This document shows positions 1 through 28,874 of a DNA stretch of 28,874 nt, in pieces; position 1 is the first letter of the stretch, and each line of letters begins with the position of its first letter. The stretch comes from a virus. The DNA is taken from IMG/VR virus record IMGVR_UViG_3300044632_002154, positions 1 to 28,874 of that record, one strand, 5' to 3'. Under the pieces are notes generated by a model. The model was not told the DNA's origin. It did not search any database and saw only the letters and a program-made list of their open reading frames with translations. The translations under genes were made by a program, and so were the position numbers.

Positions 1-330
1 GTTAACGCAGGCGATTGGGGTACCCCTAGGGACGACTCTAAAAAAGACAACTGGCCAAAATACTCTTCTGCTTTGGATCTAATTGAGGAAATTCCTGATG
101 TTGCTCTGGTGGATGGCAGATTCCGAATGGCCTGTGCAATAAAAATGTACAGTAAGCTAAAAAAAGGAGTACTACTTGTTCATGACTATGCTAGAGAGCA
201 ATATCATGTTATAGAAGAGTTGTTCGAGCTGATTGAACGTAAAGATAACCTGGCTGCTTTTAGGAAAAAGGAAGGTTTGGAAGATAAAGCTGCTGAAATG
301 TACGAAAATTACAAATTCAAGGTTGATTAA
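1..330 (+). CDS. Methyltransferase-like protein, 5'-truncated
   Basis: The reading frame is open from the first base, so the gene begins upstream and only the last 109 codons are present. A TTG at 73 could be misread as a start, but the frame continues through it to the window edge. The segment LVDGRFRMACAIK followed by GVLLVHDYAREQYHVIEE resembles the C-terminal half of class I SAM-dependent methyltransferase-fold proteins often found in polysaccharide loci; this comparison is from memory. It heads the rightward sugar-modification genes and ends 18 nt before the convergent gene at 349-1194. The substrate cannot be told, and the SAM-binding motif lies outside the window. Confidence 0.6.
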   Translation, partial: VNAGDWGTPRDDSKKDNWPKYSSALDLIEEIPDVALVDGRFRMACAIKMYSKLKKGVLLVHDYAREQYHVIEELFELIERKDNLAAFRKKEGLEDKAAEMYENYKFKVD

Positions 331-348
331 TTTTTACACTAAAAAAAT

Positions 349-1194
349 TTACAAAAGCAGCATTTCACTGACTTGTGCGGCTGTTTTGTTTAATTTCTTT
401 ACTGGAAAATTATCATAAACTACAAATCTAGATGTATCGGTAGGAATTAAATCTACGTCAGGTCTTTGCTCTGGATTAATGAAACCGTACAGCGGCATGT
501 GTATTTTTGTGTCAGCTTCTCCAAAGTAAGCAGCTAGATAACTAAACGTCGACACAGATATTGCTTTGTTTTTGGCGCGTCTTATAAGCTCAAATTCATA
601 ATTTGCAGAAGGATTCGGATCAATGTATTCCGCACCAGGAAAACCTTTATTTAAATTATCTATGAACTCTTTTGTTCTTGGAAATATACCTGAAAACACA
701 GGAAGCAGCCCGGTAGTTTCAACTATCTGTCTATAGAAAGATAACGGTGGCTGTATGTAGTCTGTATGGTACGGAGCTAAATTCAATATTTCATCTCTGT
801 AGTTTAAATTAATTAAAAGTTTATCTTCGCCTACGACCGGAGTTTCTACCGTGTTCTGAAACAACTCTTTAAGTTCTACGAAATATTCTTCGTATAGCTT
901 TATATTACATGTCACGTTAGATATGAGCACATCTAAAAATTGTTCGTTATTTATCTCCAATTCTTTTGCAATCTGTTCAATTTTTTCACGTGTAACAATT
1001 TCTTTTTTATCTATCACAATGTGAGGATTTTTTGATACTTTATAATTTAGTTTAAAATTAAACATCGATAAAAAATCACGGTTTTGCGCGTATATTTTTG
1101 AGTTGCGTGATTCTTGACACAATACGTGGGCTAACATGTAGCTAAAAATTTGATACCCCAGCTTTCCGAAGCGTGCAATAATTATTGAATTCAT
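349..1194 (-). CDS. GT11-like (alpha-1,2-fucosyltransferase-type) glycosyltransferase
   Basis: This 281-aa protein has the layout of the GT11 fucosyltransferase family. The N-terminus (FGKLGYQIFSYMLAHVL) matches the family opening G-x-L-G-N-Q-x-F-x-Y. The middle segment INLNYRDEI, followed by YIQPPLSFYRQ, sits where the family has HxRRGDY, but the basic motif is not intact. The C-terminal third has ELIRRAKNKAISVSTFSYLAAYFG, which resembles the family segment around an S-T-F-S-W-W-A-A-like core. Known members transfer fucose from GDP-fucose to galactose; the altered motif means donor and acceptor are uncertain. It is the only minus-strand gene in the 5' sugar island and is divergent from the FkbM gene. 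No Shine-Dalgarno is seen. Confidence 0.6.
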   Translation of the reverse strand: MNSIIIARFGKLGYQIFSYMLAHVLCQESRNSKIYAQNRDFLSMFNFKLNYKVSKNPHIVIDKKEIVTREKIEQIAKELEINNEQFLDVLISNVTCNIKLYEEYFVELKELFQNTVETPVVGEDKLLINLNYRDEILNLAPYHTDYIQPPLSFYRQIVETTGLLPVFSGIFPRTKEFIDNLNKGFPGAEYIDPNPSANYEFELIRRAKNKAISVSTFSYLAAYFGEADTKIHMPLYGFINPEQRPDVDLIPTDTSRFVVYDNFPVKKLNKTAAQVSEMLLL

Positions 1195-1300
1195 AAGTTT
1201 AGAAGTTTTGCAGAGTTCAAGAGATAGTAAACCAAAATTTTAATTTTTTTACAACTATTTTATAACTGATAATATTTATTGCATTGCTCTTTTTAATCCG

Positions 1301-1315
1301 TATATTCAACAGGAT
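1301..1315 (+). promoter_or_regulatory. -10-like box TATATT close to the FkbM start
   Basis: TATATT at 1301-1306 lies nine bases before the ATG at 1316, the same spacing as TATAGT before the gene at 2028. Transcription would begin at or next to the start codon. No clear -35 box is visible. The rest of the 121-bp divergent spacer is AT-rich and shows no convincing minus-strand promoter. Confidence 0.45.
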
Positions 1316-1942
1316 ATGCCTACTGCCTTACATTACCTTGGTGCTCCGCACACTGCAAATTATGTAAATAATATTTTTTTAGATTGTGGATTTCATTTGG
1401 GGGAAGGACTATTGCAGTTCATTGATATCTTGAATATAGCCTATGAAGATTGGTTAGTTTACACTTTTGAGGCAAATCCTTTTTGTGAAATGTCAAAAAA
1501 AATATGTAAATTTACCCATATAAAAGCAATTCCGTGCGAGGCTGCAGTGTGGATAAATGACGGTGAAACTTTATTTAATTGTGAAAATCAAAACGCATCA
1601 AATTCACCAAAAAATAACAGTACGCATATTAACGACGGATGGGGGTCAGCAATTTCTGACTTAAACAGCGTACACACGTTTTCTACGCAAGTATTTGTTA
1701 AGACTATAGACTTTTCAAAATTTGTAAATAATTTAACCGCAAAAAACATATTTTGTAAAATGGATATAGAAGGCGCAGAATTTCCAGTTTTGCGTAAAAT
1801 GATAAATGATTGCACAATATCAAATATAAAAAAAATTTGGGTGGAATGGCATGATGTGGATATGCCTACAGAGTGTTTGGAATCTAGATTGCAGCTAATA
1901 GAAGATTTAAAGAAGCATACAGAGGTTGTAGACTGGCACTAA
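1316..1942 (+). CDS. FkbM-family SAM methyltransferase with grafted N-terminus
   Basis: FkbM-family enzymes methylate sugar hydroxyls in polysaccharides and natural products. This 208-aa protein has the SAM-binding motif DCGFHLGEG at residues 23-31, the acidic FEANP strand near 51-55 and the family motif KMDIEGAEF at 148-156. The first 13 residues (MPTALHYLGAPHT) are not FkbM-like. They match the start of the next gene's protein (MPTNLHCLGVPHT), and about 36 of the first 43 nucleotides are identical. The start is fixed by this match and by the -10 box nine bases upstream. It lies in a run of glycosyltransferases, so a phage- or host-surface glycan is the likely substrate; this is inference. 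Confidence 0.8.
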   Translation: MPTALHYLGAPHTANYVNNIFLDCGFHLGEGLLQFIDILNIAYEDWLVYTFEANPFCEMSKKICKFTHIKAIPCEAAVWINDGETLFNCENQNASNSPKNNSTHINDGWGSAISDLNSVHTFSTQVFVKTIDFSKFVNNLTAKNIFCKMDIEGAEFPVLRKMINDCTISNIKKIWVEWHDVDMPTECLESRLQLIEDLKKHTEVVDWH

Positions 1943-2012
1943 CACTAGGAAATAAAGACCTACACACATGTAAGAAATATAACTTCATAGTTGATTAACA
2001 CTTTGATCCAAG

Positions 2013-2018
2013 TATAGT
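2013..2018 (+). promoter_or_regulatory. -10 box TATAGT for a leaderless GT4 gene
   Basis: TATAGT ends nine bases before the ATG at 2028. With initiation about seven bases after the -10 box, the mRNA would start within a base or two of the start codon. No Shine-Dalgarno is present between them. Confidence 0.5.
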
Positions 2019-2027
2019 CAATCTACT

Positions 2028-3179
2028 ATGCCTACTAACTTACACTGCCTTGGTGTTCCGCACACCGTAACTCACCCCGATTACTCAGCATGTGCTTTTA
2101 CTCAGAAAGTGCTTAAATTCTTGGAGATGTACAAGGATGATCCTAATTATAAGACAATTCATTATGGTCATCCTGATTCAATAACATCTGCGCATGAACA
2201 GGTTAATGTAACAAATAACGATATATTACAGCAAACATACGGTAACTATGACTGGCGTAAAAATCAATTTAAACACGATTCAAGCGATTTAGCGCACAAG
2301 GTGTTTAATATATGGGCAGCTAAGGCAATCCTTGAGCGTAAACAAAAAGGAGATTTGGTTTTGGCTTTTTGGGGAGGTACATCTCAAGCCTGTTTTGACG
2401 CAAACAAAGATAACGATCTAATTGTTGTTGAGCCTGGCATCGGCTCCGCAGGGGCGTTTGCCAAATTTAGATGTTATGAGTCTTATCCGTTAAGGGCAGC
2501 TTTTGTGGGAACTGGCGGCGTGGCTAGGTGTTACCCTGAATGGTATTGGAGGGTAGTTCCAAATTACTTTGATCTTAGAAATTTTGAAACCACGCTAGAG
2601 CGTGAAGATTATGCTTTATATATTGGTAGGATTGGAAGAAATAAGGGGCTAGATATTGCTATTGATGCATGTAATCGCATGGGCATTAAACTTAAAATTG
2701 CAGGGCAGGGAGGACCAGATGGTGTAGGCCTAAGCGAGTGGCCCTCGCACGTGGAATTTGTGGGTTACGCAGATATTGAAAAGCGTAAAGAGCTTATGGG
2801 TAAAGCTAAGTTTGGTTTTCTGCTCAGTACGTATTGGGAGCCCTTTGGCGGCACTGCGGTTGAGATGATGCTTAGCGGTTGCGTGCCTATTCTTAGTGAT
2901 ATGGGAGCTATGACAGAATATTGCGTGGACGGACTAAACGGATTTAGGTGCAATACTATGGGGGACATTTTGAGAGCTATAAGACTTGTCGATACTATAG
3001 ACCGCAAACGTATGGTTCAGTTTGCCAGAGACAACTTCAGCCTTGAAAACGTTAAGCCTAAATTTGATAGAGCTTTTGATGACTTCAAAGATGTTTTTAA
3101 TGCTAAAGGTTGGTACGAAGATCACAACCGCCCGTTAAGCGTGGGGCAAGGATTAAATTATCGTGCTTTGTATGCATAA
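2028..3179 (+). CDS. GT4-family glycosyltransferase
   Basis: This 383-aa GT-B fold protein transfers a sugar from a nucleotide-sugar donor, retaining configuration in this family. The N-terminal acceptor domain opens with LHCLGVPHT. The C-terminal donor domain has YALYIGRIGRNKGLDIAIDA (about 196-215) and the GT4 signature EPFGGTAVE at 271-279, which is the EX7E motif, followed by GCVPILSDMGAMTEYCVDGLNG. Length is normal for the family, so it looks intact. It is expected to be cytoplasmic. Neighbours on both sides are sugar-modifying genes, pointing to a shared glycan product. The acceptor is unknown. Confidence 0.9.
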   Translation: MPTNLHCLGVPHTVTHPDYSACAFTQKVLKFLEMYKDDPNYKTIHYGHPDSITSAHEQVNVTNNDILQQTYGNYDWRKNQFKHDSSDLAHKVFNIWAAKAILERKQKGDLVLAFWGGTSQACFDANKDNDLIVVEPGIGSAGAFAKFRCYESYPLRAAFVGTGGVARCYPEWYWRVVPNYFDLRNFETTLEREDYALYIGRIGRNKGLDIAIDACNRMGIKLKIAGQGGPDGVGLSEWPSHVEFVGYADIEKRKELMGKAKFGFLLSTYWEPFGGTAVEMMLSGCVPILSDMGAMTEYCVDGLNGFRCNTMGDILRAIRLVDTIDRKRMVQFARDNFSLENVKPKFDRAFDDFKDVFNAKGWYEDHNRPLSVGQGLNYRALYA

Positions 3180-3229
3180 AATAATCTATAGACTATCGGA
3201 CTCAAGATATAAATCAACCTACATCAAAT

Positions 3230-3985
3230 ATGCACAATAATAATTTAGATGCTGTGGTGCTGTACAGTGCAAACGATTATAGATTTTTTAAACCTTGCAT
3301 ACAAAACTTACTAGACTCAGGCATGAGAGTGCATGTAGTTACATACACCCATATGTTTGGAGGACATACAGAAAATATTGATCTACTGAATAAGTCAGAG
3401 CAAATTTTTCAAAAAAATAAAAATTATAAGCAATATTTAATTCCCTGGCATGAAGGTAAATCTCCGTGGTATTGGGAGGGCTATGGTCGACATTTCGCGA
3501 CACAGCAAATTTTAAACGACAGTAGCTATATTCTATATATAGATATAGATGAAATAATTGAATCTGAAAAATTTAAAACTTGGCTTAACACAGAAGAGTA
3601 TAAAAACTATGATGCGCTTAGGCTAGCTAATTATTGGTATTGGAGAGAACCTATATACCGGGCAAATAAGCTGGAAGACAGCGCGGTTTTTATTAAGACA
3701 GAAATAGCTAAAGCATTACCTTTACGCGAGCGCGGAAGAGATTTTTATTTTAACAGTGCTGCGAGCAGAGCCAACTTTGTTAATAATCAAGATCCTCTAG
3801 TTCATCATTATTCCTGGGTGAGAACAGAGGAAGAAATGCTACGCAAGGTGAGCAACTGGGGACATTCTAGTGATAAACCCAATTGGAAAGATTTGGTCAA
3901 AGAAGAATTTTCAAGAGGATTTAACGGTACAGATTTTGTGCACAATTACAGTTACACACAGGTTGAGAATATTTTTAATATATGA
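3230..3985 (+). CDS. Glycosyltransferase, GT2/GT92-like with DxD motif
   Basis: This 251-aa protein starts with VVLYSANDYRFFKPCIQNLL, like the first strand and helix of a GT-A domain. It contains YILYIDIDEII at about 100-110, a DxD-type motif (D105, D107) that normally binds the metal and nucleotide-sugar. The later HHYSWVRTEEEMLRKVSNWGH segment is typical of small glycosyltransferases annotated as GT2 or GT92 relatives. The stop overlaps the next start by four bases (ATGA), so translation is probably coupled. No strong Shine-Dalgarno is seen. A TATAAA at 3208-3213 is a possible promoter but is less convincing than others here. Donor and acceptor are unknown. Confidence 0.75.
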   Translation: MHNNNLDAVVLYSANDYRFFKPCIQNLLDSGMRVHVVTYTHMFGGHTENIDLLNKSEQIFQKNKNYKQYLIPWHEGKSPWYWEGYGRHFATQQILNDSSYILYIDIDEIIESEKFKTWLNTEEYKNYDALRLANYWYWREPIYRANKLEDSAVFIKTEIAKALPLRERGRDFYFNSAASRANFVNNQDPLVHHYSWVRTEEEMLRKVSNWGHSSDKPNWKDLVKEEFSRGFNGTDFVHNYSYTQVENIFNI

Positions 3986-4980
3986 AAAATATTAAATTCA
4001 AAAAAGTAATTATATGGGGCTATCCGTTATACTCTCACACGCATTCATTTGTACACTATGGTTGGCACAAAGCATTTAAATCTTTAGGTTATGAGACCTA
4101 TTGGTTTGATGATAATAACTTTCCCGAAGACTTTGACTTTAATGAATGCTTGTTTATAACCGAAGGCTATGCGGATAAAAAAATACCTTTATTAAAAAGC
4201 TCAATATATTTTGTGCATATCTGCGTAGACCCTGCCAAATATTTGGCTGCAGGAAGCAGGCTTGTGGACATCAGGTTTAATCTTAAAAAAACAAAAGATT
4301 TTTCTTATGATTATACAAGACCTGACGACAAATTGACTAAGCTGGACGCTTTTACTTTTTATGAAAAAAACGCAAATGATTTTGCTTTAGTTGAGAAGTA
4401 CAGAAAGGAAGTGTCGGGATATGAGGCTGTTTATATGTACTGGGCTACAGATTTTCTTCCTAGTGATATAGATTTTACTGATGCATTTATCGAGAGAACC
4501 CGTGTTGTGTATCATGTAGGCAGCTACTGGAGCGCAAATAACCGAGAACTTCAGCTTTTCTGGAAATCTTTAAAAGCGCAAGGCTTGTCACTGGAGATAA
4601 GAGACCCTTGGAAAATTAAAACTACCAACGAAGAGGCAGTTAAGTTGGTACAGCAGTCTTATATTGCGCCAGATATTCGTGGCTCTGGAGTTACGTGTGA
4701 TGATTCGTCTGCAGAAGAGTGCAGTCATTTAAACATAGGGTATATACCTTGTAGAATATTTAAAAACATGAGCTATGGTCAACTTGGAATAACAAACTCG
4801 TATGCGGTAAAGGAACTCATGGGAGACTTTGTGGTATATTCTAATGATGTAGAAGAGTTGCTTGAATGCTCCGAACCACATCGAAAAAACTATGAAAAAA
4901 TATTAGCGGGTATGGCTTACGTGAGAGACAACCATACTTTTGTAAATCGCGCGCAAACACTATTGAAGCTTTTAGATTAA
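3982..4980 (+). CDS. Putative glycosyltransferase, GT-B-like
   Basis: This 332-aa protein begins with KVIIWGYPLYSHTHSFVHYGWHKAFKSLGYETYWFDD, an N-terminal pattern seen in virus-encoded glycosyltransferases that resemble GT1/GT4 proteins. The C-terminal half has SYIAPDIRGSGV, then GYIPCRIFKNMSYGQLGITNSYAVKELMGDFVVYSND, which looks like the donor-domain end of GT-B enzymes. No EX7E signature is obvious, so the family is unsure. It overlaps the preceding gene and is followed after one base by the DUF5672 gene, so all three probably share one message. Confidence 0.65.
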   Translation: MKNIKFKKVIIWGYPLYSHTHSFVHYGWHKAFKSLGYETYWFDDNNFPEDFDFNECLFITEGYADKKIPLLKSSIYFVHICVDPAKYLAAGSRLVDIRFNLKKTKDFSYDYTRPDDKLTKLDAFTFYEKNANDFALVEKYRKEVSGYEAVYMYWATDFLPSDIDFTDAFIERTRVVYHVGSYWSANNRELQLFWKSLKAQGLSLEIRDPWKIKTTNEEAVKLVQQSYIAPDIRGSGVTCDDSSAEECSHLNIGYIPCRIFKNMSYGQLGITNSYAVKELMGDFVVYSNDVEELLECSEPHRKNYEKILAGMAYVRDNHTFVNRAQTLLKLLD

Positions 4981-4981
4981 A

Positions 4982-5593
4982 ATGAAATTTAATGAAAACG
5001 TTACCTTGCTGTACTTTGACGGTATTCCTTCAAGATATGAGGTAGGTAAAAAATTATTTAACCGGTTAAAGGAAATTCTAAACTGCGACAAGGCTGTATT
5101 TGTTACTTTGGACGGCGATTACAATGCTGCGTTAAAATGGGAAATTGGTGGAGCTCTTGATTATTTTAATACCTCACACATGCTGAAATGTACATGGGAT
5201 GGATTTGTTATTAACCCTCATCTATGGGACGACTCTTGGCTTGCTTATGATATGATAGGTTCTCCTTGGCCTGAGATGTGTAATTTTAATAACAGAGTAG
5301 GAAATACCGGGTTTTCTTTACAGAGCAGGCACTTCCTGGAGACAGCTAAAAAACACGGAGAAAGCCATTATGCTTATGGCACGCATTCAGATGTGTGGCT
5401 GTGTCAAACCATGTACGAGACCTTCAAGAAAGATGGAGTCAAATATGCTCCGGTGAGTGTGGCGGCTAAGTTTGGCTGGGAGAGTTATATTGAATCAGGA
5501 GAAAATGGTCCTGATAAATCTTTTGGCTTTCATGGTTTTGGAGTAGGTAAGAATAAGGAAACTTACTATAACAATATTTTAAACCCAAAATAA
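4982..5593 (+). CDS. DUF5672-like putative glycosyltransferase
   Basis: The 203-aa sequence carries the pattern I associate with DUF5672, a glycosyltransferase-related family. The elements are DGFVINPHLWDDSWLAYDMIGSPWPE near 78-100, VGNTGFSLQSRHFLE near 112-126, then HSDVWLCQTMYETFKKDGVKYAP, and FGFHGFG near the C-terminus. The family is linked to polysaccharide synthesis but the reaction is not established. It is one base downstream of the preceding transferase gene and closes the sugar island; the next gene is a virion protein behind its own promoter. Confidence 0.75.
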   Translation: MKFNENVTLLYFDGIPSRYEVGKKLFNRLKEILNCDKAVFVTLDGDYNAALKWEIGGALDYFNTSHMLKCTWDGFVINPHLWDDSWLAYDMIGSPWPEMCNFNNRVGNTGFSLQSRHFLETAKKHGESHYAYGTHSDVWLCQTMYETFKKDGVKYAPVSVAAKFGWESYIESGENGPDKSFGFHGFGVGKNKETYYNNILNPK

Positions 5594-5615
5594 CTGAGAG
5601 ACAGCTTTAATTCCT

Positions 5616-5630
5616 TCTGATATAATCAGA
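5616..5630 (+). promoter_or_regulatory. -10 box TATAAT inside a 6-bp inverted repeat
   Basis: TATAAT at 5621-5626 is embedded in TCTGAT-ATA-ATCAGA (arms 5616-5621 and 5625-5630). A dyad directly over the -10 element could be an operator. The first gene downstream starts at 5651, giving a leader of about 18 nt. Confidence 0.4.
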
Positions 5631-5650
5631 GAAAATAACCTTATAAGTAT

Positions 5651-6148
5651 ATGCCTAGAAAAATTACTCACTCTGGTCTTTTAGCTGACAGACCTAACCC
5701 GCTGAGCGTTCCTAACTCGTATTATTTTGCTACTGACGAGGGTAAATACTATTCTGCAGAAGGAGAAAGATGGGTAGAACGCATTGTAGATATCGATGAT
5801 CTTGCACCAGACACAGAAGCTTATCTTGCTTGCGGTATTACTCATACAGGAGCAATTGATCCTATTAAAATAGGAGCTGGTCCTGTAAGCAATTTGAGTG
5901 GTGAAATTACAGTGGCCGGTACATCTCAAAATGTCAGCGAAGCTAACGAAAATAGAAGGTATTTTATACTTCAAAACATCTCTGATACCGATATGTATGT
6001 GGGTGTAGGTTATACTCCTGCAGTAGGCTTAGGTTTGCTAATTGCTAAAAACGGAGGAACTCTTACATGTGATTCTTTTGTTCCTTCAGAAGAAATTAAT
6101 GTTATCTGCAGTACGGTAGGTAAAAAGTTTACAGCATTTGAGGCGTAA
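5651..6148 (+). CDS. Probable virion (tail or fibre-associated) protein
   Basis: This 165-aa protein is not assigned to a named family. Its N-terminal part (PNSYYFATDEGKYYSAEGERWVE) resembles short phage structural proteins. The C-terminal half (RRYFILQNISDTDMYVGVGYTPAVGLGLLIAKNGG) has the beta-rich, Gly-rich look of a virion accessory domain. It lies two bases upstream of a long collagen-type fibre gene behind its own promoter, so it is probably part of the same fibre or adhesin. No catalytic motifs, signal peptide or membrane segment are seen. Confidence 0.55.
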   Translation: MPRKITHSGLLADRPNPLSVPNSYYFATDEGKYYSAEGERWVERIVDIDDLAPDTEAYLACGITHTGAIDPIKIGAGPVSNLSGEITVAGTSQNVSEANENRRYFILQNISDTDMYVGVGYTPAVGLGLLIAKNGGTLTCDSFVPSEEINVICSTVGKKFTAFEA

Positions 6149-6150
6149 TT

Positions 6151-8499
6151 ATGAGAATATTTAATCCTACAACTTCTTCTGGCGGTGCTGGTGGAGAAAC
6201 TGGACCCACAGGAGCAACTGGAGTAACTGGGGCAACTGGAGCCCAGGGCGCAACTGGAGCAGCGCCAGATACTTCTAGTTTTGTACAGAAATCTGGAGAC
6301 ACAATGCAGGGCCGCCTAATCATGGCGGCAACCACAGCGCAACCAAAAGCCAACATTGGCAGCGCTTTGCCTAGCGCTACAATAAACTCGGCTATTGGCG
6401 GCGATCTTTGGATTAGCAATCAAAGCAAACTTACATTTTCTCCAATCACAGGAACTGCTGTGGCTGTTGCTGGGCTTAGTCAATCCAACCAATTTAATCA
6501 GCAACAAACCATTGGCGCTGGCACAGCGGTAACCTCGCTTGTGGTTAGCCCAAGCGGCACAGGTCGCGCTGCTACATTTGCTGCCGCATCCACGGCTCCA
6601 GCCGTTGCCATCACTCAGACTGGCGCAGGTGAAGCCTTCCGTGTTGAAGATGAAACCAGCCCGGATGCAACTCCGTTTGTAATTTCGTCTACTGGTCGTG
6701 TTGGGATTGGCGTTATTCCAGATGCAGAAGTTGCTCTTTCCGTAGATGCTGGGGGAATTAAATTTGGGGATGGCACTATCCAAACAACAGCTACACTTAC
6801 AGGACCTACCGGAGCTACTGGTGCAGGTGCTACTGGCGCAACTGGAGAAGTAGGCTCTACAGGCGCTACGGGCCCGCAGGGAATTCAAGGACCTGGAGGA
6901 GGAGGAGGCGCGGGAGGATTGCTGTTTTATTTAAACCAGAACACAGCTCCAGACAACCCTACAGGATTGCCTACAACTAGCTCTGTAGTCACTGGGTTTG
7001 CAGTAAAAGAACTGGGTAGAATTGCCGACACAGTTCAAACAACTGTAACTACCCAAAATTTACCTACTGACGCATTTAATCTTGTAGCTGGGTTTGTCAG
7101 TGATGTCCAAGATCCTAATATCACAACTATCCCTCCTGGTTTATGGGATTTAAATTTCTGGGCTAGCAGCACAGCTAGTTATAACCATCAAACTATCGTA
7201 CAGGTCAAAGCCTATGTTTATAATGGCATAACACTGGGCGAGCCTTTTGCTACGTCTGATGAGTTGTACATCTATGATCCCAGTGTTGTTGCTCAATACA
7301 CAGCAAATCTTGTAGTTGGAGCAGGAGTAACAATAACATCCAGCGATCGTATCTACATCGAGATATGGGCTAAGGGTTCGTCCCCCAACTACACACTCAC
7401 ACTTAAATTTGGTGCAGTCACTCCTACGCATCTTCATACAACTATTCCTAGTGTAAGTGGTACAGGTATCGTGAAAGTTGAAAATGGTCTTTTCAAAACA
7501 CCTGCTTCACTCATTGTTAATGCTGACATTGCTACAAATGCTGACATAGCTATCAGCAAAATAGCTGGGCTTACCCCGCAGGCTATAGGAGCATTCAGTA
7601 CCTCTGATATTGTTGCTATTGAAAATGGCGGAACTGGCAAAAGCGCTCAAGAATTTGCACGTATTGAGATGGGAGGTTTTCAACAAGTAGACTGGGCGCA
7701 AACATCTATAGTTACGGGCGCCATGAACACAAGCGTAACCCCTAACACATTAACGTACACCAATCCCGGATTGCTTACATTTGATGGAGGAAGTCCAAGT
7801 GTTGGGGATACTGTTTTTTTGTCAGGGCAAACATCAACTTCAACTCCTAATACAGCAGCGCAGGGTCCATGGGAGGTTGTCACAGTAGGTACGGCGCAGG
7901 TTAATACTGTTTTAAAGCGTCCCTCTTGGTTTAGCGGCGTGGTTAAAAACATTGTACCTTGCGTGATTAAATATGGTCAAAATAATGCAGGTATTGTAAG
8001 AACTGTAGTGGGACCTACAACTCTAACTAAAACTGATATAACTGTAGGCACTTCTCTATTAACTGCGGTATCAATATCGCAAAGATCTTCAAATTACACC
8101 TCAAGCGGAGGTACTTTAAGTGGACGCGCTACATTTGCGGCAGGTACCGCCTCTACAAATCCTATTTCCTTTCAAGCAAGCACAACGCAATTAGCTACTC
8201 TACAAGCTCATGCTCTCGAGTGGGATAATAATTTGATGTATATTACGCCCGGAGCTTTGGCTACAGCTAATCTTAGAAGAACAATTAATGCTGGCTATAT
8301 TCCTGCATTAACTAGCGCAGATATTCTTACTTTGGGGGCAGCGCAAGCTACAATACAGGCTAACGCATTGACATCTACAATGCATGGCGTATTAGGTCAG
8401 ACAATTCTAGATGCTGTAAACGATGCTTTGTATGTTTGTACAGGTACAGGCGCGGCAGGTGCAGCTAAATGGAGAAAATTAACGCTATCTACTTTCTAG
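6151..8499 (+). CDS. Collagen-like phage tail fibre/adhesin
   Basis: At 782 aa this is the longest protein in the window. A short collagen-like run (GETGPTGATGVTGATGAQG, residues 15-36) is followed by FVQKSGDTMQGRL, a repeat unit seen in many phage fibres. A long Ser/Thr/Ala-rich beta-type region leads to a second Gly-X-Y run (from GPTGATG to [10 protein letters not shown], around 215-255) and a C-terminal head. A real Shine-Dalgarno (GAGG, seven bases before ATG) is present, unusual for this window. It is two bases after the preceding virion gene. Collagen-like segments normally trimerise fibres; host binding is inferred from gene type. Confidence 0.85.
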   Translation: MRIFNPTTSSGGAGGETGPTGATGVTGATGAQGATGAAPDTSSFVQKSGDTMQGRLIMAATTAQPKANIGSALPSATINSAIGGDLWISNQSKLTFSPITGTAVAVAGLSQSNQFNQQQTIGAGTAVTSLVVSPSGTGRAATFAAASTAPAVAITQTGAGEAFRVEDETSPDATPFVISSTGRVGIGVIPDAEVALSVDAGGIKFGDGTIQTTATLTGPTGATGAGATGATGEVGSTGATGPQGIQGPGGGGGAGGLLFYLNQNTAPDNPTGLPTTSSVVTGFAVKELGRIADTVQTTVTTQNLPTDAFNLVAGFVSDVQDPNITTIPPGLWDLNFWASSTASYNHQTIVQVKAYVYNGITLGEPFATSDELYIYDPSVVAQYTANLVVGAGVTITSSDRIYIEIWAKGSSPNYTLTLKFGAVTPTHLHTTIPSVSGTGIVKVENGLFKTPASLIVNADIATNADIAISKIAGLTPQAIGAFSTSDIVAIENGGTGKSAQEFARIEMGGFQQVDWAQTSIVTGAMNTSVTPNTLTYTNPGLLTFDGGSPSVGDTVFLSGQTSTSTPNTAAQGPWEVVTVGTAQVNTVLKRPSWFSGVVKNIVPCVIKYGQNNAGIVRTVVGPTTLTKTDITVGTSLLTAVSISQRSSNYTSSGGTLSGRATFAAGTASTNPISFQASTTQLATLQAHALEWDNNLMYITPGALATANLRRTINAGYIPALTSADILTLGAAQATIQANALTSTMHGVLGQTILDAVNDALYVCTGTGAAGAAKWRKLTLSTF

Positions 8500-8509
8500 T
8501 ATTATTTAA

Positions 8510-8518
8510 TGGTATAAT
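8510..8518 (+). promoter_or_regulatory. Extended -10 promoter TGGTATAAT
   Basis: The TGn extension (8510-8512) precedes a perfect TATAAT (8513-8518), eight bases before the ATG at 8527. No -35 box is evident. The predicted transcript starts at or near the start codon. Confidence 0.6.
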
Positions 8519-8526
8519 ATATTGAT

Positions 8527-8676
8527 ATGGAAAAAACTATTAATAGGGTTAAAATTTTACCTGATGTAAATCTTCCGCTGGTGAGCGACGAGGTTATGCA
8601 GCAGCTAAAAAAATCCACCCAAAAAGTAGACAAAGTTTTAAGTACGCTAAAACGTGCTTTTACCGTTAAGAAATAA
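8527..8676 (+). CDS. Small Lys-rich protein, 49 aa
   Basis: ATG at 8527 opens a 49-codon frame (MEKTINRVKILPDVNLP to LKRAFTVKK) ending in TAA at 8674-8676. The stop shares its last base with the ATG of the Nudix gene (TAATG), so translation is likely coupled. The promoter eight bases upstream fits a leaderless start. The C-terminal half is predicted helical and basic. No family is recognised. Placement just after a fibre gene and before a Nudix protein does not settle its role. Confidence 0.6.
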   Translation: MEKTINRVKILPDVNLPLVSDEVMQQLKKSTQKVDKVLSTLKRAFTVKK

Positions 8677-9329
8677 TGAGCCTCTTATCAGACAATATAA
8701 TCAAGCTGGCAAAATCGCTTGAATTAAAGCGTCTGATCGAGGCTAAAAAAAAGTCGGATAATAACGACTATGCTGGTAAGAATAGAATACTAGCCGACCT
8801 CCTTCAAAAGAGTCCTAGGCAATTTAAAGTGGATTCTGAGTTAGAAAGCGGAAAGTATGTAGGCATAACCCACAAGCCTTCGGGGTTTCAAATTCACGCC
8901 CCCAGGATGCTTGTTCCTGTGGGAATAGAAAACACAATGAAAAAAGCAGAAAAACAAGAAAGGGTTAGGGTGATCATTCCCTATAAAGGACAATATTTGC
9001 TAGAGAGATTAGCAAACCCGCAGTGGAAAGATAACTTTGGGAAAAGGAGGTTTATTGGTGGCGGAATTGAAGGAAATGAAACTCCTCAGCAGGCAGCCAG
9101 CAGAGAGCTAATGGAGGAGCTAGGAGTTGCTGTCAAGCCTGGCAGGTTTAGATATGTAGGCGTAGACCCTGCCAGTGGCCATCATTACCTAAGATTACCA
9201 AAACACAATATTCAACCTGGTAGATATAAAGCATCTGTGGGTTCAGATCCGTTTATTCATCTTGAGCACGGATTGCCTCATGGCTCAGATTACATTGGCC
9301 CAGATATCAAAACATTAAAAAAACATTGA
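8676..9329 (+). CDS. Nudix hydrolase with N-terminal extension
   Basis: Nudix enzymes hydrolyse a nucleoside diphosphate linked to another moiety, using divalent metal. The 217-aa protein has a complete Nudix box, GX5EX7REUXEEXGU, at residues 129-151 (G129, E135, R143, E144, E147, E148, G150). An extension of about 95 residues, helical and basic at its start, precedes the domain and is unlike plain Nudix housekeeping enzymes. The segment ends with a His/Gly-rich tail. The start overlaps the stop of the small 49-aa gene. Phage Nudix proteins can act on mutagenic nucleotides, dinucleotide alarmones or caps; the substrate here is unknown. Confidence 0.9.
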   Translation: MSLLSDNIIKLAKSLELKRLIEAKKKSDNNDYAGKNRILADLLQKSPRQFKVDSELESGKYVGITHKPSGFQIHAPRMLVPVGIENTMKKAEKQERVRVIIPYKGQYLLERLANPQWKDNFGKRRFIGGGIEGNETPQQAASRELMEELGVAVKPGRFRYVGVDPASGHHYLRLPKHNIQPGRYKASVGSDPFIHLEHGLPHGSDYIGPDIKTLKKH

Positions 9330-9345
9330 TATTCGACATAGCTAT

Positions 9346-9354
9346 TGGCATAGT
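9346..9354 (+). promoter_or_regulatory. Extended -10-like box TGGCATAGT
   Basis: The sequence matches the TGGTATAAT/TGGTATAGT boxes found elsewhere in this window with one or two changes, and sits exactly eight bases before the ATG at 9363, the same spacing as at 8527. Confidence 0.4.
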
Positions 9355-9362
9355 CTAACCTT

Positions 9363-9542
9363 ATGAAGATAACTTCAGTAAAAGAAGTATTTAACGACCA
9401 TATAGAAGATATGAGTTTTGTCGTTGATAGCGCTCTTGGTAAGACTATGGCCAAAAGTATAAAAGACGCTTTAAGCCTTCGTAAAATTCTTAAAATTAAA
9501 AAAAATTATGATCATTGGACTGAAAGACGAGCAAATAAATAA
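9363..9542 (+). CDS. Small hypothetical protein, 59 aa
   Basis: ATG at 9363 opens 59 codons (MKITSVKEVFNDHIEDMSF to HWTERRANK) ending in TAA at 9540-9542. The protein looks helical with a basic second half. The frame overlaps the first 35 bases of the next gene. Support comes from the promoter-like box at the standard eight-base spacing and from an amino-acid profile that looks coding; against it is the long overlap. No family is recognised. Confidence 0.45.
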   Translation: MKITSVKEVFNDHIEDMSFVVDSALGKTMAKSIKDALSLRKILKIKKNYDHWTERRANK

Positions 9543-10119
9543 ACTGATCGACTACGGTAAAAAGTGGACAGACATAGGTCTCAGTACAGCTCCTGTGGAC
9601 ATTTTTAAAGCCATGGATAGCATCAAGCTGGCATATAAATATGCTGGCTTAGATTCTCCTAAAGTATTTCTGGGGCCTTTTAATAATCCGGTAGAATGCG
9701 CAAAAGCGCAGATCGTAGTTAAAAAACTTCCCAATAATACAGAATGGGAAAAGCTTCAAGTACTTGACATTATGGAAGGTACAGAGTTTTCTCCACAAGA
9801 AATAGAGGAAGCTATAGCCGAGCAAATGCACGGCTATCATGATAGCGAATGGTTGTGCTCATATGACTTTATAAAAGACATTAACGACGAACTGTTCGAA
9901 TTAGATACTCTTAAAGGACTAATGGCTGTAGCTGAAAATGTGGGATGGTGGGCAGCATACGATAAAGTTGCGTTTATTCAGGATAGACCTGAAGAGATTC
10001 ACTTTGATGAGAATGGTGAACTTCATAACGCTGACGGTCCAGCGATTAAATGGCGGGGAGAAGATAGAGGCTACGACATATATTGCATTCATGGAGAGCT
10101 GCAGCCTCCTCCAGCATAG
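9508..10119 (+). CDS. Hypothetical protein with DUF6745-like C-terminus
   Basis: This 203-aa protein is not firmly assigned. The segment FLGPFNNPVECAKAQ and the ending LHNADGPAIKWRGEDRGYDIYCIHG resemble DUF6745-type proteins, where a line such as 'H-x-x-DGPA-x-x-W' followed by a tyrosine-rich strand and HG is typical. The function of that family is unknown. The protein is acidic and looks soluble, with no signal peptide. The start lies in a long A-rich stretch without a Shine-Dalgarno; a downstream start cannot be excluded because 9363-9542 overlaps it. Confidence 0.6.
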   Translation: MIIGLKDEQINKLIDYGKKWTDIGLSTAPVDIFKAMDSIKLAYKYAGLDSPKVFLGPFNNPVECAKAQIVVKKLPNNTEWEKLQVLDIMEGTEFSPQEIEEAIAEQMHGYHDSEWLCSYDFIKDINDELFELDTLKGLMAVAENVGWWAAYDKVAFIQDRPEEIHFDENGELHNADGPAIKWRGEDRGYDIYCIHGELQPPPA

Positions 10120-10142
10120 ACCATATTGGTAGGGTCAACAAA

Positions 10143-10460
10143 ATGGTACTGGCAAAGCCTTTTGCCATACGTCTGACTGACGTTAAAAGGAACAAGTATA
10201 TTAACAACATGCACGACTATTCAGAAATCAGCAATTACGAAGATAGGGAAGAGTTTTGCGGATTAGCCGCGATTCAACAAAACTTAAACTGGGCGTTATC
10301 TCTTCCAGGCGATCCAGCTTTCAAAGAGCTTTGCACATTTGTGGAAAATACGCAGAGCTGCGAAGGCATCATTGAACAGATCCGTAAGGGTTACAATGAC
10401 CCAGACTCACTGGCGAAGATTAAATCTGCCGTCGAGTGTATGATAAAAGAGACCTCCTAG
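10143..10460 (+). CDS. Hypothetical protein, 105 aa
   Basis: I chose the ATG at 10143 rather than the in-frame ATG at 10083, because the latter lies inside the end of the previous gene and the first 20 residues it would add look non-native. The protein (MVLAKPFAIRLTDVKRNKY to VECMIKETS) is soluble-looking and contains the acidic stretch YSEISNYEDREEFCGLAAIQQN. It appears to be the last gene before an intrinsic terminator at 10469. No family is recognised. Confidence 0.55.
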   Translation: MVLAKPFAIRLTDVKRNKYINNMHDYSEISNYEDREEFCGLAAIQQNLNWALSLPGDPAFKELCTFVENTQSCEGIIEQIRKGYNDPDSLAKIKSAVECMIKETS

Positions 10461-10468
10461 TACGGAGC

Positions 10469-10496
10469 AAAAGGGCAGGTGCGGCTGCTCTTTTTT
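10469..10496 (+). terminator. Intrinsic terminator after 10460
   Basis: AAAAGGGCAG (10469-10478) pairs with CTGCTCTTTT (10485-10494) over ten pairs with one G-U, around a six-base loop, and runs into a T tract. The tract continues as TTTTTTAGCTATCAGACA, a tail shared with two other rightward terminators here. Confidence 0.8.
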
Positions 10497-10522
10497 AGCT
10501 ATCAGACATCTATTGCTTATAG

Positions 10523-10528
10523 TATAAT
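10523..10528 (+). promoter_or_regulatory. -10 box TATAAT for phoH
   Basis: A perfect TATAAT lies six bases before the ATG at 10535 and just after the terminator at 10469-10496. It lacks the TG extension. The expected start of transcription coincides with the start codon. Confidence 0.6.
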
Positions 10529-10534
10529 TGTTTT

Positions 10535-11311
10535 ATGGATAAATCTAAAGTTGCCTCGAAAAAGAAACCCAAGGATCAGCCAAGAAAAGACACTAGCCCA
10601 AAAGTATACCAGAGAGAAAAGATAGATTTTGATCTTCATATCAGAGAGTTACCCTGGACTGAAAAACAGAAGGCCCTTATAGAGCTTGGAGGAAGCAGAG
10701 ATTGCAGAATTATATTCCTGGCAGGTCCTGCAGGTAGCAGTAAAACCCTCAGCGCTGTACGTATAGGTTTGGAGCTCCTTAATCAAAAGAAGGTTAGCGA
10801 TCTTGTGTTTGTTAGAGCAGCTGTAGAAAGTGCTGACTCTAAACTAGGTTTTCTTCCTGGAGACATTGCAGGAAAATACGAACCTTACATGGGTCCGTTT
10901 GAAGACAAGATTGAAGAGCTTCTTCCTGCAGGTGAAGTCAAGCGTCTCAAGGGCGAGGGCAGGTTCATCTATCAGCCTATTAACTTTGTACGTGGCGCCA
11001 GCTGGACGGCTAGGTGTGTAATTATAGACGAATGTCAGAACATGACTATCAACGAGATTCAGACACTGCTTACTCGTATCGGCAAGTTTACCAGAATGAT
11101 TCTTTGCGCTGATAGTGCCCAGAGCGATCTGCCTAAAGCCAAACAAGGAGGCTTTGATAAGTGTTTGCATATGTTCAACACAGAACAAGCAGAAAAAATG
11201 GGCATCTATAGTTTGGCTTTTACTAACGAAGATATTATGCGTAGTGAGCTCTGCAAGTTCATTGTGCAGACATTTGAAGATAACCACAATATTTTACACC
11301 CTACCCATTAA
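10535..11311 (+). CDS. phoH: PhoH-like ATPase
   Basis: PhoH-family proteins are cytoplasmic P-loop ATPases widespread in phages; a role in RNA metabolism or phosphate stress has been proposed but their phage function is unproven. This 258-aa protein has Walker A GPAGSSKT at 64-71 (the usual glycine before K is serine) and Walker B VIIDECQN at 162-169, with DE at 165-166. A family-typical block FVRAAVESADSKLGFLPGD lies at 92-110. The first 30 residues are a basic, Lys/Pro-rich tail. Length is typical of phage PhoH. It starts a rightward unit with its own terminator upstream and a six-base gap from -10 box to ATG. Confidence 0.93.
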   Translation: MDKSKVASKKKPKDQPRKDTSPKVYQREKIDFDLHIRELPWTEKQKALIELGGSRDCRIIFLAGPAGSSKTLSAVRIGLELLNQKKVSDLVFVRAAVESADSKLGFLPGDIAGKYEPYMGPFEDKIEELLPAGEVKRLKGEGRFIYQPINFVRGASWTARCVIIDECQNMTINEIQTLLTRIGKFTRMILCADSAQSDLPKAKQGGFDKCLHMFNTEQAEKMGIYSLAFTNEDIMRSELCKFIVQTFEDNHNILHPTH

Positions 11312-11312
11312 C

Positions 11313-11414
11313 ATGAAGACACTTGCATATATTTTTATGGGCTTAGGTATAATTATTTCTAGCGCCGTAGGTACACTGGTAGCTTTAATTACGCTAATCA
11401 GAATATTTTTTTAA
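11313..11414 (+). CDS. Single-span small membrane protein, 33 aa
   Basis: ATG at 11313 opens 33 codons. After MKT the chain is almost entirely hydrophobic (YIFMGLGIIISSAVGTLVAL) and forms one membrane helix. The TAA stop shares its final A with the ATG of the next gene (TAATG at 11412-11416), which argues that it is translated. It follows phoH after one base. Small hydrophobic phage proteins of this kind can be holins or membrane anchors, but nothing here proves either. Confidence 0.55.
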   Translation: MKTLAYIFMGLGIIISSAVGTLVALITLIRIFF

Positions 11415-12025
11415 TGAAAAAAGATCTGTGTATATTTGCGATATTTGCATTCATTTGCCTAAGCGATATCTTTCCAGGGCAACATGAAGACGATTCGTAT
11501 ATTATACGCAGAATATATTTGGATGTACTGGGTGTAGTACCTTTGCCTCACGAAATAGACTGGTATTGCGTCTATAATGATAATGGCTATAATATGGCCA
11601 TAGAATGGGTATTATCCAGACCTAGAGATAAATGGACTCAAGGCTGGGAAAACATGAACGAAGAAGACGTTCGGAAAACTTTGGCTTCTCAAAGTTACAA
11701 AAATTTTAAAAAAATGCCTTTGAGTAGAGAGCAATTAAATAAGCAGTTATGCTATTTGGCGGGAGAAGAATATACTGACGATTATGCTAGTGTTTTGAGA
11801 GCTAGAGGCAAATTAATTAAATATGCGCTGGAAGCTACAGACAGCGAGGTGGATGCTATAGACCACTTAGCATATCAGCTGATGAGCAGAGTTACCAATA
11901 TAAATGAAGCTAATTATCTTAAAGGAAAACTAAAAGATTATAAGCAAACAATTAAAAACGAACAGCTCGCCTGGGAATGTGTCCTAGACGAGCTGTTGGG
12001 TTTTGAGGATGTTAGAAATAGATAG
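11414..12025 (+). CDS. Hypothetical exported or membrane-anchored protein
   Basis: The 203-aa protein starts MKKDLCIFAIFAFICLSDIFPG, which looks like a signal peptide or N-terminal anchor. The following block IIRRIYLDVLGVVPLPHEIDWY, then NMAIEWVLSRPRDKW, recalls the start of DUF1549/planctomycete-type domains ('RR-x-YLD-x-x-G-x-x-P-x-x-x-EI'), but the match is short and should not be read as a family assignment. The rest is helical and acidic. It is translationally coupled to the 33-aa membrane peptide and ends one base from a convergent gene, with no terminator hairpin visible between them. Confidence 0.6.
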   Translation: MKKDLCIFAIFAFICLSDIFPGQHEDDSYIIRRIYLDVLGVVPLPHEIDWYCVYNDNGYNMAIEWVLSRPRDKWTQGWENMNEEDVRKTLASQSYKNFKKMPLSREQLNKQLCYLAGEEYTDDYASVLRARGKLIKYALEATDSEVDAIDHLAYQLMSRVTNINEANYLKGKLKDYKQTIKNEQLAWECVLDELLGFEDVRNR

Positions 12026-12026
12026 T

Positions 12027-12260
12027 CTATGCGTAAGCTAAAAGACTGTTAGGATTCTTCATATCTAGAATACCGTGAGCATTATACAAAATCACAGGTT
12101 TAATATTATTAGCTTTTGATTGTACAGTACCTGGAATTTCTGTAGGAAGAGAAGTTTTTGGTAATGAGTCAGATACATTGACAACTGCAGCTACTAGAGG
12201 CTGTACAGCCATATAATTACTTACTTGAGGGGAGGTTATAGCGATAGGTGGGATAGACAT
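12027..12260 (-). CDS. Small hypothetical protein, 77 aa
   Basis: This protein (MSIPPIAITSPQVSNYM to NPNSLLAYA) is Pro/Ser/Val-rich, without charge clusters, and looks like a small virion-type or extended peptide. No family is recognised. Its promoter is the best -35/-10 pair in the window (TTGACG, 16 bases, TAATAT), with only six bases between the -10 box and the ATG. It can therefore be made separately from the frameshift gene that ends at 12299. Confidence 0.55.
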   Translation of the reverse strand: MSIPPIAITSPQVSNYMAVQPLVAAVVNVSDSLPKTSLPTEIPGTVQSKANNIKPVILYNAHGILDMKNPNSLLAYA

Positions 12261-12266
12261 AGCGTT

Positions 12267-12294
12267 ATATTAGCAGATATCAACCTACCGTCAA
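12267..12294 (-). promoter_or_regulatory. Promoter TTGACG-N16-TAATAT for 12260
   Basis: On the minus strand, TTGACG (12294-12289) and TAATAT (12272-12267) are separated by 16 bases, with six bases to the ATG at 12260. It lies between the stop at 12299 and the downstream start, giving an independent leaderless-type message. Confidence 0.6.
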
Positions 12295-12298
12295 TATA

Positions 12299-12619
12299 CT
12301 AGCTGTTAATTATAGAATTACTGGGACCGCTTATCTTTCCTCTTCTCTTTCTCTCTTCTTTTATTTTAGCTAGTTCTATTGGAGATAAAAAATGTTCTAG
12401 AGAGCTGTTATCAATACTTGCATCCAAGTCTACAAGTATCTCTTTAACTTCGCTTACTGGAGTACCGCTCACAGGATCAGCCTGATAAAATTGCACTTTT
12501 TCTTTTTCAGTGTCTGGGATTATTCTGCGTTGTGCAATTTCTTCAGGGTCTTTTTCAACTTTTATAACTATTTCTTCATGATCTGTTTTTTCTAGTTGAG
12601 GAGCAGGCTCAGGTTCTAC
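12299..12619 (-). CDS. -1 frame extension of the membrane/coiled-coil protein
   Basis: From the A9 run at 12620-12628 a second frame stays open for 106 codons (VEPEPAPQLEKTDHEEIVIK to GPSNSIINS). It has no ATG and no usable start before a mid-frame GTG at 12496. The composition is acidic, Pro/Glu/Lys-rich and looks coding. The simplest reading is that ribosomes on the upstream gene slip -1 at A AAA AAG and add this tail, giving a protein of about 403 aa. Alternatives are an independent 65-aa protein from the GTG, or a sequencing error in the A run that would make one continuous gene. Confidence 0.6.
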   Translation of the reverse strand, partial: VEPEPAPQLEKTDHEEIVIKVEKDPEEIAQRRIIPDTEKEKVQFYQADPVSGTPVSEVKEILVDLDASIDNSSLEHFLSPIELAKIKEERKRRGKISGPSNSIINS

Positions 12620-12630
12620 TTTTTTTTTAC
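12616..12630 (-). other. Putative -1 frameshift site, A AAA AAG
   Basis: In the zero frame the minus strand reads GTA AAA AAA AAG TAG. The last seven bases before the stop, A AAA AAG, are the slippery heptamer of bacterial dnaX. A -1 slip changes the next codon from TAG to GTA and enters the long open extension. No strong downstream stem is evident: only a weak GAGC/GCTC pairing follows. Confidence 0.6.
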
Positions 12631-13509
12631 ACTCTCAGATTCACTATGCTGGATATCGTAACCTTGCGGGGTATCTTGCGGGGAAACTTGCTGGGTCTTA
12701 ATCCCGTCGAATTCTACAGGTTTAAGTCTGGAGATATATTCTAACTCTTCTTCTTTTTTCCTTTCTCTTCTAGCTTCTAGCAACTTATTCCAGGCCAAGA
12801 CCAAAGTGACTGCAAGAGGGTCAAACACAAAGATCAGAGCAAAGATAAAATATCTCACTGCTTCATCTACAGTAGATCCTGTGGCAGCAGCAATAAACTT
12901 AAATGACCCCACATCTGTAGTAGTATTCATACCTATCTTTAATTCAGATATATCTTTCTCAATTTCAATGATTCTTTCTCTGTCTTTAGCCAGGGATTCT
13001 TCTTTCTGTTTAATCTCGAGATTGGCTTCTTCGATAGCCTTGTATGCCTGCTCTCTAGGAGCTTTATAGTTGCCGGCATCTTTGACTCGCTGCTCCTGAT
13101 CTTGTCTCAGCGTGGTGAGACTTTTGATTCGTTCGCTATGTTCGGCTACACCTGTTTCGATGGCTGTCTTTTCTGTGGTCAATGCTTCAATCTTACTTTC
13201 AAAAGTACCTACAGTAGCAGAATGCACCTGATAGGCTCCTGTGAGGAAGCCGAAGATGCCTAGACTGGTAACTCCCATAAGAGTGAGTACAGCAATACAA
13301 AGATATGTCTTCAGCAGGAAGCTGATATGCTTCCAATAGGTATGCAGGAAACTGGCTGCGACCAGCTTACCTATCTCAAGGCTGCTGGCCATAATCCCGA
13401 TTGCCAGGCTGCTTCCAGAGAACAGAACAATAAGCCCCTTGATACTGAAGAAGGCTGCGCACCCAGCCACAAACAAAGCACTAAAAGCGACAAGTATAAT
13501 GAATAGCAT
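12616..13509 (-). CDS. Four-helix membrane protein with periplasmic or cytosolic coiled coil
   Basis: The 297-aa zero-frame product has three N-terminal hydrophobic helices (about 3-30, 34-54 and 64-91). A long charged heptad-type coiled coil follows (about 100-200, ending in KEESLAKDRERIIEIEKDISELK), then a fourth helix near 220-246 (FIFALIFVFDPLAVTLVLAW) and a basic/acidic tail. It resembles membrane proteins I have seen in marine and environmental phages, but no function is known. The layout suggests an inner-membrane sensor or scaffold. The TATAAT six bases upstream implies a leaderless message, and its -35 region holds a 16-bp palindrome. The tail ends at a slippery site. Confidence 0.7.
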   Translation of the reverse strand: MLFIILVAFSALFVAGCAAFFSIKGLIVLFSGSSLAIGIMASSLEIGKLVAASFLHTYWKHISFLLKTYLCIAVLTLMGVTSLGIFGFLTGAYQVHSATVGTFESKIEALTTEKTAIETGVAEHSERIKSLTTLRQDQEQRVKDAGNYKAPREQAYKAIEEANLEIKQKEESLAKDRERIIEIEKDISELKIGMNTTTDVGSFKFIAAATGSTVDEAVRYFIFALIFVFDPLAVTLVLAWNKLLEARRERKKEEELEYISRLKPVEFDGIKTQQVSPQDTPQGYDIQHSESESVKKK

Positions 13510-13515
13510 ACTCTT

Positions 13516-13521
13516 ATTATA
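13516..13521 (-). promoter_or_regulatory. -10 box TATAAT for the membrane/coiled-coil gene
   Basis: Minus-strand TATAAT (13521-13516) is six bases before the ATG at 13509. The expected -35 position (about 13539-13544) falls in the centre of the palindrome at 13535-13550. Confidence 0.6.
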
Positions 13522-13534
13522 ATACTATTATTTT

Positions 13535-13550
13535 TTAGTGTATACACTAA
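13535..13550. promoter_or_regulatory. 16-bp perfect palindrome TTAGTGTATACACTAA, candidate operator
   Basis: The sequence is a perfect dyad without a loop, better suited to a dimeric DNA-binding protein than to an RNA hairpin. It covers the -35 region of the minus-strand promoter at 13516-13521. No regulator gene is evident in the window. Confidence 0.5.
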
Positions 13551-13602
13551 ATACACCTTCCCTGAAGCTTGCCTCTCACCACAGCATAATTAATAGGTTT
13601 TA

Positions 13603-13636
13603 TGGTATAATATTATGAAGGCTAGTTAGCCTTTTT
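13603..13636 (+). promoter_or_regulatory. Extended -10 promoter with 5' hairpin, copy 1
   Basis: TGGTATAAT (13603-13611) is followed at the predicted start of the message by AAGGCTA-GT-TAGCCTT (13618-13633) and a T run. The same block recurs at 15655-15688 with a different loop. The hairpin could protect the 5' end, pause polymerase or act as an early attenuator. The coding start follows at 13651. Confidence 0.65.
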
Positions 13637-13650
13637 ATTAAACTACAAAA

Positions 13651-13986
13651 ATGAAAATATCGAATAAAGTAGCAATGGTCGTATGTAAGGAGTACAAGAC
13701 GTTCCAAAACGTCTTTGATACGGGAGATTATGAAGACGTTATAAGCTATCATGAAGCTGCAGATCTCCCTATTGAGGAGATGACGAACATGATGAATCAT
13801 CTGAAGAGGCATATTAAAGTTGTCTCTAAACCAGACGAGGTTGATCAACTTGTGGTAATACTGGATGATTACTATTATCCTAAAATGGCACCACTAGTGA
13901 ACCTCACACCAGAAATGGGTCCAGTGACTTTTGGTCGTTGGAACAGCAAGAAAAAGAGGTTTGTTAAAACAGGCTATTTAGCATAA
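13651..13986 (+). CDS. Hypothetical protein, 111 aa, monocistronic
   Basis: This protein (MKISNKVAMVVCKEYKTFQN to KRFVKTGYLA) has an acidic middle and the segment DQLVVILDDYYYPKMAPLVNLTPEMG. No domain is recognised; it looks soluble and globular. It is a one-gene unit with its own promoter, 5' hairpin and intrinsic terminator. Such self-contained cassettes in phages are often late additions expressed independently of the main programme, but nothing here shows its role. Confidence 0.65.
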   Translation: MKISNKVAMVVCKEYKTFQNVFDTGDYEDVISYHEAADLPIEEMTNMMNHLKRHIKVVSKPDEVDQLVVILDDYYYPKMAPLVNLTPEMGPVTFGRWNSKKKRFVKTGYLA

Positions 13987-13990
13987 CCCT

Positions 13991-14032
13991 AAAGAGCGCA
14001 CCGGGCAGTACCTATTACTGTCGCTCTTTTTT
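13991..14032 (+). terminator. Intrinsic terminator after 13986
   Basis: AAAGAGCG (13991-13998) pairs with CGCTCTTT (14022-14029), with an inner CAGTA/TACTG helix (14006-14010 and 14016-14020). A T run and TTTTTTAGCTACCAGTCA follow, nearly the same tail as at 10491. Confidence 0.8.
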
Positions 14033-14080
14033 AGCTACCAGTCATTCTCTATACCCCCCCTGTGTAACTAACTAGTCTTG

Positions 14081-14089
14081 TGGTATAGT
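14081..14089 (+). promoter_or_regulatory. Extended -10 promoter TGGTATAGT of the structured RNA
   Basis: It has TGn at 14081-14083 and TATAGT at 14084-14089, the same form as the protein-gene promoters. Transcription should start near 14096. No start codon with a plausible reading frame follows for over 300 bases. Confidence 0.6.
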
Positions 14090-14095
14090 AATTTG

Positions 14096-14450
14096 AATCG
14101 TAGGTTTATAGCTATAGGCTGATAGAAGCGTACCCTTGACATACATACATTTGAATATGCAGGTACGGGCATATTCAACACTGTCTTATACACAGTACAC
14201 TCGCCGAAGTTGCAGCTAGGGAACTACGGCTACAGTTAAACAACTCAACAAACCTACGAGGCGAGCGTAGAGAGGTTGAGAGTGTTCTGTAGTCATGAAA
14301 AGGGCTGAAATGCTTGCCTAGCTAAAGATGGAGCTGCCAAGACTCATCTAAAAACCCGGACTAGTGGCAACAATCACTATGGGCTAAAATCTCCAACCGC
14401 TGAGTGCGGCAATGGAGTAAAAGACTATCCTAACCGATAGTCTTTTTTTA
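14096..14450 (+). ncRNA. Large structured noncoding RNA, about 355 nt, unrecognised class
   Basis: This region has a promoter, a terminator and no credible reading frame, but many complementary segments. Helices seen: TTGAATATGC/GCATATTCAA (14151-14160, 14169-14178); ACTGT/ACAGT (14180-14184, 14192-14196); AGTTG/CAACT (14208-14212, 14241-14245); CTCAAC/GTTGAG (14244-14249, 14275-14280) enclosing CTACG/CGTAG; CTTG-AGCT/AGCT-CAAG (about 14313-14340); CCC-TAGTG/CACTA-GGG (about 14355-14383); CTCCA-CCGC/GCGG-TGGAG (14391-14417); and the terminator stem. Two hairpin loops can pair with upstream segments: GGTACG (14162-14167) with CGTACC (14129-14134), and GGCGAG (14260-14265) with CTCGCC (14200-14205), forming pseudoknots. 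AACACT/AGTGTT (14177-14182, 14281-14286) could close the central domain. It lacks a tRNA-like T arm and CCA end, and the RNase P and group I core sequences. The ends are estimates. Confidence 0.7.
14419..14449 (+). terminator. Intrinsic terminator of the structured RNA
   Basis: AAAAGACTATC (14419-14429) pairs perfectly with GATAGTCTTTT (14436-14446) around ctaacc and leads into a seven-T run. It is followed by AGCTATCAGACA, the shared tail. Confidence 0.85.
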
Positions 14451-14470
14451 GCTATCAGACAAAAAGGAAA

Positions 14471-14496
14471 GCTGGCCTGGATTTCTCCAGACCAGC
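14471..14496 (-). terminator. Minus-strand terminator for the gene at 14529
   Basis: Read on the minus strand, GCTGGTCTGG (14496-14487) pairs with CCAGGCCAGC (14480-14471) with one G-U pair and a six-base loop. It is followed by a T-rich stretch (TTTCCTTTTTG). The same stem has a C-A mismatch on the plus strand, which supports leftward use. Confidence 0.7.
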
Positions 14497-14528
14497 CGTC
14501 TCGTTCGCAACAACACAACACTAATCTA

Positions 14529-14795
14529 TCAATTAATACCAATTACCGGGTTAACGATTTCTAAATGCAATGTAGGAAAGCCTAGCTCTGGATCATAGTC
14601 AAGTCTAGCTCTAACTACTCCATCAATTTCTGTTTTTTCTGCTCCTGTACTGACAAACACTTTTGTAAGTTCTGTATGCTGCGCTGGAACAAACAATACG
14701 TTACTGTTCTTGAGTGTTTCTTGCGGCTGGAATGGTTGCCCTGTTATCAAAGCATTGCTGGTTTCTGTCTGGTTATTTAATTCTGTGTCTTGCAT
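14529..14795 (-). CDS. Hypothetical protein, 88 aa
   Basis: The N-terminal third is Gln/Asn/Thr-rich (MQDTELNNQTETSNALITGQ). The rest forms short beta-type stretches (VLFVPAQHTELTKVFVSTG, then ARLDYDPELGFPTLHLEIVNP), suggestive of a small structural or accessory domain. No family is recognised. It is followed by its own terminator and preceded by 101 bases without a gene. That spacer has one weak hairpin, GACAG/CTGTC at 14884-14898, over the stop of the upstream gene. Confidence 0.55.
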   Translation of the reverse strand: MQDTELNNQTETSNALITGQPFQPQETLKNSNVLFVPAQHTELTKVFVSTGAEKTEIDGVVRARLDYDPELGFPTLHLEIVNPVIGIN

Positions 14796-14896
14796 AGGAT
14801 TTATGTTTGTTAAATTAACGCTATCTGCTGCAGGAATATAAGCAAGCGGTTATTTGTTTAATTCTTCAGCTTTATTAAATGTAGACAGTCAGGCTG

Positions 14897-15580
14897 TCAG
14901 CGCAACAACATTTTTACAAAATCTCTAAAAAGATTTTCATTAGAACAATCCAGCCATCTGTTTCTTATTTTTGACTTTACGTAAAACCACCATTTTTGCG
15001 CTTCAGGATGCGGACCTATAACACCTATTTTTCCTAGTCCTGCTGTCTGTATTAACGCTGCAGCCTCTCCGTTTTTATAGGTAGCCACAATTTCTCCAAT
15101 ATACTTATCTCCCGTGAAAACAGTGCCGTCATGAAAGTAAAGATCTGCAGGCTTACCTTTCCAGACTACAGAAACAATATCATGCTTGTCATGCTTTACG
15201 GTAGCGTTCTTCATCTCAATATATCTATCAGCTTTTGTTTCTTTTGACAGTATATTGAAATACTCATCACCTGCAAAATAAGCTCCCATGCAGATACCCA
15301 AATACCTTCCTCCGTCGTGTAGATAGTTCTTAACAATTGAACCTAGCGCTTTTAATTTAGACTTATGGAATTTGTCTGCGTCTCCTGATCCTCCAGGAAC
15401 TACAAATATATCAGAGCTATTCAACAAGTCTCTAGTCACATTTAATTTTGGTATGCTGCCTGGTCCAACCAACTTTATATTGTAGCCCTCAAACTTCAAG
15501 CATTCAACCACACCATCAGCGCAGTCTATGCTACACATAGGATTTTCCACATATACCAATATGGTTTTCTTTTTTGGCAT
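14897..15580 (-). CDS. Class I amidotransferase-like protein, BPL_N type
   Basis: The 227-aa protein has the fold pattern of class I glutamine amidotransferase-like domains, closest by eye to the BPL_N family found at the N-terminus of some biotin-protein ligases. The segment VVPGGSGDADKFHKSKLKAL (60-79) is followed by a nucleophile elbow GGRYLGICMGAYFAG with C97. A late HPE motif (H191, E193, in GVIGPHPEAQ) completes a Cys-His-Glu triad. No ligase or synthetase domain is attached. The usual role would be ammonia release from glutamine or a related hydrolysis; substrate and partner are unknown. TATAGT lies five bases before the start, predicting a leaderless message. Confidence 0.7.
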   Translation of the reverse strand: MPKKKTILVYVENPMCSIDCADGVVECLKFEGYNIKLVGPGSIPKLNVTRDLLNSSDIFVVPGGSGDADKFHKSKLKALGSIVKNYLHDGGRYLGICMGAYFAGDEYFNILSKETKADRYIEMKNATVKHDKHDIVSVVWKGKPADLYFHDGTVFTGDKYIGEIVATYKNGEAAALIQTAGLGKIGVIGPHPEAQKWWFYVKSKIRNRWLDCSNENLFRDFVKMLLR

Positions 15581-15585
15581 GTCTT

Positions 15586-15593
15586 ACTATACA
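15586..15593 (-). promoter_or_regulatory. -10 box TATAGT for the amidotransferase-like gene
   Basis: Minus-strand TATAGT (15591-15586) is preceded by TG and lies five bases from the ATG at 15580. There is no Shine-Dalgarno. Confidence 0.5.
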
Positions 15594-15654
15594 TGGGTGG
15601 TTTAAACAATTAAAGTTTATAATTATTGCAGGGTAAGTAAATTGCACATATTTA

Positions 15655-15689
15655 TGGTATAATATTATGAAGGCTAAGTAGCCTTTTTT
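15655..15689 (+). promoter_or_regulatory. Extended -10 promoter with 5' hairpin, copy 2
   Basis: TGGTATAAT (15655-15663) is followed by AAGGCTA-AG-TAGCCTT (15670-15685) and a T run. The block from TTTATGG through AAGGCTA is identical to copy 1 at 13603. The loop differs (AG versus GT) while the stem is unchanged. A leader of about 35 nt separates it from the ATG at 15724. Confidence 0.65.
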
Positions 15690-15723
15690 AACTTAACCTA
15701 CACCCACAAATCCTAAATTCACA

Positions 15724-15921
15724 ATGAAGCAGCGGAAAGAAAAATTACTGAACCCTCCAGAGTCATCTCACGGAGGTCCAGGGGCGGAAAGACGTATAGC
15801 CCTACCCAAAATAACTAAGCCTAGGAACATAGACCTCCCAGATTGGGAGGTAAAGCTATTAGAAAACCCTGGAGCAATCCAGGGCTTAATCTACACAAAA
15901 GATGGTAGATTAAGAAGATAA
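15724..15921 (+). CDS. Hypothetical basic protein, 65 aa, monocistronic
   Basis: This is a small Lys/Arg/Pro-rich protein (MKQRKEKLLNPPESSHGGPG to LIYTKDGRLRR) with a short hydrophobic strand near the end. It could be disordered or bind nucleic acid, but no family is recognised. It is the only gene between its promoter-hairpin unit and a strong terminator, matching the arrangement of the gene at 13651. Confidence 0.6.
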   Translation: MKQRKEKLLNPPESSHGGPGAERRIALPKITKPRNIDLPDWEVKLLENPGAIQGLIYTKDGRLRR

Positions 15922-15938
15922 CAAAAACCGGTTTTTGT
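15921..15938. repeat. 18-bp perfect palindrome ACAAAAACCGGTTTTTGT
   Basis: The dyad begins at the last base of the preceding stop codon and sits just before the terminator stem at 15946. With no loop it is a poor hairpin. It could be a protein-binding site or help leftward termination by adding a T-rich tract. Confidence 0.5.
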
Positions 15939-15945
15939 ACAAAAA

Positions 15946-15983
15946 CCCCGGCCCAAATTAAGGGCCGGGGAATCTTTTTTTTA
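15946..15983. terminator. Bidirectional intrinsic terminator between convergent genes
   Basis: CCCCGGCCC (15946-15954) pairs with GGGCCGGGG (15962-15970) around a seven-base loop. Rightward it is followed by AATCTTTTTTTT; leftward by TTTTTGT. It serves both the 65-aa gene and the nrd operon. Confidence 0.85.
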
Positions 15984-15991
15984 GCTGTTGG

Positions 15992-17641
15992 CTATGCCTG
16001 GCAATTCTGACAGTTCATTATATTTCTAGCCAACTCTTGCGCGGGGTTAGCGCTTCTCTGGTAGTACAAGCTTTTGACTCCCATCTCCCAAGCAAAAAGG
16101 ATCAACTCATTTACATCCTTAGGCTTAGTATCTGGAGGAATCATTAAATTAAGGCTCTGAGACTGGTCGATATACTTTTGACGCTGGGCAGCCTGAATAA
16201 CGATTTCTTTCTGGCTGATTTCTCCGAAAGTTTTGAACACAGCTTTTTCTTCTTGAGATAAAAATTCAAGATGCTGGACACTGCCTCCTTTGATAAGGAT
16301 GCTTTTCCATGTTTCTTGATCGTCTCTATTTTTTAATTTAAGTAGTTTTTGCAGGTGTTCGTTTTTATATGTAAATTTTCCTTTAGCAAGATCCTTTACA
16401 AAGTAGTTACTGTTTAATGGCTCAACGCTCGGAGATACCTGCCCAAGTATAAACGAACTACTGGTTGTGGGGGCAACAGCAAGAGTTGTAACATTTCTTC
16501 TATTGTAACCTTTTAATATAGGGGCCTCGCCATAAGACGCTGCCAGCTCTTCGGTAGCATTGTCTGCGCGCTCTCTGATAAGTTTCCATATTTCCACATT
16601 TAAAAATTTGGCCTCCATTGACTCCCATGCAATCATTTTACTTTGGAGCAAAGAATGCCAACCTAGTACTCCCACACCTAAAGCTCTTTGATTTATAGCA
16701 AATCTTCTTGGAGCTTCCATATACTGCATGCCTTCTGTTTTATCTATAAACTCTGTCATTACAGCGTCTAAAAAATAAACCATAGTCTCTACCGCATCTG
16801 TTTCTTTCCACTCATCATAATTTTCAAGATTTAAAGAAGAAAGATTGCATACAAAAGATTCGTCATGATTGTTCGATAGAGCTATCTCACTGCACAAGTT
16901 ACTATTTTTAATTTTTAAGTTTTTATCTTTGTAAACTTGTGGAGCCTGGTCATTCATTGTGTCGATAAACACAATATAAGGATAGCCCGTTTCAAACTTC
17001 TTTTTAATTACAAGACTCCACAGCTTGCGTTTAATTTTATCTCCATCCCTCATTGATTTAAGCCAGTCATCAGTAACTGTAATGCCAAAACTTAAATCTT
17101 GAATGCTATTTCCTTCAGATTTAATTTTTAAAAATTCTTCAATATCTGGGTGCTCAATAGGCAAATATGCCGCAAAGCTGCCTCTGCGTACATTACCCTG
17201 GCTTACTACGCTCATGATTTTATCAAACAGTTCCATAAAGTGAACTGCCCCTGTACTCTCTCCTCCTGAGCTGATACTGCTACCCCTGGCTCGTACATCT
17301 CCAAAATATGCACTAGTACCTCCACCGTGTTTAGTCATCATCGCTACTTCACTAGCCTTTGTCATAATTCCTTCCATAGTGTCAGGAATATAGCTTCCAA
17401 AGCAGCTAATCGGTAGTCCTCTCTTTCTCCCAAAATTACTCCATACTGGCGAGCTTAGAGAGTAAAAGCCTCGACTCATATAGTTTTCAAACTTATCTGC
17501 AAAACCAGTTATACCTAGTATTTGTTCTGCAGAATCAGCGATACCTCGAATTCTATGCTCTGCTGTTTCTTCTTCTAGGAGATAGCCGCGCTCTAGGAAC
17601 TTTCTAGAGTCCTTGTTCAACCAATAGTATTTTTCAGTCAT
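15992..17641 (-). CDS. nrdA: Ribonucleotide reductase class I large subunit, compact form
   Basis: The protein reduces ribonucleoside diphosphates to deoxy forms in complex with NrdB. At 549 aa it lacks the N-terminal ATP-cone domain of cellular NrdA. Catalytic residues are in place: C80 in PISCFG and C265 in CNLSSLN (redox pair), N248, C250 and E252 in NSNLCSEIA, the tyrosine pair in SLYYQRS, and C-terminal CQNC for thioredoxin or glutaredoxin transfer. The start follows the nrdB stop by three bases, so the two are co-translated. Without the ATP cone, dATP shut-off of overall activity is probably lost, which suits phage replication (inference from domain loss). Confidence 0.95.
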   Translation of the reverse strand: MTEKYYWLNKDSRKFLERGYLLEEETAEHRIRGIADSAEQILGITGFADKFENYMSRGFYSLSSPVWSNFGRKRGLPISCFGSYIPDTMEGIMTKASEVAMMTKHGGGTSAYFGDVRARGSSISSGGESTGAVHFMELFDKIMSVVSQGNVRRGSFAAYLPIEHPDIEEFLKIKSEGNSIQDLSFGITVTDDWLKSMRDGDKIKRKLWSLVIKKKFETGYPYIVFIDTMNDQAPQVYKDKNLKIKNSNLCSEIALSNNHDESFVCNLSSLNLENYDEWKETDAVETMVYFLDAVMTEFIDKTEGMQYMEAPRRFAINQRALGVGVLGWHSLLQSKMIAWESMEAKFLNVEIWKLIRERADNATEELAASYGEAPILKGYNRRNVTTLAVAPTTSSSFILGQVSPSVEPLNSNYFVKDLAKGKFTYKNEHLQKLLKLKNRDDQETWKSILIKGGSVQHLEFLSQEEKAVFKTFGEISQKEIVIQAAQRQKYIDQSQSLNLMIPPDTKPKDVNELILFAWEMGVKSLYYQRSANPAQELARNIMNCQNCQA

Positions 17642-17644
17642 AAT

Positions 17645-18616
17645 TTAAAATAGATCGTCTTCGCTAAAAGATTGATTTTTCTTACTGTATTCAACAGGAC
17701 GAGAGTGGAAAAAGTCTGTCATGTTGTTACCTAGCAATTCTTCTTCAAACCAAAGACTGTCTTTGAGTGTTTCTTTGTCTACTGTAAAGGGTTGGGGAAA
17801 CCCTATTTGCTGCATAGATTCGTTGATTCTGTTTTTTATAAACTCTTTCAATATAGCCGCACTAAGTCCTTTCTCCTGAATACCATTCACCATCCAATCG
17901 ATGATTTTGCTTTCAGACTCAAAAGCAGCACGGGCCTCATCGACAATACGTTCCTGAAGTTCTTTGTCAAACAAATCAGGATATTCTTCTCTAATCGTAT
18001 TGACTATCTTTATTCCTACCAGCGCATGTATAGCTTCTTCGTTTCTGGTATACTTCACTTGCTGATCTGTATCTTTAAGTACGTTTTTAAATCTGGCAAA
18101 CCAATTGATAACATAGAACTGGCTAAACAGAGATACATTCTCTACAAACAAAGTAAAAAGAATCAGCGCATACAAATACTGTTTTTTGCTATCTTTATAA
18201 AACTTATGCGTATACTTTCTCAGATATTTTACGCGCCCTTGTATCCATTCTAATTTTAGATTTTCTTCAAAAATATCTTCCAGTCCTAATACGGAAAGCA
18301 ATCGCTCGTACGCGCTGTTGTGAATAACTTCCACGTTTGCCATCACATACCCAAGATCTTGTAAACTAGGGTGAGGGAGATTGTCTCCTAGTTTAGCCCA
18401 AAAGGTTTTTACTGCCACTTCTATCTGTCCTATTGCAGATAACGTGCGCACAATAATTTCTCTTTCTTTATCTGAAAGATTTACTTTAAACTGTTGAATG
18501 TCAGACTTAAACGAGAACTCTTTGTCTGTCCAAAAGCCGTTGTGCATGGCTTCTATAAATGACTCAGTCCAAGGATATTTGTTAGGTTTTCTAGAGATTT
18601 GTTCTTCAAATATCAT
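17645..18616 (-). CDS. nrdB: Ribonucleotide reductase class I small subunit
   Basis: This di-metal radical subunit supplies the tyrosyl radical to NrdA. The 323-aa sequence has ligands E96 and H99 (VEVIHNSAY), E159 (FVENVS) and E194/H197 (NEEAIHALV). Y103 is four residues after H99, the place of the radical tyrosine. The first ligand, Asp in E. coli, appears to be Glu here (E66 in IGQIEVAVKTFW). The C-terminal tail SFSEDDLF is the type that docks in the large subunit. It is the first gene of the nrd pair, behind a minus-strand TATAGT. The metal type cannot be read from sequence. Confidence 0.95.
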   Translation of the reverse strand: MIFEEQISRKPNKYPWTESFIEAMHNGFWTDKEFSFKSDIQQFKVNLSDKEREIIVRTLSAIGQIEVAVKTFWAKLGDNLPHPSLQDLGYVMANVEVIHNSAYERLLSVLGLEDIFEENLKLEWIQGRVKYLRKYTHKFYKDSKKQYLYALILFTLFVENVSLFSQFYVINWFARFKNVLKDTDQQVKYTRNEEAIHALVGIKIVNTIREEYPDLFDKELQERIVDEARAAFESESKIIDWMVNGIQEKGLSAAILKEFIKNRINESMQQIGFPQPFTVDKETLKDSLWFEEELLGNNMTDFFHSRPVEYSKKNQSFSEDDLF

Positions 18617-18642
18617 ATGCTTTTTTGGTTAAGGGTTAGTAA

Positions 18643-18648
18643 ACTATA
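18643..18648 (-). promoter_or_regulatory. Possible -10 box TATAGT upstream of nrdB
   Basis: Minus-strand TATAGT (18648-18643) lies 26 bases before the ATG at 18616, so this message would have a short leader, unlike the leaderless set. No clear -35 is seen. It follows the hairpin at 18668. Confidence 0.4.
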
Positions 18649-18667
18649 CTAGCAAAAAATGAACGAC

Positions 18668-18696
18668 TAAGAGAGTGAATTAACAGCACTCTCTTA
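18668..18696. terminator. Perfect 10-bp stem-loop after the amidase-like gene
   Basis: TAAGAGAGTG (18668-18677) pairs with CACTCTCTTA (18687-18696) around nine bases. On the minus strand the T-rich stretch comes only after eight other bases, so termination may be partial or the hairpin may protect the end of the upstream message. Confidence 0.5.
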
Positions 18697-18718
18697 AGAT
18701 TTATAGCTTGCTTTTTGA

Positions 18719-19384
18719 TTACCCTACAAGAGCAATTCCATTAGAAGAAATTTTGTCTAAACACCATGAAGAAAAAGGTAAACTTCTAGATTCTTTATTT
18801 AAATTTGCGCAAGACACAATACTGGCGCTAGATTGAGATGCTGCACTAAACCTTGTGGTATTTTTGTTCATTGTGGGGCTCATATCGTGCCTTGTACATA
18901 TATCTTTCAATAGTTCACTCAGTGCAGATATCTGTGCATCTTCATAGTCTGCCCAATAGCTGTAGCCTTTAAATTCTAAATTAAATACTTTACCAGTATA
19001 CATGTTGTAGGGCTTGTTAAAACCAAAGGCATAGTACTTACCGTTTTCTTTTTCAAGATACGCCTCGTTGGTTAAAAATATTGATATTGTGCTTTTATTT
19101 GCTTCAATAAATTTTTTCCCAGGACCTATGTGATTTGTCCAAAATTCTTCGTCTAAGCATTTGTATATTTCACCATCTCGAAAAATTACATAGTGTCCGG
19201 CTCGTCTGTCGGCCATGATCTCCCAGTTTTGCATCAGGCAGGTTTCATTTTTTTGCTCTCCTGTAAAAGTATATTTTGTTCTAGAAAAAGAACTGTGAAG
19301 CACAATGTTTGTTTTTTTTGTGCTTCCGTGTACGTAAGTTTTTGAACTTAGTGGATAATTATTTATATTTTTTAAATATTTCAT
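18719..19384 (-). CDS. Amidase_2-like protein, possible endolysin with altered zinc site
   Basis: N-acetylmuramoyl-L-alanine amidases of this fold cut the glycan-peptide bond in peptidoglycan. The 221-aa protein has the family order: IVLHSSFS with H30 as first zinc ligand, NWEIMADRRAGHYVIFRDGEIYK (53-75), TNHIGPGK (83-90) and ISIFLTNEAY (100-109). The last zinc region, usually a His plus a Cys or Asp, reads SCANLNKESRSLPFSSW, with C192 and serines instead. The enzyme may be inactive, use a different set of ligands, or my alignment may be off. It overlaps the deaminase gene by 26 bases. No signal peptide is seen, so it would need a holin. Confidence 0.65.
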   Translation of the reverse strand: MKYLKNINNYPLSSKTYVHGSTKKTNIVLHSSFSRTKYTFTGEQKNETCLMQNWEIMADRRAGHYVIFRDGEIYKCLDEEFWTNHIGPGKKFIEANKSTISIFLTNEAYLEKENGKYYAFGFNKPYNMYTGKVFNLEFKGYSYWADYEDAQISALSELLKDICTRHDMSPTMNKNTTRFSAASQSSASIVSCANLNKESRSLPFSSWCLDKISSNGIALVG

Positions 19385-19805
19385 TAGATAGTGATAGTTG
19401 ACGAATGTTGACGTTTGCTGTGATAGCTTTCTCTAGAGCTGAAGAGTCTCTATTGTAAATTTGATCATATACGATTTCTCTAACTCCGTGAGCATATAGC
19501 ATGTCAAAGCAAGTGCCGCACGGGAGCATTGTTACGTATATATAGTAAACTTCTCCAGGTTTAGTATATTTCAAGCAATTATATTCTGCATGAATTACGT
19601 GAGGTCTTCTTGCGTCCCTGTCTGACCAGTCTATTTCTACTCCCGGCAAAGCTCCATTATACCCTGTGGATGCAGTTGATCTATCGATCCTAAATGCCGC
19701 AGCACCAACCGCAACATAGGGATCAGGAGACCTTTGTGCGGCTGTGTAAGCCAGCATCATACCATATTGATCCCAATTGGGGCGCGCTCTTTCTGTGATG
19801 TTCAT
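19359..19805 (-). CDS. Deoxycytidylate deaminase-like protein
   Basis: This family converts dCMP to dUMP, feeding dTMP synthesis. The zinc-binding motifs are clear in the 148-aa protein: HAE at 72-74 (VIHAEYNC) and PCGTC at 95-99 (MLPCGTCF), with E74 as the proton shuttle. The length is typical of ComEB/dCMP deaminases. Some relatives deaminate other nucleotides or act in antibiotic pathways, so substrate is inferred from the neighbouring nrd genes. It overlaps the amidase-like gene, and the 62-aa gene ends six bases upstream of its start. Confidence 0.88.
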   Translation of the reverse strand: MNITERARPNWDQYGMMLAYTAAQRSPDPYVAVGAAAFRIDRSTASTGYNGALPGVEIDWSDRDARRPHVIHAEYNCLKYTKPGEVYYIYVTMLPCGTCFDMLYAHGVREIVYDQIYNRDSSALEKAITANVNIRQLSLSNEIFKKYK

Positions 19806-19811
19806 GACATG

Positions 19812-20000
19812 CTAGCCTAGCACATCATATGTGTGTCTGCAAAGGTTTTTGAGCAGCACTTCAACTTCCTCATCTTTAAGCTTTTCAAAGTTTTTAAACG
19901 TAACTTTTTCTCCGTCGTAATAAGCTTTTAAAACACAAGTGCCATCGTAAACGATTGTGATTTCGTCTGTGTCTGTGTTATAATCAAATTCAAAAGTCAT
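19812..20000 (-). CDS. Small hypothetical protein, 62 aa
   Basis: I prefer the ATG at 20000 (MTFEFDYNTDTDEITIVYDG) over the in-frame ATG at 20060, because the latter overlaps the start of the rightward RNA polymerase gene and adds a lysine/leucine-rich stretch that looks noncoding. The protein is acidic, beta-strand-rich at the start and helical at the end (DEEVEVLLKNLCRH). No family is recognised. It leads the deaminase/amidase unit. Confidence 0.6.
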   Translation of the reverse strand: MTFEFDYNTDTDEITIVYDGTCVLKAYYDGEKVTFKNFEKLKDEEVEVLLKNLCRHTYDVLG

Positions 20001-20042
20001 TATAGCTTTGTTTTTTAATAATTTCTTACTAATATAACTAAT

Positions 20043-20735
20043 ATGGCTACTAGTAAACAAGAAAAAATAATTAAACTTAAAGAATATTTTAAAAATATGA
20101 AATTAGACGCTGCCGTCATGGGAAGAACCATGGGTAGCCCTACAACTTTTGTGACGCCGTTAATTATGCTAGATGCAGCTAGTAAGCTATTAAAGGTATA
20201 TTCTAAGCAGGTTCCTCCTGACGATAGAGATAACGTGGTATTTTCTAAATTTTTAGGCCCAGAAGATTATGTAAAAGAGCATATCGAGCACGATGCTGGA
20301 AAAATACAACTAAAGGCTAAAAATAAGCTAAGACAAAAAAGAAACTTATCCTGGCTTCATGCAGGTTTCTTCTCTCCTCAAATTAAATCTGTTTTTGTTG
20401 GAAATACGCTAAGCCAAAATATTGAGGGAGTGAACCCTATGGAGCAGTATATGCTGGCCCATAAAGTTACAAAGATGGGTGAAGGAGGTATAGGTTCTAG
20501 TGAGGCTATACCCGATTCGTCTAGAGAAGTAAACGAATCACAATTTGGACTTCTTGATCCTATTCAAACAGTAGAAGCAACGACCATCGGGGTAGTAAAT
20601 TTTTTCGTGCATAACACTAGAAAAGGTGTAGACGGAAAGCTTTACCGACAAGTGATTGATAATGCTACGAATAAACCTGTATGGATTGATCATCAAGAAT
20701 TCCTTTCTTCTACTATCGATGTGCCTGAACATTGA
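20043..20735 (+). CDS. RNA polymerase beta subunit, middle fragment
   Basis: The 230-aa protein matches an internal part of multisubunit RNA polymerase beta. [13 protein letters not shown] (58-70) equals the bacterial VDDIDHLGNRR region. [20 protein letters not shown] (131-150) equals [40 protein letters not shown] (167-186) equals [20 protein letters not shown], the fork and rifampicin-pocket area. It ends about where bacterial beta continues into the next domain, so the remainder must be encoded elsewhere. It is the only rightward gene between 12025 and the window end besides the cassettes. A TATAAC lies four bases before the ATG. Identity is recognised by motif, not search. Confidence 0.85.
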   Translation: [230 protein letters not shown]

Positions 20736-20757
20736 TAATTTGGCATTTGTTTATTTA

Positions 20758-21897
20758 TTAAACTCCAGAGTATACTTTAAACACATATTCTTCAGCGTTT
20801 TCTTGTTTGCCGGTCCAGGGATTTATAAATTTTCTTTCCGAAAGGAATGTGCTGCCTGGCGCAACTGACTGCACTTCAAAAAAGCAGCCCTTTATTGCTG
20901 CGCTAAATAAAGCTCTTTCTCTGAAGTTTCCTGATGGTCCAGATGCGCCTAAAAGTAGCGGATCGTTGGGATACATCGTTCCAGGGGTATTACAATCTGA
21001 ACCGGGCGGAACTTGATTCGTACATGCTAAAGACCTATCTAATCCTAACCTATGTTCTCTGATGCCCGCTTGAACGCCTTGAGGTGGACGAATTTCGTCA
21101 TATGGCTCTTCTCTTCCACATAAATCATGCATTGTCCAAGTTAAGTCTCCTACAGCAATAAAATATAAGCCGTAACTAGTAGGGCCTATATCATTATCGC
21201 GATTTCTTAAAAGTTGATCTGCTCTAACTGATTCAGAGATAGATATACCGGTAGCCCCAAATAGTCCCTCGTACGGAAAAATTTCATCAGGCCTTTGAAC
21301 GTAAGGAAACGCAGCGCTACAAGGGCCACCTTTAAAAGATTCTTTATGTTTTGGAGCGCCATTTTTTACATCTATAGTATCTATGAGTATTGACTTATAG
21401 TTGGCAGGCAAGCGAACGGCCTGTTCGAGCTCTGAATAAGCTTCAAATATTTGTTCAGTTACATTTACATTTGTTAGTCCGCCAATTTTAATCCATTCAT
21501 CTTGCGTGCTGCTGGCTAGATATACTTGAAATGTGCCTATTATTTTTTGTACGGACCCGTACGGGCAAAGTCCAGCGTCAGGACAACAGTAATCACCATC
21601 TTCGTATGTTTTTTGGACGCTAAAGTAGGTAGAGCTACCACCCCCTGTTTGGTATAGTCCAGGGCATCCACCAAAACAAGTAGAACCACCATTAGCGCCT
21701 GCAGTGCATTCAACTGTCTCATATGACGCACAGCAACTAACCTGACAATCTCGAGGAGAAGGCTGGAGGCTTAGTAGCGGAGTAGGGTATCTCCAAATAT
21801 CAATTAAATTATAATCTTCAAGTCCATCAGTGCAATAAATGTGCTCTTCTTTTTGAGCGTCCCAAGCAAATGGGGCGGCATAAACTATATCTCCCAT
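20758..21897 (-). CDS. Cys-rich virion-type protein next to collagen fibre
   Basis: This 379-aa protein has no recognised family. Cysteines cluster in residues 50-110 (RDCQVSCCASYETVEC, STCFGGCPG, DYCCPDAGLCPYG) and recur later (GGPCSAAF, CTNQVPPGSDC), which suggests disulfide-linked or metal-bound knots in an extracellular protein. A block SILIDTIDVKNGAP and several aromatic strands look like a beta-rich fibre or spike domain. It lies 18 bases downstream of the collagen-like fibre gene on the same strand, so the two probably form one structure. No signal peptide is seen, as expected for a virion protein. Confidence 0.6.
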   Translation of the reverse strand: MGDIVYAAPFAWDAQKEEHIYCTDGLEDYNLIDIWRYPTPLLSLQPSPRDCQVSCCASYETVECTAGANGGSTCFGGCPGLYQTGGGSSTYFSVQKTYEDGDYCCPDAGLCPYGSVQKIIGTFQVYLASSTQDEWIKIGGLTNVNVTEQIFEAYSELEQAVRLPANYKSILIDTIDVKNGAPKHKESFKGGPCSAAFPYVQRPDEIFPYEGLFGATGISISESVRADQLLRNRDNDIGPTSYGLYFIAVGDLTWTMHDLCGREEPYDEIRPPQGVQAGIREHRLGLDRSLACTNQVPPGSDCNTPGTMYPNDPLLLGASGPSGNFRERALFSAAIKGCFFEVQSVAPGSTFLSERKFINPWTGKQENAEEYVFKVYSGV

Positions 21898-21915
21898 AAT
21901 TTTGTATATGTTGAT

Positions 21916-23529
21916 TTAAGCACCCACAGCAGTACCATAAGTAGGCCAAGCACCAGTGCCTGATCCTCCAGCCGATGCTTCCACTTTACTTTTTTCCCAG
22001 TAAAAAAGGGTCTGAGGGTGCGACATTAAAAACCAGCTTTTCATTGTTTTACCATCCATACATACAGTCATAGGTCTAAATTTTACAGCCTTAGACTGAG
22101 GATTCCAATTGTTGATACTTGGGTGTATATCAAAGGCATTTTTTAAAAGATCAGGATCTCCTGGATGCGGGGGGGCAACGCTCAGGCAACCTCCTACAGT
22201 GTTCGTTCCGCATCCTATCATTATTGCTTGATTACTGGCGCCGGCGCCATTATCTTGCATTAGGTAATTTGATGATTGCGTAAAAAGCATAAAGTCAGGA
22301 CCCATGAAGCATCTTTTTGCTGTGCTGCTTGTACTGCTGCCTTGCATATCTGACATCTCTATATAGGTATTAGTGGTTGCCATTGTGCGCCCCCATCTTG
22401 CCCAATCTTGATCGCCGTTAGTGGGGGAATCAAAATGATTTATGCTGACAAGACCGCAGCTTACAGCGGCGTTTACTTTAGTTCCATTAGATCTCCATAA
22501 ACCTTTACCTTCGCAAACTTGAAGGTGAGTGCCCTTGAAATTCCCCCCTGGTGCATCTGGGTCATCGGCAGCACATTCGCCGCAACAGGACGAGCCGGTT
22601 ATGTCGTCAACCGTTAAGTAAGACAACTCCAAGCCGGCGGAGGTGTTCTGATTGCTTGACTGAGACGGATCGCAGGCATAGCCGCCGCACGATTCGGCGC
22701 AACTTCCGTCAGCTCCATCACTTCCGTCTACGCCGTCTGCCCCGGCATCACCCTGAGGGCCCTGAATTCCCTGCGGGCCCTCAGGGCCCATTACGCCGGG
22801 TTCTCCTGGCGGTCCCTGCTCTCCAGGCAGGCCGTCGGCGCCATCATTTCCGTCAGAGCCATCTGCTCCGTCGGCGCCGTCCTGCCCTGCCTCGCCTGGA
22901 GTACCTGGTTCTCCTGGTTCTCCTGGCTCTCCTGGATCTCCTGGATCTCCTGGAGGACCCTGTGGACCGGGTTCGCCTGGAGGCCCCGGAGGACCTGCTG
23001 GCCCAGGGGGTCCAGCTGGCCCTGGCTCTCCGTCAGCCCCGTTTGCGCCGTTTGCGCCGTTTATTCCATTTGTTCCGTTTGCGCCAGCTGGGCCTGGTGC
23101 CCCGGCTGGACCTGGAGGACCTGGAACCACGGGCACATCAGGAGGACAGGGAACAAAAAGATCGAAAGATAAGGCACATTGACTTATTCCATTTTTATCT
23201 ACAGGGCCAACTGCATTTATTGTAGCATAGCCTCCGCAAACATTTGTTGTATTTACAACCGTAATAAATTCACACGCAGCTCTCGCAGGTACAGCTTCCT
23301 GTGGAAGTGCAGGGACTATAGTGACATCTGGAAAATTAAAATTACAAGACTCGAGAGCAGGAAGCAGTGGTCTTGGTGTAACATCGGGCTCTACGGCTGG
23401 CGGAAGCTCGCATTTTTCAGGAAGTTCCGCAGGGCTCTTCGGAACATAGCTAGTATAGTATTTCTGGTCCCAGACCCCATCTAAAGACTTACCTAAATGT
23501 ATATTGGCATTATCAATCCTGTTAGACAT
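21916..23529 (-). CDS. Collagen-like fibre protein with 46 unbroken Gly-X-Y triplets
   Basis: The 537-aa protein has a 130-residue N-terminal domain with Cys and Pro ([30 protein letters not shown]). A continuous Gly-X-Y stretch from G137 to G275 follows: first GPP/GPA-rich, then GEP/GDP, then GAD/GSD triplets. Next come a Cys cluster ([11 protein letters not shown], 276-286; SSCCGEC later) and a C-terminal head of about 220 residues. Triple-helix formation and a Cys cross-link after the helix are inferences from this pattern. It starts on the last base of the preceding gene's stop (TAATG) and precedes the Cys-rich protein. Likely a virion fibre that contacts a host or surface. Confidence 0.85.
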
Positions 23530-23867
23530 TAGAGAAGTTTATTAAATAAAGTATAAAAAAGCAAGGACAACGGGGCAATTATAAAATACGCGTAGGCTTC
23601 AAAAATGATGCAATTAATAACTCCTACCCAAAAGCTTAAGCATACAGGACAAATTAAAAGTCTTACTATAAAATAATCTTTATAATACTCTGAAATAAAA
23701 TCTACATAACCACCGTCATATCCATCTTTATGTAATTTGTTGTACTCTTCTAGTTTAAATAAACCAGACAGTTTAAACAAATTCATATATTCTGCAAAGG
23801 CATTAGTTCTTAGCCAGATTAGTATAAAATAACCTGCAATTATGGATATGACGGCGGCTTTAATCAT
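23529..23867 (-). CDS. Small membrane protein with CPxC, DUF1360-like
   Basis: This 112-aa protein has an N-terminal membrane helix ([16 protein letters not shown]), a polar middle and a C-terminal hydrophobic pair ([20 protein letters not shown], then [14 protein letters not shown]). The [10 protein letters not shown] motif resembles the DUF1360 family, which occurs in phages and Bacillus with no known activity. The stop shares a base with the collagen-like fibre start. It lies three bases after the 110-aa coiled-coil gene. Confidence 0.6.
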
Positions 23868-23870
23868 AGA

Positions 23871-24203
23871 CTATTTTTTAATTACATTAACTCCATCAAG
23901 TTCTAAAATTCTAGTTTGAAGTTCTTGTAGTAAATTTTTTTGTGCAAGAGACGCAATTCTCATATTGCTTAATTGCTGCAGCTGCTCATTGTATTTTTTA
24001 ATATTAGCTTCTTGTTCGGTTAAGTTTTTTTCCACTTGTTTCAAGCCATCTGTAATTAGCAGGATAGAGATATGCTTTTTAAGCGGATCTTCTTCCGTCA
24101 CTATAGGAAGTTCAACTCGATCATTTTTTTGAGAAGTTTTATTTTTTTCAGGTACATAGTCTTCTCCTGGCAAGACTATAGTTTGTTTTGTGTCTGTAGT
24201 CAT
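23871..24203 (-). CDS. Coiled-coil protein, 110 aa
   Basis: After a disordered acidic/Lys start, residues from about 45 to 105 form a long charged helix (KQVEKNLTEQEANIKKYNEQ, then QLSNMRIASLAQKNLLQELQ) with a coiled-coil pattern. No family is recognised. It sits between a 55-aa coiled-coil gene and a small membrane protein in one operon that leads into the fibre genes; a role in assembly or as a fibre chaperone is possible but unproven. Confidence 0.55.
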   Translation of the reverse strand: MTTDTKQTIVLPGEDYVPEKNKTSQKNDRVELPIVTEEDPLKKHISILLITDGLKQVEKNLTEQEANIKKYNEQLQQLSNMRIASLAQKNLLQELQTRILELDGVNVIKK

Positions 24204-24208
24204 ATTAA

Positions 24209-24376
24209 TTAGTTTAATTCGTTGTTATCGGTTAGAAGATCTTTGATTTCTGCTTGAATTCTTTTGACTTCTTCGTTGTGGGCTTTGACCACATCTCGTT
24301 TATTTTTCTTTGCAACCTCGAGATCAATTACAAGGTTGTAGATTTTTTGTTCTTTTGTTGTTTGTTGTTCAGGCAT
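24209..24376 (-). CDS. Small coiled-coil protein, 55 aa
   Basis: ATG at 24376 opens 55 codons (MPEQQTTKEQKIYNLVIDLE to LLTDNNELN), predicted to be one charged helix. The stop is five bases before the next start. The coding pattern, promoter upstream and operon position support it. No family is recognised. Confidence 0.6.
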   Translation of the reverse strand: MPEQQTTKEQKIYNLVIDLEVAKKNKRDVVKAHNEEVKRIQAEIKDLLTDNNELN

Positions 24377-24393
24377 AATGACTTATTGTTTAG

Positions 24394-24443
24394 TTGAGCT
24401 TTTGCTCAATTAAAAACATACTACATACAAAAAACAGGATCAA
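24394..24443 (-). promoter_or_regulatory. Promoter TTGATC-N17-TATGTT with 5' hairpin
   Basis: On the minus strand, TTGATC (24443-24438) and TATGTT (24420-24415) have ideal 17-base spacing. The hairpin TTGAGC/GCTCAA (24394-24399 and 24404-24409) lies at the expected 5' end. It drives the coiled-coil, membrane and collagen-like fibre genes. The 5' hairpin placement echoes the units at 13603 and 15655 but with unrelated sequence. Confidence 0.55.
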
Positions 24444-24456
24444 GCGATTTTTGCAC

Positions 24457-24490
24457 AAAAAAGACGCAGCTTTTGGCTGCGCCTCTTTTT
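24457..24490 (-). terminator. Minus-strand intrinsic terminator after 24510
   Basis: CGCAGC/GCTGCG (24465-24470 and 24476-24481) forms a GC stem that reads into TCTTTTTT on the minus strand. It ends the unit that includes the collagen-tailed protein and isolates it from the fibre operon. Confidence 0.75.
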
Positions 24491-24509
24491 ATTTCAACTG
24501 GTCGTTTGC

Positions 24510-24989
24510 TTAGTTTCCTGTTGCGCCGGTTGCGCCGGTTGCGCCCTGGGCTCCGGTTGCACCAATGATGTTTTCGTCGCCAGAGGCTGTGCCGCTGCTT
24601 GCTCCGGTGTTGACTGTAACCTTAAGCAGGTCTCCCTGAGTAAGATCATTGGCTGGACGCCCTGTTCCGCGCACATATTCAATCACATAACTGATGTCTT
24701 TTTTCTCTGTGGCTCTGAGCGTTAACGGGCCACTGAGATCAGTGCCTGGAAGAACATAAAGCTCTGCCGGATTAGTTGTGTGAACAATAATTGTGGCTCT
24801 GATGATGTCGCGAGCAGGCACGTCAGAGAAAACAAGCGTATCTCCGTTTGCATAGTCTAACTCATCAATTACCCCATAGCTAACTTGGAGTCTTTCATAG
24901 CGAGAGCTCTTCAAGCCGCCCACGTCTTTAGCGGAAGCTGTTCCTGGTACATTTACTGCGATTTTTTTGACTGAGATGTTTTTAGGCAT
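24510..24989 (-). CDS. Virion protein with short collagen-like tail
   Basis: The 159-aa protein consists of a compact beta-rich domain (VSYGVIDELDYANGDTLVFS, IIRATIIVHTTNPAELYVLP) and a C-terminal run GATGAQGATGATGATG. Short Gly-Ala-Thr repeats of this type cap several phage decoration and fibre proteins and also occur in the fibre at 6151-8499. It is likely a capsid or fibre accessory protein. A terminator follows directly. The ATG at 24989 has no Shine-Dalgarno. Confidence 0.65.
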   Translation of the reverse strand: MPKNISVKKIAVNVPGTASAKDVGGLKSSRYERLQVSYGVIDELDYANGDTLVFSDVPARDIIRATIIVHTTNPAELYVLPGTDLSGPLTLRATEKKDISYVIEYVRGTGRPANDLTQGDLLKVTVNTGASSGTASGDENIIGATGAQGATGATGATGN

Positions 24990-25016
24990 ATTATTATTTA
25001 TTTAGTTGTTTTTTGT

Positions 25017-25136
25017 TTATTTAACAACAGAAAGCCAGGACGCAACAGGAACACTGTTCCCAGAGGATCGCGGATCTACTCCATTGCTAAAAGTATTATT
25101 ACTTAATGTAAAAAGTTTTGCAAGAGTTAAATCCAA
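25017..25136 (-). CDS. Possible 39-aa protein from a TTG start
   Basis: A short frame (LDLTLAKLFTLSNNTF to PVASWLSVVK) runs from TTG at 25136 to TAA at 25017 and fills an otherwise unexplained gap. The composition looks coding, but the start is non-standard and overlaps the end of the SET gene by ten bases. It could be a fragment of a decayed gene. Confidence 0.35.
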   Translation of the reverse strand: MDLTLAKLFTLSNNTFSNGVDPRSSGNSVPVASWLSVVK

Positions 25137-25480
25137 GAAGGATAGCCTGTCCTGTTAGGTCTAGGTTCCATTCTATAGTCTATAAACAATTCTTCGTCTT
25201 GAAAAATAGGCTGCGCTGCAACAATAACTCTGTCTCTAATGATCCAGTCGCAATTAGGTTCTCTTGAATGATTTATAAATGAAAGCTTTGAAAGTTTGCA
25301 GCTTGTTTCCCCGGAGGAACTGTCAAACAGCGTACATGTATTTACTGAGGAAAGATTGTAATCCACAACTACATCTCCAGGGTTAAAGTCTTTTGCGGCA
25401 AACAAGCCAAAACCATCAACGCCAGATTTTTTGACGTAAGTAGCTGGACCATTATCTTCTTCAACTTTAAACATACTCAT
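25127..25480 (-). CDS. SET-domain protein lysine methyltransferase-like
   Basis: SET domains transfer methyl from SAM to lysine side chains. This 117-aa protein is essentially a bare SET core: VDGFGLFAAKDFNPGD (21-36), the SAM-binding and pseudoknot motif NHSREPNC at 70-77 (FINHSREPNCDW), and the catalytic DEELFIDY at 95-102. Pre-SET and post-SET regions are absent apart from a short Pro-rich tail. Targets of phage and bacterial SET proteins are largely unknown; a virion or polymerase protein is a possible target given the neighbours (inference). ATG at 25480 lacks a Shine-Dalgarno. Confidence 0.85.
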   Translation of the reverse strand: MSMFKVEEDNGPATYVKKSGVDGFGLFAAKDFNPGDVVVDYNLSSVNTCTLFDSSSGETSCKLSKLSFINHSREPNCDWIIRDRVIVAAQPIFQDEELFIDYRMEPRPNRTGYPSWI

Positions 25481-25499
25481 ACGGACTAGTTATTATAGG

Positions 25500-25979
25500 C
25501 TACATCAACAACATTTCACTAAAAAAGTTCTCCCATTTTTCATGATGCTCAGCAATATCATTATGTGAGCATCGGCTAAACATAATCTTGCTGGCGTTTC
25601 TGTAAAAAGAAGGAGATGGTGCTCCTTTTTTATATCTACGCTCTAGCGCAGGCAAGAAAAAAGATAAACTTACAAGACACTTTTCAGCCAGCGTTATTCC
25701 ATGGTCGTCTATAACATAAGGAAGAGGATCTTTAGTGTTTATGTGCTTATGTACTATTACAGCTACAGTATGACACTCATTGTGAGAGCTTGCAAATTCT
25801 GCAGTCATACAAATTAAAGCAAGAATATCCAGAGGCTTGCTGGTAAGAATATCTTCGTTTTGAATTATCTTATGTCCAAGAGATTCCATCAAAACCTTCC
25901 TGCTTGACGGATCTTCTTTATAGATAAGTTTTATCCTCTGGCAGTCATCTGGAGAATATAACTCATCAATAAGCGCCAT
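25500..25979 (-). CDS. Hypothetical protein, 159 aa
   Basis: This protein (MALIDELYSPDDCQRIKLIYK to NFFSEMLLM) is mixed helical, with a His/Cys-bearing middle (FASSHNECHTVAVIVHKHIN) and end (KIMFSRCSHNDIAEHHEKW) that could bind a metal, but the spacing matches no motif I know. It follows the beta-subunit N-terminal gene with a GGAGG Shine-Dalgarno six bases before its ATG. No family is recognised. Confidence 0.55.
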   Translation of the reverse strand: MALIDELYSPDDCQRIKLIYKEDPSSRKVLMESLGHKIIQNEDILTSKPLDILALICMTAEFASSHNECHTVAVIVHKHINTKDPLPYVIDDHGITLAEKCLVSLSFFLPALERRYKKGAPSPSFYRNASKIMFSRCSHNDIAEHHEKWENFFSEMLLM

Positions 25980-25981
25980 AG

Positions 25982-26644
25982 CTATCCTCCGCCTATAAGA
26001 ATATCGTACAGCTTATCTACCTCGTCTCCAGTGTAGGTCATTCTATTAATATTGTATATTTTTTCGCCCCAAGCTTGACGTATAGAACTTTCTGGAATTC
26101 CGAGATCTCTAAGCAAACCATAAAGTTTTATTTGTGAATTCTTAACCATAAGAACAAAAAGTTGTTTTTCTGGAAGAAATAAAATTCTGCCTGCTTGCCC
26201 GGTTCTAGGGGCTGGGTTAATATGAGCTTCAGGAATTCCATCCTGTCTTATTCTTGAATATACGCCAGGTAAGAGTCTTTGTTGATTTACACTTTCGTAT
26301 TCTGACCCATTATATATTACAGTGTTGTGGTTTGTAACATAAGGAATATGCGCCAGCGTAGTGTTTTTAGACTCTACCACTTTGCCTGAAGCTTTATGTA
26401 TTAGATCAATTGTGCCTTTTAAAGGAACAGTTAGATCTTTTTTCTCTAATACTGCTTTTTTCTGAGCAGACGTAGTTACTTTAGGAGATTCAATTTTTAA
26501 ATTTTTAGCCTGAAGTTTAAAGTCTTGAGTTTCAATGGTATTAATTTTTTTGCCAAAAGCATCTATAGCTGTATCAAACAGCATATTTCTCAATCCTTGA
26601 GGATCAAAAAATGATCTTGTATTCTTAGGATGATTTGGTTGCAT
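25982..26644 (-). CDS. RNA polymerase beta subunit, N-terminal fragment
   Basis: The 220-aa protein matches the N-terminal third of multisubunit RNA polymerase beta. [20 protein letters not shown] (98-117) equals bacterial [31 protein letters not shown] (120-130) equals [33 protein letters not shown] (162-183) equals [22 protein letters not shown]. Bacterial beta lobe 2 would follow, but the gene stops after [17 protein letters not shown]. It lies among presumed virion genes and overlaps the upstream 74-aa gene by 20 bases. A virion-packaged polymerase is one possibility, from neighbours only. Confidence 0.85.
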   Translation of the reverse strand: [220 protein letters not shown]

Positions 26645-26849
26645 GCTTTGTCAACTTAGCTTTAACTGCTCTGGTAATATTGATCCAGGTGGTGTGATAC
26701 TCTTCAGGATTTTCAAAATCTTCACAAGAAAGGTTGATGTCAAATCCTGAGCCTGGATATACAATTTTGTTTTCGCTAGCTCCAATTTCTTCCATAAACG
26801 ATCCTTTGATGTTTATTGCGGGAATGTAAATCTGTTTATTTGCTGACAT
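26625..26849 (-). CDS. Small hypothetical protein, 74 aa
   Basis: This 74-aa protein (MSANKQIYIPAINIKGSFME to KLTKHATKSS) shows short strands and an acidic loop (LSCEDFENPEEYHTTW). It overlaps the beta N-terminal gene by 20 bases, so the pair is likely co-translated. A weak AAGG precedes the ATG by six bases. The family is unknown. Confidence 0.55.
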   Translation of the reverse strand: MSANKQIYIPAINIKGSFMEEIGASENKIVYPGSGFDINLSCEDFENPEEYHTTWINITRAVKAKLTKHATKSS

Positions 26850-26898
26850 AATTTACCTTAAAATAAATGGTTGTCGTACGCAAGGCAAGACATTACAC

Positions 26899-27480
26899 CT
26901 ATTCTTTAAGTAGTTTCTCCAGATAGGCTCTATTTTCTTCTTTTTCCAAAAGATGCGCCATTTCAGGGTATTTAGAAACAATTTCTATTTTTTTAGCGTC
27001 TGTATCGGGATGTACAGCATTTTCTGCTTTTGATTTATTTGTGATTACATCAATTGCTTTATTAGCCAGTCTGCTCTTAACGGCTACAGCCAAAGCGTCA
27101 GTAATAGGATCTCCTGCAACTTTAATAGGTTGTCCTGTATTCATATTATTCACAGATCCTACTTGATTTTCAGGGAGAGAGTCTAGAACAGTAGGTCTTC
27201 TGCCTGTATGCACATGTATTACAGGTGGGCGTTGCTGCAAATTCTTTGGTTTGCCGGAGGCTAAAAGAGGCAATAACGCGGGAAGATATCCGGCGAGCGA
27301 TCCTAATCCTCCTCCCGACATCATTCCTCCCATTGCTGATGCTCCTAAACCGGCTACTCCTGCTCCGGCAGCCATTCCACCAGCACCAATTAAAGGTTTT
27401 TTAAACCCTCCTTTGGGTGCTGCTGATTTTTCTAGCGCGGAGGCTATTCCTTTATTAAGCTCGTTCCAATCTATTTTCAT
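26899..27480 (-). CDS. Presumed virion protein with Gly/Ala-rich hydrophobic segment
   Basis: I chose the ATG at 27480 (MKIDWNELNKGIASALEKS) because the longer frame from 27537 overlaps the end of the next gene and adds a Cys/Phe-rich non-native stretch. The 193-aa protein has a Gly/Ala/Met-rich hydrophobic block (LIGAGGMAAGAGVAGLGASA, LGSLAGYLPALLPLLAS), then a charged tail ending KEENRAYLEKLLKE. Such blocks occur in internal virion and membrane-active phage proteins. One base separates it from the 365-aa gene. Confidence 0.55.
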   Translation of the reverse strand: MKIDWNELNKGIASALEKSAAPKGGFKKPLIGAGGMAAGAGVAGLGASAMGGMMSGGGLGSLAGYLPALLPLLASGKPKNLQQRPPVIHVHTGRRPTVLDSLPENQVGSVNNMNTGQPIKVAGDPITDALAVAVKSRLANKAIDVITNKSKAENAVHPDTDAKKIEIVSKYPEMAHLLEKEENRAYLEKLLKE

Positions 27481-27481
27481 A

Positions 27482-28579
27482 CTATGCGTAAGGTTGAAGT
27501 TCGACTCTAGTAGGAAGATTTTCCTGCATATACTCATCAGGCTCTTCTCTCATTTTCTTTCTTAACAAATATGTAATGTATGCTGAGCCTGCCGCAGTTC
27601 CTAGTAATCCTGTAGATGCGGTATCTATAGCAGGCTGAAGAGGTTTCTTTGCAACTTTAAGCGCTTCAGAGAGAAGTCTTTTAACCGACCCCTCTTCAAT
27701 AGCTGTATCGTCATTTTCTGCATGCTTTTCAAACATTGCTGCATAGGCTATTCCGTTACAAAAAGCGTTTACATTAGGAGTTTCTTCTTTTTCAGATCCT
27801 GTTTTAATTTTACTTAAAATATTAATATATTCTTTTTGCGCGTCCATTAACTCTTTTTGAATCCTTGCTTTCTCCTGCATATAATATTCTTTTTTTGCAT
27901 CAGAAAAACCTTCTCGGCCTCCTGCGAGCATTTGTAGCGGCTGATTTCCTGTTCTGAAGGCTCTAGCAAATATTCCTGGAGATTCTCCTGTATCGTAACT
28001 GCCTATTTTTTCTGGAGGATAGCCCATGTTTGCCTGCATTTCACGCATCTGCTGTTCGGCTATAAATCTACGCAAGATTTCAGGGTCAACATTTTCCTGC
28101 GGACTTTGTGGTTGGATTCTTCTATTATAGTTAAAATTTCTTAATTTTTCTTGAATCTTTTCATCTAATAGCGCTCCTGCACCTAGGCCTAACATACCTC
28201 CGAGAAGCCCTCCCTTGCCTATTTGTTTAAGATGATTTCCGAGACCTAGGGCTTTATTACTTACAGCAGAGCCCAGTCCTCCTCCGTAAGCGGCGCCAAG
28301 CAATCCTCCTGTGTATTTTGAAATGTCGGGATTTACGGTATAGTCTTCAGCCTGCGCTGCTGCAGTTTTTTGATGCGCAGCTAAAAGATTTGCTGGAATA
28401 GGAATACGAAGAACACGTTCATCCTCAAGCATATTATTCATGCTTGCATTACGCTTCAATTTCTCCTGCTCTCTTGCTAGCTGCAAAGCACTAAATAGGC
28501 TGCGCCCTAACAGTCTGGATGCTTCCTGTTCTTCTTCTGGAGAAAGAGGTATTTCTGTAGATGCTTTTTTTGTAATCAT
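27482..28579 (-). CDS. Presumed virion protein, 365 aa, Gly-rich and helical
   Basis: This protein has a Gly-rich hydrophobic segment (GGLLGAAYGGGLGSAVSN and GGLLGGMLGLGAGALLDE, about 90-140) that may insert in a membrane or form a compact hairpin. A long charged helix follows (KKEYYMQEKARIQKELMDAQ), with a second hydrophobic stretch near the C-terminus (TGLLGTAAGSAYITYLL). The glycine pattern recalls glycine-zipper proteins used in phage DNA-entry complexes, but no family is assigned. It is in one operon with 26899 and 28582. Confidence 0.55.
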   Translation of the reverse strand: MITKKASTEIPLSPEEEQEASRLLGRSLFSALQLAREQEKLKRNASMNNMLEDERVLRIPIPANLLAAHQKTAAAQAEDYTVNPDISKYTGGLLGAAYGGGLGSAVSNKALGLGNHLKQIGKGGLLGGMLGLGAGALLDEKIQEKLRNFNYNRRIQPQSPQENVDPEILRRFIAEQQMREMQANMGYPPEKIGSYDTGESPGIFARAFRTGNQPLQMLAGGREGFSDAKKEYYMQEKARIQKELMDAQKEYINILSKIKTGSEKEETPNVNAFCNGIAYAAMFEKHAENDDTAIEEGSVKRLLSEALKVAKKPLQPAIDTASTGLLGTAAGSAYITYLLRKKMREEPDEYMQENLPTRVELQPYA

Positions 28580-28581
28580 AA

Positions 28582-28874
28582 TTATTTATCTTCTTTTTTA
28601 CTTCCGTATATTATAAAAACTCTAAAGTTACCCTGAGGAGTCCATGTATCTTTCCATAGAGTAATCATATACTTTTTGTTATTCATCAATTCATTAAGCA
28701 TGTCCTGATCTTTTTGCTGCTCAGGATCCAGGATGATATTTTTAAATATGTAGTCATCCATTTCCTGCGCTTTGGGTCTCTTCTTGATACCCTTGGCCAT
28801 TTCATAAGCATCAATTACAGCTTCAGGGTCAAACCCTTTATTGGTAACTTCATTTCTTACATTTCTTTTCTTGG
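28582..28874 (-). CDS. Hypothetical protein, 5'-truncated by the window edge
   Basis: The frame is open through the last base of the window (GFDPEAVIDAYEMAKGIKKR and so on), so the ATG at 28800 is probably internal and the gene starts outside. The visible 97 residues are charged and helical (NIILDPEQQKDQDMLNELMN), ending in a beta-rich stretch (YMITLWKDTWTPQGNFRVFI). No family is recognised. It is two bases from the next gene and begins the leftward virion-type operon here. Confidence 0.55.
   Translation of the reverse strand, partial: KKRNVRNEVTNKGFDPEAVIDAYEMAKGIKKRPKAQEMDDYIFKNIILDPEQQKDQDMLNELMNNKKYMITLWKDTWTPQGNFRVFIIYGSKKEDK

Follow-up and report, generated by a model that had tools for sequence, protein, structure and literature searches.

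Genomic context of the candidate RNA

The window, i.e. the whole stretch of 28,874 bases analysed here, comes from a large tailed phage and is recorded as a virus fragment in IMG/VR. It carries genes for PhoH, for both ribonucleotide reductase subunits, for nudix and amidase proteins and for collagen-like proteins, and its closest relatives are metagenomic phages of approximately 198 to 204 kb. A weak Pfam match to DUF1549/PSCyt2, under the cut-off of that model, is found at positions 11414-12025; the domain is one known from planctomycetes, which gives a thin hint at the host of the window phage. The protein adjoining the RNA cassette, used for a host search in GTDB, retrieved no relative. 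On the + strand, positions 14095-14448 hold a predicted non-coding RNA of approximately 354 nt, flanked by a promoter and a terminator that are both conserved as types.

Promoter, terminator and coding content

As an earlier note on this DNA had proposed, the unit is preceded by an extended -10 element (TGG-TATAGT; 14081-14089, + strand). This element and a C-tract at 14054-14060 (+), which is common to the promoters of the cassette class described below and recurs at the syntenic slot of relatives, lie in a 60-bp block (14054-14113) with 93% identity to the syntenic place in the 204-kb relative and 82% identity in the 198-kb relative. The block takes in the promoter as well as 19 nt at the 5' end of the transcript, which would start near 14095 (GAATC). 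A scan for sigma-70 promoters listed no full -35/-10 promoter at the 14081-14089 site.

Approximately 320 nt separate the promoter signal from that of an intrinsic terminator at 14419-14449 (+), which consists of GACTATC-CTAACC-GATAGTC (11-bp stem including A/T flanks) and T7 and has homologues upstream of phoH in relatives. In the alignment of these homologues all 35 of 35 cells of the terminator core are paired, which is not the case for slid versions, and two of the seven core pairs are compensatory, i.e. changed on both sides. Covariation support exists for no other part of the RNA, and, as read from the alignment, it argues for a terminator and not for an RNA class. The terminator runs into the tail TTTTTTAGCTATCAG (14444-14458, +), which the window contains three times (once as TACCAG) and relatives approximately 35 times. 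A hairpin followed by TTTTTTAGCTATCAG is the terminator type throughout the clade, and the strong terminator claimed in the earlier note is thus borne out. The signature lies at 10491, 14027 and 14444 of the window and, here as in relatives, usually directly ahead of the next promoter; together with its hairpin it might act as a point where recombination exchanges cassettes. Several terminator hairpins in relatives display loops resembling the T-loop of tRNA (GGTTCAATTCC and similar), namely at L002 8790-8830, L042 ~9020-9055 (-), L074 ~5310-5345 and G001 ~54020-54050.

The + strand of the unit contains no open reading frame (ORF) longer than 27 aa, the longest overlapping one being a 27-aa frame with a TTG start (14136-14219). 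Translated searches of the RNA region in six frames against the relatives and PHROGs revealed neither similarity nor an ORF remnant, and a profile search of the region for a coding signal was negative. Codon scoring was uninformative, as the accessory ORFs found at this slot in relatives score like non-coding frames. As far as sequence can tell, the unit is non-coding, in agreement with the earlier claim that it lacks a credible reading frame. A messenger for a micropeptide would be the alternative, translated for example from the 27-aa TTG frame or from MKRAEMLA at 14295-14319, whose frame (ATG AAA AGG GCT GAA ATG CTT GCC TAG) has TAGTC ahead of it as at the resume site of tmRNA. This frame is very short, however, with no homologue to show its conservation, and the RNA has no tRNA-like domain, so that trans-translation would not take place; we consider a micropeptide messenger highly improbable. 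An antisense RNA from the opposite strand was considered, given that the fold energy is symmetric, and rejected, since it is the + strand that carries the conserved promoter and the T-run. From its conserved signals the unit would be transcribed and terminated, consistent with the independent, non-coding and structured transcription unit of about 355 nt that had been claimed.

The accessory slot in related phages

Comparison of the window with its relatives revealed that the block 14054-14113 and the sequence from 14443 on are conserved, while the content between them is unrelated. The slot of the relatives is occupied by ORFs of 141 aa in G001 (L002), 67 aa in G003 (L003), 200 aa in L036, 67 aa plus 200 aa in L040 and L058, and 67 aa plus 141 aa in L042; the cassette is absent at the slot in L039, L043/L044, L045-L047, L052 and L063. 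Using a promoter weight matrix, 12 distinct strong sites were obtained among the window and the related phages examined. All 11 of the 11 other promoters of the class are followed within 204 nt by an ORF of 44 aa or more, while the window promoter has none within 500 nt and is followed by the terminator at 349 nt. The RNA unit is the only ORF-less member of this accessory-cassette family among the 12 promoter sites. As expected of a phage cargo unit, it has its own promoter and terminator and is swapped at one slot among relatives. In L074, positions 4850-6900 hold small accessory ORFs in tandem, each with the same promoter class, a near-identical 5' leader and its own terminator.

That all other cassettes of the promoter class encode proteins, and that the slot turns over quickly, would fit a dead cassette, from which an accessory protein gene has been deleted or has decayed and in which the leftover, non-functional sequence folds by chance. 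Against this main rival, which we regard as unlikely, are the intact promoter and terminator and the lack of an ORF remnant in any of the six frames against relatives or PHROGs. The structural evidence, presented next, bears on it from both sides.

Predicted fold of the unit

The minimum-free-energy fold of the unit is -107 kcal/mol. The z-score of the whole unit is -3.6 to -4.0 with the terminator and -2.2 without it, the latter surplus being equal on the opposite strand. Approximately 20 helices are predicted at P>0.3, most of them above 0.7, where the earlier note had counted at least eight. A long closing helix of 25 pairs is predicted between 14109-14137 (+; TAGCT, AGGC, AAGCGT, CCCTT; P 0.83-0.93) and 14300-14324 (+; AAGGG, ATGCTT, GCCT, AGCTA), a length reached in 3 of 300 shuffles. 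It would enclose hairpin 1 (14151-14178, +; 10 bp, loop AGGTACGG, P 0.95), hairpin 2 (14180-14196, +; ACTGT/ACAGT, P 0.79), hairpin 3 (14203-14230, +; GCCG/CGGC plus AGTT/AACT, P 0.98) and hairpin 4 (14244-14280, +; CTCAAC/GTTGAG plus CTACG/CGTAG, loop AGGCGAG, P 0.90-0.99). The closed 5' domain (14107-14326), whose boundaries were chosen after the fold was seen, has a z-score of -3.2. The 3' domain (14326-14417, +; z -2.3) comprises three hairpins at 14326-14349, 14355-14383 and 14391-14417, joined by UAAA-type linkers.

Across the window, tiles of 220 nt have a mean z-score of -0.57 (sd 1.4). Of the 131 tiles, five are at or below -3.2, one of them overlapping the RNA, and the tile starting at 14301, which covers the 3' part of the RNA and the terminator, ranks third of 131; several other tiles, mostly at gene ends, come close to or exceed the tile of the RNA in structure. 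The RNA is, by these predictions, more structured than typical sequence of the window, though not uniquely so, and the surplus is modest. The modest surplus would be in line with chance folding in a dead cassette, but the closing helix and the paired loops described below exceed what shuffled sequences provide. Very stable hairpins were also found at convergent gene ends at 11960-12060 (z -5.1) and 15900-15990 (z -3.2); relative to length, these are stronger than the window RNA.

Putative pseudoknots

The earlier note had claimed two pseudoknots. For the first, CGTACC at 14129-14134 is exactly complementary to the loop GGTACG (14162-14167) of hairpin 1; for the second, CTCGCC at 14200-14205 (+) is exactly complementary to the loop GGCGAG at 14260-14265. 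Two loops, each with a perfectly complementary hexamer at most 60 nt away, are as many as were found in only 2 of 300 shuffles. Both complementarities thus stand as exact and rare, but both compete with nested helices of the predicted fold. Pseudoknot 2 would take bases from the nested helices GCCG/CGGC, making hairpin 3 its alternative, and ACACTC/GAGTGT; its formation appears plausible, because freeing these bases costs a calculated 2.6 kcal/mol while the duplex returns -9.5 kcal/mol. Pseudoknot 1 takes bases of the closing helix, part of which it would break, and its formation appears marginal, because the cost of 5.3 kcal/mol stands against -7.3 kcal/mol for the duplex, before any loop penalty. 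A six-pair set that the earlier note took to close the central domain is indeed predicted between ACACTC (14197-14202) and GAGTGT (14280-14285) with P=0.45. It has three bases in common with pseudoknot 2, however, so that the two cannot coexist whole, yet the note had counted both. A switch between the competing features is conceivable.

Searches for homologues and for known RNA families

A scan of the window RNA against Rfam 15, at the gathering threshold and at E<=10, returned only a chance fragment of HOTAIR_2; at neither setting did the covariance models of ROOL, GOLLD or OLE match, and none of the Rfam covariance models for RNase P, 6S RNA, group I intron or riboswitches matched the RNA. 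The earlier claim that the RNA does not match tmRNA, RNase P, 6S, group I, GOLLD or ROOL is thereby upheld for every model used. By blastn, no match was found in phages, and plasmids yielded one chance match of 31 nt (E 0.3). No homologue was detected in 36 related records by BLAST or by single-sequence covariance model, and the single-sequence models R1 (5' domain) and R3 (3' domain) matched nothing but the window itself among 31-57 loci or records; with approximately 0.59 bits per position in these models and loose heuristic filters in the whole-record searches, distant homologues could be missed. Patterns conserving the loops gave four matches in IMG/VR, none of which was homologous by nhmmer, and scans for an exact 25-mer and for a 23-of-25 pattern gave none. 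Four matches of a 19-mer in GTDB genomes were rejected, the best (L088) lying inside a 273-aa ORF and the others showing no similarity beyond the word, as were weak matches in G001 at 68115, which lie within an apparent tail-fibre-type coding sequence.

Because no homologue was found in the collections searched, no selection on the fold could be demonstrated; the absence of an RNA homologue would likewise fit a dead cassette. The new class proposed in the earlier note is not supported, with this RNA as its one known example. Its likening to ornate phage RNAs is not supported either: the RNA is approximately 354 nt long, short of the approximately 600-800 nt or more of ROOL and GOLLD, its pseudoknots and six-pair helix are partly mutually exclusive, its structure surplus is modest, and the 28.9-kb window contains no tRNA (0 genes by ARAGORN). 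In the relative G001, tRNAs are located near 29 kb and 49 kb and the slot at 96.8 kb.

A ROOL example measures approximately 659 nt, and many GOLLD RNAs exceed 800 nt and have a conserved 3' region (PMC12286853). Like ROOL, the window RNA would be a structured non-coding RNA of a phage or prophage; ROOL, however, is a conserved class, often though not by strict definition near tRNA islands, and about twice as long. With GOLLD it shares the phage-borne, structured nature and the pseudoknots, putative in the window RNA, but it differs in length, in the conserved 3' region of GOLLD and in having no Rfam match. A further mark of the ornate large RNAs (ROOL, GOLLD, OLE) is assembly into homo-oligomeric particles made of RNA only. 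Similar length, pseudoknots and a short frame following TAGTC recall tmRNA (ssrA), but a tmRNA or a tmRNA-like resume site was rejected, as there is no tRNA-like domain with T-loop and CCA and neither ARAGORN nor Rfam gave a match. The window RNA also lacks similarity to the tmRNA of its relatives. The latter are located at L024 11813-12211 (G001) and L032 14682-15075 (G003), each with seven tRNAs, and their predicted tag peptides are unusually long (31 and 30 aa, ending in LLAA). We therefore file the window RNA as an orphan phage non-coding RNA candidate outside the ROOL, GOLLD and tmRNA families.

Structured leaders at the slot of relatives

As a by-product of the comparison, a structured leader of approximately 110 nt (GCCGAAAGG.. 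AUUGAAGACA.. long hairpin) was identified between the promoter and the ORF in L003 (11585-11715, -) and L042 (9745-9873, -); its consensus fold comprises 33 pairs, of which 8 are compensatory, i.e. changed on both sides. A covariance model added a third member in L049 (6812-6946, -; 33.6 bits, E 2e-4), again behind the same promoter class and ahead of an ORF; the ORFs that follow the three copies are unrelated. An Rfam search with the G003 copy gave no match. The case for a new structured element is stronger for this leader than for the window RNA. A second conserved leader, composed of the hairpin GCCGAAAGGC and a hairpin with loop GCCTCCA, occurs at L002 8270-8360, L036 1690-1807 (-) and L040 956-1045 (-). 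Its loop can pair with TGGAGGC, which precedes the start codon by approximately 20 nt, and by sequence this pairing can form either an H-type pseudoknot or a helix sequestering the Shine-Dalgarno sequence.

The window RNA might accordingly be read as a cis element of leader type, i.e. a structured 5' leader comparable to those found at this slot in relatives but lacking its gene. In favour of this reading, the same promoter is followed in relatives by two different structured leaders, and the transcript has its first 19 nt in common with relatives. With the leader of L003, L042 and L049 the window RNA shares promoter class, genomic slot and structured nature, but that leader is an element of approximately 110 nt ahead of an ORF, with another sequence and fold. 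Neither leader matches the window RNA in sequence or structure, and homology was rejected on the basis that the leader model R2 has no match in the window. Moreover, a strong terminator and then an antisense gene follow the RNA, leaving nothing to regulate in cis except termination itself. We regard a cis element as improbable.

Discussion

The accessory genes that phages exchange act on the host, and searches for them almost always look for proteins. On balance, we lean towards the reading that the unit at 14095-14448 is a self-contained phage gene with an RNA product, carried as accessory cargo and acting in trans. The phage would make this RNA from a promoter of the class that also controls small accessory genes. 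The RNA would fold into a closed 5' domain of approximately 215 nt, probably with pseudoknot 2, followed by three 3' hairpins, would end at the terminator and would act as a folded RNA; action in trans is suggested by the terminator and by the antisense gene beyond it. Most likely it would bind a host protein or RNA and serve host takeover or counter-defence, a guess as to target and role that we make because the slot holds non-essential, swappable cargo. It is a further, tentative idea, which we would not expect to hold, that the unit belongs to a new class of trans-acting phage RNAs. Such RNAs would measure approximately 350 nt, combine a closed domain containing a pseudoknot with three hairpins, be carried from one large phage to another as cargo, and target a host factor or a defence system.

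If homologues of the RNA covary, it would be a directly testable new phage RNA; if they do not, it would be an example of how readily a chance fold in an empty cassette can look ornate. A cassette with an RNA product and the same promoter and terminator type as its protein-coding counterparts would suggest that RNA effectors share the slots of protein genes and are missed by gene callers.
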